Source: Methanoculleus oceani | GTDB taxonomy: Archaea; Halobacteriota; Methanomicrobia; Methanomicrobiales; Methanoculleaceae | Assembly (NCBI RefSeq): GCF_023702065.1 | Contig: NZ_QFDM01000003.1 | Coordinates: 372,001-436,000, forward strand | Direction of reading: 5' to 3' | DNA length: 64,000 nucleotides | Part shown: one piece after another, positions 1 through 64,000 of the stretch | How positions within the stretch are numbered: the stretch's first letter is position 1 | Layout: every line of letters starts with the position of its first letter | Made by a program: the position numbers and the translations under genes | Notes under the pieces: model-generated | What the model was told of the DNA's origin: nothing | Databases searched by the model: none | What the model saw: the letters and a program-made list of their open reading frames with translations, nothing else

Positions 1-1213
1 ACAGCAGGACACTTACGCCGACGAATAAAAGGGATGTTGCGGTAATGATAGTCACCCCCGGGAGGATACGTGTTGCGGTGGAGACTGATCGTGGAGCGGT
101 CAAGAGAAGCCCTAGATCGAATGTGGCGTAATACAGGACCGTAATAAGCATAGATACGACCACAGCGGCTGGAAAAAACAAAATGAGCAATAACATGTGA
201 ATGAAAGGCGCAGAGACTCGTTGTAACATAAACAACCGAAGCCTTGTAGGAGGATGTGTCATACGTGCGAGGAGCCACCTCCATCGGGAAACCGGCATGG
301 AATACAAACTTAACGCTCTGACAAGTGGTGCCGATGCCCCTTGGCACCGGGCTGCAACACAGTCGGCCGCAAGTTCCGAATACCAGAGGGCTGCCAGTGG
401 TAAGAAGATAATACTCGCAACCCACATCAGGGATGTCAGCAAAATTATGAATAGCCCCGGGAGAGCTATGAATAGAAAATTACGATGTATCACTAGAAGC
501 CATGCAAATATATTGATAATAAATTCCCCGGGCGGCATCGATCCAGAGAGTTCGATGAACATTGGCTGAAATGAAGTCACGAGGGCTACGATGAAAAACG
601 GGACAACGACCGTAACAACAAAGAGGACGGGCCAGAAGTTGAGCAGGATTCGAAAACCGCTTCCCGCACCGGTGATCAGGGTGTCACCGTTTCGGACATG
701 GGCGATCTCATGAAGGAGGACTCCGCGAGCACTCTCGTTATCCGTTTTCCAGAGTTTCATCACACCCCCCATGAGGCCCATACCCGCCTTTTGAAAACTG
801 CTGGGATAGATGAAAACTACCTGATCCGTGCGCATCGGGTTGTTCAATATGGAAACATCGGGCAGGTAGTTCCGGATAAACGCGGAAATCTCTGGGATGG
901 TTGCGATCTGAACTTCGTCTGTAAGGCCATATTTCCGCCGTATGTACGATCGTCTGATAGACGGAGCTACAAGAGAAAGAACGCCGATGATTATGATCAG
1001 CAGTGGGAAAATCTCAAAAAAATTTGCTAATCGAAAAAGAAATCCAAACGGAACGAGCTCCTCGCCTGGAAGAGGGGTCGTAGAAAGCATGTCGGAAAGC
1101 AATATCAGGAGAAAATTCAGGTTAAAACGAAAGGTTGCTATAAAGATTATAAGCCATATCCAGAGATAAGGAGGGAGGAGGTATAGTTTTCCTTCCTCTG
1201 GAACAATATTCAT
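1..1213 (-). CDS. Membrane-embedded M48-type zinc metallopeptidase, 3' end cut by window edge
   Basis: Reading the complement from ATG at 1213 gives an uninterrupted frame of 404 codons that leaves the window without a stop. Two hydrophobic segments lie near residues 17-37 and 70-84. A gluzincin motif HEIAHVRNGD starts at residue 168 and is followed by several more membrane spans. A second motif, SELAAD, has Glu280 and Asp284. HExxH plus a downstream ExxxD in a multi-span protein is the layout of M48 (HtpX/Ste24) and M56-like peptidases, which cut membrane or unfolded proteins; the exact family is inferred. The ATG overlaps the stop of the upstream gene (ATGA), so the two are translationally coupled. 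The sequence is visibly more AT-rich than the rest of the window and lies 3' of a tRNA-Leu gene, suggesting acquisition. Confidence 0.85.
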   Translation of the reverse strand, partial: MNIVPEEGKLYLLPPYLWIWLIIFIATFRFNLNFLLILLSDMLSTTPLPGEELVPFGFLFRLANFFEIFPLLIIIIGVLSLVAPSIRRSYIRRKYGLTDEVQIATIPEISAFIRNYLPDVSILNNPMRTDQVVFIYPSSFQKAGMGLMGGVMKLWKTDNESARGVLLHEIAHVRNGDTLITGAGSGFRILLNFWPVLFVVTVVVPFFIVALVTSFQPMFIELSGSMPPGEFIINIFAWLLVIHRNFLFIALPGLFIILLTSLMWVASIIFLPLAALWYSELAADCVAARCQGASAPLVRALSLYSMPVSRWRWLLARMTHPPTRLRLFMLQRVSAPFIHMLLLILFFPAAVVVSMLITVLYYATFDLGLLLTAPRSVSTATRILPGVTIITATSLLFVGVSVLL

Positions 1214-1752
1214 GTACTTTCCTTAAGGCGCCCGATAGCCTCCATGGTTCCGTCAGGCTGTTCCAATAGTGCGCGGATTATCCGATATGCGATGCAGCCA
1301 CGCTCTTCTTCCGGAAGAGGGATATCTTTCAGTTGTTCATCGATGATCGATACTACCTGCCTGAGTGAGTAAATCGGTTCTTGCACCCGATCTGCACCTT
1401 GCTGAAGTTCGGGTTCGACAAGAACCTCTTTTGTCCGGTCATGTAGCGAGAGGATATTACAGACCGTCGTCAGGGTGTTGTTTATTGATGCCGTCGAACC
1501 CAGGAGGTTGAGAATGTATGGAACTGCGGCAAAAATTCCCGCAAGAACGTGGGGAAGAAGAAAGACCATTCCCCCGGGCACAAACGAGCCTTCAGGGGCG
1601 TTATCCGTCTTGAAAAGTGCCTCCCGCTGTTTCCCCCCGGCGATAAAAGCACTGACAAGCAACGGGGCGAAATCAGACTCGTCGGGTATCGCATTCTCGG
1701 CAAGATGAATCGACCACAGTTGAAGTGACGACGACAGCTGTTCAGGCGCCAT
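1210..1752 (-). CDS. Unknown protein coupled to the membrane peptidase
   Basis: About 180 residues from ATG 1752, which is preceded by a GGTGAG ribosome-binding site. A TATA-like element near 1796-1804 would place the transcript start just ahead of it. The frame stays open upstream, with alternative ATGs at 1791 and 1896, but these lie at or above the TATA box. The middle of the protein has one hydrophobic stretch (roughly residues 55-85, rich in Gly, Leu and Ile). The C-terminal half is polar and helical with many Glu, Leu and Gln. I recognise no family. The stop overlaps the peptidase start by four bases, so it is probably a partner, regulator or membrane anchor of that enzyme. Codon use is AT-leaning like its neighbour. 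Confidence 0.7.
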   Translation of the reverse strand: MAPEQLSSSLQLWSIHLAENAIPDESDFAPLLVSAFIAGGKQREALFKTDNAPEGSFVPGGMVFLLPHVLAGIFAAVPYILNLLGSTASINNTLTTVCNILSLHDRTKEVLVEPELQQGADRVQEPIYSLRQVVSIIDEQLKDIPLPEEERGCIAYRIIRALLEQPDGTMEAIGRLKEST

Positions 1753-1941
1753 ACCCTTCTCACCCAGCTTCAGCGGGGCACTAGAGTACATATGAGCATA
1801 TAAAATTATGGAATAAAACAAGGCAATGATCTCATGGTGAAAAAACGCAGAAAAGCGCCTTGTCTGGCCGGGGCTCACTTTGTTTGCCCCGACCACCTCC
1901 CGAACAACCTGAATGTGCGGGGATATAACCCAAATTCCAGA

Positions 1942-2026
1942 TGCGAGGGATGGGATTCGAACCCATGGACCCCTGCGGGAGTGGATCTTAAGTCCACCGC
2001 CTTTGGCCGGGCTTGGCTACCCTCGC
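1942..2026 (-). tRNA. tRNA-Leu (anticodon UAA)
   Basis: The complement folds as a class II tRNA: acceptor arm GCGAGGG pairing with CCCTCGC, anticodon loop CTTAAGA with anticodon TAA, a long variable arm, and the T arm GGGTTCGAATCCC. CCA is not encoded. The AT-rich peptidase pair lies directly on its 3' side, the usual side for integrated elements. Confidence 0.95.
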
Positions 2027-2179
2027 TCAAGAAGAGAACCAATACCTATTGTCAATGGAACGTATTAAGTCCGACGCCCGGCCGGGTCTTCGGCGAAAAC
2101 CGGGTCCGGCAGGCCCTCTCCGTCTCAACCCCCGGGCCCAAAGGTATTTGAGGCCGGGCCCGGAAAGCTGGAAACCGCC

Positions 2180-2641
2180 ATGGAGACGAACCGTAACCCG
2201 GACAGGCCCGAAGTGCCCTACTGGCACGTCTGGACCGATGAGGACGGCGTGAGCCGCCAGGACCGCTGCAGGATGAGCAACTTCGAGTTCGCGAGCATAT
2301 CGAGCGGTGCCGCGCCGTCGTGGATCGACAGGCTGAGCAACCCGGCCGCCCATGTGGTCGTCCTGGTCCTGCCCGCGGGCTGGGTCGGCGAGTGGCACGA
2401 GAACCCCGAACCGCAGTGGATCGTGCCCATATCGGGCCGCTGGTTCGTGGAGACGATGGACGGCACGCGGGTGGAGATGGGGCCGGGGGAACTCTCGTTC
2501 GGGAACGACCAGAACACCCGGCCCGACGAGCGGGGACAGAGGGGCCACCGTTCGGGGACCGTGGGCGACGAGCCGGCGGTGCTGATGCTCGTCCAGGTGG
2601 AGCGGGCTCCGGCACGGAGCCGGCCCTGCCTGCCCGAATAG
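2180..2641 (+). CDS. Small cupin-domain protein
   Basis: 153 residues. The central part (about 55-140) reads as a single cupin barrel: a run of beta strands, a GEWHENPEPQW segment carrying the first-motif-like His and Glu, and a later GPGEL turn typical of cupin motif linkers. Cupins bind a metal or small ligand, but nothing here fixes the substrate. It stands alone between tRNA-Leu and a convergent aminotransferase gene, 14 bases from the latter's stop. A weak TATA-like element (near 2142-2152) would give a short leader. Confidence 0.75.
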   Translation: METNRNPDRPEVPYWHVWTDEDGVSRQDRCRMSNFEFASISSGAAPSWIDRLSNPAAHVVVLVLPAGWVGEWHENPEPQWIVPISGRWFVETMDGTRVEMGPGELSFGNDQNTRPDERGQRGHRSGTVGDEPAVLMLVQVERAPARSRPCLPE

Positions 2642-2655
2642 GGTGCGACCCCGGT

Positions 2656-3837
2656 CTAGGCCGCCAGCCGCCGTACCACCCTCGCCAGCCGGTGCATCCC
2701 CTCGGCGATCTCCTCCTCGCCGGCCGCCGAGAAGTTCAGGCGGATCGTGTCCTCCCCGCCGCCGCCCACAAAGAACGGCGCACCGGGGAGGACCGCGACG
2801 CCTTCTTTGACGCCCTCGCAAAAGACCTCCATCGACGAGACGCCGTCCGGCAGGGTCGCGGTCATGAACATCCCGCCCTCGGGGTTGGTGTGGGTCGTGC
2901 CCGGCGGCATCAGGTCGTCGAGGAGATCGCAGATCAGCCGGCAGTGCCTGCCGTAGACCGCCGCGACGCGGCGAACATGGGCGTCGAGATCGTGCGTTAC
3001 GAGGTAGCGGTGCAGGATCACCTGGCAGAGGAAGTTCGAGTGCAGGTCGGCCGCCTGCTTCGCGACGTTGAACTCCCGGAGGACCGGTGCCGGCGCGTAC
3101 AGCCAGCCGATCCGCATCCCCGGGGCGACGATCTTAGAAAACGACCCCGAGATCACCGTCTGGTCCGGGAGGTAGCGCTTCACCGGCAGCCGGGGCTTCC
3201 CGTCGAAGAAAAGTTCTCCAAAAGCGTCGTCCTCGTAGAAGACCGTCTCCGTCCCCTCGAGGATCTCCGCGACGGCCCGCCGCTTCTCCTGCGAGTAGGT
3301 CCTCCCCGAAGGGTTCTGCGAGTTCGGGATGCCGTAGAAGAACCTGGGTGAATGCTCCCGGACAAGCGACTCGAACGCCGCGAGATCCGGCCCGTCCTCC
3401 TCGAGCGGAACCGAATAGAAGTCGGGCTCGTAGAGGGAGAAGGCCTCGATAGCGCCGAGGTAGCCGGGCCGCTCCATCCCGACGGCGTCCCCGGGGTCGA
3501 GGAAGATCTTCGCGACCAGGTCAAGGCACTGCTGGGAGCCGTTCACGATCTGGATCTCCTCAGGCGTCGCCGGGAGGCCGAGCCTTCTCCGATAACGGTC
3601 GGCGATGAACTCCCGGAGCGGCCGGTAGCCGTCCGTCGTCGTGTACTGCAGCGCCGTCCGGCCCTCTTCGGCGAAGACCTCGCGGGCCGCCTCCCGGATC
3701 CCCTCGACGTCGATGTAAGCCGAGCCCGGCAGGCCGCCGGCGAACGATATCACTCCGGGGACCGTCGAGACGCGGAAGAGCTCCTTGAGGAACGACTCCG
3801 GGATCCGCCTCATCCGGGAAGAAAACCGGTACTCCAT
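2656..3837 (-). CDS. PLP-dependent aminotransferase (fold type I, class I/II)
   Basis: 393 residues, full length for the family. The sequence has the small-domain start GVISFAGGLP (about residues 28-37), the substrate and cofactor motif PNSQNPSG (171-178), YEDDAF with the pyridine-nitrogen Asp (201-206), and SGSFSKIVAPGMRIGW with Schiff-base Lys235. The overall pattern matches the 2-aminoadipate/LysN-like and MocR-related aminotransferases, which act on aromatic or branched amino acids; the true substrate cannot be read from sequence. It is monocistronic and convergent with the cupin gene. Confidence 0.9.
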   Translation of the reverse strand: MEYRFSSRMRRIPESFLKELFRVSTVPGVISFAGGLPGSAYIDVEGIREAAREVFAEEGRTALQYTTTDGYRPLREFIADRYRRRLGLPATPEEIQIVNGSQQCLDLVAKIFLDPGDAVGMERPGYLGAIEAFSLYEPDFYSVPLEEDGPDLAAFESLVREHSPRFFYGIPNSQNPSGRTYSQEKRRAVAEILEGTETVFYEDDAFGELFFDGKPRLPVKRYLPDQTVISGSFSKIVAPGMRIGWLYAPAPVLREFNVAKQAADLHSNFLCQVILHRYLVTHDLDAHVRRVAAVYGRHCRLICDLLDDLMPPGTTHTNPEGGMFMTATLPDGVSSMEVFCEGVKEGVAVLPGAPFFVGGGGEDTIRLNFSAAGEEEIAEGMHRLARVVRRLAA

Positions 3838-3880
3838 GAACCAGTGTTGGACGTCTCAAAAGAAAAAATGCCATCCCGCC

Positions 3881-5620
3881 CTACTGGAGCACGAGGTAGG
3901 CGAAGACCGAGAGCAGGAACGCGAGCACGAGGATCATGAAACTGATCGGGGCGATGAACGCGAGCATCGCGTTGACGGTGCTTGCGAGCTGCGAGACCCG
4001 CTGCGACCCGAAGACGACGATCCCCTCGCACGAGGCCGTTGCCGCCCCCACCCGGGCCGGAGCGAGGTCGGCGACCGCTTCGGTGACCGCCTGCTCGACG
4101 TACGGGACGATCTCCTTCGCCGGAACCACGTAGCCGACCGGGTTCTTGCCGCTGACGGTATTCACCGTGTGCGTGTCGGTGGTCATGATCTCGGCCTCAT
4201 CGACGAATTCGAGCACCACCGCGAGCAGGCGTTCGCGGACACCCTGGGCCATGTTGTTCCCGTCGACCAGGACGTAGGCCGCCTTCTTCCCGCCGACCTC
4301 CGTCGCCAGCACCTGCACCCCGAGCGACCCGAACCCCTGCTCGCGGGAGAACGGGACCCGGACGTGGGAGACCCCGATCGCGAGCGGCTCCGCGGGGAGG
4401 TCCCGCGCGACGGCGAACCCCTCGTGTGCGGCGGCGATGTACTCCGTCGCGATCCGCGTCGCCGGGAGGACCGGGGAACCCACGCTGGTCATGCAGTTGT
4501 GGGCGTCCACGAAGGCGACATGGGAGAAGGAACCCCGCCCTTCCGCCATGATCGCCATCCCGATCGAGTAATCGAGGTCCTCCGTCCGCTCCGGGGACCG
4601 GGTGCTCACCATCAGGAGGGCGTCCCCGAACCGCTGGCAGAGGATCGCCACGGAGCCGGAGACCACCCGGACCGGGCGGCTCGCGGTGCCTGAGAAGGTA
4701 AGCCCCTCCCGGGACGCCTCGACGGCGCAGGCGATCTTTTCTATCTCGCTCTCCGAGACCAGGTTGAAGTCATGGGTGGCGCAGCCGTGCGCGACCAGCG
4801 TCTCCTCGGGAAACGTGTCGTGGAGGAGCCGGGGGAGGTTGCCGCCGCCGACGTCGCCCATCGGTCCGGGGTGGACGTTCGGGACCGTGAAGAGGACATC
4901 CCTCCCGGAGTCGCGGGAGAAGAAGAGCGAGACCTCCGGGACGTAGACCTCCTCGCCGATCTCGCGGAAGAAGTCTTCCATCTTCTTCGAGCCGTCAGTC
5001 AGGTGGGCGATGAAGGTGTTGAGGAAGTTGAGCCCGCTGATCTGGAACGCCCGCTTCAGCGGCCGCTCGATCAGCCAGATCAGGGAGACAAAACCCAGCC
5101 CGAAGACCCCCTGGAGGAGGAGGGCGTAGGGAACGAACCCCGGCGTGAAGAACCAGGCACCGACCGCTATCCCGGCCGCACCCTGGATGAACGCGGGGAG
5201 AACCATCCGGGTGATCCGGTAGTCGGCGACGGCTACGAGGACCAGCAGCCGGAGGCCGAAGACCAGGCCGAGAGCGCCCGCGTAGAGCGTGGGGAAGAGG
5301 TCCCTGCCGAAGACCAGGACCGGCGAGAGACTCAGGATCACCGAGAGAACCGTGCAGGTCAGGGCGAGGAGAGCCGACCGGTTCCAGGTGATATGCCGGC
5401 CGGAAACCCCTACCAGCGGCACGGTCAGCAGGAAGGCGACCAGTGCCGGGACCGTGAACCCGAGGGTGCCGATCAGGAAGAACTCGGGCCCGGCCCGGTA
5501 TGTAGCGGCGTCGATGAGAAGCCCGAGCACGATGAGGATCGCAAGCGATCGCGGCCAGGACGGGGCGGAGAAGATATAGCGGGTGAGCCGCTCGACCCGC
5601 ACGTCGGGGCCGAACTCCAT
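3881..5620 (-). CDS. DUF2070 family archaeal membrane protein
   Basis: About 579 residues from ATG 5620. Six or so hydrophobic helices occupy the N-terminal third. A large soluble domain follows, with conserved-looking motifs NVHPGPMGDVGG, HGCATHDFN and VDAHNC, and a C-terminal pair of hydrophobic segments closes the protein. The His- and Asp-rich motifs suggest a metal or hydrolytic centre, but no function is established for DUF2070. The frame extends to an alternative ATG at 5695, eight bases after the upstream stop; the extra 25 residues are charged and lack family character, so I favour 5620. It is probably cotranscribed with the PfkB kinase and UPF0212 genes. Confidence 0.85.
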   Translation of the reverse strand: MEFGPDVRVERLTRYIFSAPSWPRSLAILIVLGLLIDAATYRAGPEFFLIGTLGFTVPALVAFLLTVPLVGVSGRHITWNRSALLALTCTVLSVILSLSPVLVFGRDLFPTLYAGALGLVFGLRLLVLVAVADYRITRMVLPAFIQGAAGIAVGAWFFTPGFVPYALLLQGVFGLGFVSLIWLIERPLKRAFQISGLNFLNTFIAHLTDGSKKMEDFFREIGEEVYVPEVSLFFSRDSGRDVLFTVPNVHPGPMGDVGGGNLPRLLHDTFPEETLVAHGCATHDFNLVSESEIEKIACAVEASREGLTFSGTASRPVRVVSGSVAILCQRFGDALLMVSTRSPERTEDLDYSIGMAIMAEGRGSFSHVAFVDAHNCMTSVGSPVLPATRIATEYIAAAHEGFAVARDLPAEPLAIGVSHVRVPFSREQGFGSLGVQVLATEVGGKKAAYVLVDGNNMAQGVRERLLAVVLEFVDEAEIMTTDTHTVNTVSGKNPVGYVVPAKEIVPYVEQAVTEAVADLAPARVGAATASCEGIVVFGSQRVSQLASTVNAMLAFIAPISFMILVLAFLLSVFAYLVLQ

Positions 5621-5703
5621 CAGGCGCCCCCGTGTGCCGCTCTCGGGCCGGGAGCAGAAGCCGGCATCTTCCCGCCGGCGATCAGCGCTGTACACCCCAT
5701 AAT

Positions 5704-6594
5704 TCAGACAATTATTTCCCCGGGCTCACCAAAGACCTTCCGGTAGCGTGCAAGCATCCGGTCCCAGTCGGGAAGGTTCGTCTGGGTGCCCGTCCGCTCG
5801 ACGACGAAGGACGAGACCACCGCTCCCGCACGGCAACAGTCGAGCGGTGCGTAGCCCTTCCGGAACGCCGTGAGGAACCCGGCCCGGTAACCGTCGCCGG
5901 CGCCGGTGGGGTCGACGGCTTCCACCCTGACGGCCGGGACGTGGTGCTCCTCGCCGTCCATGCAGAGGATGCTCCCTTCCGCTCCCCGGGTCGTGACCGT
6001 CATCGGGATCGACGCGACGAGCGCATTCCGCTCCAGTCCCAGCATATCGCACATCCGGTCCATCTCGTGGTTGTTCGAGAAGAGGATGTCGATCTTCGCA
6101 AGGATGATCTCGAGCTGGTCGGGAGTGTAGCGGAGGAGGTCCTGGCCCGGGTCGAAGGAGGCGAATCTGCTTTTTTCGGCCACCCGGACGTTGAAGTCGG
6201 GGTCCGCCGTCGCCATGTGGACGAAGTCGAGAGCGGGGGCTTCCGCCCGGGAGAACGCGGCGGAGGCACCCCACTCGAAGAAGGTCTCCTGGTCGCCGGC
6301 CTCGTCCGTAAAGACATAGGCGGTTGCGGTCCGGGCATCCCTGACAACGGAGAAGTCCTGCACGATCTCAAGATCGTGCATCCAGAGGTCGTAGTCGCTG
6401 CCCGGGAAGTCGCCGCCGACCGATGAGATCAGCCGGCACCGCTCCCCCAGGGTCGCGATCCCCGCCGCGATGTTCGCCGCTCCGCCGCCGAAGTAGACCG
6501 AATGATCGGTGATGTACGTCGAGTTGTGCCGCCCGGGAAGTTTCGGTACCCGGAAGAGGTGATCGATGGCGGTATGCCCGACGACGGCGATCAT
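5704..6594 (-). CDS. PfkB-family sugar/nucleoside kinase
   Basis: 296 residues. The N-terminal [12 protein letters not shown] and the FGGGAANIA glycine loop (about 36-43) bind substrate. The C-terminal signature [13 protein letters not shown] holds the catalytic base Asp234 and the anion hole. This is the ribokinase/adenosine-kinase fold; archaeal relatives of this form phosphorylate nucleosides or sugars, and specificity is not decided here. Its start overlaps the stop of the UPF0212 gene by four bases (ATGA), so translation is coupled, and the DUF2070 gene follows downstream. Confidence 0.9.
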
Positions 6595-6929
6595 AATGCC
6601 TGCACTTCCTGGACCTTCAGCGGAACGTCGTGCAGCGCCTTCCCGACGACCGACTTCGCTATCCGGGCCGCGTGTTCGTCGGACTCCGCACGGAAGACCT
6701 TCATCTGGAGCACGAGCCCGACGAGGGCGGTATTGGCGACCACGAGCGCGGTGTTCAACTCGCCCTCGCAGTAGGGGCAGGCGATCATCCCCGCCTCGAT
6801 CTCCACGAACTTCGCCGAGGGGTTGAGCCGTTTCCCGGCCTCGCTGATCGCGATGCTCACCGCGTCGTCCATAGACTTGACGTCTTTAATTATCCACGCT
6901 GATTCAAGCGTAACCAAATAATCCGGCAT
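6591..6929 (-). CDS. UPF0212 (DUF555) family protein
   Basis: 112 residues matching the archaeal UPF0212 family from the first residue ([19 protein letters not shown]). A single CPYC pair near residues 52-55 suggests a redox or metal site. The family is conserved in methanogens and has no assigned function. It is the first gene of a minus-strand unit with a PfkB kinase and a DUF2070 protein and overlaps the kinase start by four bases. Confidence 0.85.
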
Positions 6930-6950
6930 AATCTCTCCGAAATAAGTATC

Positions 6951-7478
6951 CTACCAGGTCTCACGATGCACGTGCTCTTCCACCGGCATCCGCTCCATGG
7001 GTTCGAGCGGCGGCGTTCCCCTGCCGACCGCAAGAAGCGCGACGGGGCGGAGATGCTGCGGGAGGCCGAGGACCTCGCGGACCTCGTCTTCGTTGAACGC
7101 CCCGGTCCAGCACGAGTGAAGGCCCCGGGCATGTGCGGCGAGCATCATGTAGGTGCAGGCGATGGTGGCGTCCTCGAGCGCGTAGAGGATCCCCCGCTCC
7201 CCGTAGTGCGACATCGAGCGGACGTAGTTCGCACAGACCACGAAGATCGCCGGCGCCTCCCGGATATGCACCTGCTCGAGGGCCGCGAGCGCAAGTTCCA
7301 CCCTGACATCCTCATCGGTGACGACGACGACGTCCCAGGCCTCGCGATTGCCGGCGCTCGGCGCAGTACTTGCACAGGCCAGGATGTCATCGATATCCTC
7401 CGGATCAAGCGGCTCCCCGGAGTATTCCCGGACCGACGACCGTGCTTTCAGGAAGCGAAGCAGTTCAGAGGAGTTCAT
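6951..7478 (-). CDS. Nitroreductase-family flavoprotein
   Basis: 175 residues, the size of a minimal nitroreductase. The N-terminus has RSSVREYSGEPL, the FMN-phosphate-binding arginine segment. The region STAPSAGNREAWDVVVV matches the second flavin-contact motif, and a C-terminal LGLPQHLRPVALLAVGRG segment closes the fold. Such enzymes reduce nitro, quinone or flavin substrates with NAD(P)H or F420H2; the substrate is unknown. Its start overlaps the 3' end of the preceding gene by 14 bases, indicating cotranscription. Confidence 0.88.
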   Translation of the reverse strand: MNSSELLRFLKARSSVREYSGEPLDPEDIDDILACASTAPSAGNREAWDVVVVTDEDVRVELALAALEQVHIREAPAIFVVCANYVRSMSHYGERGILYALEDATIACTYMMLAAHARGLHSCWTGAFNEDEVREVLGLPQHLRPVALLAVGRGTPPLEPMERMPVEEHVHRETW

Positions 7479-7821
7479 GCTCTTTGAGCGTATCCCACGC
7501 TGCCTGGGCTGCGGTCGTGACGGCGCTGACGGCCCTGCTCATCCGCTCCGACGCGGCGCCCAGTTCCATGCTCTCGGTCAGGCTGATCGCCTCGTTGAGG
7601 TGATCGATGGCTTTCTTAAACTCAGAAAGTTCCGTATCGCCATATGCAAACTCAAGCTCCGAGCGGATCGACTCGAGCACCATCAAAAGCATCCGCTTTC
7701 CGCCGGGCTTCTCCTGGAGCGGAAACTGTATCAGCGCTGTCGTCAGCTGTGACCCGACAATCAGTTCGGATTTCGCCCGTTCGGCAAACTGATAGGTTCT
7801 GATGGCGGTTTTGAGATCCAT
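7465..7821 (-). CDS. Small helical protein of unknown function
   Basis: 118 residues, almost entirely predicted helix, with heptad-like Leu/Ile/Ala spacing (for example residues 60-110). There are no cysteines and no membrane segment. I do not recognise a family; similar short helical proteins occur in Methanomicrobiales. A strong TATA element (complement of 7841-7850) is centred about 26 bases before the ATG, so the transcript is probably leaderless. It is the promoter-proximal gene of a pair with the nitroreductase. Confidence 0.75.
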   Translation of the reverse strand: MDLKTAIRTYQFAERAKSELIVGSQLTTALIQFPLQEKPGGKRMLLMVLESIRSELEFAYGDTELSEFKKAIDHLNEAISLTESMELGAASERMSRAVSAVTTAAQAAWDTLKEHELL

Positions 7822-7877
7822 ACCACATACTGGAACTCGCTAGTATAAAAAGTATTGAAGGAGAAGAGGGGGACGGT

Positions 7878-8189
7878 TTATCTCGATTTCTGCTTGGTCC
7901 CGAGAGCCGACACCTTGGCGCGCCGCACGCTCCGGCGTACCCGCACGTCCATCGTGGGGGTGCCTCCTCCTCCTCTGCCGCCCCGGCCGCCACGTCCGCC
8001 ACGTCCGCCGCGTCCGCCGCGCCGCTGGTCCTGCCCCTCCCGGTTCGCCCGCTTCTGGATATCCGCCATAGCCTTGAACCGCTGGTTCGGGCCGGGTTTC
8101 TTCACTTCGCCTTCACTTGCAGGGACGAGTCTTATCTGCCCCTTCACGCCCTTGACCTGGGCCCACTGGACACTTCCTGTCTTTCCCAT
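7878..8189 (-). CDS. DUF5350-like basic protein with an RGG-repeat tract
   Basis: 103 residues, strongly basic. The N-terminal half (MGKTGSVQWAQVKGVKGQIRLVP, then KKPGPNQRF) matches the short DUF5350 proteins of Methanomicrobiales. Residues 57-74 are six consecutive RGG triplets ending in extra glycines, followed by a second basic stretch (VRVRRSVRRAKVSALGTKQKSR). RGG boxes in eukaryotic and archaeal proteins bind RNA, so a role on RNA or ribosomes is inferred. The ATG is preceded by AAGGAG and a TATA-like ATAAATATA. Family membership is recalled from the N-terminal pattern. Confidence 0.75.
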   Translation of the reverse strand: MGKTGSVQWAQVKGVKGQIRLVPASEGEVKKPGPNQRFKAMADIQKRANREGQDQRRGGRGGRGGRGGRGGRGGGGTPTMDVRVRRSVRRAKVSALGTKQKSR

Positions 8190-8275
8190 GATGAAACTCC
8201 TTTATATTTATGAGCAGACCCGCAGATAAAAGTAACCCGGGACAGGCCCGGGTCAGGAAGCGAGCGTGCCCGCAA

Positions 8276-10135
8276 TCAGGAGAGCAGCCGCTTGAGCTCG
8301 CGCCGGAGAGCCTCGCTGACGACCTTCCCGTCCACGCTCCCCCGGATCTCCTGCATGACGACCCCCATCAGGGGGCCGAGCGCGCCCATGCCCTTCTCCC
8401 GGGCGAACGCCTCGCGCTCGGCCACGATACGCCGCACGATCGCTTCCACATCCGCCCCCGAGACGGCGGGGCCCATCTTCTCGATGGCCGCGTCCACCCG
8501 GTCCAGAGGCGCCCCGGCCCCCTCGCCGGCGGTCCGTGCGAGTTCGGCGAGGAGGTCCGGGATCGCCTCCTTTGCAGCCCGCCCGGCCTCGACGGCCGAG
8601 AGGAGGGCGAGGATCTCGTCCTCGCTCACCCGGCCGACGGCCACGCCGTCGCGGGCGAGCTCCCGGCAGGTGGCAAGGAGCGTTCTGGCCGCGACGGTGG
8701 GGCGGACGCCGGCGGCGACGGCCGCTTCAAACGTCGGCAGCCGCTCGGAAAACGCCACCTGGCGTGCCAGCGCCTCGTCGAGACCGAACTCCCGGACGAA
8801 CCGTTCCGCCCGGTCGGTGAGGAGTTCGGGCACCGCGATGCTCTCCCACCGGGCGGCGTCGATCTCGACCTCAAAGACGTCGGTCTCGGGATACATCCGG
8901 GCGGCTCCCGGGAGCGGGCGCATGTAGGCCGTGCTCCCTTCCTCGAGCATCTTCCGGGTCTCCTCGGGCACGCCGAATAGAGCCATCTCCGCGCGGATCA
9001 TCACCTGCTCGGCCGCACAGCCGGCACGCTGCCGGGTTGCTGCCACGATGACGACGCAGTCCTCTTCTGCGGCGCCGACGAACTCTCGCAGGCGCGCCAC
9101 CTCTTCTGCGGTGACGCCGTAGGCGGGGAGTTCGTCGGTGTGGAAGATCCCGCCGACGCCGCACTTCTTCGCGTAGTCCGACATCTCGCTCCCGAGACGC
9201 CGCCCGGGCTGGATCTCCCGTCCGACGAGCCCCGCAAACCCGCAGAGCCGGACGGCCAGGATGGACTTCGCCTTCTTTAAGATGGCGGACGCCGTCCCGG
9301 AGAAGAGGGCGGTGACGTCGACGACGGTGTGGTCCACCCGGGCGCCGCGTTCCCGAAGGGTGTCCCGGATGGAGAGGAGGGCGACCTGCCGCTCGACCTC
9401 GCGGCGCACCACCTCGGCGATGAGGTCGAGTTCCTGGACGCCCTTGATCTCCACTCGGGCGCCGTCCGCGATGGAGATGTTGACGTCCTGCCGGATCGTC
9501 CCGAGGCCGCGCTTCACCCGGCCGGTCGAGCGGAGCACCATCCCGATATGCCCTGCGACCTGCTGGACGGCCTCGGGGGTGTGCATGCAGGGAGCGGTGG
9601 TGATCTCGATGAGCGGGATCCCCAGGCGGTCGAGGGAGAAGGTCTCGTCCTCCACCCGTTGCGCCGCCTCCTCCTCGAGGCAGATCGTCTCGATCCGGCA
9701 ACCGTCGGGGAGGGCGCCGGAGAGCGCGACGAGCGCCGTCCGCTGGAACCCGCTGGTGTTCGAACCGTCGATGACGAGTTTCCGCATCGTGTGGACCTGC
9801 TCGGCGGGCGTCATGCCGAGCATCTTTGCTATCGTGAGACAGACCTCGAGCGCTTCGGGGTTCATCGGGGCCGGGGGCTCCTCGTCGTGCTCCACCAGGC
9901 AGACCGTGTCGTAGGTGTAGTAGCAGAACTTCCGGACGAGCTTCATCTCCTCCCGCGCCGCCCGGTCGATCTCCCCGAGTTCGCTCTCCGTCGCCCGGAG
10001 GTAGCGGTGAAACTCCCCGGTCCGCTCGGCGGTATCCCGGAGGCAGGTGGGGCACCGGCAGAAGAGCTTCTCGGCCGTGTCGAGCTGCTGGTGGATCTCT
10101 ATCCCGGCTTTGAGGCCGAGTTCCTTGTAGTCCAT
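8276..10135 (-). CDS. gatE: Glutamyl-tRNA(Gln) amidotransferase subunit E
   Basis: 619 residues from ATG 10135, which shares one base with the gatD stop (TGATG). GatE binds tRNA(Gln), phosphorylates the mischarged Glu and receives ammonia from GatD to form Gln-tRNA(Gln). The sequence opens with the GatB/GatE signature LGLKAGIEIHQQLDTAEKLFC and has the paired cysteines CRCPTC. An aspartyl-tRNA-synthetase-like insertion lies in the middle, and a YqeY-like helical tail is at the C-terminus (from about residue 500). The longer open frame running up to 11560 is only the gatD shadow. Confidence 0.95.
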   Translation of the reverse strand: MDYKELGLKAGIEIHQQLDTAEKLFCRCPTCLRDTAERTGEFHRYLRATESELGEIDRAAREEMKLVRKFCYYTYDTVCLVEHDEEPPAPMNPEALEVCLTIAKMLGMTPAEQVHTMRKLVIDGSNTSGFQRTALVALSGALPDGCRIETICLEEEAAQRVEDETFSLDRLGIPLIEITTAPCMHTPEAVQQVAGHIGMVLRSTGRVKRGLGTIRQDVNISIADGARVEIKGVQELDLIAEVVRREVERQVALLSIRDTLRERGARVDHTVVDVTALFSGTASAILKKAKSILAVRLCGFAGLVGREIQPGRRLGSEMSDYAKKCGVGGIFHTDELPAYGVTAEEVARLREFVGAAEEDCVVIVAATRQRAGCAAEQVMIRAEMALFGVPEETRKMLEEGSTAYMRPLPGAARMYPETDVFEVEIDAARWESIAVPELLTDRAERFVREFGLDEALARQVAFSERLPTFEAAVAAGVRPTVAARTLLATCRELARDGVAVGRVSEDEILALLSAVEAGRAAKEAIPDLLAELARTAGEGAGAPLDRVDAAIEKMGPAVSGADVEAIVRRIVAEREAFAREKGMGALGPLMGVVMQEIRGSVDGKVVSEALRRELKRLLS

Positions 10136-11364
10136 CAGACCGACCTCCGCCGGATCTCGCCCGCGAGGTCGGTCTGCATCAGCACTCTCACCCGTTCGGG
10201 GTCCGACTCGTTCCCGAGCACCCACATCAGTTTGACGAGCGCCGCCTCGGGGAGCATATCCTCGCCCTCGATGACGCCGGCGGCAAGAAGATCTCTTCCC
10301 GTGTTGTAGACCCGGTCGCATACCCGGCCGTGGAGGCACTGCGACGTCATGACGACGGTCATCCCGTCCTCGATCAACTCCCGAAGTTTCGGGATCCACG
10401 CCGTCGCCACGTGCCCGAGCCCCGTCCCCGATATGACCAGGCCCGCACAGCCCTCGAAGGCGTCGAGGACCCCGGACGGCATCCCCGGGTAGAAGTGGAT
10501 GAGAGCGCAGCGCTCTTCGAGCGCATCGTGGAGCTCCGGCTCCTCTGTTCCCCGCCGGACCGCCTCGTCCGAGAGGGTGACGGAGAGCGAGGGGTAATCG
10601 ACGTAGCCGAGCGGCGCCATCCCCATGCTCTGGAAGGCGTCGCGCCGGGAGGTGTGCATCTTCCGGACCCTCGTCGCCCGGTGGACGGCGCACCGGTCGT
10701 CGTTCGTCGTCGCGTGCATCACCACCGCCACCTCCCCGAGATCGCCGGTGGCGACGGCGGCGCTGCAGAGGGCGTTCATGGCGTTGTCGGAACTCGGGCG
10801 GTCGGCGGACCGCTGCGACCCGACAAAGACGACCGGCACCGGCGTCTTGAGCATGAACCTGACCGCCGCCGCCGAGTAGGCCATCGTGTCGGTGCCGTGG
10901 GTGACGATCACCCCGGCGACCCCGTGCCGGATCTCGTCGTAGACCGCCCGGGCGAGTTCCTGCCAGAGTGCCGGACGCATGTTCTCCGAGAGGATGCTCG
11001 CCACCTGGCGGTCGCGGTAGAGGGCGATATCGCCGAGCTCCGGGATCGCCCTCAGGATGTCGCTCGCCGAGAACTGGCTCATCACCGCTCCGGTCCGGTA
11101 GTCCACCCTGCTTGCGATCGTCCCGCCGGTGGATATGATGGCGAGGTCCGGGAGGTCGGGGTTCTGGACGACGACTCCCGCGCCTGCCGGCGGCTGCGGG
11201 GCCGCTCGTTCGACGAGTTCGATCTTTTCGGGCGACGTCCCGATGTTGTAGCCGCTGTCCAGTTTGACGACGGCCATCCCGTCCCGTTGTGTGATGTAGG
11301 TGCCGGTGAGCGCGGTCCCGCCGTTCGCATAGCGCACCAGGTCTCCGGTCTGAAGTGTCTCCAT
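10135..11364 (-). CDS. gatD: Glutamyl-tRNA(Gln) amidotransferase subunit D
   Basis: 409 residues. GatD is an L-asparaginase-type glutaminase that supplies ammonia to GatE. The four catalytic residues are visible in their normal spacing: Thr82 in STGGTIAS, Thr158-Asp159 in THGTDTM, and Lys235 in TRVRKMHTS. An N-terminal beta-barrel segment of about 60 residues precedes the catalytic domain, as in other GatD. It is the middle gene of the argH-gatD-gatE unit, sharing one base with each neighbour, so the three are translated in close succession. Confidence 0.95.
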   Translation of the reverse strand: METLQTGDLVRYANGGTALTGTYITQRDGMAVVKLDSGYNIGTSPEKIELVERAAPQPPAGAGVVVQNPDLPDLAIISTGGTIASRVDYRTGAVMSQFSASDILRAIPELGDIALYRDRQVASILSENMRPALWQELARAVYDEIRHGVAGVIVTHGTDTMAYSAAAVRFMLKTPVPVVFVGSQRSADRPSSDNAMNALCSAAVATGDLGEVAVVMHATTNDDRCAVHRATRVRKMHTSRRDAFQSMGMAPLGYVDYPSLSVTLSDEAVRRGTEEPELHDALEERCALIHFYPGMPSGVLDAFEGCAGLVISGTGLGHVATAWIPKLRELIEDGMTVVMTSQCLHGRVCDRVYNTGRDLLAAGVIEGEDMLPEAALVKLMWVLGNESDPERVRVLMQTDLAGEIRRRSV

Positions 11365-12842
11365 TATGCTGCCAGCCTCCGTGATTCGAGGATAAGGTCT
11401 TCAAACGTGCGCGAGAGCGCCGTCTGGGTCTCCTCCGCCCATGCCGCGTCCCGGGCGAGGAGTTCCGTCTGCTCCGCAAGTTGCACCGCGACCGCCGCAG
11501 GCGCCGGGCCGCCGACGATGCTCCGCACGGCAACGGCGTGGCGCGGGTCGAGAACGGCATCGATCTTCTCCGGGGTTATCCCCAGGTCCACGACCGAGAT
11601 ATCGGCCGCTTCCCGGGCGGCGGCCTCGAGCGTGGCGAGGTCGAGCGAGCCGTGCCGTACCGCCCGCCCGACGATCCGGTGGGCAGTGCGGAATGCAAGT
11701 CCGTACTCCCGGACGAGGACGTCGGCGAGCTCCGTAGCAGTAGAAAAGCCCCTGCCCGCCTCGGCGGCCATCCGCTCCGTATCGAACGTCGCAGAACCGA
11801 TCATCCCGGAAAGGAGCGGGATACTCTGCCGGGTGGCCTCCACGCCCCGCCAGAGGTGCGGGGTCAGCTCCTGGAGGTCGCGGTTGTAACTCATCGGGAG
11901 ACCCTTGGTGATGGTAATCGCCGCAGTAAGCGAACCTGCGACCGACCCGGCCTTCGCCCGCATGATCTCGGCGACGTCCGGGTTCTTCTTCTGGGGCATG
12001 ATCGAGGATGAGGAGCAGTAGGCGTCGTCGAGCCGGACGAACCCGAAGAACGCGGTGCTCCAGAGGACGAGCTCCTCGCAGAGCCGGCTTGCCGTCGTCA
12101 TGCAGACAGTTGCATCAGCAAGCACCTCGATGGCGAAGTCCCGGGCGGCGACCGCGTCCATGCTGTTTGCTGCCGGGCGGGAAAAGCCGAGGAGAGCGGC
12201 GGTGTAGTCGCGGTCGAGCGGAAAACCCGTCGAGGCGAACGCCGCCGAACCGAGGGGCGATACGTCCACCCGGGCATACGCCTCCCGCAGCCGGGCAGTA
12301 TCCCGTGAGAAGGCCTGCTCGTAGGCGAGGAGGTAGTGGGCCAGCGTCGTGGGCTGGGCGTGCTGGAGGTGGGTGAAGCCCGGCATCACCGTCTCCGTAT
12401 GCCCGGCGGCGACGTCGAGCAGGGTCCGCCGCAGGTCGGCGAGCGACCGTACGAGGGCGATGATCTCCTCCTTGAGCCGCATCCTGATGCAGGTGGCGAC
12501 TTCGTCGTTGCGGGACCGGCCCATGTGGAGGCGGCCGCCGAAGTCCTCGCCCACCCGGTCGATGAGGTAGGCTTCCTTGCCCGCGTGGACGTCCTCGAAC
12601 CGCTCGTCGAACGCCTCCTCCGGGAGGCCGTGGTCGTGGAGGTCGAGGAGCGCCGCCATCAGCGCCCGTGCCGGAGCTTCGTCGATGATCTCCTGCCGCC
12701 GGAGGCCGAGGAGGTGCGCCATGTCCACGAGGAGGTCCGCTCCTGCAATCCAGCGGTCGGCGTCCATCGACGCGAGAAAGTGCTCGAGATCGCCCGAACG
12801 TTCGCCGGAGAGACGGCCCTGCCGAATCTGATCCGTTCGCAT
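11364..12842 (-). CDS. argH: Argininosuccinate lyase
   Basis: 492 residues. It cleaves argininosuccinate to arginine and fumarate. All three fumarase/aspartase-superfamily blocks are present: HMGRSRNDEVAT (106-117), GFTHLQHAQPTT (155-166) and the flexible catalytic loop SSSIMPQKKNPD (278-289). A TATA-like stretch near 12880-12890 (complement) would give a short leader. It heads a minus-strand operon with gatD and gatE, an unusual pairing of arginine synthesis with tRNA amidation. The fumarate it releases can enter the fumarase step encoded at 16526. Confidence 0.95.
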   Translation of the reverse strand: MRTDQIRQGRLSGERSGDLEHFLASMDADRWIAGADLLVDMAHLLGLRRQEIIDEAPARALMAALLDLHDHGLPEEAFDERFEDVHAGKEAYLIDRVGEDFGGRLHMGRSRNDEVATCIRMRLKEEIIALVRSLADLRRTLLDVAAGHTETVMPGFTHLQHAQPTTLAHYLLAYEQAFSRDTARLREAYARVDVSPLGSAAFASTGFPLDRDYTAALLGFSRPAANSMDAVAARDFAIEVLADATVCMTTASRLCEELVLWSTAFFGFVRLDDAYCSSSSIMPQKKNPDVAEIMRAKAGSVAGSLTAAITITKGLPMSYNRDLQELTPHLWRGVEATRQSIPLLSGMIGSATFDTERMAAEAGRGFSTATELADVLVREYGLAFRTAHRIVGRAVRHGSLDLATLEAAAREAADISVVDLGITPEKIDAVLDPRHAVAVRSIVGGPAPAAVAVQLAEQTELLARDAAWAEETQTALSRTFEDLILESRRLAA

Positions 12843-13190
12843 CCTATCAACAGTCCTGTCTGTACCGTTTGACCGGGGGAGAGATTAAAACCACACCCCG
12901 CAGGCACCGGAGATTACGGGCGGGCTCTCGTGAGGCAGCCGGCCGGGGGTCCCGTGATCGGTGGCGACGCGGTCGACCCCTCCCGATCACCGTTCTTGCA
13001 GCCAGACCCCTCAGGGCTCATGCATCCCCGGTCGGCCTCCATACCCGGCATCCATATCACCCTATAAGGAAAAAATAAAGGCAGTTATTTCTACTAAAGT
13101 ATAGTAATGCCCCTGGTTTTCGACAATTCTATATACCGATAGCGTGAAGATTACACCGTATACCAGTTACCCATACAGGTGGATATATTC
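12843..13190. other. Divergent intergenic region (argH / ABC importer)
   Basis: No convincing gene. It holds the argH promoter on the left and the importer promoter on the right. An inverted repeat GTGATCGG (12954-12961) with CCGATCAC (12983-12990) could form a hairpin with a 21-base loop. The right part (13070-13160) is AT-rich and contains the operator-like dyad and TATA described separately. Confidence 0.6.
13092..13135 (+). promoter_or_regulatory. Promoter with operator-like dyad for the ABC importer
   Basis: A perfect dyad TACTA-AAGTA-TAGTA (13092-13106) sits just over 20 bases upstream of a TATA box TTCTATATA (13128-13135). The ATG at 13191 follows an AGGTGG ribosome-binding site (13177-13182). 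Position upstream of TATA fits a regulator site; the regulator is unknown. Confidence 0.5.
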
Positions 13191-14177
13191 ATGAGACCGA
13201 TTACCGCAATTCTTCTGGCCGTGGCCCTGGTCGCGGCGTTCACGTTTGTGAGCGGGTGCACCGGAACAGGCACCGGCGATGTAACGCACCTGCGCATCGG
13301 CTACCAGCCGAGCACCCACCAGATCGCCCACGTCACCGCGATGGAGAAGGGATGGTGGCAGGAAGACCTCGCGCCGCTCGGCATCACGCAGGTGACCGAC
13401 TACGAGTTCGGCACCGGCGCGCCCGAGATGCAGGCGATGCTTGCCGGGGACCTGGATGTCGCCTACGTCGGCGCCGCCCCGTTCGTCGCGGCCGTCAGCA
13501 CCGGGCTTGACGCCAAGATCGTTGCCGCGGTGCAGACGCAGGGGTCCGACCTGGTGCTCAGGAACGAAGTCCCGTACTCGACCCCCGCCGACCTCGTGGG
13601 CAAGAAGATCGCGACCTTCCCGCCGGGAACAATCCAGGACACCATCCTGCGGACCTGGCTCGAGGAGAACGGTGTCGATCCCGCAAGCGTTGAGATCATC
13701 CCCATGGACCCCGGCGCCGCAACCACCGCCATCTCCGCGGGCCAGGTCGACGGCGTCTTCCTGCCCCACCCGTCTCCGGCCATCATCGCGGCGGAGGGTA
13801 CGGGGAGAACCGTGGTGAAGTCGGGAGAGATGCTGAAAGATCACGCATGCTGCGTTCTCGTCGCGAGCGGTTCGCTGATCCGCGAGCACCCCGAGATCGT
13901 CGAGCAGGTCGTGAAGACCCACATCAAGGCGACGGAGTACAACCTCGAACATAAGGACGAGGCTGCAGCCCTCTACGCAGAGAAGACCGGACAGAACGTC
14001 GAGACCGTGAAGGCGTCCTTCCGGGACTGGGACGGCACCTGGACCGCCGACCCGCAGGTCATCACGTCGTCGGTGGTCGAATACACAGAGCTCCAGTACG
14101 AACTCGGCTACATCAGCAAACCTCTCACACAGGACGACCTCTTCGACCTCTCCTTCTACGAGAAAGCCCGGGCATAA
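13191..14177 (+). CDS. ABC transporter substrate-binding lipoprotein, NitT/TauT type
   Basis: 328 residues. The start is ATG 13191, with AGGTGG eight bases upstream, rather than the in-frame GTG at 13179. A signal peptide ends in the lipobox FVSGC (Cys23). The mature part is a type II periplasmic-binding fold, with the opening HLRIGYQPSTHQIAHVTAMEKGWW typical of the nitrate/sulfonate/taurine/thiamine-precursor binding group. The ligand could be an aliphatic sulfonate, nitrate-like anion or a pyrimidine precursor; sequence alone does not decide. A permease and an ATPase follow on the same strand. Confidence 0.88.
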   Translation: MRPITAILLAVALVAAFTFVSGCTGTGTGDVTHLRIGYQPSTHQIAHVTAMEKGWWQEDLAPLGITQVTDYEFGTGAPEMQAMLAGDLDVAYVGAAPFVAAVSTGLDAKIVAAVQTQGSDLVLRNEVPYSTPADLVGKKIATFPPGTIQDTILRTWLEENGVDPASVEIIPMDPGAATTAISAGQVDGVFLPHPSPAIIAAEGTGRTVVKSGEMLKDHACCVLVASGSLIREHPEIVEQVVKTHIKATEYNLEHKDEAAALYAEKTGQNVETVKASFRDWDGTWTADPQVITSSVVEYTELQYELGYISKPLTQDDLFDLSFYEKARA

Positions 14178-14309
14178 CCCGGGAACCCTACCGTTTTTCC
14201 CTCCAAAAGTATCTTTTAGGGATGTGTCGATGAAATAAGAGAGAACCTTCCGGAGCGGATCGGTCTTCCCCCGCCTTCCGGCAAGTAAACCGGGCAATGG
14301 AATAGAACC

Positions 14310-15086
14310 ATGAACCTACAGACACAGAAACGACTACTCGGCATCGCAGCACTCATTGCCGTAGCAGTGATCTGGCAGATAATCGCCGAATACGTGGTAG
14401 GACGATCCTTCATCCTCCCGAGCGTCACCGACGTCGCCGGCGCATTCGTCAACCTCCTCGGGTCCGGCACCCTTCTTGCGGACACGATGGTCAGTCTCGA
14501 ACACTTCGGGATTGGGCTCATTGCGGCGTTCTTCCTCGGCGTCCCTATCGGGATCCTCATGGGATGGTTCCGGGTCGCGGACTTCCTGCTCGACCCGATC
14601 ATCGAGATCCTCCGCCCCATCCCGCCGCTCGCCTGGATCCCGTTCGCCATCATCTGGTTCGGGCTCACCACCCAGGCGGCGGGCTTCGTCATCTTTGCAG
14701 GAGCGTTCTTCCCGATCCTGACCGCGACCTACTCCGCGTTCCGGGCCGTCCCGAAGGTCTTTGTTGAAGCAGGCAAGGTCCTCGGGTGCGACACCTCCTT
14801 TGAGTTGATCCGCTACGTCGCCCTTCCCGCCGCCATTCCGGCGATAGCCTCCGGCATCAGGATCGCCATGGGCGTCGGGTGGATGTGTCTCGTGGCCGCC
14901 GAGATGTTCGGCGTCTCCAGGTACGGCCTCGGGTACCAGCTCTGGCATAACTACTACCTCCACCAGATGCCCAACGTCGTCGTCTACATGCTGATCCTCG
15001 GCCTTGCAGGCCTCATCATCGACCGCATCTTCAGGAATTACGTCGACCGACAGCTTCTGCGGTGGCATGCAGGGGAGGTGGCCTAG
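14310..15086 (+). CDS. ABC transporter permease, NitT/TauT type
   Basis: 258 residues with about six hydrophobic helices. The cytoplasmic coupling loop EAGKVLGCDTSFELIRYVALPAAIPAIASGIRIAMG (about 152-187) is the EAA motif that docks the ATPase. The first helix begins after a short polar N-terminus (MNLQTQKR). It is the membrane channel of the importer whose binding protein is at 13191 and whose ATPase is at 15088. The 132-base gap after the binding-protein gene includes a poly-T run after 14189, possibly an attenuating terminator. Confidence 0.9.
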   Translation: MNLQTQKRLLGIAALIAVAVIWQIIAEYVVGRSFILPSVTDVAGAFVNLLGSGTLLADTMVSLEHFGIGLIAAFFLGVPIGILMGWFRVADFLLDPIIEILRPIPPLAWIPFAIIWFGLTTQAAGFVIFAGAFFPILTATYSAFRAVPKVFVEAGKVLGCDTSFELIRYVALPAAIPAIASGIRIAMGVGWMCLVAAEMFGVSRYGLGYQLWHNYYLHQMPNVVVYMLILGLAGLIIDRIFRNYVDRQLLRWHAGEVA

Positions 15087-15087
15087 A

Positions 15088-15849
15088 ATGAGCGGGGTTA
15101 CGATACGGGATCTGGGCAAGGCCTTCCCGAAGGAGGACGGCACCGCCACGCAGGCGCTCGAAGGCGTCGACCTCGAGATCGGCGACGAGGAGTTCGTCTG
15201 CCTGGTCGGGCCGTCCGGGTGCGGGAAGACGACGCTTCTCCGGATCATCGCCGGGCTCGAGACCGCGACCGCCGGGAGCGTGACCGTCGACGGCCGTCCG
15301 GTCACCGGCCCGGATCCGAAGCGGGGGATGGTCTTTCAGGAATACTCCCTCTTTCCCTGGCGAAGGGTGATCGACAACGTCGCCTTCGGCCTCGAGATGA
15401 AAGGCGTCGCAAAGGAGGAGCGCCGGCGGACGGCGGATCACTACCTCGATATGGTCGGCCTCTCCTCATTCCGGGACGCCTACCCCTTCGAGCTCTCCGG
15501 CGGGATGCGGCAGCGGGTGGCGATAGCGAGAGCGCTTGCAAACGACCCCGACGTCCTCCTCATGGACGAGCCGTTCGGGGCGCTGGACGCCCAGACCCGG
15601 AACCGGATGCAGAAAGAGCTCCTCTTCCTCTGGGAGCAGACGAAGAAGACGATCGTCTTCGTCACCCACAGCGTCGACGAGGCGGTCTACCTCTCCGACC
15701 GGATCGTCGTCCTCTCCCCGCGGCCGGGGTCGGTCCGGGAGATCATCGAGATCCCCTGGTCCCGACCGCGGGACCGCACCAGCGCCGAGTTCGCGGAAGT
15801 TCGCCGAAGGGTGCTCCGGATGATCGATGAGACCGAAAACACCCAGTAA
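15088..15849 (+). CDS. ABC transporter ATPase, NitT/TauT type
   Basis: 253 residues from ATG 15088, one base after the permease stop, with a strong GGGGAGGTG site at 15072-15080. Walker A is GPSGCGKTT, the Q-loop is VFQEYSLFPW, the signature is LSGGMRQRV, Walker B is VLLMDEPFGALD and the H-loop is THSVDEA. The SLFPWR sequence after the Q-loop is characteristic of the nitrate/sulfonate/taurine group. The longer frame from 15004 overlaps the permease and is not used. It energises import of the unknown anion or precursor. Confidence 0.92.
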   Translation: MSGVTIRDLGKAFPKEDGTATQALEGVDLEIGDEEFVCLVGPSGCGKTTLLRIIAGLETATAGSVTVDGRPVTGPDPKRGMVFQEYSLFPWRRVIDNVAFGLEMKGVAKEERRRTADHYLDMVGLSSFRDAYPFELSGGMRQRVAIARALANDPDVLLMDEPFGALDAQTRNRMQKELLFLWEQTKKTIVFVTHSVDEAVYLSDRIVVLSPRPGSVREIIEIPWSRPRDRTSAEFAEVRRRVLRMIDETENTQ

Positions 15850-15910
15850 GGTTTATTAGCGGAGATCTCCATTTTATAAAGCACTCATAGATCGGCAGGA
15901 GTTTTTAACA

Positions 15911-16423
15911 ATGGTACGAAAACCAGCGAAGATGTACAGGAATCTCGCAAAGAAAGCATATACACGCAGGGAATACATGGGCGGCGTGCCGGGCAGCAAG
16001 ATCGTGCAGTTCGATATGGGCAACCTCAGCGAGAACTTCCCGGTCGAACTCTCCATCGTCGTCGAGGAGACATGCCAGATACGCCACACGGCCCTCGAGG
16101 CCGCCCGTACCGGCATCAACAGGCAGCTCCAGAAGGAGGTCGGGAGGGCGAACTACCACTTTAAGATCCGGACCTTCCCGCACCACGTTCTCCGTGAGAA
16201 CAAGCAGGCAACCGGCGCAGGAGCGGACCGTGTCTCGGAAGGCATGCGCCTCGCCTTCGGAAAGGCCGTCGGAACCGCGGCACGGGTTGAACGGGGCCAG
16301 AAGGTCTTCTCCGTCTGGACAAGCCCGCAGCACGCCGAGAAGGCAAAGGCCTCCCTCAAGCGCGGCATCTACAAGATCCCGACCCCCGCGAGGATCGTAG
16401 AAGAACAGGTACCGGTAGCGTAA
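15911..16423 (+). CDS. rpl10e: Large ribosomal subunit protein L10e (uL16)
   Basis: 170 residues, standard length for archaeal L10e. It begins [23 protein letters not shown], and the family segments for 23S rRNA and tRNA contact follow, including the internal loop [21 protein letters not shown] near residues 96-116. A TATA box (CATTTTATAAAG near 15869-15880) and a GGAG site in the leader are visible. It is probably monocistronic, lying between the importer and the TCA-branch operon. Confidence 0.96.
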
Positions 16424-16497
16424 ACCCGCACCCCGTCCCATCCTTTTTGCGAGGAGCGCCTCATAGACGGCAGATCCGGTACCTGGGGGAATATAGG

Positions 16498-16526
16498 TTT
16501 TTATAGTCGCTTCCCACCAGTATAAA
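16498..16526 (+). promoter_or_regulatory. TATA promoter of the TCA-branch operon, leaderless
   Basis: TTTTATA at 16498-16504 is centred about 25 bases before the fumarase ATG at 16526, and no ribosome-binding site precedes that ATG. The first gene of the long operon is therefore probably translated from a leaderless mRNA. Confidence 0.6.
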
Positions 16527-17365
16527 TGATGGTTAACCCGGCAGACACGGCACTTTCGGGCGCACTGGCAGACGCCACAGAGAGGGCTCTTAGAGAGGCC
16601 GAGATCCGGCTCCCTCCCGACGTGCTCGCAGCGCTCCGGAGGGCGGCGGCGGCCGAGAGGGACGAGATCGCACGGCAGGAACTCGCCAATATCCTGGAGA
16701 ATATCGCACTCGCCGGGGAGCGGCAGGTGCCGATCTGCCAGGATACCGGCGTGCCGGTGGTCTACCTCACCCTGCCTCCCGATATCCCGTTCTCGCCCGA
16801 CCTCTTTAGCGGGGTGCGGGAAGGGGTGCGCCGGGCGACGGCCACAATCCCGCTCCGTCCGAACGTCGTCGACCCGCTCACCCGGGAGAACACCAACGAC
16901 AACACCGGTGCCGGGATGCCTGCAGTCCACGTGACGCCCGGGGACCGGCTCACGGTAACCGTGCTCCCGAAAGGCGCAGGCTCCGAGAACGCTTCAAGGA
17001 TCGGGATGCTCCTCCCCTCGCAGGCAGCACAGATCCCGAAGTTCGTCGCCGAGACGATGCTCCTTGCGGGAGGGAGACCCTGCCCGCCCGTGATCCTCGG
17101 CGTCGGGATCGGCGGGACGTTCGATATGGCGGCAGCGCTTGCAAAGGAAGCCCTGCTCCTCCCGGTCGATACCATGGACGACTACGAGCAGGAGATCTGC
17201 GACGCGGTGAACGCCCTCGGCATCGGGCCGATGGGTCTCGGCGGCGATACGACGGCGCTCGCGGTGAAGGTGAAGCGGGCGGACTGCCACACCGCGTCCC
17301 TCCCGGTGGCGGTGAACGTGCAGTGCTGGGCCTGCCGCCGGGCGACCGTGGAGGTGGAGCGTTGA
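16526..17365 (+). CDS. fumA: Class I fumarate hydratase, alpha (N-terminal) subunit
   Basis: 279 residues. With the beta subunit it hydrates fumarate to malate, or the reverse, using a [4Fe-4S] cluster. The cluster cysteine segment PICQDTGVPV (Cys71) and the later GPMGLGGDTTALAV block are both class I signatures. Cys residues near 227-265 (DCHTA, CWAC) complete the set. A second ATG follows directly at 16529. The stop overlaps the TTG start of the beta subunit. It is the first gene of an operon covering fumarase, 2-oxoglutarate synthase, succinyl-CoA ligase and DacZ. Confidence 0.94.
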   Translation: MMVNPADTALSGALADATERALREAEIRLPPDVLAALRRAAAAERDEIARQELANILENIALAGERQVPICQDTGVPVVYLTLPPDIPFSPDLFSGVREGVRRATATIPLRPNVVDPLTRENTNDNTGAGMPAVHVTPGDRLTVTVLPKGAGSENASRIGMLLPSQAAQIPKFVAETMLLAGGRPCPPVILGVGIGGTFDMAAALAKEALLLPVDTMDDYEQEICDAVNALGIGPMGLGGDTTALAVKVKRADCHTASLPVAVNVQCWACRRATVEVER

Positions 17366-17904
17366 ACCTGACGACACCGCTCGGCGACGAGGTTCTCTCG
17401 CTCCGGGCGGGCGACAGGGTAACCCTCTCCGGGACGATCTACACCGCCCGGGACGAGGCCCACCTGCGGATGATGAAGGAAGGCATCCCTTTCGAACCGG
17501 AGGGCGCCGTTGTCTACCACTGCGGCCCGGTGGTGCAGGACGGCCGGCTCGTCGTTGCCGGGCCCACCACGTCCGCCCGGATGGACGCCCTCACGGGATT
17601 CCTCATCGACGCAGGCGTCCGCGCCCTCGTCGGCAAAGGCGGGATGGGGCCTGAAGTGGTCGAGCAACTCCGGGGGCGCGCCGTCTACCTCGCGCTCACG
17701 GGGGGCTGCGCCGCGCTTGCCGCCGCCCGTATGAGCCTTAAAGGCGTCCATTTCGAAGATCTCGGCATGGCCGAGGCGGTCTGGGTCATCGAGGCTGATT
17801 GCCTGCCGCTGACGGTCGGGATCGACGCCCACGGCGGCGATCTCTTCGAGGCCGTACGCGAGAAAGCGAAAACACAATTTCACCAGCGATTCAATACCAG
17901 GTAG
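17362..17904 (+). CDS. fumB: Class I fumarate hydratase, beta (C-terminal) subunit
   Basis: 180 residues. The start is a TTG at 17362 that overlaps the alpha stop (TTGA) and is preceded by a near-perfect GGAGGTG at 17350-17356. The open frame extends upstream to an ATG inside the alpha gene, but that has no such site. The swivelling domain carries substrate-binding motifs, for example VYHCGPVV and GKGGMGPEVVEQL. It acts with the alpha subunit as in other two-gene archaeal fumarases. Confidence 0.93.
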   Translation: MNLTTPLGDEVLSLRAGDRVTLSGTIYTARDEAHLRMMKEGIPFEPEGAVVYHCGPVVQDGRLVVAGPTTSARMDALTGFLIDAGVRALVGKGGMGPEVVEQLRGRAVYLALTGGCAALAAARMSLKGVHFEDLGMAEAVWVIEADCLPLTVGIDAHGGDLFEAVREKAKTQFHQRFNTR

Positions 17905-17915
17905 GATACCGTCTC

Positions 17916-18188
17916 ATGAAACTCGTCATCGATGAAAGCCGCTGCAAAGGATGCAATCTCTGCGTGCTGGTCTGCCCCTACGGGATCTTTCGGGAAGGGA
18001 CGGAGCTCAACAGCCGGGGAATTGTCGCCCCGGTCCTCGACCGCCCCGAACGGTGCACGAACTGCAGGCTGCAGGCCCTCTACGGGCGGATGCTCTGCGG
18101 GGTCTGCCACATGATCTGCCCCGACCAGGCAATCTCCTGGATCGACGAGAAGCCGTTTGAGCCTCATCGGGTGGAGGTGGAATTTTGA
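17916..18188 (+). CDS. korD: 2-oxoglutarate:ferredoxin oxidoreductase, ferredoxin-like delta subunit
   Basis: About 90 residues from ATG 17916. Eight cysteines are arranged as two clusters: CKGCNLCVLVCP near residues 10-21, and a divergent second set CTNC...CGVCHMICP in which the first CxxC is separated from the rest by a 13-residue insert. It passes electrons between ferredoxin and the alpha/beta catalytic core. The open frame reaching back to 17799 is the fumarase shadow. The stop overlaps the TTG start of korA by four bases. Confidence 0.9.
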   Translation: MKLVIDESRCKGCNLCVLVCPYGIFREGTELNSRGIVAPVLDRPERCTNCRLQALYGRMLCGVCHMICPDQAISWIDEKPFEPHRVEVEF

Positions 18189-19285
18189 GCAGAGTTGAGT
18201 TCATGCAGGGGAATGTCGCCTGTGCGGAGGGCGCGCTCGCCGCCGGATGCCGGTTCTTCGGCGGCTACCCGATCACGCCGTCGACTGAGATAGCCGAGAC
18301 CATGGCCCGGAGGCTCCCGAAGGCCGGCGGGGTCTTCACCTCCATGGAGGACGAACTCGCGAGCATCGCCGCGGTGATCGGCGCCGCCTGGACGGGAGTC
18401 CGGGCCATGACCGCGACGAGCGGCCCCGGGTTCTCGCTGATGATGGAGAACATCGGCTACGCGGCCATGACCGAGACGCCGTGCGTCATCGTCAACATCC
18501 AGCGGGGCGGCCCGAGCACCGGCCAGCCAACGCGGGCGGCCCAGGGGGACATGCTCCAGTGCCGGTTCGGGTCGCACGGCGACTACAGCACCATCGCGAT
18601 CACCCCGAACTCCGTCCAGGAGATGTTCGACCTGACGGTGAAGGCGTTCGACCTCGCGGACCGGTTCAGGGTCCCCACCTTCCTGATGGCCGACGAGATC
18701 GTCGGCCACATGCGGGAGCGGGTGACCATCCCCGATGCGGTCGAGGTCGAACGCCCCCGCCCCCTCGCGGATGGGAGCCTCCCGTTCGAAGCGGGGGACA
18801 ACGGGATCCCCGGGTTCGCACCCTTCGGCTCGGGGAGATCCGTCCACGTGACCGGCCTCACCCACGACGAGCGGGGCTACCCGGACACGACCGATCCCGA
18901 GGCGCACGATAAGCTCGTGCGGCGGCTGGTCGCCAAGATCGAGTCGGCCCGCCGCGAGATCGCCGACTACGAGGTCGTGAACCCCGACGCCGAGACGGTC
19001 TTCGTCACCTACGGCCCGCCGTCGCGGACGGTGGAGCAGGTGATGCGCGATCGGCCCGACGACTCGATCGGTCATTTGCGCCTCCGGGTCGTCTGGCCGT
19101 TCCCTGAGTTCGCCCTGCAGGTCTTCCCGAACGCCAGGGTCTTCCTGATGCCGGAACTGAACATGGGCCAGATGGTGCGGGAGGTCCAGCGCCACGTGGA
19201 TCAGCCGGTCATCTCCATCCCGAAGATCGGCGGCGAACTGCATACCCCCGCCGAACTCGTGCGGGCACTGGAGGTGTACCGATGA
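18185..19285 (+). CDS. korA: 2-oxoglutarate:ferredoxin oxidoreductase, alpha subunit
   Basis: 366 residues. TTG start at 18185, overlapping the korD stop (TTGA) and preceded by GGAGGTGG at 18172-18179. It carries the pyrimidine-binding half of the thiamine-diphosphate site: GYPITPSTEI near residue 29, then the TSGPGFSLM and NIQRGGPSTG segments typical of 2-oxoacid oxidoreductase alpha chains. The four-subunit form with separate korC and korD is typical of methanogens, where it makes 2-oxoglutarate from succinyl-CoA with reduced ferredoxin. Confidence 0.94.
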   Translation: MSRVEFMQGNVACAEGALAAGCRFFGGYPITPSTEIAETMARRLPKAGGVFTSMEDELASIAAVIGAAWTGVRAMTATSGPGFSLMMENIGYAAMTETPCVIVNIQRGGPSTGQPTRAAQGDMLQCRFGSHGDYSTIAITPNSVQEMFDLTVKAFDLADRFRVPTFLMADEIVGHMRERVTIPDAVEVERPRPLADGSLPFEAGDNGIPGFAPFGSGRSVHVTGLTHDERGYPDTTDPEAHDKLVRRLVAKIESARREIADYEVVNPDAETVFVTYGPPSRTVEQVMRDRPDDSIGHLRLRVVWPFPEFALQVFPNARVFLMPELNMGQMVREVQRHVDQPVISIPKIGGELHTPAELVRALEVYR

Positions 19286-20070
19286 TCGCGCCCGACTGGT
19301 TCCGGGAGGACCGCCTGCCCCACATCTACTGCACCGGGTGCGGCAACGGGACGGTTATCAACTGCACCCTCGCGGCGGTCGAGGAGATGGGCTGGAAACG
19401 TGAAGAGACGGTCTTCGTCTCCGGGATCGGGTGCTCTTCCCGCGCTCCCGGCTACATCCTCACCGACTCGCTCCACACCACCCACGGGCGGGCGCTCGCG
19501 TTCGCCACCGGGGTGAAGATGGCACGGCCGGACTTAAACGTCGTCGTCTTCACCGGCGACGGGGATCTTGCCGCCATCGGCGGGAACCACTTCATCCACG
19601 CCTGCCGCAGGAACGTGGACCTGACCGTGGTCTGCATGAACAACCAGATCTACGGCATGACCGGCGGGCAGGGGAGTCCGACGACGCCGCTCGGGGCCGT
19701 CTCGACGACGACGCCCTACGGGATGAGCGAACCGGCCTTCGACCTCGCGGAACTCGCCGTCGCCGCCGGCGCAAACTACGTCGCCCGGTGGACGTCCTAT
19801 CACGTCAAAGAACTCACGAAGGCGGTCGCCGCCGGGATGCAGACGCCGGGGCTCGCGTTTATCGAGGCAAGAACCCAGTGCCCGACCAACTACGGCCGCC
19901 ACAACAAACTCCGGCGGGTCCAGGATATGATCGAGTATCTCCGGAGCCACGCGATGCTCGTCGAAAAGCGCGACCGGCTGGTCGGAGAAGGAAAGCCGGT
20001 CCCGGACGGCACCTTCACCGTCGGGGAGCTGGTCCGGCGGAGCCGGCCGGCGATGGGGGTGAAGCGATGA
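19282..20070 (+). CDS. korB: 2-oxoglutarate:ferredoxin oxidoreductase, beta subunit
   Basis: 262 residues. It binds the thiamine-diphosphate pyrophosphate and Mg2+ and one [4Fe-4S] cluster. Visible motifs are YCTGCGNGTV near residue 15, GIGCSSR, THGRALAFATG and GDGDLAAIGGNHFIHACRRN, the ThDP signature GDG...NN (ending at MNNQIYGMTGGQ). The start overlaps the korA stop (ATGA), and its own stop overlaps korC. Confidence 0.95.
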   Translation: MIAPDWFREDRLPHIYCTGCGNGTVINCTLAAVEEMGWKREETVFVSGIGCSSRAPGYILTDSLHTTHGRALAFATGVKMARPDLNVVVFTGDGDLAAIGGNHFIHACRRNVDLTVVCMNNQIYGMTGGQGSPTTPLGAVSTTTPYGMSEPAFDLAELAVAAGANYVARWTSYHVKELTKAVAAGMQTPGLAFIEARTQCPTNYGRHNKLRRVQDMIEYLRSHAMLVEKRDRLVGEGKPVPDGTFTVGELVRRSRPAMGVKR

Positions 20071-20606
20071 GGCACGAAGTCAGGTTCTCGGGATACGGCG
20101 GGCAGGGGATCATCCTCTCCGCAGTCATCCTCGGGCGGGCGGCAGCCCTCTACGACGGCAAGCACGCCGTCCAGACACAGGTCTACGGCCCGGAGGCCCG
20201 GGGCGGGGCCTCGATGGGGCAGGTGGTGATCGACGATGTCCCGATCCTCTACCCCGAGGTGGCCGACCCCGATATCTACGTCATCATGTCCCAGCAGGGA
20301 TTCGAGAAGTATGGGATCCGGGCGCGGGAGGACGCGGTCATGCTCCTTGATTCCGACCTGGTCCGGTCGCGCCCGATCTGCCGCTACTGCGAGGTTCCGG
20401 CGACGGCGGAGGCGAAAAGCACTCTCGGCCGGGAGATCGTGGCGAATATCGTGATGATCGGCGCCCTCGCGACCGCAACCGGGGTCGTGAGCAGGGAGGC
20501 GATCGAGCGTGCGGTGCTCGACAGCGTGCCCAGAGGCACCGAGGACCTGAATCTAAAGGCATTAAAACGGGGATTCGAACTCGGAGAACGAGCGTGTAAC
20601 CTATGA
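20067..20606 (+). CDS. korC: 2-oxoglutarate:ferredoxin oxidoreductase, gamma subunit
   Basis: 179 residues from ATG 20067, overlapping the korB stop. The GYGGQGIILSAVILGRAA segment near residue 10 and QTQVYGPEARGG near 41 are the signatures of the gamma chain, the domain that gates CoA access. The frame open further upstream to 19431 is a korB shadow. The stop is followed, with overlap, by sucC. Confidence 0.94.
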   Translation: MRHEVRFSGYGGQGIILSAVILGRAAALYDGKHAVQTQVYGPEARGGASMGQVVIDDVPILYPEVADPDIYVIMSQQGFEKYGIRAREDAVMLLDSDLVRSRPICRYCEVPATAEAKSTLGREIVANIVMIGALATATGVVSREAIERAVLDSVPRGTEDLNLKALKRGFELGERACNL

Positions 20607-21688
20607 AACTACTGGAATACGAGGCAAAACGGGTCTTTTCGGGGTACGGCATTCCGGTCCCGAAGGGGGTAGTTATACGGGCGCCCGAAGAGATCGCGGC
20701 ACACCTGCCGGAGATCGGCGACAGCGTCGTCCTGAAGGCGCAGGTGGACGTCGGCGGACGCGGAAAGGCCGGCGGCGTCCTGATGGCCGACGATGCGACG
20801 GCGGAAGAGACCGCCCGGGAACTCTTCTCCCGGGAGATCAAGGGCGTCCCGGTCGGGGAGATCCTGGTCGAGGAGCGCCTGGCGATCGAGCACGAGTACT
20901 ACGTCAGCATCGCGGTCGACCGGTCGAGCAGACAGCCGGTGGTCCTCTTCGCGGACGCCGGCGGGGTGGAGATCGAGAATGCGGCGAGAGCGGACGAGTC
21001 CGCGGTGAGGAGGGTCGTCGTATCCCCCCTCCTCCGGGACATCCCGCCGTTCCTGATGCGGGAACTCCTCGGCGGAGCGCCGAAGGAACTCGCCCCCGTC
21101 ATCAACAGCCTCTATCACGTCTTCCAGGAGAAGGATGCCATGCTCGCGGAAGTAAACCCGCTCGTGAAGACGCCGCAAGGGGTCTACGCGGCGGACGCGA
21201 AGCTGATCGTCGACGACAACGCCCTCGCCCGCCAGGGGATAGCGGTCAACCGCGACCTCTCGGAGCGCGAGCGCGAGGCCGAGAAGCACGGCTTCTCCTA
21301 CGTGGAGCTGGACGGGAGCATCGGCGTCATCGGCAACGGCGCCGGGCTCACGATGTCGACGCTCGACCTGATCGAGTACTATCAGGGCAGGGCGGCGAAC
21401 TTCCTCGACGTCGGAGGCGGTGCCGATCAGGAGCGCGTGATGCACGCCGTCCGGCTCGTCGCGAGCATGCCGAAGGTCGCGGTGATCGTGGTCAACCTCC
21501 TCGGCGGCATCACCCGGTGCGACGAGGTGGCGAAGGGGATCATCGCCGCCGGCGTCGCGCCGACGGTCGTCGTCAGGATGGCCGGGACGAACGAGGAGGA
21601 AGGGCGGCGGCTGCTCGCCGAATGCGGCTACCGGATGCTCGAGAGCATGGATGCGGCCGTGAAAGCGGCGATGGAGGTCGCAAAATGA
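20603..21688 (+). CDS. sucC: Succinate-CoA ligase, beta subunit
   Basis: 361 residues, close to the usual 360-390. It has an ATP-grasp fold with the N-terminal LLEYEAKRVFSGYGIPVPKG, the nucleotide-binding KAQVDVGGRGKAGGV, EVNPLV (metal binding), and the C-terminal CoA-ligase domain with NLLGGITRCDEVAKGI. It pairs with sucD to interconvert succinate and succinyl-CoA, supplying the substrate of the Kor complex encoded just upstream. The start overlaps korC by four bases. Confidence 0.95.
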   Translation: MKLLEYEAKRVFSGYGIPVPKGVVIRAPEEIAAHLPEIGDSVVLKAQVDVGGRGKAGGVLMADDATAEETARELFSREIKGVPVGEILVEERLAIEHEYYVSIAVDRSSRQPVVLFADAGGVEIENAARADESAVRRVVVSPLLRDIPPFLMRELLGGAPKELAPVINSLYHVFQEKDAMLAEVNPLVKTPQGVYAADAKLIVDDNALARQGIAVNRDLSEREREAEKHGFSYVELDGSIGVIGNGAGLTMSTLDLIEYYQGRAANFLDVGGGADQERVMHAVRLVASMPKVAVIVVNLLGGITRCDEVAKGIIAAGVAPTVVVRMAGTNEEEGRRLLAECGYRMLESMDAAVKAAMEVAK

Positions 21689-22551
21689 TCTATGGTGACA
21701 AGAATCTCGGCGTGATCGTGCAGAACATCACCGGCAGACAGGGCACGTTCCACACGGAACTGATGAACGCCTACGCGCGCGAGGTCGGCGGCCGGGGCGT
21801 CGTAGCGGGGGTCGCACCCGGGAAGGGGGGCCGGGAGGTCCACGGTGTCCCGGTCTACAACACCGTAAAAGAGGCGCTCCGCGAGCACGACGCGACCGCA
21901 AGCGTCGTCTTCGTCCCGGCAGGCGCTGCCGGCGACTCGGTCATGGAGGCGGCGCACGCGGGGATCGAGCTTGCGGTCGTCATCACCGAGCACATCCCGG
22001 TCCACGATGCTATGAAGGCGATCGCCTACGCGAAACTCCACGACTGCACGGTCATCGGTCCGAACTGCCCGGGACTCCTCTCGCCGGGGGAGTGCAAACT
22101 CGGGATCATGCCGGCCCACCTCGCCACCCGGGGAGAGGTCGGCGTCGTCTCCCGGAGCGGCACCCTCACCTACGAGGTGGTCGACGAGCTCACCCGCGCC
22201 GGCATCGGCCAGAGCACCGTCGTCGGGATCGGCGGCGACCCGGTCATCGGCCAGACGTTCGTGGATGCACTCGCCCGGTTCGAGGACGACCCGCAGACGA
22301 AGGCCGTCGTCGTCATCGGCGAGGTGGGGGGGAACCTCGAAGAGGAAGGGGTCCGGTCGGCCGATCTTCCGGTCGTCACCTACATCGCCGGCGTGAGCGC
22401 CCCGCCCGAGAAGCGTATGGGCCACGCGGGTGCGATCATCGAGGGCGGCGAAGGCGACGCACGGTCCAAGGTCCGGCGGCTCTCCGCCCTCGGTGTCCCG
22501 GTCGCATCCCGGCCCTCGGAGATACCGGGGCTGATCCGCGAGGTGCTATGA
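21685..22551 (+). CDS. sucD: Succinate-CoA ligase, alpha subunit
   Basis: 288 residues, the standard length. The CoA-binding Rossmann domain has [18 protein letters not shown] near the N-terminus. The conserved [19 protein letters not shown] and SRSGTLTYE blocks are present. The phosphohistidine motif is [14 protein letters not shown], which carries the catalytic His. ATG 21685 overlaps the sucC stop; the frame continuing upstream is out of register with that coupling. Its own stop overlaps the start of dacZ. Confidence 0.95.
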
Positions 22552-23360
22552 ACGGCGACCTGATGCTCGCAACCGCCTGCGATGTGGCGGCGAAGATCGG
22601 CGCACTCGCGGTCGTTTCGTTCGTCGATCCGGTCCCGCTCCCCCCGGGGACGCCCGATGTCCCGATCATCCGGGTGCAGGAGCTGCAGCTCGATGTCTTA
22701 AAAGACCTCACCATGCACGACATCCTGGAGGTGAGCGAGCGGCATATGCTGGACGCCGCCGTCCACCTCTATCTCCGGCGGAACCTGGAGACCGGCCTCG
22801 TCGTCGGCGTCTTTCCCTACGCCGTTGTCATCTACGACATCGAGGAGGGAAAGAACTTCATCAACCTCAAGGACTTCTCCGATATCGCCCCCCGCGAGGT
22901 GCTCCACGCAGCCCTCACGCTGGCCCTCGAGATCGCGGTCGAAGGGAGAGAAGGGAGAGCCATCGGCACCGCGTTCATCATCGGAGATCCGGAAGAGATC
23001 TTCCGGCACTCCCACCAGGCGATCCTCAACCCCTACCAGGGGCAGCCCGCCGCCCTCCGGGACATCAAGAACAAGGATAACTGGGAGAGCGTCAAGGAAT
23101 TCGCCCAGCTCGACGGCGTCTTCGTCATCGACAAGAACGGCGAGGTGCGGTCGGCGGGCCGCTACCTGGACGTCACCGGGCGTGGCATTTCTCTTCCCGG
23201 GGGCCTCGGAGGGAGGCACCGCGCAACCGCATCCATCACGCACGAGATCCCGGCCATCGGCATCACGGTCTCCGAGAGCGGAGGCATGGTACGCATCTTC
23301 AGGGACGGAAACTGCAAGATCAGCATCCGTTCCGACATCCGCCTTCGTAGTGACGGTTAG
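22548..23360 (+). CDS. dacZ: Diadenylate cyclase, archaeal DacZ type
   Basis: 270 residues, starting at ATG 22548, which overlaps the sucD stop. An N-terminal domain of about 110 residues precedes a DisA_N catalytic domain. DGVFVIDKNGEVRSAGRYLD (189-208) is the DGA motif region, here with Val in place of Ala. GGRHRATASITHEIPAIGITVSE contains the RHR motif (223-225). It makes cyclic di-AMP from two ATP, a messenger that controls potassium and osmotic balance in archaea. Its place as last gene of the TCA-branch operon is notable. A TATA box follows at once for the next gene, so the operon probably ends here. Confidence 0.93.
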   Translation: MNGDLMLATACDVAAKIGALAVVSFVDPVPLPPGTPDVPIIRVQELQLDVLKDLTMHDILEVSERHMLDAAVHLYLRRNLETGLVVGVFPYAVVIYDIEEGKNFINLKDFSDIAPREVLHAALTLALEIAVEGREGRAIGTAFIIGDPEEIFRHSHQAILNPYQGQPAALRDIKNKDNWESVKEFAQLDGVFVIDKNGEVRSAGRYLDVTGRGISLPGGLGGRHRATASITHEIPAIGITVSESGGMVRIFRDGNCKISIRSDIRLRSDG

Positions 23361-23420
23361 AAATGGTTATATGAATTGCAATCATTTCTCTTATCACACT
23401 TTAGAACTACGGTGGATTTG

Positions 23421-24623
23421 ATGACCAGGAACATCAGCGTAGAAGGGCTTGACCAGATCCCGATCGAGAAGCAGCGGATAGAACTGGTGGAGCGCAAGTG
23501 CCTCGGGCACCCGGACAGCCTCGCAGACGGTATCGCGGAGTCGATCAGCCGGGCGCTCAGCAGGTCGTACCTGGAGGAGTGCGGCAGCGTCCTGCACCAC
23601 AACACCGACCAGGGCGAGGTCGTTGCAGGAGAATCGCTCCCGAAGTTCGGCGGCGGCACGATCACAAAGCCGATCTACTTCCTCATATCGGGCCGGGCCA
23701 CGAAGACCTTCAACGGCGTGAACATCCCCACAGACGCGATCGCCGTCGAGGCGGCACGGGACTACGTCAGGAAGATCCTTCCCGCCATCAACATGGACCG
23801 CGACGTCATCGTCGACTGCCGGATGGGAAAGGGGTCGACCGACCTGCAGGACGTCTTCCGGTCCTGCGAGGGGAAAGTCCCGCGGGCGAACGACACCTCG
23901 TTCGGTGTCGGACACGCGCCGTTCAGCGAGGCGGAGAGCATTGTCAGGGGCGTCGCCGCGTACATCGACAGTACGCTCCGCCCGAAGTATCCCGTCATCG
24001 GCCAGGACTGCAAGATCATGTGCCTGCGTGACGGCGACGCCATCACCCTCACCATAGCGATGGCGTTCGTGGACCGCTACTGCTCGAGCATCGCCGAATA
24101 CATCGAGCAGAAGAACTTCCTGACCGAGCAGATCACGACGGTCGCAAAGCAGTTCACTAAAAGATCGGTCAATGTCGCCATCAACACCGCCGACGACCTC
24201 GAGTGCAGCAGCGTCTTCCTGACGGTCTCAGGGACCTCGGCCGAGATGGGCGACGACGGGTCCGTCGGCCGCGGCAACCGCGCGAACGGGCTGATCACCC
24301 CCAACCGCCCCATGAGCATGGAAGCGACGAGCGGCAAGAACCCGATCAATCACATCGGCAAGATCTACAACCTCCTCGCGACCCAGGTAGCGCAGGACTG
24401 CGTCGCGAAGGTCGACGGCATCGAGGAGATGTACGTCCGCATGCTCTCCCAGATCGGCTATCCTATCGACCAGCCGCACGTGGCAAGCGCCCAGATCCTT
24501 GCAAAGCCCGGCTTTGACATCAAGTCCATAAAGCCCGACGTCGAGGCGATCATCGACGAGTGGCTGGAGAAGACCCCCACCATCACCGAGAAGGTTATCA
24601 GGGGAGAACTCTCTACCTTCTAA
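23421..24623 (+). CDS. mat: S-adenosylmethionine synthetase, archaeal type
   Basis: 400 residues from ATG 23421 (GGTGGA just upstream); the in-frame upstream start at 23376 lies within the likely leader. A TATA box TTATATGA sits at 23366-23373. Archaeal MAT differs from bacterial MetK, and its blocks are clear here: [17 protein letters not shown] near residues 24-40, [25 protein letters not shown], and [18 protein letters not shown] near 277. It makes SAM from methionine and ATP, needed for the radical-SAM and methyltransferase genes in this window. Confidence 0.96.
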
Positions 24624-24654
24624 CCTTCCCGGTTTTTCGGAGTTGTTGTAACCC

Positions 24655-25557
24655 ATGAGTAAACCGTCATCCCGGCATCCCGTGCCCGGACCCGGGCTCG
24701 TCCGTCTTGCCATCCCGAACAAAGGGAGAATCGCGCAGCCCATCAACGAGTTGATCGAGAAGAGCGGCCTCCACCTGGCCGAAGGCGGGAGCGAGCGAAG
24801 GCTCATCACCCGGACCCGGGACCCGAACGTGGAGATCCTCTTCGCCCGCCCGATCGATATACCGGAGTACGTGGCGAGCGGAGTCGCCGATCTCGGCATT
24901 ACCGGGAGGGATATGGTCATGGAGCGGGGTTCAATGGTCGAGCAGGTCCTCGACCTGCAGACCGGCAGGGCCACGCTCGTCGTCGCCGTGCCGGAGGAGT
25001 CCGATATCGAGACGGTCGCCGACCTTGCGGGGGCAAAGGTGGCGACCGAGTTCCCGTCGATCACCCGCTCGTTCTTCGCCGGGCACGGGGTCGCCGTCAC
25101 GATCGTGACCGTGGGCGGGGCATGCGAGGCGACGCCGCACCTCGGGATCGCCGACGCCATCGTCGACCTCTCCTCCTCGGGGACGACCCTCCGGACGAAC
25201 CATCTCCGCGTCATCGACGAGGTCCTCGCCTCCACGACGATCCTGGTGGCGAATCCCGCCTCGCTCACGGCTAAACGCGAGAAGATCGACGAGATCGTTC
25301 TCGCCCTAGAGAGCGTCATCCGGGCGAAGGGGCAGTGCTACCTGATGATGAACGTCCACCGGAGCGCTCTTGCGGACGTGAGAGAGGTGCTGCCCGGCCT
25401 CTCCGGTCCGACGGTGATGGACGTGGCATCCGACGAGAATCTGGTCGCCGTTCACGCCGTCGTGAAAGAGGAACGGGTCTACCAGTTGATCAACCAGTTA
25501 AAACGCGCTGGCGCAAAAGACATATTAGTCATGCCCATCGAACGGATCATACGCTGA
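24655..25557 (+). CDS. hisG: ATP phosphoribosyltransferase, long form
   Basis: 300 residues, first step of histidine synthesis. The catalytic domain has [21 protein letters not shown] near residue 19, [18 protein letters not shown] and the PRPP loop near [12 protein letters not shown]-terminal ACT-like regulatory domain follows (about 215-300), so this is the long, histidine-inhibited form that does not need HisZ. The start ATG 24655 has GGAG upstream in the short gap after mat. HisA follows after four bases. Confidence 0.94.
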
Positions 25558-25561
25558 GAGC

Positions 25562-26281
25562 ATGGAGATCTATCCTGCAGTTGATATCCTAGACGGGCGG
25601 TGCGTGCAGCTCGTGCAGGGGCGGCCGGAGGCGGCGACGGTCTACGGCGATCCGGCCGCCTGGGCGCACCGGTGGCTGGATCAGGGAGCGGACGGCCTGC
25701 ACGTCGTCAACCTCGACGGGGCGTTCGGCCGGGCGCAGAGGAATGCCGACCTGATCCGGGCCTTCACCCGCGAGACGGAGACGTTCATCGAACTCGGCGG
25801 CGGTATCAGGAGCGTGGAGGATGCCGCGGGATGGCTTGATGCAGGCGTCGACCGGGTGATCCTCTCGACCCTGGCTGTCCGGTCGCCGGATGTCATCCGG
25901 ACGCTTGCCGAAGAGTTCGGCGGCGAGCGGGTCATGGCGGGGATCGATGCCCGGGGAGGCGAGGTGATGATCGAGGGATGGGAGCGCCCTGCCGGGAGTT
26001 ACCTCTCCTGGGCGGAGCGGTTCGAGGACCTCGGCGCGGGATCGCTCCTCTACACGAACGTGGACGTGGAGGGGCTCCAGCAGGGGATCGCTATCGAACC
26101 CGTGACGGACCTCCTCGCGAGAGCGGGGGTCCCGGTCGTCGTCTCGGGCGGGATCTCGAGTCCCGGGGACGTCGCAGCGCTCCGGGAGGCGGGAGCGGCC
26201 GGGGCGGTCCTCGGGTCGGCTCTCTACGCCGGGAAGGTGCGGCTTTCGGAGGCCATGGAGGCGGCGCATGCGGCAGAGTGA
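25562..26281 (+). CDS. hisA: ProFAR isomerase
   Basis: 239 residues with the TIM-barrel HisA pattern: [17 protein letters not shown] at the N-terminus, catalytic Asp in that first block, [29 protein letters not shown] in the middle, and [30 protein letters not shown] at the phosphate site. It isomerises ProFAR to PRFAR. It overlaps hisB by 14 bases and lies four bases after hisG. Confidence 0.95.
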
Positions 26282-26849
26282 GGTTCACCGGACCACGAAG
26301 GAGACCGATATCAGCCTCTCCCTCGACCTCGACGGCACCGGGGCAGGGACCATCGCGACCGGGATGCCGTTTTTCGACCACATGCTCGCGTCGTTTGCCC
26401 GCCACGGCCACATAGACCTCACCGTCCGGGCGACCGGCGACCTCGGGGTGGACCCCCATCACACCATCGAGGACATCGGGATCGTCCTCGGGATGGCCCT
26501 TGCCGAAGCGGTCGGCGACGGGAGAAGTATCACCAGATTCGCCGACGCCGCCGTCCCGATGGACGAGGCGCTCGCCCGGGTGGCGCTTGATCTGGGGGGC
26601 CGGGGCTACCTCGTCTTCGAGGCCGCCTTCTCGCCGGCGGGCCCGGGCGGTATTCCCGGCGACCTCATCGAGCACTTCTTCTACAGCCTCTGCACCAACG
26701 CCGGCATCACCGCCCACATCATGGTCACGGGCAGGAACGACCACCATATCTGCGAGGCGGCGTTCAAGGCGTTTGCACGGGCGCTACGGGCGGCCGTGGC
26801 TGTCGACCCCACGGTAGGCGACGTGCCGAGCACCAAAGGCACGCTGTGA
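26268..26849 (+). CDS. hisB: Imidazoleglycerol-phosphate dehydratase
   Basis: 193 residues, the monofunctional archaeal form without a phosphatase domain. The manganese-binding histidine motifs are [43 protein letters not shown] and [13 protein letters not shown]. It is the last gene of the hisG-hisA-hisB cluster. A run of Ts follows the stop (near 26867-26873) and may end transcription. The other his genes are not in this window. Confidence 0.95.
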
Positions 26850-27322
26850 GCCGGGAGAGACAACTTTTTTTGACCGGGGCAGGGCCCGGCTTCTCCGGGA
26901 GAGAAGAGACCTCACCCCGACAACCACGTATCGGCCTCTAAGACCTGCGTTATACGACGGACGCCTGATTCTACCATACCGGGGCATAACCGGGCTGAAA
27001 TCGAAGATAGAAGTGTCTGACACCTTATCACCGGCCTGGATACCATGTGTGCAACACGGGATGTTTCCGGGACGTCTCCAATATCCGCCATGGTCCGGTT
27101 TACCGGGACAGATCCGGGGATGAACCGGTCCAGGCTCCCGGCCCTTCAGCCGGTCAAAACTTCGGGTCCATTATGCCCTAATTCCCGGAACAACGGTCAC
27201 GATGCCGTCCACAGGGAGACCGGTGAAAACGTCCGGCGGCCGTGATGCATAACTGCCGGAGGATAGATCAGAGAAGGGGGGCTCGGAGGGCCCCCCGGTA
27301 AGAATAAGAGAGGACGGTCGAT
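26850..27322. other. Intergenic region with no convincing gene
   Basis: 473 bases between convergent hisB and histone genes. Short open frames here (27045-27245 forward and others) have no coding character. It has a poly-T stretch after hisB and the histone terminator hairpin at the right end. I see no RNA gene or repeat array. Recurrent CCGG-rich short motifs give it a degraded look, and decayed coding sequence is possible. Confidence 0.5.
27276..27296 (-). terminator. Hairpin terminator of the histone gene
   Basis: Perfect 7-bp stem GGGGGGC / GCCCCCC (27276-27282 with 27290-27296) around a 7-base loop, about 25 bases past the histone stop. On the minus strand it is followed by TTCTCT rather than a pure T run. 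Confidence 0.55.
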
Positions 27323-27529
27323 TTACGCGGACTTAACCGCGAGGTCGACGTCTTCTGCCTTGATCGTCTTGCGTCCCGCGTGCTGAGCAAGCCTGTTGGC
27401 TTCCTTGGTCAGCTCGGCGATATACGCCTCAGCCTTGGTAACCAGTGCGGCAGCAGCGTCGCTGCCCACTCTCTCAGCACCATTCTTCTTTGCGATACGT
27501 ACAACCGCAGCAATAGGTAGATCTGCCAT
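27323..27529 (-). CDS. Archaeal histone
   Basis: 68 residues making one histone fold: LPIAAVVRIAKKNGAERVG, then a long middle helix, a short loop, and the C-terminal GRKTIKAEDVDLAVKS. It matches HMf-type histones that wrap DNA as dimers and longer arrays, with no tails. The gene is monocistronic with an AT-rich promoter (TTTAAATA near 27568-27575), a GAGGTGG ribosome-binding site, and a 7-bp inverted repeat that includes that site. A strong hairpin follows the stop. Confidence 0.97.
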   Translation of the reverse strand: MADLPIAAVVRIAKKNGAERVGSDAAAALVTKAEAYIAELTKEANRLAQHAGRKTIKAEDVDLAVKSA

Positions 27530-27539
27530 AATTTACTTC

Positions 27540-27576
27540 CACCTCTAAAAAGAGGTGTATGAGTTAATATTTAAAC
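27540..27576 (-). promoter_or_regulatory. Histone promoter with an inverted repeat covering the ribosome-binding site
   Basis: CACCTCT-AAAA-AGAGGTG (27540-27557) is a perfect dyad. On the minus strand its downstream arm AGAGGTG is the ribosome-binding site of the histone gene. The TATA-like GTTAATATTTAAAC lies at 27563-27576. The predicted transcript start (about 27546) falls inside the dyad, so it could be a DNA operator or, if transcription starts earlier, an RNA hairpin. Confidence 0.55.
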
Positions 27577-27715
27577 GTTTCGGGATTATCTCGGAAATTT
27601 GCGTTTCTCTTCTCCATTGAGGATACATCCGGACAGTGCACACCGATACCCGGCAGAGAATTGTGCCGATTGTAAAACGCCACATATTGACCCATTTGGC
27701 CAATGAAGGCTCAAT

Positions 27716-28477
27716 TCAGGGTTTTTTAGACTCCGCCAGTGATTTCGCGAGCATTATTGCATTCGTATAATCTGCTGAGGCGCGCGACGTATCCACGAAA
27801 ATTCTATCGATATTTACCACCGGAGCACCATGCCCGGCCCCGGCTCCAAGGAGCACGAGCGTACGGAAGATCAGGTTCCCGGAAACCCCGTCGGGGGCCA
27901 CGACCATCCCGTACCGCCTCGCTGCCTCCTCGATTAGGATCTCGGTGTGCTCAGCACCGGTCAGGCGGGCGACGAGCTCGGCATCCGCCATCGTCCGGTC
28001 GACGACCGGGTGCCGTCCGAGATCCCCGAGCCGTCCTCCCGAGAGGACCGCCACTCCCTCGGCGAGCCCGAAACTCCTGGCGATATCCCTGCCGACTCTG
28101 ACGAACCGAACCTTCTCCTCGACCGTCCAGCCCTCGTCGACCCCGACCGGGGCAAGGAGGAAGAGGTGCCCGTCGGCAGTCTCGAGAAGGGCGATCCGCT
28201 CCAGGCGGTCGAGACCTGCGGCCTGCTTGAGGGCCTTTAAGGTGGAGGACGCAGGCAGGGTCCCCCTGACGGCGGCATCTATCCTGCCGGCATAGAGAGC
28301 CTCGATAAGGGCGACCTCCGGCTCCTCGGCTTCGACGACCGTAACCGCATCAGGAAACAAACAGGCGGTCCCGGGGTGGGAAAAAAGGATCAGGTCGACC
28401 TCCCGGCCGACCGCCCGGGCGGTCGCGAGGATCCTCGCATCCGGGGATGCTGCACCAAGCCCGACCGTTACCGGCAT
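27716..28477 (-). CDS. mtxX: Methanogenesis marker protein 4 (MtxX)
   Basis: 253 residues. It is related to the phosphate acetyl/butyryltransferase fold: VTVGLGAASPDARILATARAV at the N-terminus, RGTLPASSTLKALKQAAG, and APDGVSGNLIFRTLVLLGAGAGHGAPV near the C-terminus. It matches MtxX, found near-universally and only in methanogens, whose role is not established. It overlaps the 3' end of the marker-2 gene by ten bases, so the two methanogen-specific genes are cotranscribed. Confidence 0.88.
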   Translation of the reverse strand: MPVTVGLGAASPDARILATARAVGREVDLILFSHPGTACLFPDAVTVVEAEEPEVALIEALYAGRIDAAVRGTLPASSTLKALKQAAGLDRLERIALLETADGHLFLLAPVGVDEGWTVEEKVRFVRVGRDIARSFGLAEGVAVLSGGRLGDLGRHPVVDRTMADAELVARLTGAEHTEILIEEAARRYGMVVAPDGVSGNLIFRTLVLLGAGAGHGAPVVNIDRIFVDTSRASADYTNAIMLAKSLAESKKP

Positions 28478-29478
28478 GCCCCGCCTTCGGAAAAGATCCG
28501 CATGATACCGTTCTGGTCCAGGTCAAAGACCTGCGTCTCCCGACCCAGGTACCTGACGGTCAGTCTCCTGCTCCCGTCAACCTCTCCGATGGGGACAGCG
28601 GTGAGGCCGACACCGGCAAACCGGCGACAGACCTCCTCCACGTTCTCCGGTTTAACGGTCAGGATGAATCCCATGCCGGGATACATGCGCACCCACTGCT
28701 CGAAGGGAAGATCGATCGCGGCGAGGTCCGGCCGCGGTATCGCTTCAAGGTCGATCACCGCACCCTTCCCGCTCACCTCAAGGAGCATCCCGAGGGTCCC
28801 GATGACGCCCGGGTTGCTGATGTCCTTGCCGGCCGTCACCAGGTGCTCCCTGCCGAGATCCTCCATCACCCGGATCTGGGCCCGCACCTCCTCTGCCGAC
28901 TTCATCGTGACCGAGTCCCAGTTGAAGCAGCACGACGGGTGCACCCGGCCGTCGAGGTCTATCGCCGCGACCACCGCGTCACCCTCCTCTGCCGTATCCG
29001 AGAAGATGAGCTGGTCCATCCTGGCCGTCCCGAGGATCGCCACATCCACAACGCTGTAGGGCGTATCCGGGTGCAGGTGACCGCCCACGATCGGGACGCC
29101 GAACTGCGCGGATGCGGTGACCATGCCCCGGGTCACCTCGTCGCGGATCAGGTCGTTCGTGACGGAGAGGATATCGACCATCGCAACGGGCCTTCCTCCC
29201 ATCGCAGCGATGTCGTGAACGTTCACAAGCACGGCACAGTACCCTGCCCAGAACGGGTCCGCCTCCATCAGCTTGCTCCAGATACCGTCCGCCGCAAGCA
29301 GCAGCGCGTCCTCTGCGTTATGCCGGATGACAGCGGCATCCTCACCGAACGAAGCGACAACATCGGGGCTCTCTATCCGGAGAGACCGGATCATATCCCC
29401 GATCACCTTCTTCCGGGTAACGCCCTCGTATTCCCTGACGGCCTGTGCTACCGTATCGGTGGAGCAATCCTTCACCAC
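28468..29478 (-). CDS. Methanogenesis marker protein 2 (AIR-synthase/SelD-like)
   Basis: 336 residues, GTG start at 29478. The fold is that of PurM, SelD and ThiL, which use ATP to phosphorylate a substrate. FGEDAAVI near residue 44, LAADGIWSKLMEADPFWAGYCAVLVNVHDIAAMGGRPVAMVD near 61-102 and GGHLHPDTPYSVVDVAILG near 137 are the family blocks. A TAGKDISNPGVIGTLGMLLE segment follows. It matches the methanogen-specific marker 2 group, with no proven reaction. It is upstream of and overlapping mtxX. Confidence 0.87.
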   Translation of the reverse strand: MVKDCSTDTVAQAVREYEGVTRKKVIGDMIRSLRIESPDVVASFGEDAAVIRHNAEDALLLAADGIWSKLMEADPFWAGYCAVLVNVHDIAAMGGRPVAMVDILSVTNDLIRDEVTRGMVTASAQFGVPIVGGHLHPDTPYSVVDVAILGTARMDQLIFSDTAEEGDAVVAAIDLDGRVHPSCCFNWDSVTMKSAEEVRAQIRVMEDLGREHLVTAGKDISNPGVIGTLGMLLEVSGKGAVIDLEAIPRPDLAAIDLPFEQWVRMYPGMGFILTVKPENVEEVCRRFAGVGLTAVPIGEVDGSRRLTVRYLGRETQVFDLDQNGIMRIFSEGGACR

Positions 29479-29730
29479 AAGAACACCAACACTCCACGTT
29501 TCTTTATGGTATTCTGCCTCATCAGAGATAATGTATTTGATTCACCGGTATTATGCACTCTGTTCCGGGAACCGATCGCGGCGGATGAGACCCGGGCGCC
29601 TCCGATCCGGAAGGGGGCTCCGGCAGGCACCCGGTCGAGGCGAGCGTGGCGCCCCGGCAGGGTATCCCGGAAGCTTTCCGCGTCCGGCACCGGGGTTGTA
29701 TTTTTGATGCACCGCGTCGAATAGATCGGT

Positions 29731-31095
29731 ATGGACTGGGTGGAAAAGTACAGGCCGCAGCGTCTCCAGGACGTTGTGGGGAACTCCGGCGCCGTCAGGC
29801 AGATGTACGAGTGGGCGCGGGACTGGTCGCGGCAGAAGAAGCCGCTGATCCTGTACGGGAAACCCGGTACCGGCAAGACCTCAAGCGCTCATGCCCTTGC
29901 AAACGACATGAACTGGGAGGTGGTGGAACTGAACGCCTCCGACCAGCGGACCAAATCGGCCCTCGAGCGGGTGGCGGGCTCGGGTTCCACCACGGCCAGT
30001 CTCTCCGGTGCGAGCCGCAAACTCATCCTGCTCGATGAGGCCGACAACCTGCACGGGCAGGCGGACCGGGGCGGGGCAAAGGCGATCGTGGAGATCATCG
30101 CGGCATCGCAGCAGCCGATCATCCTGATCGCAAACGACTACTACTCCCTCTCAAGGGAACTTAAAGCGGTCACGGAGCCGGTGCAGTTCCGGGCGCTCCA
30201 GGCCCGCTCGATCGTTCCCCGTCTCCGTCAGATCTGTGCCGCAGAGGGGGTGGCATGCGATCCTGCCGCCCTCGACATGATCGCCGAACGCGCCGGCGGG
30301 GATATGCGGGCCGCGGTGAACATGCTCTACGCCGCGGCTATCGGGAAGGAGCGCCTCGCAACGGGTGACGTCCACACCTCCACAAAGGACGAGCGGTCCA
30401 CCATCTTCGAACTCGTCGGAGGGGTCTTTAAGGGGCGCAAGGACGCCGACCTGCTCCGCATGGTGGTGGAGGTCGAGGATACCCCGGATGCCGTCGAACA
30501 GTGGCTCGAGGGGAACCTGGACAATATGCCCGATCCCGCCTCCCGGGCGAAGGGCTACGCCTGCTTATCGAGGGCGGACGAGTACATCGGCCGGACCTAC
30601 CGGCGGCAGTACTACACCCTCTGGCGGTACGCGAACGCGGTCATGCTCCTCGGCGTCGCCGACGCCGCCGGCGGGCACGGCATTCACGGCCGCATCATGC
30701 CGCCGTCGCGCTGGCAGAAGATGGGGGCGTCGAAGAAGCAGAAGACGGTTCGGGCCGGCCTTGCCCGGAAACTCAGCGAGATGACGCATATCCCGCAGGA
30801 CGCACTCCGCGAAGACTTCTTCACCGCGATCAGCATCCTCGTCGAGCAGGACCCCGCCGGATACGTCCGCGAGTTCCAGCTGGATGCCGACGAGCTGAAC
30901 CTCTTCATCCACGACAAGGCCCGGGCCGCGAAGGTGGTCAAAGAGGTGGCAAAAGAGGAGAAGACGAAGGAGAAGAAGGCATCAGGCAAAGAGAAGGCGA
31001 CCCGAAAAGGCAAAAACCCCGGGGACGACGACCCTCCCGGCGATGCCGGAGAGGCGCGGCGAGATCCTCCCCCGGGCCAGGCGACGCTCTTTTAA
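29731..31095 (+). CDS. rfcL: Replication factor C large subunit
   Basis: 454 residues. This AAA+ subunit of the clamp loader opens PCNA rings. Walker A is GKPGTGKT (43-50) and Walker [11 protein letters not shown] (100-109). After the RFC collar domain comes a charged, Lys- and Glu-rich tail (about 405-445). The last residues are GQATLF, the front part of a PCNA-interacting box; relatives end in the longer form QATLFDF. The stop overlaps the convergent UPF0146 stop by four bases. Confidence 0.95.
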
Positions 31096-31499
31096 GGACT
31101 GCGGCGGCGGTAGCGGTGGAGGTGAACGGGGCCGCAGTCCACGATCTCTCCGCCGTCTTCGTAGATCTCGCACCCCAGGTGGTAGACCAGGAGGTCGCTG
31201 TCGACCCGGCCGGCAAGCGCGATCAGCGGCGGGACCATCTCCACACCCGGGCGTACGGCGTAGATCAGGTCCGCACCCGCATAAAGCCGGAGATCCGGCT
31301 CGAATATATCGTCTGTCACCACGGCGAGCCCGTCGTGCCGGATGCCGGGCCTGATATCGGTGCAGATCTTAAGCGCACCTCGGGCCGCGATCAGTCTTGC
31401 AGCCTCGGGATTGTTGCCGATACCCACTTCCACGGCCCGCCGGTACCGACCTGCGATGTACTCCCCGATACTCCGTTCAATATGTTTATACCGACACAT
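31092..31499 (-). CDS. UPF0146 family protein
   Basis: 135 residues. It has a methyltransferase-like Rossmann beginning ([20 protein letters not shown], then ICTDIRPG), a family trait of UPF0146, which is shorter than true methyltransferases and has no proven activity. It is divergent from archaemetzincin, with only 17 bases between the two ATGs, so each promoter lies partly in the other gene. Convergent with rfcL, overlapping four bases. Confidence 0.82.
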
Positions 31500-31534
31500 T
31501 ACCCAGAGATTAGGTAATGGGCATCAATATTCTT
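31479..31534. promoter_or_regulatory. Nested divergent promoters of UPF0146 and archaemetzincin
   Basis: The forward TATA TTTATA (31485-31490) lies inside the UPF0146 coding sequence, about 29 bases from the archaemetzincin ATG. A minus-strand TATA-like GAATATTG (complement of about 31525-31532) lies inside the archaemetzincin coding sequence, about 30 bases from the UPF0146 ATG. Both transcripts would be leaderless or nearly so. Confidence 0.5.
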
Positions 31535-32056
31535 TGGGACCAGCAGGCACCGGGAGGTATCGAGCTCCCGGTCGTCCGGATGATTGCGATGATCCTCGGG
31601 AGGGACCCCGGGCTCGTCGAATACCCGTTCCTCATCGACGGCTACGACCGGAACCGCGACCAGCACGATGCTCAAAAGATTCTGGACCGCCTGCAGGATA
31701 CCCTCAAGCGCAGGTACGATATTCCCGGCCCCCTGCTGCTCGTCACCTCAAAAGACCTCTACGTCAACGGGTGCGACTTCGTCTTCGGTCTCGCGAGACC
31801 GGCATGCGGCGTTGCCGTCGTCTCGACCGCCCGCCTCGAGAACGACTACTACGGCAGGACACCGGACGACACCGACCTTATCGACCGGGCCGCAAAAGAA
31901 GGAGCGCACGAGCTCGGGCACCTCATCGGGCTCGACCACTGCGGCAACCCCGAATGCGTCATGTTCAGGCCGCGGACGCTGGATGAACTGGACCGGAAGA
32001 GGAAGATGCTCTGTCCGGCCTGCAGGGAAACGCTCGCGTCATGGGAAGAGAGATGA
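31517..32056 (+). CDS. amzA: Archaemetzincin zinc metalloprotease
   Basis: 179 residues. The consensus HExxHxxGx3Cx4CxMx17CxxC is complete: His131, Glu132, His135, His141, Cys142, Cys147, Met149, Cys166 and Cys169. The four cysteines hold a second, structural zinc. No signal peptide, so it is cytoplasmic. Biological substrates are unknown. The start ATG 31517 is probably leaderless. Confidence 0.93.
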   Translation: MGINILWDQQAPGGIELPVVRMIAMILGRDPGLVEYPFLIDGYDRNRDQHDAQKILDRLQDTLKRRYDIPGPLLLVTSKDLYVNGCDFVFGLARPACGVAVVSTARLENDYYGRTPDDTDLIDRAAKEGAHELGHLIGLDHCGNPECVMFRPRTLDELDRKRKMLCPACRETLASWEER

Positions 32057-32226
32057 CTGCAAACCCCGGGACCCCCGCCCCACGGATCCCCTTGCTGTCG
32101 CTCCCGTGAAGGTGGCCGACACCTCCCGTCGGAAGCATCCTCCGGCGCTTCGGGGAGAGAAGCGTGTGCGGCCGGCAAGACAAAAGTATTAAACGAACGT
32201 CTCGGGAAACTTAGGAGTGCATTACC

Positions 32227-32769
32227 ATGGGATACTCATCTTCCTTGATCCAGCGAAAGTTCAAAGATATCGTCGGGAGGCGCTACGAGTCGGTCCTCAA
32301 GGAGTACAGTGAGTTCCTTCTGACCGAAGAGGAGATACTCGTCCCCGAGGTCCGGTCCATACTGGTGCCGCTCGATTTCTTCGTCCACGATATCACCGAC
32401 GAAGCCATCGACGTCCTCTCCGCCTACGATGCCACCATCTCGCTCGCCTACATCACCGATGCCGGGGTGGTCGAGATCCTCGAGCGGGCGCTCGACCGGC
32501 CATCAACAGAGGAGTTCCGGGCAAAGAAGGAAGAGTACGGCCGGAAACTCCTCGAGCGAACCGCGGCGAAACTCGAAGAACACGGCCTTTCGACTCAGAC
32601 GCGGATGTTCGTCGGGCATAAGGGCGACGATGTCGTACAGATGGCGAAGAACCACGATATGGTCGCGCTCTCCCGGCGCTATGCCGACGGAGAGTCGACC
32701 GACGCCTCGATCAGCCCGATCGTCCTGCGGATCTGCCAGCGGGTGGAGACCCCTGCGCTCATCTACTGA
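32227..32769 (+). CDS. Universal stress protein-like domain protein
   Basis: 180 residues. An N-terminal helical part of about 35 residues precedes a UspA-type alpha/beta domain (RSILVPLDFF near residue 43, ALIY at the end). The usual ATP-binding GxxGx9GS loop is absent or degenerate near the C-terminus (VALSRRYADGESTDASISPIV), so it may be a non-ATP-binding UspA. A ribosome-binding site (TTAGGAG) and TATA-like element precede the ATG. It lies 11 bases before the transporter gene and likely regulates it. Confidence 0.8.
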   Translation: MGYSSSLIQRKFKDIVGRRYESVLKEYSEFLLTEEEILVPEVRSILVPLDFFVHDITDEAIDVLSAYDATISLAYITDAGVVEILERALDRPSTEEFRAKKEEYGRKLLERTAAKLEEHGLSTQTRMFVGHKGDDVVQMAKNHDMVALSRRYADGESTDASISPIVLRICQRVETPALIY

Positions 32770-32780
32770 CGGGTACATCA

Positions 32781-34103
32781 ATGGAAACAGTTGCACTGAT
32801 CGCGATAGCGGTCTTTCTCTTCACCTACGCCCTGATCGTAGACGAGCGGATCCACCGGGCGGTGGCCGCCATGTTCGGGGCGGCGATCGTGGTCTTCATC
32901 GGGATCGTCCCCTGGGAGGCGCTCCTCGAGCACGTCGACTTCGGAACGATCTTTTTGCTCCTCGGGATGATGATCATCGTCAACACCGCCCGCGGCAGTG
33001 GTCTCTTCGAGTATATCGCCATCCGGACGGCAAAACTCGCGAAAGGGAGTCCTATCCGGGTCCTCGTCCTCTTTGCGCTCGTCACCGCAGTGGTGAGCGC
33101 GTTCCTCGATAACGTCACCACGGTCCTTCTCCTCACCCCGATGCTCCTCTACGTCGCGAGGGTGATGAAGCTCAACCCCGTCCCGTTCCTGGTCACGGAG
33201 ATCTTCGCCTCAAACGTCGGCGGGGCGGCGACGCTCATCGGCGATCCCCCGAACATCATGATCGCATCGTCGGCGGGACTGACGTTCAACGAGTTCCTGA
33301 TCCATCTCGGCCCCATCATGGTCGTCGATATGGCGATCCTCCTCCTGATGATGTATCTCATCTACGGCCGATCGATGAGGGTGAGCCCTGATGAGCGGCA
33401 GGAGATGGTCCGGATGCTCAACGGTCTCGACGAGCGGGCGGCGATCGTCGACCGGTCCCTCTTCAATAAGTCGGTGGCCGTCATAGCCTTCGTGGTCCTC
33501 CTCTTCTTTATCCACGACCGAATCGGGGAGATCCTGCATATCGTCCTGCCGTTCGTCGACCCGGCGATGGGGCTCGAACCCGCAGAGGTGGCCCTGATCG
33601 GGGCGGCAATCCTCCTCTTCTGGAGCAGGCAGTCCCCGGAGGAGATCTTTGAGAAGATCGAATGGCCGGCCCTCTTCTTCTTCGGCGGGCTCTTCGTCAT
33701 AGTGGGCGCCCTCGTCGAGACCGGCATTATCGCGAGCATCGCCGCGGTCATGGTCGAGAACGTCGCATCGACCGGCGAAGCGATGTTCATCATCGTCTGG
33801 TTTGCCGCCATCGCCTCGGCGATCGTGGACAACATCCCCCTGACCGCGGCGATGATCCCGCTCATCCACGACCTGGGGACGACGATGGACGCCTACCCGC
33901 TCTGGTGGTCGCTCGCACTCGGTGCGTGTCTCGGCGGCAACGGCACCGCCATCGGGGCGTCGGCAAACGTCGTCGTCATTGGTATCGCCGAGCGCGAGGG
34001 AATCGGCATCACCTTCGTCGACTTCCTGAAGGTGGGGATGCTGGTGCTCTTCGTGACGGTAGCGGTAGGATTCGGAATGCTCTGGCTGAAATTTGCGATG
34101 TGA
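32781..34103 (+). CDS. SLC13/ArsB/NhaD-type ion transporter
   Basis: 440 residues with about 11-12 hydrophobic helices and the two-repeat architecture of the ion transporter superfamily. Motifs FLDNVTTVLLLTPMLLYV (about 97-115) and NVGGAATLIGDPPNIMIASS (about 145-165) recur later in degenerate form (AIVDNIPLTAAMIPLIHD; LGGNGTAIGASANVVVIG). These are the substrate- and sodium-binding hairpins. The substrate could be Na+/H+, arsenite or a dicarboxylate. It is flanked by two universal stress domain genes. Confidence 0.88.
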   Translation: METVALIAIAVFLFTYALIVDERIHRAVAAMFGAAIVVFIGIVPWEALLEHVDFGTIFLLLGMMIIVNTARGSGLFEYIAIRTAKLAKGSPIRVLVLFALVTAVVSAFLDNVTTVLLLTPMLLYVARVMKLNPVPFLVTEIFASNVGGAATLIGDPPNIMIASSAGLTFNEFLIHLGPIMVVDMAILLLMMYLIYGRSMRVSPDERQEMVRMLNGLDERAAIVDRSLFNKSVAVIAFVVLLFFIHDRIGEILHIVLPFVDPAMGLEPAEVALIGAAILLFWSRQSPEEIFEKIEWPALFFFGGLFVIVGALVETGIIASIAAVMVENVASTGEAMFIIVWFAAIASAIVDNIPLTAAMIPLIHDLGTTMDAYPLWWSLALGACLGGNGTAIGASANVVVIGIAEREGIGITFVDFLKVGMLVLFVTVAVGFGMLWLKFAM

Positions 34104-34108
34104 ATGAC

Positions 34109-34558
34109 ATGAAGATTCTCGTGCTTATCGATGGTTCGAAGTGGAGCCAGAAGGCGGCTCTGCATGCGATTGGACTGGCAAAGCGGAAGAATGCCGAGAT
34201 TGTCCTCTTCTCGGTGCTGGATATCGCGGAGGCCAAAGCGATGGCGTTCAACTTCTGCGCCCAGAGCGGCATCTGCGAGCAGTTGAAGGGTTACGAGGGC
34301 CGGATCTGGACGGACATGCGTAAGAGCATCGAGGACGACCAGAACAGCATCCTCTCCCGCTACCGGGGGGAGAAGATCCTGTGCGAAGGAAAGATCGTCG
34401 AGGGCGGCATCAGAGACGAGGTCCTCAAGGAGGCAAACTCCGGCGAATACGGACTGGTCGTCATGGGGGCTTTCGGCCGGAGCGGGAAGGCCAGGATCAG
34501 CGCCCTCCTCGAGCAGATCGGCGGTGCGGTCAGGCCGCCGCTGCTCGTCGTCCGGTAA
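34109..34558 (+). CDS. Universal stress protein (UspA family)
   Basis: 149 residues from ATG 34109, five bases after the transporter stop. The fold is UspA-like: MKILVLIDGSKWSQKAALHAIGLAKRK at the start, and VVMGAFGRSGKARISALLEQIGGAVRPPLLVV at the end. The last block resembles the ATP-binding loop G-x2-G-x(9)-G, so ATP binding is possible. It forms a Usp-transporter-Usp cassette with the two upstream genes. Confidence 0.85.
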   Translation: MKILVLIDGSKWSQKAALHAIGLAKRKNAEIVLFSVLDIAEAKAMAFNFCAQSGICEQLKGYEGRIWTDMRKSIEDDQNSILSRYRGEKILCEGKIVEGGIRDEVLKEANSGEYGLVVMGAFGRSGKARISALLEQIGGAVRPPLLVVR

Positions 34559-34725
34559 CTCTCTTTTTGCCGGGCCGGCCGCACGTGGCGGCCATTCATG
34601 CTTCGCGTTCTTCGCGGCTCGCATCGAAGGTGCGAGGTGCGACGGATGGAACATCCGGAGTTTGTGAAGATGAAGATCTTCGAGAACACGGAACCGCGAA
34701 GGAAAAACGAGGGGTCGTCCCCGGT

Positions 34726-35541
34726 TTACTCGACTATCTCAAGGTCGTCCGAGAGGTCTCCCGAGAGGTCGACCGTCCGGAAGTCGCCGCTCGCCGGGAG
34801 CGCCATGGTAAAGTTCGTCGTGGTGTCGACCTGCACGCTGCATTCCGTTACGGTCATATCGAGGAGGTGGCCACCGGCGGTGCGGTCGCTCGTGATGAAG
34901 TGAAGGTGGTATCCGGGGACGTTGATCCCTTCTGCGAGCACCGGTGTCCAGAATCCGACGGCAGTCCCGGTAACGTTCTCGAACGTAAAGACCGTCTGGT
35001 TTGCCGTCACGTCGGCGAGCCGCGGGTAGGGCTTCTCCTGGATGGGCACGCTCCGGGTCACCACTCGCGGGAAGGTGCCGTCCATCCGGATCGCGTAGAA
35101 GAGGTTCTTTGAAGGGAGCTCCGCCTCCAGGTAGCGCCCGAGCCCGGTCAGGTTCACCGGCTCGTCAATCGCGATCGTCATGTCCGGGTCAAAGAAGGTC
35201 ACAGCAGCGAACGGCGTCGTCGCATTCCCGGTAACCGGGTAGGCCCGGCCGTCAGTCCGGATCAGGTACCACTCGCCGTCGACGCCGATCAACTCCCCGT
35301 CGAGCCGGTCGCCGCACCCGATCCCGAGATTCCCATGCGTTGCGAGCTCGTCGAACGTCATGTCCCCGTCATAGACCCCCTGGAGAAGCGCATCGATCGT
35401 CGAGACCTGGAAGATCGTCTCCCGGTCGGCTTCTCCGCCGGGCCCGGCGGGAAGGGGAGAGACCGCAAGGGCGATGCAGGCCCCGATGAGGAGGAAGGCG
35501 GCGGCAACGACGCCGTAACGAAGCAATCTGTCTTCAGCCAT
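34726..35541 (-). CDS. budA: Membrane-anchored alpha-acetolactate decarboxylase
   Basis: 271 residues. It converts 2-acetolactate to acetoin. The metal-binding histidines are in YHLHFITSDRTAGGH (His212, His214, His225). Unlike cytosolic BudA, it has an N-terminal hydrophobic helix (about residues 8-28) followed by a Pro/Gly-rich linker, so the catalytic domain is probably outside the membrane. It lies nine bases after the cytosine deaminase gene on the same strand. Confidence 0.88.
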   Translation of the reverse strand: MAEDRLLRYGVVAAAFLLIGACIALAVSPLPAGPGGEADRETIFQVSTIDALLQGVYDGDMTFDELATHGNLGIGCGDRLDGELIGVDGEWYLIRTDGRAYPVTGNATTPFAAVTFFDPDMTIAIDEPVNLTGLGRYLEAELPSKNLFYAIRMDGTFPRVVTRSVPIQEKPYPRLADVTANQTVFTFENVTGTAVGFWTPVLAEGINVPGYHLHFITSDRTAGGHLLDMTVTECSVQVDTTTNFTMALPASGDFRTVDLSGDLSDDLEIVE

Positions 35542-35550
35542 GGATCACCT

Positions 35551-35985
35551 TCACAACGCCCCGATGTCCTCGTACCAGAGGTCGGGGTGTGCCTCGATGA
35601 ACGCATGCATCATCGCTTTGCAGACATCGAGGTCCAGATCGAGCACCTCGACCCCATGTGACTCGAGGAACTCCCGTGCTCCCGGAAAGTTTACCGACTC
35701 CCCCGCCACGACCTTCCCGATCCCGAACTGGACGGCCGCTCCCGCACAGAGGTAGCAGGGCATCAACGTCGAGTAGAGCGTGCACTCTGCATAGTTATGG
35801 ATTCTCCCGGCGTTCCTCAGGCAGTCGATCTCGGCGTGAAGCATGGGATCGTTACACTGGACGCGGCGGTTCCGGCCCCGCCCGATGATGCGGCCATCGC
35901 GCACCAGCACCGCCCCGATGGGTATTCCGCCTTCCTGCAGGCCGATCTCCGCCTCTTCGATGGCACACTTCATGAACAAATCCAT
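35551..35985 (-). CDS. Cytosine deaminase, yeast Fcy1 type
   Basis: 144 residues of the zinc-dependent CDA fold, with His50-Ala-Glu52 and PCYLC (Cys77, Cys80). The C-terminal region is very close to fungal Fcy1: it has GESVNFPGAREFLESHGVEV and ends WYEDIGAL. Thus it most likely hydrolyses cytosine to uracil and ammonia, unlike the larger bacterial CodA. A GGGAGG site precedes the ATG, and a TATA box with an adjacent perfect dyad lies upstream. The anchored acetolactate decarboxylase gene follows closely. Confidence 0.9.
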   Translation of the reverse strand: MDLFMKCAIEEAEIGLQEGGIPIGAVLVRDGRIIGRGRNRRVQCNDPMLHAEIDCLRNAGRIHNYAECTLYSTLMPCYLCAGAAVQFGIGKVVAGESVNFPGAREFLESHGVEVLDLDLDVCKAMMHAFIEAHPDLWYEDIGAL

Positions 35986-36342
35986 ATCCGAAGTCCTCCC
36001 GGGCGCTCAATTTAGTATATAAACCGATCGCAAGATCTAGATAGATCTATGAAGTCGTTTCTAGATTATAAAGTCATACCAGCAGAGACAGGCGACCTTC
36101 CCCGCCCCGGGCGTGGAGACCGCTGAAGATTGCATTCATGCCTCCCGGCCGACTGCACGGAACCGCACCTGCGTCGAGGTGGAAGACGACGCCGTCGGTC
36201 GCAACCCCCTCCGCCCGTCATGCCGCTACGGCACCGGAGATGCCGGAGGATGAGGTCACACCGGACCAGGTCCCCACAGGGAGCAGAGGGGCCGAAGAGA
36301 TTCCGGAAAAGAAGCCTCCACGCATCGGGATCGAGCACTCAC
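35986..36342. other. Intergenic region holding the deaminase promoter
   Basis: The left part (36011-36048) carries the deaminase promoter and dyad. A second TTCTAGATT element follows at 36059-36067. The rest (36070-36342) is high-GC with small unsupported open frames on both strands. I see no gene in it. Confidence 0.5.
36011..36048 (-). promoter_or_regulatory. Deaminase promoter with adjacent 16-bp perfect dyad
   Basis: Read on the minus strand, the dyad AGATCTA-GA-TAGATCT (36033-36048) is followed after about ten bases by BRE/TATA GTTTATATACTAAA (36011-36024). The site is placed as an archaeal activator or repressor operator just upstream of TATA. Confidence 0.6.
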
Positions 36343-36903
36343 TCAGACGCTCGGGATCTCCCGATCGGTCCCGATCTCGTCGAGTGCCTGCCGGCCGGCA
36401 AGCCTGACGTCGCGGTTGGCATCGCCGAGGAGGCGCACAAGGGGTTCCCTGGCCCGCGGGTTGCCTATCCGCCCGAGCGCCCATGCCGCCATCCTCCGGA
36501 CCCGGGGTTTCTGGTCTTCTAGTAGCCGGATCAGCGGCTCGACTGCCCGGGGATCGCCGATGTTCCCGAGCGCCCATGCTGCGCCCGCCCGGACCCAGGG
36601 GCTGTCGTCCTCCAGGCTCCGTATCAGCGGGAAGACAGGTTCGCGTCCATCGAGAATCCCGAGCGCTTTCGCCGCCTTCCATCGGACATCGACGTACTCG
36701 TCGTCCAGCGCCCTGATCAGCGGCTGTACCGCACGACTGTCGCCAAGCTCCCCGAGCGCATCCGCGGCCCGCCACCTGTCGTTGAGATCCCCGGATTCCA
36801 GCATCGAAAGGTACCTGTGGAGTTTCTTCTCCCTGCTGAGGCCTTCCAGCTCGTCTTCCGGTACCGGCGGATCCTCCCCTGCCATAGGCCACCTTACGCC
36901 CAT
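36343..36903 (-). CDS. HEAT-repeat (PBS-lyase-like) protein
   Basis: 186 residues, with four consecutive HEAT-like repeats of about 31 residues in the middle and end (DALGELGDSRAVQPLIRAL, KALGILDGREPVFPLIRSL, WALGNIGDPRAVEPLIRLL, WALGRIGNPRAREPLVRLL). Such solenoids bind proteins or act as phycobilin-lyase-type scaffolds; a partner is unknown. ATG 36903 has GGGTGA upstream, but ATG 36885 with AAGGTGG is also possible. It is divergent from the next gene, sharing an AT-rich promoter region. Confidence 0.85.
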   Translation of the reverse strand: MGVRWPMAGEDPPVPEDELEGLSREKKLHRYLSMLESGDLNDRWRAADALGELGDSRAVQPLIRALDDEYVDVRWKAAKALGILDGREPVFPLIRSLEDDSPWVRAGAAWALGNIGDPRAVEPLIRLLEDQKPRVRRMAAWALGRIGNPRAREPLVRLLGDANRDVRLAGRQALDEIGTDREIPSV

Positions 36904-36984
36904 CTTGGGTCACCCGAGTATAAGGTTTTGCCCCGAGATGCTCCGGGAGGTGCATTTTTCTACTCTCCCTGCCTTCACCATAGT

Positions 36985-37410
36985 ATGGAGAGTCCGACCG
37001 GCATACCGGAGGGTACGACGTTTCCTCCGGAACTGGAACGCCTCGGCATCGCCCCGGGAGCAAAGATCGACATCAGGGAACTCGACACGATGGGGAAGGG
37101 TCACAACTTCCATGTCTTCCTCTATTTCGAGGAAGATCTGGCCAGGGACTCCACGCTCCGGGAAGACCTGCAGGAGTACAGCGACGTCCCGGACCTGGAG
37201 CGCCCGTTCATCAGGCTGGATGCGTTTCTCCGGTTCGCCACCGAGTCGGACCCCCTCTTCACCCGGCGCCTGGACGAACTCCCGCTGGTCGTCGAGGTCG
37301 TGGCCTACGGGGAACTCGGGACACGGGAGGGGAAACTCGTACCGTACGTCAAAGGAGTGATGCCGTTTCTGGACGAACTCACGATGGAGGATACGGTCGG
37401 CATATCCTGA
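36985..37410 (+). CDS. Unknown protein
   Basis: About 141 residues from ATG 36985. The longer frame from 36817 runs through the divergent HEAT-protein start and is rejected. Acidic and soluble, with no signal or membrane segment; segments such as DIRELDTMGKGHNFHVFLYFEEDLA suggest an alpha/beta fold. I recognise no family. A TATA-like GAGTATAAG (about 36917-36925) lies upstream. Confidence 0.7.
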   Translation: MESPTGIPEGTTFPPELERLGIAPGAKIDIRELDTMGKGHNFHVFLYFEEDLARDSTLREDLQEYSDVPDLERPFIRLDAFLRFATESDPLFTRRLDELPLVVEVVAYGELGTREGKLVPYVKGVMPFLDELTMEDTVGIS

Positions 37411-37644
37411 TCCCCCTACAGACTGTTCATCCGGGCGTTTCGGGAAATGTTATAGCCCGAAGCCATACCGGCCGGGCAAGGATCTTTCCTGCACCACATA
37501 AAGATCGAAAACCTATTTTATCCCGACGTTCTACTCCCCCTGTCGCTGGTAGCCGGGAAGAACGATCTGTCCACCCGGACGGGTGGGGTGCGAGGTGGTC
37601 CGAACCCGGGAGCGAAACCTTATATCCACGGGAATGTTGCCGCA

Positions 37645-38568
37645 TTGACAGATAGCGATTGTTTCACGGACAAAACAGCAGTCCTCTCCGGGCCACCCTG
37701 GGGTACCCATGCCTGCCTCGTCTACCGGAGCCGGCACGACCTCATCGACACCCTGGTGCCTTACTTCCAGTCGGGGCTGGAGCAGGATGCCTGCTGCGTA
37801 TGGATCACCGCAGACCCCCTGCAGGCAGGTGCGGCGAAGAAGGTCCTCGCAAGAAGCGTCAAAGACCTGGACCGACGCCTGAGGCGGGGAGAGGTCCAGA
37901 TCTTTGACGCAAACGAGTGGTACCTCCGGGACGGCGGTTTTTCTTGCTCCGCTGCATTGAACAGATGCATCAGGAAAGGGCTTGAGGCGCAGGAGAGGGG
38001 TTATGAAGGCCTGTTCATCAGCGGCAACGTCTCCTGGCTGACAGGGATGGAGTGGGGTGCTTTCATGGAGTACGAAGCAAAGGTCAACCGCGCCATCGGG
38101 AGCAGCCGGATCGCCGCCGTCTGCGCCTACCCGCTTGATGCCTGCGGGACACGAGAACTGCTGGAGATTGCTTCCACGCACCAGCTGGCCGTCATCCGGC
38201 AGGACGGGGAATGGCGGCGGATCACCCTGGGAGAGGAGAATGCACCCCCGGATCAGGAGAAGAGGTGGGCTATCGGCCAGATCGAAGCGAACATCGAGCA
38301 GTTCGCGACCCTTGCCGACCGGATCCGCCACCCACTTCAGGTGCTCATGGCGCTCGCCGATCTGATCGAGAACGAACACTCGGATGCGATCCGGCAACAG
38401 GCAAAAGAGATCAATGAGGTCGTCAGGCAGCTCGACTCCGGCTGGGCGGGATCGAGGGCGGTCAGGGAGTACCTCATGAACCACGACCTTGCCGGAGCGG
38501 CACCGGTCACGGAACCCGGAACGTGCCCGCACCTTTCAGGATATCCAGACTCACGTCGAAGTTCCTGA
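37645..38568 (+). CDS. MEDS-domain sensor with histidine-kinase-like dimerisation helices, no catalytic domain
   Basis: 307 residues if translation starts at TTG 37645, about 25 bases downstream of TATA CCTTATATCC (37617-37626); GTG 37588 is the alternative but lies upstream of that TATA. Residues 15-195 match the MEDS domain (methanogen/methylotroph DcmR sensory), with the RecA-like core GTHACLVYRSRHDLIDTLVPYF and ADP...FDANEWYL. Residues 213-265 resemble a HisKA dimerisation helix pair with LADRIRHPLQVL, where His229 is the phosphoacceptor-like residue. No ATPase domain follows. The stop lies 62 bases inside the convergent nadC gene. Confidence 0.75.
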   Translation: MTDSDCFTDKTAVLSGPPWGTHACLVYRSRHDLIDTLVPYFQSGLEQDACCVWITADPLQAGAAKKVLARSVKDLDRRLRRGEVQIFDANEWYLRDGGFSCSAALNRCIRKGLEAQERGYEGLFISGNVSWLTGMEWGAFMEYEAKVNRAIGSSRIAAVCAYPLDACGTRELLEIASTHQLAVIRQDGEWRRITLGEENAPPDQEKRWAIGQIEANIEQFATLADRIRHPLQVLMALADLIENEHSDAIRQQAKEINEVVRQLDSGWAGSRAVREYLMNHDLAGAAPVTEPGTCPHLSGYPDSRRSS

Positions 38569-39361
38569 CCGTATGGGTGAGCGCACCCATGCTGATGATA
38601 TCGACCCCGGTCGCGGCGTACCCCGCGAGGTCACCGCCGGCAACCCCTCCCGAGACCTCGAGGGTCACCCGATCCCGGAGCCCCTGCCCGACGAGCGTCC
38701 TGACCGTCCCCCGGACCGCATCCGGCGCCATGTTGTCGAGCAGCACGATCTCGGCCCCGGCCTCTGCAGCCGTGATTGCGTCCTGTGCCGTCTCGACCTC
38801 CACCTCGACCGTCCGGTAGAGGCTCTGCTCCTTCGCTTTCCGTATCGCTTCCGGGAGCGGCACCAGCGCGAGGTGGTTGTCCTTGATCAGGACCATATCC
38901 GAGAGGCAGTAGCGATGCGGGTCGCCCCCGCCGAGGACCACCGCCTTCTTATCCAGCATCCGCAGCCCCGGAGCCGTCTTCCGGGTGGCGGCAATCCGCA
39001 CGGCGGGTGAGACCTTCCGGACGGCGTCGACAGCCTCACGGGTCCGGGTCGCAATCCCGCTCATCCGCCCGATGATGTTGAGCGCCGTCCGTTCAACGAG
39101 GAGGATCGCCCTCGCGGGGCCGTCGAGTTCGAGGAGGGTCTCTCCCGGGGCAACCGTCCGGCCGTCAGGGATACGTTCGCGGACCGTGACCCCGAAGTGT
39201 TCGAAGAGCGCCCGTGCCTCAGCGAGGCCCGCGACGGTCCCCGACTCCTTCGCCCGGATCACCGCCCGGCAGGAGACGTCGGGGACGACTGTCTCCGAGG
39301 TGACGTCGCCCCACGGCGCATCCTCCCGGACGAACCGGAGCAGGTCGTCGATCGGGATCAT
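38507..39361 (-). CDS. nadC: Quinolinate phosphoribosyltransferase (decarboxylating)
   Basis: 284 residues from ATG 39361; an in-frame GTG at 39367 directly after the nadA stop is the alternative. It converts quinolinate and PRPP to nicotinate mononucleotide. Blocks seen: LLRFVREDAPWGDVTSE at the start, ERTALNIIGRMSGIATRT, RIAATRKTAPGLRMLDKKAVVLGGGDPHR, and the substrate end EVSGGVAGGDLAGYAATGVDIISMG. Last gene of the nadX-nadA-nadC operon. Its 3' end overlaps the convergent sensor gene. Confidence 0.95.
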   Translation of the reverse strand: MIPIDDLLRFVREDAPWGDVTSETVVPDVSCRAVIRAKESGTVAGLAEARALFEHFGVTVRERIPDGRTVAPGETLLELDGPARAILLVERTALNIIGRMSGIATRTREAVDAVRKVSPAVRIAATRKTAPGLRMLDKKAVVLGGGDPHRYCLSDMVLIKDNHLALVPLPEAIRKAKEQSLYRTVEVEVETAQDAITAAEAGAEIVLLDNMAPDAVRGTVRTLVGQGLRDRVTLEVSGGVAGGDLAGYAATGVDIISMGALTHTVRNFDVSLDILKGAGTFRVP

Positions 39362-39367
39362 CCGCAC

Positions 39368-40264
39368 TCACGCCCCGACGGCGATCATCCGCTCGATGGC
39401 CCGCCGTGCCCGGTCCATGACCTCGGGGGAGAGGACGACCTCGTGTTCCTCGGATTCGAGCGCCTGGCGGAGGTCGGCGAGGGATATCTTCTTCATATCC
39501 GCGCAGACGGCCTCCGGCTTCTCGTAAAAGACCCTTCCCGGGTAGAGGACCCGGAGGCGGGAGACCATCTCCCGCTCGGTGAAGACCGACCAGGGCTCGT
39601 CCCTGCCGGTTGCGGCGCTCCGGACCATGCCCCCCGTGGAGGCTATCAGGTCGGCCTGCTCCTGGACCTCCGGCGGGCATTCGGGGTGACAGACGACCAT
39701 GCTGCCCGACTTCTTAGCCGCTTTTACATCGGCGAGGGTAAACCCCATGTGAACGTAGCAGTGGCCACCGGGCGGCACCGGGACGATCGTCTTTTCGGGG
39801 ATCTCCCGCTGAACGTATGCCGCGAGGTTTGCGTCCGGCCCGAAGAGGATCGTATCCTGCGGGAGCGACCGAACGACCCCAACTGCGTTTGCGGAGGTGC
39901 AGGTGATGTCGGCGAGCGCCTTGCTCTCCGCCGTGCTGTTGACGTAGACGACCACGGCCGCATCGGGATACAGCGCTTTTGCCTCCCGGATCAGGTCGGG
40001 GGTCAGGAAGTCGGCAAGGGGGCATCCTGCGTCCTCTACCGGGATGATCACCTTCCGTCCGGGGTTGAGGATCTTTGCCGTCTCGGCCATGAACCGGACA
40101 CCGCAGACGACGATCAGGTCCGCTCCGGTCTCCTTCGCCTTCACCGCGAGCTCGAGGCTGTCGCCCACCACGTCGGCGAGCGCCTGGATCTCCATGGACT
40201 GGTAGTTATGCGCCATGACGACTGCGTTCTTTCTGGCTTTGAGCGCACGAATCTCCTTCTCCAT
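39368..40264 (-). CDS. nadA: Quinolinate synthase
   Basis: 298 residues, as in compact archaeal and Thermotoga enzymes. The [4Fe-4S] cluster ligands are Cys81 (DAGCPLAD), Cys169 (GGHCYVH) and Cys254 (EAVCADMKK), the spacing known for NadA. The enzyme condenses iminoaspartate with dihydroxyacetone phosphate. Iminoaspartate here comes from NadX, encoded two bases upstream, instead of NadB. Confidence 0.95.
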   Translation of the reverse strand: MEKEIRALKARKNAVVMAHNYQSMEIQALADVVGDSLELAVKAKETGADLIVVCGVRFMAETAKILNPGRKVIIPVEDAGCPLADFLTPDLIREAKALYPDAAVVVYVNSTAESKALADITCTSANAVGVVRSLPQDTILFGPDANLAAYVQREIPEKTIVPVPPGGHCYVHMGFTLADVKAAKKSGSMVVCHPECPPEVQEQADLIASTGGMVRSAATGRDEPWSVFTEREMVSRLRVLYPGRVFYEKPEAVCADMKKISLADLRQALESEEHEVVLSPEVMDRARRAIERMIAVGA

Positions 40265-40266
40265 TG

Positions 40267-41028
40267 CTACGTACCCACCACCAGAGGGTTCTCGAGGTTC
40301 TTCAAGAGCGTCAGGATGGAGAGGGCTGCCATGTAACTCGTCGAGGGGTTATCAGGGCTCGGGACGTTCCTGACCCGGATGTAGATGTCCCCGAAGTCGC
40401 CCTCGACGAATATCTCGTGGATGTTCCTCTCTGCTGCAGGGTCGACCCAGAGTTCCACATCGGCGTCCCTGCCGGCAGCAAGTCCCAACGCTACCGCGAC
40501 GTTGATGTTTTTCGGGTATTGCTTTATACAGTCGTGCGCCAGCCCTTTAAATACCTCTGTCCGGGCCGTGGCGGTCATCCCGAGCGACGCGGGGGGTTTC
40601 GTCGTTCGCAGGAGGAGTTGTCTCGGCGGCGAGACCTGGCCGATCTTGAGGTTATCGAGTCCGGTGATGGCGCCACTCGGGATGCGGATCTTCCTTCCCG
40701 CCTCCCGTGCGACGTCGACGAGGCGCTCGCGGAACTCATCGTCCGCGAGGGCTCCCCCGGAGAGGACGACGATGTCCCGTCCCGACCGAAGGACCGCCTC
40801 GCCGTAGTACCTGACGGCGTCGACCGAGGCGGCTTCCACGACGATCGAGAAATCCTCCTGCATGAAGGCGTCGAAATCCGTATATGGCCGGGCATGACAG
40901 AGCGCCGCCAGTTCTTCCGCCCGCCCGGGGATGATATCGAAGACAGCGATAACCTGGATGCTCTCGGCGTGTGTGGCGATGATACGCCCGACGTTGCCGC
41001 ATCCCAGCAACCCTATTTTAATCATCAA
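40267..41028 (-). CDS. nadX: L-aspartate dehydrogenase
   Basis: 253 residues. NAD(P)-dependent oxidation of aspartate to iminoaspartate, the first step of NAD synthesis. Rossmann start KIGLLGCGNVGRIIATH, IVVEAASVDAVRYYGEAVL, and the catalytic end IPSGAITGLDNLKIG plus KNINVAVALGLAAGRDADVELW. The ATG is preceded on the minus strand by an AT-rich tract (about 41025-41050). It heads the nadX-nadA-nadC unit, replacing the oxygen-linked NadB route. Confidence 0.95.
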   Translation of the reverse strand: MMIKIGLLGCGNVGRIIATHAESIQVIAVFDIIPGRAEELAALCHARPYTDFDAFMQEDFSIVVEAASVDAVRYYGEAVLRSGRDIVVLSGGALADDEFRERLVDVAREAGRKIRIPSGAITGLDNLKIGQVSPPRQLLLRTTKPPASLGMTATARTEVFKGLAHDCIKQYPKNINVAVALGLAAGRDADVELWVDPAAERNIHEIFVEGDFGDIYIRVRNVPSPDNPSTSYMAALSILTLLKNLENPLVVGT

Positions 41029-41167
41029 ATAAAGAAGTTGTAATATCAGCGGTTAAGTATTGTGCTCGGCACGAAACCGGCCGGAAGATGGTAAAACATC
41101 CCCCGAACGATAGGGGTAATCACACCGCCTGATATCGAACCGGCTGCCGACCGCGCGCAGGGAGTCG

Positions 41168-42412
41168 ATTGCCATTACCCTTGAGGATCTGCGGGGAAGA
41201 CGAATCCATATCGAGAGTTACGGGTGCACTTATAACCACGCCGACACACGGAGGCTTGAGGCGATACTGGAACGTCTCGACTGCACGCTGACCGGGCCGG
41301 ACGAGGCGGATACCGTGATCGTCAACACCTGCACGGTGATCGGCGCGACCGAGCGAAAGATGCTCAGGCGCCTTGCGGCGTTCGCCGACCGCGACCTCTA
41401 CGTGACCGGGTGCATGCCGCTCGTCCAGATGGAGTTGATCCGCTCGGTCTGCACGCCGCACGTTATCCATCCGGCCGAGATCCACGAGCGTTCCCGCGGT
41501 GTCGGCACCCCCGGTCCGGGAGCGGTCGGCGTGGTTCAGGTGGCGAGCGGGTGCGTCGGGCGGTGCAGTTACTGCATCACCCGGCTCGCACGGGGGCAGC
41601 TCGAGAGCACGCCGCCCGAAGCGATCCTCGATGCCGTGCGGGATCTCGTCGCGTCGGGCGCCTATGAGATCCAGCTCACCGGGCAGGACGTCGCCGCCTG
41701 GGGGCTCGACCGGAATGAGACGCTCCCGGACCTCCTGAAAGAGATCGCAGAGATCCCCGGGAGGTTCGCCGTCCGGTTGGGGATGATGCACCCGGCCTCG
41801 GTGCTCGGGATCCTCGGGCCGCTCGTCGACGCTTACGAGAACGAGAAGGTCTTCCGGTTCCTCCACCTCCCCGTCCAGTCGGGTTCCGATGCCGTCCTCG
41901 AGCGGATGCAGCGCGGCTACCGTGCGGCCGACATCGTGAGGATCGTCGATGCGTGCCGGGAACGCTACCCGGATATGATGGTCTCCTCAGACTTCATCAC
42001 CGGGTTCCCCGGGGAGACGGACGAGGAGTTTTGCCGGACACTCGAACTCCTCGAGCGTGCGGCATTCGTGAAGGTGAACATCACCCGCTACTCCCGGCGG
42101 CTCGGCACGCCCGCCGCCGCCTTAAAGGATCTTCCCGAACGAATCAGGAAAGACCGGTCCCGGGTGCTGCTTGTCGAAGCGAACCGGATCTATGACCGCT
42201 ACAACGAGTGCTGGATCGGGCGGGAGACACCGGTCGTTGCGACCGAGAAGAACGCGCCCGGTTCGACCGTTTGCCGCAACCCCTGCTACCTCAACGTCGT
42301 CGTTGAAGAGGACCTGCCGTTCGGGTTCTCCGGGAGCGCGGTGATCACGGAGAACCGGCGGCACTACGTCATCGGCAAGCTGATCCCGCACGGTACCGGG
42401 CACAGGGTTTAG
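41168..42412 (+). CDS. tRNA t6A37 methylthiotransferase (MtaB/CDKAL1-type radical SAM), no standard start codon
   Basis: The N-terminal UPF0004 domain is intact upstream of the first possible start in the forward frame (GTG 41315): HIESYGCTYNHADTRRLEAIL, then NTCTVIGATE and TGCMPLV provide the three cluster cysteines. The radical SAM motif CVGRCSYC follows near residue 135, and a TRAM-like domain closes the protein. Upstream of 41315 the frame has no ATG, GTG or TTG back to a stop at 41117. Candidate starts are ATT 41168 and ATT 41174, after GGAG at 41161-41164. I therefore call 41168 with an uncertain start; about 414 residues. It methylthiolates t6A37 in tRNA. Confidence 0.88.
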   Translation: MAITLEDLRGRRIHIESYGCTYNHADTRRLEAILERLDCTLTGPDEADTVIVNTCTVIGATERKMLRRLAAFADRDLYVTGCMPLVQMELIRSVCTPHVIHPAEIHERSRGVGTPGPGAVGVVQVASGCVGRCSYCITRLARGQLESTPPEAILDAVRDLVASGAYEIQLTGQDVAAWGLDRNETLPDLLKEIAEIPGRFAVRLGMMHPASVLGILGPLVDAYENEKVFRFLHLPVQSGSDAVLERMQRGYRAADIVRIVDACRERYPDMMVSSDFITGFPGETDEEFCRTLELLERAAFVKVNITRYSRRLGTPAAALKDLPERIRKDRSRVLLVEANRIYDRYNECWIGRETPVVATEKNAPGSTVCRNPCYLNVVVEEDLPFGFSGSAVITENRRHYVIGKLIPHGTGHRV

Positions 42413-42455
42413 CCCCACCGAAAGTTTTTCACCCGGCGAAGCGTATCCTCTTCCC

Positions 42456-42899
42456 ATGCTGGGGATCACCGGGCACGAACTCTCCTCGAAGAAGGCCGAA
42501 TACCTCAAATACATCTATATCAAGGGCGACGTCGTGAAGACGACCGGGATCGCCGCCCACTTCTCGGTCGCGCCCTCGACGGTGACAAAAGCGCTCACGG
42601 AGATGGCAAAGGCAGGATATCTTGAGCATACGCCCTATCACGGGGTGAGAGTCACAACTCTCGGCACCGACTACGCCCGGTTCCTTATCCGGCGTCATCG
42701 GATCGTCGCCCTGGTGCTCAGCCGCCACGGGCTTGAGCCCGGCGAGGCCTGCAGGGAGGCGAAGAAGATCGAGCAGTGCTTCTCAAAGGACCTCACGAAC
42801 AGGATGTGTACGTCGCTCGGGCACCCGATGATGAGCGTCTGCGGGGAGATCGAGCACGATCGCTGCTGCTGTTGCCCCCGGGAATACCAGCAGGGGTGA
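42456..42899 (+). CDS. DtxR/MntR-family metal-dependent repressor, cysteine-rich end
   Basis: 147 residues. The winged helix opens KKAEYLKYIYIKGDVVKTTGIAAHFSVAPSTVTKALTEMAKAGYLEH (about 13-58), followed by a dimerisation and metal-binding region. Expected MntR/IdeR ligands are partly changed: H81 is present, and the usual EH pair near 105 is EQ followed by Cys108. Four cysteines in a row, C137-140, follow near the C-terminus. It sits 67 bases upstream of a metal ABC importer and so probably represses it in response to a metal such as zinc, manganese or iron. Confidence 0.85.
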   Translation: MLGITGHELSSKKAEYLKYIYIKGDVVKTTGIAAHFSVAPSTVTKALTEMAKAGYLEHTPYHGVRVTTLGTDYARFLIRRHRIVALVLSRHGLEPGEACREAKKIEQCFSKDLTNRMCTSLGHPMMSVCGEIEHDRCCCCPREYQQG

Positions 42900-42966
42900 C
42901 GGCAAAACGTTTTTATCTTTGCATGCAGGAAAATTTAGACCAATACCAAGTTCGGAGTGGAAAGCC

Positions 42967-43869
42967 ATGGGATCGCAGGATAAAGACAACGCCGCCTCCT
43001 TTTCGCTCGTTTCAGCCGTATTCATGGTCCTTCTGCTTGCAGCAGCCACAGCCGGGTGCACCGGGACCGAGCGGCAGGAGGACGGGAAGATCGTCGTCGC
43101 GGTCACCATACCGCCCGAGCAGGAGTTCGCAGAAAGGGTGGGAGGCGACCACGTCCGCGTGATCCTGCTGGTGCCGCCGGGAGCCGACCCGCACACCTAC
43201 GAACCTCCGCCGGCGGTCCTCGCCGACGTCGCGGAGGCAGACATGTATGCCGTGGTGGGATCGGGGATCGAGTTCGAACTCGCCTGGCAGGAGAAGATCG
43301 CCGCTCTGAACCCTGAGATGCTGGTCGTCGACTGCTCGCGCGGCGTCGACCTGATCTCGACCGGCGAGGGGGGCCACGCGGGAACCGACCCGCATATCTG
43401 GGTCTCTCCGCGGAACGCGAAGATCATGGTCGAGAACATCCGCGAGGGGCTTGCGGAGGTCGACCCGGCAAACGCCGACGACTACCGCCGGAACGCCGAT
43501 GTTTACCAGGGGGAGCTCGATGCCCTCGATGCGGAGATCGCCGGTGCACTCGCGGAGTCGGGGGTGACGAAGGTGATGGTCTACCACTCGTCGTGGGCCT
43601 ACCTTGCCCGGGACTACGGTCTTGTCGAGGTCCCTATCGAGGACGAGGGGAAGGAGCCCTCCCCGCAGAGGATAGAACACCTCATCACGCAGGCGAAGGA
43701 GGAGAGAATCAGGGTGATATTCGCGTCGCCCGAGCACTCCACTCGGAGCGCCGAGGTGATCGCGGGCGAGATCGGCGGCACCGTGGTGCCGGTAAGCCCG
43801 CTCGCGAAAGACTACCTCGAGAACATGCGGCACGTGGCCTCGGCATTCGCAGGGAGCAGCGGGCCATGA
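42967..43869 (+). CDS. znuA: Metal ABC transporter substrate-binding lipoprotein (ZnuA/cluster A-I)
   Basis: 300 residues from ATG 42967 (GGAGTGG upstream; the 42919 frame start is inside the leader). The lipobox ATAGC ends the signal peptide near Cys31. Cluster A-I metal-binding histidines are in ADPHTYEPPP, TDPHIWVSP and MVYHSSWAYLARDYGL, with a late Glu or Asp. There is no long His-rich loop, which leaves zinc, manganese or iron open. Its stop overlaps the ATPase start by four bases. Confidence 0.9.
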   Translation: MGSQDKDNAASFSLVSAVFMVLLLAAATAGCTGTERQEDGKIVVAVTIPPEQEFAERVGGDHVRVILLVPPGADPHTYEPPPAVLADVAEADMYAVVGSGIEFELAWQEKIAALNPEMLVVDCSRGVDLISTGEGGHAGTDPHIWVSPRNAKIMVENIREGLAEVDPANADDYRRNADVYQGELDALDAEIAGALAESGVTKVMVYHSSWAYLARDYGLVEVPIEDEGKEPSPQRIEHLITQAKEERIRVIFASPEHSTRSAEVIAGEIGGTVVPVSPLAKDYLENMRHVASAFAGSSGP

Positions 43870-44633
43870 CCGCCCCCGTGATCGAGGTCGACGACGTCTG
43901 GGTCAGGATGCGCGGACATACCGTGCTCGAGGGGGTGAGCCTCGCCGTCTATCCCGACGAGTTCTACGCGATCATCGGGCCGAACGGCGGCGGGAAGACG
44001 ACGCTTCTTAAGGTGATCCTCGGCCTCCTCACCCCCTGCCGCGGCGAGGTCCGGATCCTCGGCAGCACGGAGGCCGCGATGCGCAGATTCCTCGGCTACG
44101 TCCCCCAGTTCCGGACGTTCGACTTCGATTACCCCATCACCGTGCGGGAGATGGTCCTCTCCGGACGCCTCGGCCACATCACCCGCAGGCCCCGGCGCTA
44201 TGACGGAAAAGACCTCGCCCGGACCGAGGAGGCGCTCGAGACGATGCGCATCGCTGATCTTGCGGACCGGCAGATCCGGGACCTCTCCGGTGGGGAGCAG
44301 CAGCGCACAATCATTGCCCGGGCGCTCGTCGGCGACCCGAAGGTGCTCCTCCTCGACGAACCGACGGTCTACGTGGACGCCCCGACGGCGGCGCAGTTCT
44401 ACGAGGTCCTGGACCGGCTCCGCGACAGGATGGCGATCGTCCTCGTGACCCACGACATCGGGGTGATCCCGGAGCACGTGACCCGGGTCGCCTGCTTGAA
44501 CAGGCACCTCTACACGCACGACACGAACGAGATCGCGTCGGATATGCTCGAGGCCGCATACCACTGCCCGGTGGACCTGATCGCCCACGGGGTTCCGCAC
44601 CGGGTCTTTCCGGAGCACTCCAGGGAGGAGTGA
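43866..44633 (+). CDS. znuC: Metal ABC transporter ATPase
   Basis: 255 residues from ATG 43866. Walker A GPNGGGKTT, Q-loop YVPQFRTFDFDYPITVREMVLSGR, signature LSGGEQQRT, Walker B VLLLDEPTVYVD, H-loop VTHDIGVI. The Q-loop context is typical of zinc/manganese importers. The C-terminus has several His (HLYTHDTNEIAS, YHCPVDLIAHGVPHRVFPEH), possibly regulatory metal sites. It is translated in overlap with the binding protein and the permease. Confidence 0.92.
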   Translation: MTAPVIEVDDVWVRMRGHTVLEGVSLAVYPDEFYAIIGPNGGGKTTLLKVILGLLTPCRGEVRILGSTEAAMRRFLGYVPQFRTFDFDYPITVREMVLSGRLGHITRRPRRYDGKDLARTEEALETMRIADLADRQIRDLSGGEQQRTIIARALVGDPKVLLLDEPTVYVDAPTAAQFYEVLDRLRDRMAIVLVTHDIGVIPEHVTRVACLNRHLYTHDTNEIASDMLEAAYHCPVDLIAHGVPHRVFPEHSREE

Positions 44634-44635
44634 GT

Positions 44636-45445
44636 ATGCTCGAGGTGCTCGGGTTCGAGTTCTTCAGGAACGCGCTCGCCGCCGGGGTGCTCGCGAGCGT
44701 CGCCTGCGGCGTCATCGGCACCTACGTCGTGGTGCGGCGGATGGTCTCGGTCAGCGGCGGCATCTCCCACGCGGCCTTCGGGGGGATCGGTCTCGGCTAC
44801 TACCTCGGGATAGACCCGCTCCTCGGCGCCGCCGGGTTCACCGTGGCGACGGCGCTCGGGATGGGCGCGCTCGAGATCCGGGCCAGGCAGCAGATGGACA
44901 CGATCATCGGCGCGGTCTGGGCGGCCGGGATGGCCATAGGCATCCTCTTCGTCTACCTGACACCTGGGTTCGCCCCCGACCTCTTCTCCTACCTCTTCGG
45001 GAACATCCTTCTCGTGCCGCGGGGGGACATCCTGCTGATGACGGTCCTCGTGGTCATCATCGTCGGCGTCGTAGCTTTCCTTTACCGGGAGTTCCAGGCG
45101 GTCACCTTCGACCCTGACTACGCGACGGTCATGAACCTCCCGGTCGAACGGCTCTCGCTCCTTCTCCTTGTGCTGATTGCGCTCACGGTGGTGATGCTGA
45201 TCCGGGTGGTGGGGATCATCCTCGTGATCGCGCTCCTCACGCTCCCGGCAGCGATCAGCCGTCTCTACACCACCCGGCTCTGGAGCATGATGTTCCTTGC
45301 CGTCGCCCTCGGCATCGTCTTTTCCGTGACGGGAATAGGGCTCTCCTACCTTTTGAACGTCCCGTCGGGGGCGACGATCATCCTCGTGAGCACGCTGGCG
45401 TATGCGGGCGCCCTCGGGGTCGAACGCCTCCGGCAGGGCGACTAG
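44636..45445 (+). CDS. znuB: Metal ABC transporter permease
   Basis: 269 residues from ATG 44636, with GGAGGAG at 44624-44630; GTG 44630 is the alternative. About eight hydrophobic helices, and the family blocks VVVRRMVSVSGGISHAAFGGIGLGYYLG (about 28-55) and VVGIILVIALLTLPAAISRLYT (near 188-209) mark the channel. It completes the importer whose expression the upstream DtxR-like protein probably controls. Confidence 0.92.
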   Translation: MLEVLGFEFFRNALAAGVLASVACGVIGTYVVVRRMVSVSGGISHAAFGGIGLGYYLGIDPLLGAAGFTVATALGMGALEIRARQQMDTIIGAVWAAGMAIGILFVYLTPGFAPDLFSYLFGNILLVPRGDILLMTVLVVIIVGVVAFLYREFQAVTFDPDYATVMNLPVERLSLLLLVLIALTVVMLIRVVGIILVIALLTLPAAISRLYTTRLWSMMFLAVALGIVFSVTGIGLSYLLNVPSGATIILVSTLAYAGALGVERLRQGD

Positions 45446-45495
45446 CGGGACAAACCGGTGCGCTTATGCCGGCGCACGCAAGAGGTGAGTGAACA

Positions 45496-46020
45496 ATGGA
45501 TCCGATCATCGAAGAGGGATACGCCCGGCTCCTCGAGACCCTCGGGGATCTGCAGGCGAAGAAGGAAGAGTCGGCCTCGGAGCTCCGGGGCAACATAGGG
45601 GCCCTCCTTGCACGGATGGCTGCCGATACGGCGCCGGTCGTGAAGCAGATCGGGCTTGAGATACTTCAGCGCGCAAAGAGGGAGGCGTCCGGGGAGCTCT
45701 ACGACCAGGCGTTCTACGAGAAGAAGATGATCGTCCTCGGGAAGGCCGAACCGCTCCCGTACCGCCCGGACGACCCGAGCAAACCCGTCGATGCCCAGAT
45801 ATGCGTTCTCGACGAGGACGGGGCCTTCCACGAGTTGATGTACACCACCACCGATATCCGGACCGACTCGTACCTCGCCCCCCTGACACCGGAGGAGGCG
45901 TTCGACATCTACGGCTACGATCTCGTCTTCATGCTCTACCGGGCGCTGTACGAGTATGCAGGGAAGGAGGAGGAACTGACGGCCGCACTCGCGCGGACGC
46001 TCGAGTACCTCGGCTCCTGA
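45496..46020 (+). CDS. Unknown soluble protein
   Basis: 174 residues from ATG 45496, with an excellent GAGGTGA site. Residues 1-65 are helical with Glu/Lys/Leu pattern. Residues 85-140 form an alpha/beta segment (AQICVLDEDGAFHELMYTTTDIRTDSYLAPLTPEEAFDIYGYDLVFML). No cysteines, no membrane segment. I recognise no family; it is probably conserved in related methanogens. Convergent with the gene at 46251, and a tandem repeat lies between. Confidence 0.7.
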   Translation: MDPIIEEGYARLLETLGDLQAKKEESASELRGNIGALLARMAADTAPVVKQIGLEILQRAKREASGELYDQAFYEKKMIVLGKAEPLPYRPDDPSKPVDAQICVLDEDGAFHELMYTTTDIRTDSYLAPLTPEEAFDIYGYDLVFMLYRALYEYAGKEEELTAALARTLEYLGS

Positions 46021-46054
46021 AAACCATTTTTATTCCCGGATACGGGGGGGCCGA

Positions 46055-46220
46055 CGGTCGCAGTCGCACCTCAGGGTGCTCCGACGCCCGCCGTGCCGGC
46101 GGGTCGCAGTCACACCTCAGGGTGCTCCGACGCCCGTCGTGCCGGCGGGTCGCAGTCACACCTCAGGGTGCTCCGACGCCCGCCGTACCGACGGCCGCAG
46201 TCACACCTCAGGGTCGGTTC
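46055..46220. repeat. 46-bp tandem repeat, about 3.5 copies
   Basis: Full units at 46055-46100, 46101-46146 and 46147-46192, then a partial unit from 46193. Copies differ at a few positions only. Each unit holds two dyads: CACCTCAGGGTG and CCCGCCGTGCCGGCGGG (the second spans unit boundaries). No unique spacers, so not CRISPR. It lies between convergent genes and could serve as a serial terminator or be a minisatellite. Confidence 0.85.
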
Positions 46221-46250
46221 CGGGACCGCCCTCCCGCCCCCGGTCTCTTC

Positions 46251-46703
46251 TCACCGGCGCCCGAAGATCGGGAACATCGGCTCGGTGGGGTCGCGCCCTG
46301 CCCCGAGTGCCGTGAGCGGATATGAGCGCGTAAACTCCTGGCCTTCGGCATTCTGGTACGTGATGACCGCTTTTGCCTCCGAGACCATCGATGCCAGACT
46401 AAAGCCGGATTCCTCGTCCGGGTCGAGCGAGGCGACTTCGAAATCGATGTTGAGCGGGACGAGGGCAACCCGAATCTTCTGCGCTCTCGCGGTGCCCGTA
46501 TTGGTGAGAATGATCTCCCGCGCATCTTCCGAGAGATCCGCGGTGATGAGCGGGTAGTTCTCCGTATCTCCCATGATACGGAAACTCATCAGGATAGCGA
46601 GCATGAATACCAGCGCGATGAGGGCGTAGAAGACGTCGATGAAGAGCAGCCCGAGCGTGACGAGGGCGCCCGTCATCAGGACGATCTTCTGGTTCTTATC
46701 CAT
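46251..46703 (-). CDS. Small membrane protein of unknown function
   Basis: 150 residues. Two adjacent hydrophobic helices near residues 6-43, then a soluble domain of about 105 residues with a beta-rich, immunoglobulin-like pattern (AREIILTNTGTARAQKIRVALVPLNIDFEVASLDPDE). The N-terminus is probably cytoplasmic and the hairpin anchors the soluble domain on the cytoplasmic side. No family recognised. Its gene ends in the region of the 46-bp repeat. Confidence 0.75.
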   Translation of the reverse strand: MDKNQKIVLMTGALVTLGLLFIDVFYALIALVFMLAILMSFRIMGDTENYPLITADLSEDAREIILTNTGTARAQKIRVALVPLNIDFEVASLDPDEESGFSLASMVSEAKAVITYQNAEGQEFTRSYPLTALGAGRDPTEPMFPIFGRR

Positions 46704-46858
46704 ATAGATGAGTTGGTTCGCCGGAAATTATAAGGATAGGCTTCGGGTGGAGGGGGAGGTCGTGATCAGGACACAGCCCGGGAGTCGCCGGCACTCTTCA
46801 CGCAGGAAGGGCAATATGACCATATACCGTCATGGCGAAGTACGTACAGAGAGACAGT

Positions 46859-48136
46859 ATGCTTGAGTTGAAGTTCGTTCGTGCACACCCCGATATCGTC
46901 AGGGCAGACCTCACAAAGCGAGGGGATGTCGAGAAACTGGCCTGGGTCGACGAGGTGCTGGAGATGGACCGGAGGGCACGGGAACTCACCGTGGAGATCG
47001 GGGGCCTGCGCAACCGGAGAAACGTCATATCCCGCGAGATCAGCCAGGCGAGGAAGGCGGGGAACGATATCGCCGGGCTTCTTGCCGAGGCGGCAGGCCT
47101 TCCCGCGCGGGTCAACGAGGCGGAGACGGAGTATGATAAACTCACCGAAGCGGTGAAGTACCGCCTGATGCGGCTCCCGAACATCCTGCACGAGAGCGTG
47201 CCCGTCGGCAGGGACGATACCGAGAACGTCGAGATCCGGCGGTGGGGTAAACCGGAGGTCCCTGCGTTCGACCTGAAGAACCACGGCGCGCTCGCCGTCG
47301 AGCAGGGCTGGGCGGACTTCGAACGCGCGGCGAAGATCGCCGGATCCGGGTTTTACTTCCTGAAGGGCAGGCTTGCCCTGCTCGATATGGCGCTCCAGCG
47401 GTTTGCGATGGATCTCCTCGTCCAGCGCGGGTATACCCCGGTGGTTCCCCCCTACATGATGAACCGGGCCGCATACGAGGGCGTGACCGACCTCGCCGAC
47501 TTCGAGAACGTCATGTACAAACTCGACGGCGAGGACGAGTTCCTGATCGCGACGAGCGAGCACCCGATGGCCGCGATGTACGGCGACGAGATCTTCGAGG
47601 AGAAGGACCTGCCGCTCCGTCTGGCGGGGCTGAGCCCGTGCTTCCGGCGCGAGATCGGGGCGCACGGGATCGATACGAAAGGCCTCTTCCGCGTCCACCA
47701 GTTCCACAAGGTGGAGCAGTTCGTATACGCCACGCCGGAGCAGTCCTGGGACCTCCACGAGGAACTGATGGCGAACGCCGAGGAGGTCTTCCAGCGGCTC
47801 GGCCTCCCCTACCGGGTCGTCCTGATCTGCACGGGGGATATCGGGACCGTCGCCGCAAAGAAGTACGACCTCGAGGTCTGGATGCCGCGCGAAGAGCGCT
47901 ACCGCGAAGCGGTGTCGTGCTCGAACTGCACGGCCTACCAGGCGGTCAGGCTGAATATCAAGGTGCGCGACCCCGTCGAGTTCACCTCCAAGCGCTACGT
48001 CCACACCTTAAACAGCACCGCAATAGCGACCTCGCGCGCGATCCGGGCGATCCTGGAGAACAACCAGAACGAGGACGGCTCGGTCACGATCCCTGAGGCC
48101 CTCAGGCCCTACCTCTACGGCGAGGAGACGCTGTAG
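46859..48136 (+). CDS. serS: Seryl-tRNA synthetase, bacterial type
   Basis: 425 residues from ATG 46859; the upstream ATG at 46832 adds nine residues and is not favoured because the TATA (CATATACC, about 46818-46825) predicts a transcript start near 46848. The tRNA-binding coiled coil (about 30-105) precedes the class II core, with motif 2 FRREIGAHGIDTKGLFRVHQFHKVEQF (residues ~265-290) and motif 3 near TAIATSRAIRAILENNQNEDG. This is the common SerRS, not the rare methanogen form. It charges tRNA(Ser). Confidence 0.95.
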   Translation: MLELKFVRAHPDIVRADLTKRGDVEKLAWVDEVLEMDRRARELTVEIGGLRNRRNVISREISQARKAGNDIAGLLAEAAGLPARVNEAETEYDKLTEAVKYRLMRLPNILHESVPVGRDDTENVEIRRWGKPEVPAFDLKNHGALAVEQGWADFERAAKIAGSGFYFLKGRLALLDMALQRFAMDLLVQRGYTPVVPPYMMNRAAYEGVTDLADFENVMYKLDGEDEFLIATSEHPMAAMYGDEIFEEKDLPLRLAGLSPCFRREIGAHGIDTKGLFRVHQFHKVEQFVYATPEQSWDLHEELMANAEEVFQRLGLPYRVVLICTGDIGTVAAKKYDLEVWMPREERYREAVSCSNCTAYQAVRLNIKVRDPVEFTSKRYVHTLNSTAIATSRAIRAILENNQNEDGSVTIPEALRPYLYGEETL

Positions 48137-48199
48137 AGCACTCCGGGGCCTCTGGATCCACAATACATTCCCTGGCGGAGACGAACCGCCAGGAAACGA

Positions 48200-49744
48200 C
48201 TACTTTCTTCGCAGTCCCGCTATCTCGCCGATCAGGACACCATGAATCCGGCGCTCCTCGGTGACGTCCTCGTAGGTGACGTACTCTGTCCCATCGGAGA
48301 GTTCGATCGGCGAGAAGCGGATCTCTTTCCCTTCCCCATCCCTGCACCGGACAGGAAACGTCCGCGGCCGGGAGTGGCAGGAGCCGGCCGCTTCCCGGTC
48401 CGCCTTCCAGGCGGCGACCGCCTCCCGGCGCTGGGTGTCGTCGGGGAACGCAAGCCGGAACCATTCTTTCCCGGTGGGGATATCCGCGAGCGTATACCCG
48501 AAGAGGTCGGTGAACGCCTGGTTAATGAAGGTGTAGCGGCCGTCGCTCTCGATGATGGCCGCCGCGACGGGTGATGAGTCGATCAGATCCCGGAACCGTG
48601 CTTCGCTCCGGCGGAGCCGCTCCTCGGTCTGCCGCCGGGCGAGGGCGATCGAGGCCTGGCGGAGGAAGGATTCGATCGCCTGTTTGTCTTCGAGCACCTC
48701 GCCGGGCGACAGAAATATCTTGACAGAGCCGAATAACCGGTCCTCCCAGACCAGGAAGGTGAGATTGATCTTCCCAAGATTCCATGTAGAACACATCTCT
48801 TCACAGATCTCCTCGGGGATCTGCCTGAAGAAAATATCCCCGTACAATGACAACTTTCCCAGACCAGGTTCCGGGTCTAACACGTACTCCTGGATACCCC
48901 GAGTCAGCAATGCCAGGGGATTCCCTCCCTGGGGATGCGATAATACCTTTTTGATGGGAAATGTCAGGCCAACGGGCTCCACCCCCAATAGGCGTGCCAT
49001 ACCAGCATGGAAGTCTTTATCCTGCGCCGCCTGCACGACGAACTCTCCCTCGGCTTCGTCGTATGCCGCCACGAAAATTCGTGGGTTCGGCACGAGTTCG
49101 GCGATCTTTTCAGTGATATACTGGTAGATATCCTGCCCCGGCGGCATATCCACGAGCTCCATCGCGGTCCGGGCAAGAAACTCCATGTTCCTGACATACC
49201 GCTTCCGTTCGGTGATGTCCTCCAGCACGAGCGTTGCACCTGTCTCCCCGTCCTCGAAGGTCGTCGGGATCGCCTGCATCTGGTAGAAGAACTCTTCGCC
49301 CTCGTCCCGTTGGTACCGGATATCGGCGATCACCTGCTCGCGCTCAAGGCCCTCGATCACCGCGAGCGCCTCGGGGGTGGAGACGACGGGGAGCGCCGCC
49401 TCGCGGATCGTCCGGCCGATGAGATCGTCCTTCGACTGCCGGAGGTGCTTGAGGCACTGGTCGTTGACCTGGACGATCCGCTGGTCGTTATCCAGGATGA
49501 GGATCAGGTTCTTCGTGAAGCAGAGGAAGGCGGAGATCGGGACGCGCTGGGCGAGGGAGTAGAGTTTCGCGTTCCCGATATGCCGCACATCGACTTTACC
49601 GGCGATCTGAAGGATCTCGAGGTGTTTCGAGACCGAGTTCCGGGTGACGCCGAGTTGTTTCGCCACCTCGGTGATGGTCATGCCCTTCGGCCGAAACCGG
49701 AGGGCACGAAGGATACGGTTCGGGAGATCGTGCTCCTCCTGCAT
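48200..49744 (-). CDS. HTH-PAS-GAF-PAS regulator
   Basis: 514 residues from ATG 49744, with a TATA-like GATATAC about 30 bases upstream; the frame continues to 49891 but lacks support. The N-terminal winged helix (about 8-60, ITEVAKQLGVTRNSVSKHLEIL) is ArsR-like. PAS 1 follows (about 70-180, ending in the LVLEDITERKR motif), then a GAF-like domain (about 195-385), then PAS 2 (about 400-500). No kinase domain. It is probably a one-component sensor acting directly on DNA. The ABC-2 exporter genes downstream are on the same strand but start after a gap. Confidence 0.85.
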   Translation of the reverse strand: MQEEHDLPNRILRALRFRPKGMTITEVAKQLGVTRNSVSKHLEILQIAGKVDVRHIGNAKLYSLAQRVPISAFLCFTKNLILILDNDQRIVQVNDQCLKHLRQSKDDLIGRTIREAALPVVSTPEALAVIEGLEREQVIADIRYQRDEGEEFFYQMQAIPTTFEDGETGATLVLEDITERKRYVRNMEFLARTAMELVDMPPGQDIYQYITEKIAELVPNPRIFVAAYDEAEGEFVVQAAQDKDFHAGMARLLGVEPVGLTFPIKKVLSHPQGGNPLALLTRGIQEYVLDPEPGLGKLSLYGDIFFRQIPEEICEEMCSTWNLGKINLTFLVWEDRLFGSVKIFLSPGEVLEDKQAIESFLRQASIALARRQTEERLRRSEARFRDLIDSSPVAAAIIESDGRYTFINQAFTDLFGYTLADIPTGKEWFRLAFPDDTQRREAVAAWKADREAAGSCHSRPRTFPVRCRDGEGKEIRFSPIELSDGTEYVTYEDVTEERRIHGVLIGEIAGLRRK

Positions 49745-49936
49745 GGTGCATGCATCCTTGCCGTACCTGTATATCATGCTTTTGTCGGCGACGGGCGCGG
49801 GATGCCGGCGGGGAGATCCGGTACCGACCGTATCCTCAGGATCCCGGTTTGGTATGCCCTCCGTCAGGTGCGAAGCAGGATATCGTCGCACCCGGCGATC
49901 GCCGTTCTACCTTCCTCCCCGGTCCCGCCCCCCACC

Positions 49937-50638
49937 TCACGGGATCGTCCGGATAATCCGCTCTTTCGTCACCTTCCCGGCGATGACGCGGGCAAGGGCG
50001 AGAAGAGCAAGCCCGACTGCCGCGAGGACCGCCTCCATCGTTGCCGAGATGCCCGGTCCGCCGGATATGACGGTCTGGAGCCCACCGATCAGGAAGATGA
50101 ACCCGAATATCAAGGCGAAACCGAGGATCTGGTTCTCCCGCATCCCGAGCGCGAGCTGGGCCGCGCCGATGAGCCCGGCCGAGGCACCAATCCAGACCGG
50201 GACGACGGCTACGAAGTGAAGGAGGAGCAGGGGTTCGGCGGCGACGGAGACACCGGTGAGGCCGGCGATCGCCGCGACGCTCACTGCGGCCGAAAGAAGC
50301 ATCATCACGTAGGCCGGGACGGCGACCCCGATAGCCTTTCCCTCCCAGAGGCGGCGGAGCGAGACGGGGGCGCAGAGGAGCGTCTCGATGGTGCCGTCCC
50401 GCTTCTCGCGGAGGAAGGCGTCGGCGCAGAAGATGTAGCCCATGAAGACCCCGACCGGGAGGGTGATCGCGGCGATGGCGCCCGCGACGGCGGCGGTATC
50501 TCCCCCGGCGCCCACAGCGATGCTGAGGGCCGACATGACCGGGAACCAGACAGAAAAGATGAGCGCGGTGATGAGGGCGCTCCGGTTCCGGAGGGCAAGC
50601 CTTATTTCGCGGCGGGCGATGACGGCGAGCGTGCTCAT
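49937..50638 (-). CDS. ABC-2 type exporter permease
   Basis: 233 residues with six hydrophobic helices; the N-terminal MSTLAVIARREIRLALRNRSALITALIFSVWFP is typical of ABC-2 permeases, including the amphipathic coupling helix. FLREKRDGTIETLLCAPVSLRRLWEGK forms the next cytoplasmic loop. The start overlaps the ATPase stop by four bases. Substrate unknown; such pairs export drugs, lipids or oligosaccharides, or sit in Na+ efflux systems. Confidence 0.88.
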   Translation of the reverse strand: MSTLAVIARREIRLALRNRSALITALIFSVWFPVMSALSIAVGAGGDTAAVAGAIAAITLPVGVFMGYIFCADAFLREKRDGTIETLLCAPVSLRRLWEGKAIGVAVPAYVMMLLSAAVSVAAIAGLTGVSVAAEPLLLLHFVAVVPVWIGASAGLIGAAQLALGMRENQILGFALIFGFIFLIGGLQTVISGGPGISATMEAVLAAVGLALLALARVIAGKVTKERIIRTIP

Positions 50639-51567
50639 GCTCCGCCCTCCACCAGGTCGACGTGTTCGAGATATATCTCCTCAAGCGACCGGGACGACCG
50701 GCGGACCTCCTCGATCCGAAACCCGGCCCCGACGAGAGCCGCGACGAGGTCCGGTGTCGCGCCCGGGTCGGCGAGGGTGCAGTGGAGGGCGTCGCCGTCC
50801 GCATCGCACCCGGTGACGAACGGCAGCCTCCCGACGGTCTCGCACGCACGGGCACGCTCGCCCGGGTCGGCAAGGGCGACCGTCACGGACGGGCGGCCGG
50901 AGGCCGTGGTGAGGTTCTCCACCGAATCGAAGGCCCGGATCCTCCCTCCCGCAAGGATCGCGACCGTGGAGCAGACCCGCTGGACCTCGTCGAGGTGGTG
51001 GGAGTTTAAGAATACGGTCATCTCCTCCCGCCGGGAGAGTTCGACGATCAGGTCGCGGACCATCCTCTGCGCACCGGGGTCGAGGCCGGAGGAGGGTTCG
51101 TCGAGGAAGACCACCTCGGGCCGGTGGAGGATGGCCCGGGCGATCCCGAGTTTCCGCTTCATGCCGGTCGAGAACGTCCCGACCGGGTCGTCCCGCCGGT
51201 CGGCGAGGTCGACGAGCGCGAGGAGTTCGTCGATCCTCTCCGCGGGATTGTCGACGCCGTAGAGCCCGGCGTAGTAGGCAAGGTTGCCGGCGGCACTCAT
51301 CCGGTCGGCAAGACCGTTGTTCTCGAAGAGCACCCCGACTTGCGCGCGTGCTTCGTCGTCGGCGGCGAGGTCCCTCCCGAGAACCCGGACCTCGCCCGCG
51401 CCGGGGGCGAGCAGGCCGAGCAGGATCCGGATGGTCGTGGTCTTTCCGGCACCGTTCGGGCCGAGGTAGCCGAATATCTCGCCGTGCCCGACGGTGAACG
51501 AGACGTCGCGAAGGATCTCGCGGCCGTCGAAGGAGCGCGAGAGTCCCCGGACCTCGACGGCGTTCAC
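50635..51567 (-). CDS. ABC-2 type exporter ATPase
   Basis: 310 residues from GTG 51567, after a GGAGGGGGAGG stretch; an upstream GTG at 51588 is a weaker alternative. Walker A GPNGAGKTT, Q-loop LFENNGL, a degenerate signature TFSTGMKRK (usually LSGGQ), Walker B VVFLDEPSSGLDP, H-loop NSHHLDE. A C-terminal ferredoxin-like extension (about 215-300) is usual in ABC-2 export ATPases. Paired with the permease at 49937. Confidence 0.9.
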   Translation of the reverse strand: MNAVEVRGLSRSFDGREILRDVSFTVGHGEIFGYLGPNGAGKTTTIRILLGLLAPGAGEVRVLGRDLAADDEARAQVGVLFENNGLADRMSAAGNLAYYAGLYGVDNPAERIDELLALVDLADRRDDPVGTFSTGMKRKLGIARAILHRPEVVFLDEPSSGLDPGAQRMVRDLIVELSRREEMTVFLNSHHLDEVQRVCSTVAILAGGRIRAFDSVENLTTASGRPSVTVALADPGERARACETVGRLPFVTGCDADGDALHCTLADPGATPDLVAALVGAGFRIEEVRRSSRSLEEIYLEHVDLVEGGA

Positions 51568-52073
51568 GCCCGCCTCCCCCTCCGGCACCGTGCGGCGCAG
51601 GATCGAGAGAGGGCGGGACGGGTATCGAGGGTTATGTGGAGGTTTTCAGCCGCATGACCGGTGGGAAACATAGGAATAGATCTCCTCGTAGAACGTAAAA
51701 AAGTAGTTTTTGTGTGGTTAAACAACCCCCGGGGTCACACCGGGGTCGACTGATCTATGACTTTATTGGAAGGAGGTGTTTCGGGACAGTATCCCAGAAA
51801 TCATCATCGATTTCCCTGAACACCATGACGCTGATTTTTATCTAAGTGGCCATATAATAACAGATACCGCACCATGCTCATCATCTGCCACCTCGCATGC
51901 TTCATCGCCCCTGTACCGGCATGCAGGACTGGTTGCGCGGGCTGCCCTCGTGTGTGCGAGGATGTAAAAAGGTCTGGCATGCCGGGCTGACCGCAAAGTT
52001 CCGGTGTAGGCACCCGCGACCTTTTCGTAAAAGGGGAGGGAGGATCGGATCCCTGCCGACACGGGGCGAGTCC
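51568..52073. other. Intergenic region with no convincing gene
   Basis: 506 bases. A hairpin CCCCGG/CCGGGG (51727-51745) is visible. A perfect AAGGAGG at 51770-51776 is followed in frame by an odd GTG-start frame (51776-51967) that could be a remnant. Short minus-strand frames (51804-52062) lack coding features. No RNA gene seen. Confidence 0.45.
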
Positions 52074-52817
52074 CTAGCGTTCAGTTTTTGCAGGCTTCGC
52101 CACAGCGACCGGACGGGTAATTCCGGTCACCAGGACGTAACGCCAGAGGACAGCGGCCAGGACGGCGCCGATGATGGGTGCGACCCAGAAGAGCCAGAGC
52201 TGCATGAGCGCTTCGCCGCCGACAAAGACTGCTGGCCCCAGGCTCCGCGCCGGGTTGACGGAAGCGTTGGTCACCGGAATCATGACGATATGCACCATCG
52301 ACAGCGCCAGGCCAATGGGCAGAGCGGCAAATGTCTTCAGTTCCTCAATGCCGGTCACAGCCAGGATCACGAAGACAAACAGGAGCGTCATCACCACCTC
52401 AACCAGGAACCCGGATGCAAGCGAATAGCCGCCCGGCGACAATGCACCGTATCCGTTCTGACCGAGCCCGTCCACGGCGAGCGAGTAGGATGGGTTTCCC
52501 ACCGCAATGGCAAGAATCACTCCAGCAGCGATGATGGCCCCGATGCACTGGGCAACGATGTAGATGAGCGCTTCCCGCGCTGGCATCTTGCCCGCCGTCA
52601 GCACTCCCACGGTGACAGCGGGATTGATGTGGCACCCGGAAACGTCACCGATGGCATAGACCATCGCAAGAAGAGCAAGTCCAAAAGCCAATGCTACACC
52701 GAGATTTCCGACCACCGACCCAGCGAGAACTGCACTTCCGACCCCGATAAGCACCAGTGCAAAGGTCCCGAACATTTCAGCAGCGTACTTTTTCATCCCA
52801 TTTGCAGCCATTTGCAT
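52074..52817 (-). CDS. aqpM: Aquaporin (MIP family, AqpM-like)
   Basis: 247 residues with six hydrophobic helices and two half-helices carrying the pore motifs GCHINPAVTVG (Asn65-Pro66-Ala67) and NASVNPARSLGPA (Asn188-Pro189-Ala190-Arg191). Arg191 is the aromatic/arginine filter residue. The protein resembles methanogen AqpM and likely passes water, perhaps glycerol or H2S. ATG 52817 follows GTGGAGAT; ATGs at 52811 and 52796 are possible. A long AT-rich leader with an inverted repeat lies upstream. Confidence 0.93.
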   Translation of the reverse strand: MQMAANGMKKYAAEMFGTFALVLIGVGSAVLAGSVVGNLGVALAFGLALLAMVYAIGDVSGCHINPAVTVGVLTAGKMPAREALIYIVAQCIGAIIAAGVILAIAVGNPSYSLAVDGLGQNGYGALSPGGYSLASGFLVEVVMTLLFVFVILAVTGIEELKTFAALPIGLALSMVHIVMIPVTNASVNPARSLGPAVFVGGEALMQLWLFWVAPIIGAVLAAVLWRYVLVTGITRPVAVAKPAKTER

Positions 52818-53160
52818 TCATCTCCACGATAATAATAGGCATCCGGAATCCTCCTACCGAAGGGTGACTTCCCTGGATGAGGGGAGTGCATACGCCTGTG
52901 CTGGAGAGTGGCTGTTAGAGCGACCAGCACACGGAACTATTGCGTGCAGATGTTGTTGCATAGATGCCATGGAGTGTGGAAAGTCGCCTGATAGAATATA
53001 TATTTAGTGCTCAAGTTACGCCGTCAATCGGCCCTGCGGAAGAAGCGGAAGAGGATATGTATCGTGCCGTGTCACCCCCGCAAGTTAAACAGATAGCGAA
53101 ATACAAAAGGGAATAAAGCCTGCAATAGCACTTGTTTCACCAAACAGGGCAAAAGTAGAG
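52818..53160. other. Intergenic region with a hairpin in the aquaporin leader
   Basis: No gene seen. TATA-like GAATATATATTTA (about 52996-53008) could start an aquaporin transcript about 180 bases upstream. An inverted repeat TGTGCTGG (52897-52904) with CCAGCACA (52924-52931) would then fold in the leader. Confidence 0.5.
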
Positions 53161-53233
53161 TGGGCCCGATGCGATTCGAACGCATGACCTCCCGGTTATC
53201 AGCCGGGTGCACCACCAGCTATGCTACGGGCCC
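53161..53233 (-). tRNA. tRNA-Ile (anticodon GAU)
   Basis: The complement starts GGGCCCG and ends CGGGCCC plus A. The anticodon loop CTGATAA contains GAT between arms CCCGG and CCGGG. T arm TGCGTTCGAATCGCA. CCA is not encoded. An AT-rich promoter lies upstream (53260-53280). Confidence 0.96.
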
Positions 53234-53677
53234 GGAACACTTGTATTAGTGCCTACAAATATTGTACAATCTTCAATTTAAAGGTTGTGCAAGGACTCTG
53301 CTCCAGAATCGTCCGAGAATGACATCCGCGAAGAACATACGGGGGCGACAGCATGGGACGGACTCCGCAGATGGGTACCTTCCCGGAAACGGAGCCGGCG
53401 CGCAGGGCCGCATCGAGGCAAGCATCGACTCGCGACCGTCAACCACCCGGCTTATCGACGGGGGAGAGGGAGAGGTATACAGCATCCCCGGCAGTGCCGA
53501 AGACGTATCTGCAGCCCCTGCCGGAACGTAGGGCTCACCGGAGAACAATCATACGCAAAGGATACGGGCCGTCGGGACTACCCTGCAACACCCGGCGTTT
53601 CAGCACCGAATTGTTCCGGACCGGTATCCAAAGCGCTATGTTGAAAACCGATGATAGAAGTATAGTTGAGTGGAACA
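53234..53677. other. Intergenic region with no convincing gene
   Basis: 444 bases between tRNA-Ile and iorA. The left end is AT-rich and serves as tRNA promoter. Forward frames starting at 53262, 53285 and 53353 overlap in different registers without coding features. No repeat or RNA gene seen. Confidence 0.45.
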
Positions 53678-55447
53678 ATGGCAGTACGATACCTACTCGG
53701 GAACGAGGGCATTGCGCACGCGTGTCTGGAGGCGAACATCGATTTTGCCAGCGGCTACCCCGGGACGCCGTCATCCGAAGTGATCGACATCCTCCGGGTG
53801 CAGGAGGAGCGCCCCTTCACCGTGGAGTGGTCCACGAACGAGAAGGTCGCCTTCGAGAACGCGCTCGCCGCCGCCTGGTGCGGTCTCCGCGCACTCTGCA
53901 CCATGAAGCATGTCGGGCTGAACGTGGCGGCCGACCCCCTGATGACGAGCGCATACACCGGGGTTACGGGAGGATTCGTCGTCCTCTGTGCAGACGACCC
54001 CTTCGCGCACAGCTCCCAGAACGAGCAGGATACCCGTCGTTACGCGCACTTCGCCCGGCTCCCCTGCCTCGACCCGGCATCGGTCCAGGAGGCGCACGAC
54101 ATGCTGCAGGACGCCTTCGGCCTCTCCGAGGAGTTCGGCCTCCCGGTCATCTTCCGCCCCACCACCCGGATCTGCCACTCGAAAGGCGACGTCGACCTTG
54201 GAGAGGTCGGCACCGAGCACCGGACCGCCGCCTTCCACCGCGACCCGAAGCAGTACGTGGTCATCCCCGCGCACACCCGGGTTCTGCATAAAGTTCTGAA
54301 CGAAAAACAGCCGGCGCTTAAGAAGCGGCTGGTCGAACTCGGCTACAACCGCCACACCATCCGGGGCAGCACCGCAGTCGTCGCGAGCGGCGTCGCCGCC
54401 GCCTACGTCCAGGAGGTTCTTGGGGACGACGTCTCGCTCGCGGTCGTCGGCGCCTACCCGATCGATGAGGAGTGGCTCCGGGACTTCGTCGACCGGCACG
54501 AGAAGATCCTCGTCGTCGAAGAACTCGCCCCGGTCGTCGAAGAGGCGGTGCGCCAGGTGGCGACGAAGACGGAGGTCTTCGGCAAGATAAACGGCACGGT
54601 CCCGTACGAAGGGGAGTTCAGCCCGGCGACCGTTGCCGCCGCTCTCGCAAAGGCAGGGATTACCCCCACCGTGACCTACCCTGCGGCCACACCGGTCCCG
54701 GGGGTGCCGCCCCGCCCGCCGATCCTCTGCGCCGGGTGCATGCACCGGCCGACGTTCTACGCGATGCGGAAGGTCTTCCGCGACGCCATCTTCCCAAGCG
54801 ACATCGGGTGCTACACCCTCGGCCTCCAGCTCGGGGCGGTGGACACCACCATCTGCATGGGCGCCTCGATCACCGTCGGGAGCGGCATCTCCCGGTCGGG
54901 GGAGGAGCACCCCGTCGTCTGCACCATCGGCGACTCGACGTTCCTGCACACGGGGATGCCGGGGCTTTTAAACGCCGTCTACAACGGCGCCGACATGGTC
55001 GTCGTCATCCTGGACAACCGGATCACCGCGATGACCGGCCACCAGCCCAACCCCAACACCGGAATGACGGCCACGGGCGTTGAGAGCACGCCGATATCGC
55101 TCGACGCGATCTGCCGGTCGTGCGGGGTATCCTGGGTCGAGACGGTCGACCCCTACGACCTCCCTGTGCTCCTCGACACCTTCCGCCGGGCGAAGGAGCG
55201 CAAGGGCGTCCGGGTGATCATCGCGAAACAGCCCTGCGTCATCACCGCACGGAAAAGCGGGATCAAGCGCAAGGCGTATGCGGTCGACCCCGAGCGATGC
55301 ACGGGCTGCGGTGCCTGCCGGTCGTTCGGCTGCCCGGCGATCGCGTTTGCCGGGAAGAACGCGACGATCACCGAACTCTGCGCCGGGTGCGGCGTCTGCG
55401 CGGACATCTGTCCATCGGGTGCTATCGGTACGGAGGGACGGCAATGA
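53678..55447 (+). CDS. iorA: Indolepyruvate:ferredoxin oxidoreductase, alpha subunit
   Basis: 589 residues from ATG 53678, after GAGTGG; the TTG at 53666 is less likely. It oxidatively decarboxylates aryl pyruvates to aryl-CoA, or makes aryl pyruvates in reverse for aromatic amino acid synthesis. Thiamine-diphosphate domain motifs are GYPGTPSSEVID and IGDSTFLHTGMPGLLNAVYNGAD. Two C-terminal [4Fe-4S] sites follow: CTGCGACRSFGCP and CAGCGVCADICP, the first with the extra residue typical of IorA. Coupled by overlap to iorB. Confidence 0.95.
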   Translation: MAVRYLLGNEGIAHACLEANIDFASGYPGTPSSEVIDILRVQEERPFTVEWSTNEKVAFENALAAAWCGLRALCTMKHVGLNVAADPLMTSAYTGVTGGFVVLCADDPFAHSSQNEQDTRRYAHFARLPCLDPASVQEAHDMLQDAFGLSEEFGLPVIFRPTTRICHSKGDVDLGEVGTEHRTAAFHRDPKQYVVIPAHTRVLHKVLNEKQPALKKRLVELGYNRHTIRGSTAVVASGVAAAYVQEVLGDDVSLAVVGAYPIDEEWLRDFVDRHEKILVVEELAPVVEEAVRQVATKTEVFGKINGTVPYEGEFSPATVAAALAKAGITPTVTYPAATPVPGVPPRPPILCAGCMHRPTFYAMRKVFRDAIFPSDIGCYTLGLQLGAVDTTICMGASITVGSGISRSGEEHPVVCTIGDSTFLHTGMPGLLNAVYNGADMVVVILDNRITAMTGHQPNPNTGMTATGVESTPISLDAICRSCGVSWVETVDPYDLPVLLDTFRRAKERKGVRVIIAKQPCVITARKSGIKRKAYAVDPERCTGCGACRSFGCPAIAFAGKNATITELCAGCGVCADICPSGAIGTEGRQ

Positions 55448-56031
55448 AACCCTCGTTCGACATCCTGATCGTCGGGATCGGCGGCCAGGGGACCGTTCTC
55501 GCCTCGAACGTCCTCGGCGAGGCATGCATCATCGAGAACCGGACCGTCCGGAGCGCCGAGACCCACGGCATGGCGCAGCGCGGCGGGTCGGTGGAGAGCC
55601 ACATCCGCATCGACGGGCAGTTCGGCTCCCTGATCGTGCCGGGGACTGCCGATCTCCTGATCGCCTTCGACCTCCTCGAGGCCCTCCGCTACCGCCACTA
55701 CCTCCCGGCCGGCGGGAGGCTCGTGGTGAACCGGCACCTGGTCGTCCCCACGTCGGTCTACCAGCAGAACCTGGACGTGCCCGACGAGGAGAGCATCCTC
55801 GCCGCGCTCGCCGACCTCGACGTAGCCTGCATCGACGCCGCAGGCCTCGCCGAAGAGGCGGGGAGCGTCCTCTCGCAGAACATCGTGATGCTCGGGGCCG
55901 CGTCGAGCGACATCCCTCTCCGGTCCGAGACCCTCGAAGAAGCGGTGCGGCGGTGCGTCCCCAAAAAGACCGTCGAGGTCAACGCCGCGGCCTTCCGGCT
56001 CGGACGGGAGAAGGGGGCCGGCACGCCCTGA
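55444..56031 (+). CDS. iorB: Indolepyruvate:ferredoxin oxidoreductase, beta subunit
   Basis: 195 residues. ATG 55444 overlaps the iorA stop. The gamma-type oxidoreductase fold begins DILIVGIGGQGTVLASNVLGEA and contains ETHGMAQRGGSVESHIR, the CoA-contact segment. It completes the two-subunit IOR. Confidence 0.94.
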   Translation: MKPSFDILIVGIGGQGTVLASNVLGEACIIENRTVRSAETHGMAQRGGSVESHIRIDGQFGSLIVPGTADLLIAFDLLEALRYRHYLPAGGRLVVNRHLVVPTSVYQQNLDVPDEESILAALADLDVACIDAAGLAEEAGSVLSQNIVMLGAASSDIPLRSETLEEAVRRCVPKKTVEVNAAAFRLGREKGAGTP

Positions 56032-56138
56032 GCGGGTGAGTCGCCGGGGCTTCCCGGCCGGCTCTCGAACACCTCTTTTACCGGCGCCGACGGTCCCGCC
56101 CGGAACCTGTATTACCCATCCTGCCGAGCTGGTATGCC

Positions 56139-57785
56139 ATGAGCGAGCGGGATACCATTGCAGCACTGAAAAGCCTTGCAGGCGCAAAGCCCGAGTTCCG
56201 GCTCTCGGAACTGCAAAAAGACCAGGGGGCCGGGCAGTCGCTCGAACGCCTTGCCGGGGAAGTCCGCCCGCACCTCGACGGCCTCGGCCTCACCCTCAGC
56301 CCCGCCGGCGACGACTACGTGGTCGGCCGCCGCCCGGCAGAGCAGTTCACGGTCGACGATGCCGGGCGCGAGCGCCAGCTCGCGTTCTTCGAAAAGCCGG
56401 AGGTGCCTGACTACATCCAGCAGCTGGTCGAGTCCTACATCGCGAAGAAGACCGCCAAGTCCTGGGACGACCCGGTCGTGCTCGACCGGATGGCGAACGC
56501 CATCCTCGCCCAGAAGAGCCAGTACTGGAAAGAGCGGCAGGTGAGTTACCGGAAGGCCTACCCGGTCCTCGGCTACCTGGCCTACCACGCGCCCGTCTAC
56601 CTGGTGCAGTTCGAGCACATCTTCTGGCAGGTCATCACCCAGGGGCTTGCGAAGCCGCACATGCGCATCCTCGATCTGGGCACCGGGCCGGGAGTCGTGC
56701 CGCTCGCCGTCATCGACCTTCTCGGAAGGATCGGCAGCGGTTCGGCCGAGGTCTACGCAGTCGAGCGCTCCGAAGAGCACCTCGAGGCCTACAACGCCCT
56801 CGTCCCGGCAGCGGCAGCGGCGCATGGAAACGCCGTGCAGGTGCATAAGCCCATCCGCGGGGATATCGAAGCGCTCACGGGCAAGGACCTGCCCGACCGG
56901 ATAGACCTCATGGTCTTCTCGAACGTCTTGAACGAGCTCCGCCACCTCGATATCGACCGGCGTGCCGACCTCGTCGCCCGTCTCGCCGAACGGCTCGCGC
57001 CCGACGGGACGATCGTCGTCGTGGAGCCGGCGGACCTTGCCAACTCGACCGCCATGCGCCGGACCGTGCGCGCGATCGCGGACCGGGGCCTTGCCGTCCA
57101 CAGCCCCTGCTCGTTCATCTGGGGCACCGCCTGCAACCCCGAGCGGTGCTGGACCTTCGAGCAGAAAGGCGATATTCGCCCGACCCGGCTGATGGAGCGC
57201 CTCGCAGGAGGGGCGAACGCCTACCGGTTCACGAACGTCGATATCAAGTACTCCTCGGCGCTCCTGCGGAAGGATGAAAAGACGCAGCACGCCTACCGGG
57301 TCCCGCCGGGAGCAAAGTTCGCCCGCTTCTCTCACCTCAACCGGCACCGTGACAAGAAGATCAACGTCGTCGCCGCACTGATCTCTGGCAACCTCGGGGA
57401 TAACCGGACGAAGGTCTACAAGGTCTGCGACGGGACGCCGAGAGACCCGGTCTACGCCGTGATCCCGGCGACCCTCCGCGGCCCGCTGCGTGGCGCGCTC
57501 CGGAACATTCCCTACGGGGCCATCGTGCAGTTCTACGGGGTGCTCGTCCGCTTCAACCGCGACCACAACGCCTACAACCTGGTGGTCCTGCCGGGGACCC
57601 GGATCGAGCAGGTCGGGTGCCCGGCGGGCGAGGCTGCCGGGACGGAGACGGTGGAGGAGGAGCCCGGGGCTCCCGCAGATGCCCGGCCCCCGAAGAACCC
57701 TTCTCGTGAGAGGAGATGGGGCGTCCGGCCGGGAAAGCAGGTTACGCCCCGCCCCCGCCTGCACGGAACGGGCAAACGCTCCTGA
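56139..57785 (+). CDS. Rsm22-like small-subunit rRNA methyltransferase
   Basis: 548 residues. A SAM-dependent core carries LDLGTGPGVVPLA (178-190) and EPADLAN (296-302). A cysteine set Cys324, Cys332 and Cys337 (PCSFIWGTACNPERCW) plus Cys430 matches the arrangement of Rsm22/METTL17, where four cysteines hold a [4Fe-4S] cluster. The C-terminus is a charged tail of about 70 residues, Pro- and Arg-rich. It most likely acts on the small ribosomal subunit. Its last 44 bases overlap the convergent gene. Confidence 0.85.
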   Translation: MSERDTIAALKSLAGAKPEFRLSELQKDQGAGQSLERLAGEVRPHLDGLGLTLSPAGDDYVVGRRPAEQFTVDDAGRERQLAFFEKPEVPDYIQQLVESYIAKKTAKSWDDPVVLDRMANAILAQKSQYWKERQVSYRKAYPVLGYLAYHAPVYLVQFEHIFWQVITQGLAKPHMRILDLGTGPGVVPLAVIDLLGRIGSGSAEVYAVERSEEHLEAYNALVPAAAAAHGNAVQVHKPIRGDIEALTGKDLPDRIDLMVFSNVLNELRHLDIDRRADLVARLAERLAPDGTIVVVEPADLANSTAMRRTVRAIADRGLAVHSPCSFIWGTACNPERCWTFEQKGDIRPTRLMERLAGGANAYRFTNVDIKYSSALLRKDEKTQHAYRVPPGAKFARFSHLNRHRDKKINVVAALISGNLGDNRTKVYKVCDGTPRDPVYAVIPATLRGPLRGALRNIPYGAIVQFYGVLVRFNRDHNAYNLVVLPGTRIEQVGCPAGEAAGTETVEEEPGAPADARPPKNPSRERRWGVRPGKQVTPRPRLHGTGKRS

Positions 57786-58725
57786 GCGCGTAGAGCAGCC
57801 CGCCGTAGCCGAGGCTGACCGCGACGACCTGAACGATCGCCCCGAGCAGCGGGATGAAGATGAGGATCTGCAGGATCACGAATCCCAGGACGAAGATCCA
57901 GGCACGCCCCGGCTTCCATCCTGCCCGGGAGGCGATGACGTCCCCGAGGGCATATGCGACGAAGAGCGACGAGAGCATCAGGGCGACGATGAAGAGCAGC
58001 CCGCCGACGAGCGCGAGGGGGAGACCGATGATCGTGACGGCGACGATGAGGAGAATGATCGCCGATACGACGATCGCGACGAATCCGAGAACCGTGAGAA
58101 GGATCGGGCTCCCCTCGACCTGCCGGACCACCGCCGCGAACAGGTCGGGGAATATCCTGATGAGGATGAGCCCGAGGATGAGGAACCCGATGGCAAGCAG
58201 CACCGAGAAGAGGCCCGGCAGCAGCGGTCCCGGCTCCTCCTGCTCCTCGAACGTCACGTTCCCGGCCGTGCCGGTGTTGCTGAAGGTCCCGCCCGATACC
58301 GTCAGGTTACGCAGGACCGATCCGGCGTTCGTGACCTCGCCCGCGGAGATGAACGCGTCGCGCTCGATGACGGCGTCTTCGCCGATCCGGACCGTGCCCC
58401 CGGTGACGAGAGCGTTCGTCGCGTTCCCGTTCAGTTCGATCTCGCCCCCGGCGGCGAGCACCTTCCCGCCGACGTCGCCGTTGAGGATCAGGGTGCCTCC
58501 CGCGGCGATGATGTCGCCGGCGACCGGCGCATCCACCCTCACCGTGCCCCCGGCAACCGTCAGGCTGTCAACGGGAGCGCTGACGGTCACGGACCCGCCC
58601 GAGGCGACCACGTCGTCGGGGATGGGTGTGTCGATCACCTGCTGGTCCCCGCCGAGGAAGGTGAGCGCCTGGGCTCCGGACGGGATGAGCAGCAGGACGA
58701 GGATGATCACTGCCAGATGTTTCAT
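57742..58725 (-). CDS. Exported polymer-forming (bactofilin-like) domain with membrane tail
   Basis: 327 residues. Signal peptide at 1-21. Residues 30-165 are a right-handed beta-solenoid-like domain of repeating Gly/Val/Thr strands (AGGTVRVDAPVAGDIIAAGGTLILNG), the bactofilin/polymer-forming pattern. C-terminally, four or five hydrophobic helices (about 168-310) anchor it. It could be a scaffold on the outer face of the membrane. Ends inside the convergent Rsm22-like gene. Confidence 0.8.
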   Translation of the reverse strand: MKHLAVIILVLLLIPSGAQALTFLGGDQQVIDTPIPDDVVASGGSVTVSAPVDSLTVAGGTVRVDAPVAGDIIAAGGTLILNGDVGGKVLAAGGEIELNGNATNALVTGGTVRIGEDAVIERDAFISAGEVTNAGSVLRNLTVSGGTFSNTGTAGNVTFEEQEEPGPLLPGLFSVLLAIGFLILGLILIRIFPDLFAAVVRQVEGSPILLTVLGFVAIVVSAIILLIVAVTIIGLPLALVGGLLFIVALMLSSLFVAYALGDVIASRAGWKPGRAWIFVLGFVILQILIFIPLLGAIVQVVAVSLGYGGLLYALRSVCPFRAGGGGA

Positions 58726-58930
58726 ACGGCCCGGATAGATCGCTCCCCTTCAAAAAAGTTCGTGCGGCGGGCGGAGCAATGCCGGAGAAACGTTGCCCGT
58801 AGTCGATACGGATACTTACGGGCCGGGTTCGTCCCGGCGGTGCGCGACACGTGAGGCGGCAGCCGGGACCGGTCCGCCTGCCTCCCGGCGTGCCCCCGGC
58901 ACGAAAGGAGGCGCAGCGGATCTCTTCCCG

Positions 58931-59563
58931 CTACACCAGTTTCGCAAGGCGGCTCTTGAGTTCGGCGATCGCCTCATCCTTCCCGGGAACATCCGAATCC
59001 TGGATCGAGCGGATGTTCTCCTCGATCGACGTGCCGAGCCACTCCGTCGGGACGCCGGATGCCGGGAAGAGCTCCTGCCATTCATCGGACTCGAACGGGA
59101 TGACCTTGACCAGTTTCCCGAGAATGTTCCAGTCGACGACACGGTAGTCCTCTCCGGTACTGGTATCCGCGACCTGTATCGATCTGTCCTCGTTGCACTC
59201 GATGACCCGGCCGTGGATGACGTAGACGCTCACCTCGTCCTTATCGGTGAAGGAGATCTGGACCACATCCCCCGGCTGCGGGCTCTCGGGCACCATATAG
59301 AGGGCGATATCGCCCGGGTACATCAGTTCCGGCTCGTAACGGTCTGCGATACCGATGTACCCGGTATCGGAGACATAGAGCCGGAGGTACTCCTGATAGA
59401 ACTTCCTGACGATCCAGTAGACTGCTCCCGGATGCGTCTCCGCCAGTTTCAGGAGAAGATTGTGGATGGCGCTCGGAATGCTCTCCGGCCGATCCAGCAC
59501 CTCACGGGCCAGCCTCTCGTACGCTTCCACAACCCCGACCTCTGTCTGCGTTGCCTCTGCCAT
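58931..59563 (-). CDS. Unknown protein with a signal-peptidase-like beta domain
   Basis: 210 residues from ATG 59563, about 38 bases from TATA-like TTTTATCC (minus). Residues 1-80 are helical. Residues 80-160 read as a LexA/S26-type beta domain: MYPGDIALYMVPESPQPGDVVQISF resembles signal-peptidase S26 PGD repeats. A catalytic Ser-Lys dyad is not visible, so any protease activity is doubtful. No membrane helix. Longer upstream frame is rejected. Confidence 0.6.
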   Translation of the reverse strand: MAEATQTEVGVVEAYERLAREVLDRPESIPSAIHNLLLKLAETHPGAVYWIVRKFYQEYLRLYVSDTGYIGIADRYEPELMYPGDIALYMVPESPQPGDVVQISFTDKDEVSVYVIHGRVIECNEDRSIQVADTSTGEDYRVVDWNILGKLVKVIPFESDEWQELFPASGVPTEWLGTSIEENIRSIQDSDVPGKDEAIAELKSRLAKLV

Positions 59564-59784
59564 TGTCAACAACCCCGCTGCATAATACCGGTGGTAGGAT
59601 AAAAGTGTTCCTCCGGTCATTTGGGGTGCGCCGTCCTGCCCGGGTTCCGTGCCCATCTCCTCACCGGCCCCGGGAGGAGAGAAGCCGCCGATCACCACCA
59701 GGTTCAGGCGGGGCTGCCGGAGAAGGAAAGAACTATAATGCTTATATTCGACCGTGACCATACAGTAAAGCAGAGGATATTGAT

Positions 59785-60198
59785 ATGGGTGGCATAAAGG
59801 ATTCTACGTATCTTGATGTCCGGAAGACCATCGCCCGGCGTTTCTCTCCCCGGGACGGGTGGCAGTTCGCATGGACCCCTGCCGGCAGTGTGCAGCCGGA
59901 GTGCGTGCTCTCCCGCCGGGTTGCCGGCAGGACGGAGCGGGTGCTCGTGAACGTGAAGATGGCCCCCGAGGTCCCGGCAGGTGCCGTCGAGGCGCTCCAG
60001 GCTGCCGCAAGCGCCGGAAAAGCCGATAAGGCTGTTCTGGTCGTACCCGGCGGGGCGAACGTTTCCGGGGTCCCCGAGGGGATCGACGTCCTGGAGATGG
60101 GCAACTGGCAGATCGTCGGCGGCCGCATTGCCTGGGCGAAGAACATCGAGCGCAGTGCGTTCCTCGAAGAGGAGCGCGCAAAAAGGGGCTTCGCGTAA
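59785..60198 (+). CDS. Unknown protein, possible PD-(D/E)xK-like fold
   Basis: 137 residues, basic. RTERVLVNVKMAPEVPAGAVEALQAAA, then KAVLVVPGGANVSGVPEGIDVLEMG, resembles the strand-helix-strand core of Mrr-type or restriction-like nucleases, where VxVK carries the catalytic Lys. The acidic ligands are not clear. The function is open. A TATA-like TAATGCTTATAT lies about 40 bases upstream, near 59737-59749. Confidence 0.6.
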   Translation: MGGIKDSTYLDVRKTIARRFSPRDGWQFAWTPAGSVQPECVLSRRVAGRTERVLVNVKMAPEVPAGAVEALQAAASAGKADKAVLVVPGGANVSGVPEGIDVLEMGNWQIVGGRIAWAKNIERSAFLEEERAKRGFA

Positions 60199-60218
60199 AG
60201 CGGCCCTCAAAACTTTTC

Positions 60219-62678
60219 TTACATCCCAAAGTCAAAGAGCGTCGTCCTCGAGGGGTCGACGTCGTGCCAGTCCCACCCGAGCGGCTCGATGATCCGCGAG
60301 AGGGGCCCTTTGAGCGTCTTCTCAAGCATCGTCTCCCAGTCGACGACGAACTCCGGCGGCACCTGGTCGGCGTACTCGAAGCAGACCACGTCTGTGCGCG
60401 GGTATTTCGCCGTGACGGTCTTGATGTAGACCCGTTTGGGCTTGCTGCCCCGCTTGAAGTCGGTCCCGAGGTACTCGTTCGAGTACTTGGCGCCCCGGAT
60501 ATGGGCGTCGTCGTTCTCGTAACTCTCCAGGTTCTTCCCGATCCCGCCGGGAATACCGGCCTCGTCGAGGGAGTACTCCCCCCGGCGATACTTCCTGATG
60601 ACGTCGCGCAGGTATGCCTGCACGTCGGAAAACGCGTCCCCGCGGAGGATCATCTCGAGGACGGCGCGCTGCACCTCCCGGGTGATCTGCGGAGAGTCGC
60701 TCCGCCGGATCTCGAACCCGACGACATCGACCTCGTCGACGTCCTTGCCCTCCTTCCAGACCAGGTGCCCGGCGTAGCGCTTCTTCTTGCCGGCCTGGAA
60801 GAAGCGGCGGTAGACCTTCTCGAACTTGATGGAGAAGTAGTGCGTATCGGCGTTCAGTTCGGTCTTCGCGAAGTCGCCGTAACTCACGTTCAGCCGCGCC
60901 TCGATCTCCCTCGCCCGCGCGATGGTCTCTTCGAGACCCGCCGGCGGAACCTCGACCATGCAGGAGTCGGTGTCGCCGTAGATAACCGTGTAGCCGAGAT
61001 CGGTGATGACGTCGCGGGTGTGCCGGATGATCGCCCGGCCGACCGAGGTGACGGCCGACCCGATCTCACGGTCGTAGAGTCTGAACCGGGTGTAGCCCGA
61101 GACCCCGTAGTAGGAGTTCATGATCACCTTCAGGACGTTCTGCTGGAGGTCGTAGAGGACGTATTCCGCCGACCCGAAGGGGTACTGATTGCGCAGGCGT
61201 TTGCGCTCGTCCCGCTCACCGAGGAGTTCGGCGAGGATGCTCCGTGTCAACCCGTCCGGCTCGCGGGAGAATCGGACGCCGTTCGGCGCCCGCAGTTCGC
61301 CGTCCGGGTTCTTCGTCTCGGGCGAGGCGTTGATCGTCATCATCGCCATCGGGTAGAGCGATTTCAGGTCGAGGACCACCACGTTCTCCCTTAGACCGGT
61401 GGCGGGCTCAAAGACGGTCGCCCCCTCGAACTCGTCCCCGGCGGCGAGCCCCTTCGAGGGGAGGACGAACGTCCCGGATGCCTTCCGCAGAACGTAGATA
61501 TCGATGACGTTCGACGAGTTCAGCGTCCGGTCGAGCGGGCACCCGACATACCGGGATATCTCCCGGTAAAACTCGATGATGTTGTTCTTCTGATCGATCC
61601 CGACGCAGAGCTCGACGTCCCGGCAGTTGTACTCCACGAGTCGTGCCGGGTCGGACCGCCAGAGCGCCGTGATCGTCCCGCTGTAGCGGACCTTCGTCAC
61701 CCCGAGTTCCTCCCCGGCGATCGCATCGAGCCGGTAGGACTCCTTCTGGGCCTGGTGCATCTTCCGGTAGGCGGAAAGAAGGTCGAAGACAGCCCTCCCG
61801 CGAACGGCGTTCCGTTCGGTCTGCCCGGGAAGGCGCGCGAGGTCCTCGGCCCGCATATCGAGTGTCGCCATCCGTTGCAGAATATAGGGGATATCGAACT
61901 CCACGAAGTTCCAGCCCGAGAGGATGTCGGGGTCGCGCTCCCTGACGTAGTCGATGAGTCCCCGGAGCATCGCCTTCTCGTCCGGGTACCGGACGACCCG
62001 GTGCCGCTCGTGGAGACTGAGTTCGGGCGCATCGCCCGGCACCCCGCCGGACTGCCAGAGGAGTGTCGTATAGTCCCCGTCGAAGGAGTCCCAGCAGGTG
62101 ACGCAGATGATCGGGTCGCGTTCGGGCTCAGGGAACCCCTGCTCGTCCACGCACTCGATATCCATGATACAGGTCCTGGCGGGAGCCTTGATATCGGCCG
62201 GCACGAGGTCGTGATACTCGACCTCGAAGGTTCCGTCGGGCAGTTCGACGGTACCGGCCGGCAGTTCAACACCGGCGGTAAGACCGCAGTCGATCATGAA
62301 CCGGGTGGTAAACGGGATATCGGCCTCATAGTGCTGCATAAAGTCATCACGGACGGTACGGACGTCGCCGGGGCGCCGGGTGTAGAGCCGCCGGAGCGGG
62401 TCGCCGCGAATGGAGCGGTAGGTCGTCCCGGGCTCCGGGTCGACCCCCTGCGGGAGGGATCGGCCGTCCGCCTGGTCGGCGGGTGCGTAGAAGTAAGGCC
62501 GAAAACCGGTCACATTGACCCTGACAGCCTTCCCGGAGGCGTCCCGGCCGAAGACGTGGATGACCGGGATATCGACACCGACGCTGTACTCCACCTGGTG
62601 GATGCCGATCCGGACCTTCCCGAAGTCTTCCAGGGTGGCCGGTATGCTCATGCGGGACCCCAGCACCTGATCAGACAT
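60219..62678 (-). CDS. polB: DNA polymerase, family B
   Basis: 819 residues from ATG 62678, after AGGAGA; it overlaps the mdh stop by eight bases. The in-frame start at 62837 is mdh shadow. Proofreading exonuclease residues: Asp173 and Glu175 (MDIEC), Asp262 (NFVEFD), Asp354 (YNCRD). Polymerase motifs: DLKSLYP (437-443), KVIMNSYYG (517-525) and YGDTDS (567-572). No intein. The protein ends TTLFDFGM, a PCNA-binding box. Confidence 0.96.
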   Translation of the reverse strand: MSDQVLGSRMSIPATLEDFGKVRIGIHQVEYSVGVDIPVIHVFGRDASGKAVRVNVTGFRPYFYAPADQADGRSLPQGVDPEPGTTYRSIRGDPLRRLYTRRPGDVRTVRDDFMQHYEADIPFTTRFMIDCGLTAGVELPAGTVELPDGTFEVEYHDLVPADIKAPARTCIMDIECVDEQGFPEPERDPIICVTCWDSFDGDYTTLLWQSGGVPGDAPELSLHERHRVVRYPDEKAMLRGLIDYVRERDPDILSGWNFVEFDIPYILQRMATLDMRAEDLARLPGQTERNAVRGRAVFDLLSAYRKMHQAQKESYRLDAIAGEELGVTKVRYSGTITALWRSDPARLVEYNCRDVELCVGIDQKNNIIEFYREISRYVGCPLDRTLNSSNVIDIYVLRKASGTFVLPSKGLAAGDEFEGATVFEPATGLRENVVVLDLKSLYPMAMMTINASPETKNPDGELRAPNGVRFSREPDGLTRSILAELLGERDERKRLRNQYPFGSAEYVLYDLQQNVLKVIMNSYYGVSGYTRFRLYDREIGSAVTSVGRAIIRHTRDVITDLGYTVIYGDTDSCMVEVPPAGLEETIARAREIEARLNVSYGDFAKTELNADTHYFSIKFEKVYRRFFQAGKKKRYAGHLVWKEGKDVDEVDVVGFEIRRSDSPQITREVQRAVLEMILRGDAFSDVQAYLRDVIRKYRRGEYSLDEAGIPGGIGKNLESYENDDAHIRGAKYSNEYLGTDFKRGSKPKRVYIKTVTAKYPRTDVVCFEYADQVPPEFVVDWETMLEKTLKGPLSRIIEPLGWDWHDVDPSRTTLFDFGM

Positions 62679-63537
62679 CGAATCTCCTGCAGAGGCCCTG
62701 CACGAACGCTCCCGCCTCTGCCATCTTCTTCTCCTCCCAGGCATCGAGATCCCACTCTTCGATGCCGAGGACTCCCTCGCGGCCGATCCGGGCGGGAACG
62801 CCGAGCGAGCAGCCGGAGAGTCCGTATTCGCCGTCAAGCACGCACGAACAGGCGAGCATCTCCCGCCGGTCGTCGAGGACCGCGCGTATCAGCATGGCGA
62901 TGTGGTATGCAGGGCCAAAGACCGTGCCGCCCTTGCCGCGGATCACCTCCATGCTCGCCCCCTGCATCCGGGAGAGGATTGCTTCCCGCTTCTCGGTGCC
63001 GAGATCAGCGCCGGTCTTCGAGAAGAGCGGCACCTGGTGTTCGCCGTGTTCGCCGAGCACCCAGGCGGGCCCCGAAACCCCCGCTTCGCCGAGGTAGCGG
63101 GCAAAGCGGGCGCTGTCGAGCTGGCCGCCGAACCCGATGCACCGCTGCCGGTCGATACCCATCATCTTCCAGAGGCCGTAGTTGTTCGCGTCCATGGGGT
63201 TCGTGACGGTGATGACAACCCCCGAAAATCCCTGCAGGTGTTCGCTGCAGCGCCTCGCCACCGGGATATTGGCCTCGAGGAGATCGGCCCGGGTCTTGAT
63301 CTCGGGCGTCCTCGGGGTACCCGCCGCGAAGACGAAGATGTCGGCATCGCGCATCGCCGCCGCATCGGTGGATATAGTGACATCGATCCCCGTGTGCTGC
63401 AGGTCGAGCACCTGTGCCCGGAGGATGGGCTCGTATGAGTCGTAGAGGACGATCTCGTCGACGAGACCGAGCGCGGCGGAGAGAAATGCCGTCTCGCCAC
63501 CCACCTTCCCTACACCTAAGATTGCGAGCGAGGTCAT
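62671..63537 (-). CDS. mdh: Malate dehydrogenase (lactate/malate family)
   Basis: 288 residues, shorter than bacterial MDH. Rossmann start LAILGVGKVGGETAFLSAALG, VFAAGTPRTPEIKTRADLLEANI substrate loop, TNPMDANNYG and the catalytic HGEH (LGEHGEHQVPLF). It reduces oxaloacetate to malate, feeding the fumarase at 16526. TATA GAATATAA (63557-63564, minus TTATATTC) is centred about 24 bases from the ATG, so the mRNA is leaderless. Confidence 0.93.
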   Translation of the reverse strand: MTSLAILGVGKVGGETAFLSAALGLVDEIVLYDSYEPILRAQVLDLQHTGIDVTISTDAAAMRDADIFVFAAGTPRTPEIKTRADLLEANIPVARRCSEHLQGFSGVVITVTNPMDANNYGLWKMMGIDRQRCIGFGGQLDSARFARYLGEAGVSGPAWVLGEHGEHQVPLFSKTGADLGTEKREAILSRMQGASMEVIRGKGGTVFGPAYHIAMLIRAVLDDRREMLACSCVLDGEYGLSGCSLGVPARIGREGVLGIEEWDLDAWEEKKMAEAGAFVQGLCRRFDV

Positions 63538-63714
63538 GGTTATCGGTCCTGATATGAATATAACGCGGTAAAGATTGTGCGCGTGAAGAGGCCCTTGCTT
63601 GCACGGAGAATAACGATCCGGCAGGGAGAACGGCCACCTTACCGCCTTCCGTACCGATATCCGGGCTCCGGAGAGCGGAGCTCATATTTCTTCACCAGTA
63701 TACTTGGCGCGAGG

Positions 63715-63746
63715 GTATAATAATACCCTACTCCCACCTTTTTTCA
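63715..63746 (+). promoter_or_regulatory. TATA promoter of pyrD, leaderless
   Basis: TATAATAATA at 63717-63726 is centred about 25 bases before the ATG at 63746, and no ribosome-binding site precedes that ATG. Confidence 0.55.
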
Positions 63747-64000
63747 ATGGTTGCGCTTTATCCAGGCCCTATCGAGGTCGGGGGCATCCGGTTGAAGAAC
63801 CACCTCCTGCTGGCGGCCGGCATCCTCGGAACCACCGGGGCGTCGCTCGCCCGTCTCCTGCACAACGGTGCAGGCGGCGTGGTCACGAAATCCATCGGCC
63901 CGAGCCCGAAAGAGGGCCACCCGGGACCCTGCCTGATCGTCGTCGACGGCGGTATCATCAACGCCATGGGCCTGCCGAACCCTTCTGCCGCGTTCAAGGA
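63746..64000 (+). CDS. pyrD: Dihydroorotate dehydrogenase, catalytic subunit (class 1B), 5' part
   Basis: 85 codons, running off the window end. It starts ALYPGPIEVGGIRLKNHLLLAAG, then GAGGVVTKSIGPSPKEGHPGP and the INAMGLPNPS motif. This is the PyrD class 1B flavoprotein start; it oxidises dihydroorotate to orotate with NAD through PyrK. Pyrimidine synthesis would follow. The frame opposite (63758-63997) is a shadow. Confidence 0.93.

Follow-up and report, generated by a model that had tools for sequence, protein, structure and literature searches.

A membrane M48 peptidase and a partner of no recognised family in a two-gene insert at tRNA-Leu of Methanoculleus oceani

Membrane peptidases of the HtpX/Ste24 type (M48, PF01435) combine a zinc site made of HEXXH and ExxxD with several membrane spans and an HPP..R block after the third ligand. 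A membrane gluzincin of another family, M56, is accompanied by a small partner in the two-gene systems BlaR1–BlaI and MecR1–MecI, and the cytoplasmic metalloprotease domain of BlaR1 acts in BlaI derepression (PMC9834060). The 3' end of tRNA-Leu is a target of both casposons and tyrosine-recombinase elements; in Methanosarcina mazei the 14 bp duplicated by casposons comprise the final 4 bp of tRNA-Leu and 10 bp more (PMC6977970). The locus described here resembles each of these systems in part. Its peptidase has the zinc site, the membrane spans and the HPP..R block of the HtpX/Ste24 type, but falls far under every HtpX equivalog cut-off, carries extra C-terminal membrane helices and always occurs with a dedicated upstream partner. 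The two-gene logic is that of BlaR1–BlaI and MecR1–MecI, yet the peptidase has neither an M56 Pfam match nor a penicillin-sensor domain, and the partner, unlike BlaI and MecI, has no winged-helix match. The insert bearing both genes shares its target with casposons, but not Cas1 or evident terminal inverted repeats, and was rejected as a casposon on these two points and on the length of its direct repeat, which at 20 bp, compared with a casposon duplication of 14–15 bp, is rather as expected of a tyrosine recombinase att site. No paper on such a peptidase–partner pair was found in the literature.

The window, i.e. the whole stretch of 64,000 nucleotides that was analysed, corresponds to positions 372001–436000 of NZ_QFDM01000003.1 (G000:C3) within the 2.46-Mb genome of Methanoculleus oceani. 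Numbering to the left of base 1 runs down through 0, so that base 0 directly precedes base 1, and the left-flank sequence was taken from the genome loci L004 and L005. Features within the window are collected in Table 1.

Table 1. Features of the peptidase–partner insert and its target (window coordinates)
Feature	Position	Strand	Remarks
Membrane M48 (gluzincin) peptidase	1..1213	-	451 aa, of which 404 aa within the window; gene extends about 142 bases past the left window edge
Partner protein, 180 aa	1210..1752	-	Helical, one hydrophobic segment (63–81); ATGA overlap with the peptidase gene
Shine-Dalgarno GGTGA(GAAGGGT)	1753..1765	-	Precedes the partner ATG
AT-rich stretch with archaeal TATA-like TTTATATG	1791..1810	-	Candidate, read from sequence
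Right end of the insert, putative short remnant (DHLPNNLNVRG)	1870..1931	+	Read from the translated bases
Right copy of the 20-bp direct repeat AAATTCCAGATGCGAGGGAT	1932..1951	.	tRNA-Leu 3' end and 10 bases
tRNA-Leu (TAA), integration target	1942..2026	-	ARAGORN

The initial annotation had taken the first gene for an M48-type peptidase with several membrane spans that runs off the window edge, and this was borne out once flanking genome bases were added: the complete minus-strand frame comprises 451 codons and a stop at -142..-140. The protein matches Peptidase_M48 with 29.5 bits (Pfam gathering cut-off 20.3) and contains about 8–9 hydrophobic segments. Six of seven relatives match M48 at E<=1, and the one from G613 scores 28.1 bits. 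Across the 8 full-length peptidases compared, H168, E169 and H172 of the HEIAH motif (168–172), E280 and D284 are invariant, as is the HPP(320–322)...R326 block. By its Pfam score and its HEXXH/ExxxD ligands the protein belongs to M48, its zinc-dependent peptidase activity being predicted. The earlier proposal of an HtpX-like enzyme is not supported in the strict sense, since the protein reaches just 11.7–17.8 bits against NCBIfam equivalogs with cut-offs of 245–422, and a separate strong M48/HtpX-type gene is present elsewhere in the genome (C1:169730). The PDB sequence search returned only HtpX at E 0.13, which was taken as chance. Foldseek alone gave no significant match for the structural model, which is of low confidence (pLDDT 63.5); the nearest structures were BlaR1 (the top match, Z 10.3, rmsd 6.1 over 190 residues), M48 3c37 (Z 9.0), Ste24p (Z 8.9) and BepA (Z 8.8). 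The model may be said to support a membrane gluzincin fold, and does not imply membership in BlaR1.

The ATGA overlap, also noted before, is evident from the coordinates: the partner reads from an ATG at 1752 to a stop at 1212–1210, which overlaps the peptidase start at 1213 by 4 bp. In agreement with its description as a protein of no recognised family, the partner gave zero matches in Pfam, NCBIfam, PADLOC and PHROGs. Matches to designed helical bundles in the PDB were taken as chance, and a fold search with its poor structure model (pLDDT 55) returned nothing usable. Twenty residues are invariant among the partners (A18, E19, P23, E25, D27, A29, P30, A35, G39, G40, L46, F47, G55, F57, P67, L70, L146, P147, L162 and L163), and the N-terminal part contains the conserved motif AE...P.E.D.AP....A...GG. 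A hydrophobic stretch is present near 50–81 in most of them. A helix-turn-helix family was sought in 8 partners and is absent from all of them; together with the match to M48 instead of M56 this ruled out membership in BlaR1–BlaI. In all three close copies (G000, G003 and G131) GGTGA stands at an equal distance before the partner start, and the TATA-like TTTATATG, which lies inside the insert, is a possible promoter. Comparison of G000 with G003 gave a dN/dS of 0.30 for the partner and 0.31 for the peptidase, the neighbouring cupin-like gene giving 0.22.

The pair lies 3' of tRNA-Leu(TAA), as originally noted, and a search to the left for a duplicated tRNA-Leu 3' end found one outside the window, at -244..-225. 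The two copies match at 17 of 20 positions, while the next best match for the 20-mer within 24 kb reaches 13 of 20. Because of the three mismatches an exact 11-mer att search near the tRNA gene missed this repeat, and it was the empty-site comparison that revealed it. For the empty site of G028, blastn of the neighbourhood runs straight from -225 to 1932, with 92% identity beside the site. There G028 reads ...AATCGTAAATTCCAGAATGCGAGGGATGGG...; in G000 the left side has ...AATCGTAAATTCCGGATACGAGGAATATG... and the right side ...AAATTCCAGATGCGAGGGATGGG.... The 20-bp direct repeat therefore bounds the insert and coincides exactly with the boundary that the empty site defines. The repeats are 2,176 bases apart, and the insert of 2.18 kb has the peptidase and the partner as its only gene content. 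Its GC content is 49% compared with 64% for the window, in accordance with the reported AT-richness of the pair. Elsewhere in the window GC falls to 55% at 27001–28000, adjoining a minus-strand gene (27716–28477) that resembles a methanogenesis marker protein. In G003 the pair occupies the same tRNA-Leu site and has repeat copies of its own; measured with a somewhat shorter motif, these lie 2,148 bases from each other. As regards the properties of a tRNA-targeting element, the flanking tRNA 3'-end repeat and a clean empty site are present, and an integrase of its own is lacking: one was looked for on the former suggestion, and none was found in the insert or next to the pair. Neither Cas1 nor evident terminal inverted repeats were found in the insert. 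The pair is an accessory cassette integrated at the 3' end of tRNA-Leu; it may be the leftover of a larger element, or an element that was mobilised in trans. Two similar short stretches, probably remnants of a helix-turn-helix regulator gene, were seen at 1870–1931 (DHLPNNL) and at L004 18560–18958 (GHLPNNL), the latter about 1.4 kb beyond the left window edge. A further variable region, about 8 kb long (-11031..-3020; L004 about 8969–16980), is absent from G003, and its right boundary is the place where the pair of G131 is situated.

The same tRNA-Leu carries other cargo. Different inserts in G019 and G033 have this left boundary too, as a 22-bp copy (AAATTCCAGATGCGAGGGGTGG), after which the sequence looks like the C-terminal portion of a tyrosine integrase. 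The G033 fragment alone had no match in Pfam, but its longer relative in G032, located near the site, matches Phage_integrase with 48.6 bits. In both cases (L050 of G033 and L047 of G019) the probable integrase C-terminal fragment begins at the attL copy, as would be expected of SSV-type integrases split on integration. At the tRNA-Leu of G010 there are HsdM and HsdR of a type I restriction-modification system and a DUF4062 protein, at that of G030 Cas1, PolB, Dcm and Vsr, and at that of G014 an NYN protein; a TIR protein is encoded close by in G029. The G030 genes (C14, L051 4547–13259) look like a casposon-like element (Cas1 of 415 aa, PolB and HNH) with a Dcm methylase and Vsr beside tRNA-Leu. 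From the integrase fragments, restriction-modification genes, casposon-like element and NYN protein it follows that the site is a hot spot, of which the pair is a small resident.

Profile scans for relatives of the pair covered the phylum of the window. Within Methanoculleus it occurs in two of 35 genomes, plus the MAG contig G131:C18 (JAENYT010000041.1); over the whole order the count is 3 of 232 genomes. Five copies belong to four genomes of a Methanosarcina-like genus, g82 (G255, G402, G436 and, with two copies, G464), and one copy to a further family (G613). Distant copies show 26–33% identity for the partner and 28–31% for the peptidase. In nine of nine loci from three families the partner directly precedes the peptidase, with overlap, contact or an 8 bp gap, the overlap being 4 bp in G000, G003, G131 and G613. 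The two profiles matched the identical four genomes in a sample of 393. Every partner relative above noise adjoins an M48 relative downstream. Distances of partners and peptidases correlate with r=0.96, a value inflated by shared ancestry, as relatedness was not removed. There are also a fragmentary partner match in G629 (E 4e-4, with stops) and a short peptidase match in G471. No relatives of the pair were found in the viral-contig, plasmid and phage collections, and no tRNA genes near the Methanosarcina-like copies. NosD or lipoprotein-like genes neighbour the pair at some loci; a divergent NosD-type beta-helix gene stands upstream of it in three of the five Methanosarcina-like copies (L063, L065 and L073). 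Since the closest relatives, G028 and G032, are without the pair and the more distant G003 has it, gain or loss must have occurred more than once. In G131 the peptidase copy is frameshifted and may be decaying or wrongly assembled. The C18 pair adjoins the end of a NucS_C-type gene, not tRNA-Leu, so that its position differs from that in the window if the contig is sound. The tRNA-Leu contig of this MAG (C47) is 89–92% identical to the window, while other long matches reach 67–73%; for this reason G131 was rejected as an independent genus, and the MAG is probably mixed, with Methanoculleus-like contamination.

Taken together, the reading of the initial annotation as an acquired module with a dedicated partner stands, in view of the att-type repeat, the patchy occurrence (two of 35 genomes and one MAG contig) and the deviating composition; the pair is not in the same place in all relatives, its composition is not normal and a flanking repeat is present. 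The HtpX identity did not hold, and a protein-quality or defence role was not established, PADLOC giving no match. The pair, whose two genes the searches never found apart, looks like a genuine, undescribed functional unit. Its structure, conservation, co-occurrence, purifying selection, insertion and empty site having been computed, we infer a functional role as follows. That the membrane M48 peptidase and its partner make up a mobile accessory module, in which the partner serves the peptidase as its dedicated client or regulator, appears to us about evenly poised between right and wrong. Both proteins would probably be produced from one transcript via coupled translation, and the partner may use its hydrophobic segment and conserved N-terminal motif to dock on the peptidase at the membrane. 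It could hold the peptidase inactive, or be cleaved by it, upon a signal that may be stress on the membrane or envelope, with a presumed benefit to the host. By analogy, this would be best read as regulated proteolysis, similar to BlaR1–BlaI in logic only, although the partner might instead act as a chaperone-like subunit or as a toxin.

If the pair served in defence (abortive infection) or addiction, the partner would restrain the peptidase or be activated by it; a harmful activity at the membrane would then be set free on infection or when the cassette is lost. The overlap of two genes that are rare, patchy and acquired is in line with this, as are the restriction-modification system (G010), the Dcm/Vsr genes with casposon-like Cas1/PolB (G030) and the NYN protein (G014) at the same tRNA-Leu and the TIR protein near the site in G029. 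However, tRNA sites draw cargo of every kind, no match to a protein of known anti-phage defence systems was obtained in PADLOC 2.0.0, the phage, plasmid and viral-contig collections searched do not contain the pair, and three of the five Methanosarcina-like loci adjoin a NosD-type surface protein with no evident defence island, which leaves such a role rather unlikely. Somewhat less can be said for envelope quality control by an HtpX/BepA-like peptidase with an adaptor presenting damaged membrane or surface proteins. The M48 match with its conserved HPP..R block, the proximity of the low-confidence model to BepA and Ste24p and the NosD or lipoprotein-like neighbours at some loci speak for it, but a genome that already holds a strong M48/HtpX-type gene, presence in 1–3% of genomes and a mobile location are ill-suited to housekeeping, and we consider it improbable. 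That the genes are decaying passengers, left from an earlier integrated element and useless today, might be suspected from the absence of an integrase, the drifted repeats, the gene remnant at the right end of the insert and the frameshift in G131. This is highly improbable given a dN/dS of about 0.3 for both genes and a pair that is intact and co-conserved between families.

On the reading as a mobile module with a dedicated client or regulator, the finding concerns M48 membrane peptidases, which are usually taken as housekeeping HtpX: here a subfamily is bound to one new-family partner, in a cassette at a tRNA gene found in about 1–3% of related genomes. The unit is small, complete and testable (two genes, 1.9 kb) and has relatives in a Methanosarcina-like genus, Methanosarcina itself being amenable to genetics. 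Tentatively, it may represent a new mobile two-gene system of regulated proteolysis or conflict in methanogens, in which a membrane M48 peptidase and a small, hydrophobic helical partner of a new family would form an effector switch.
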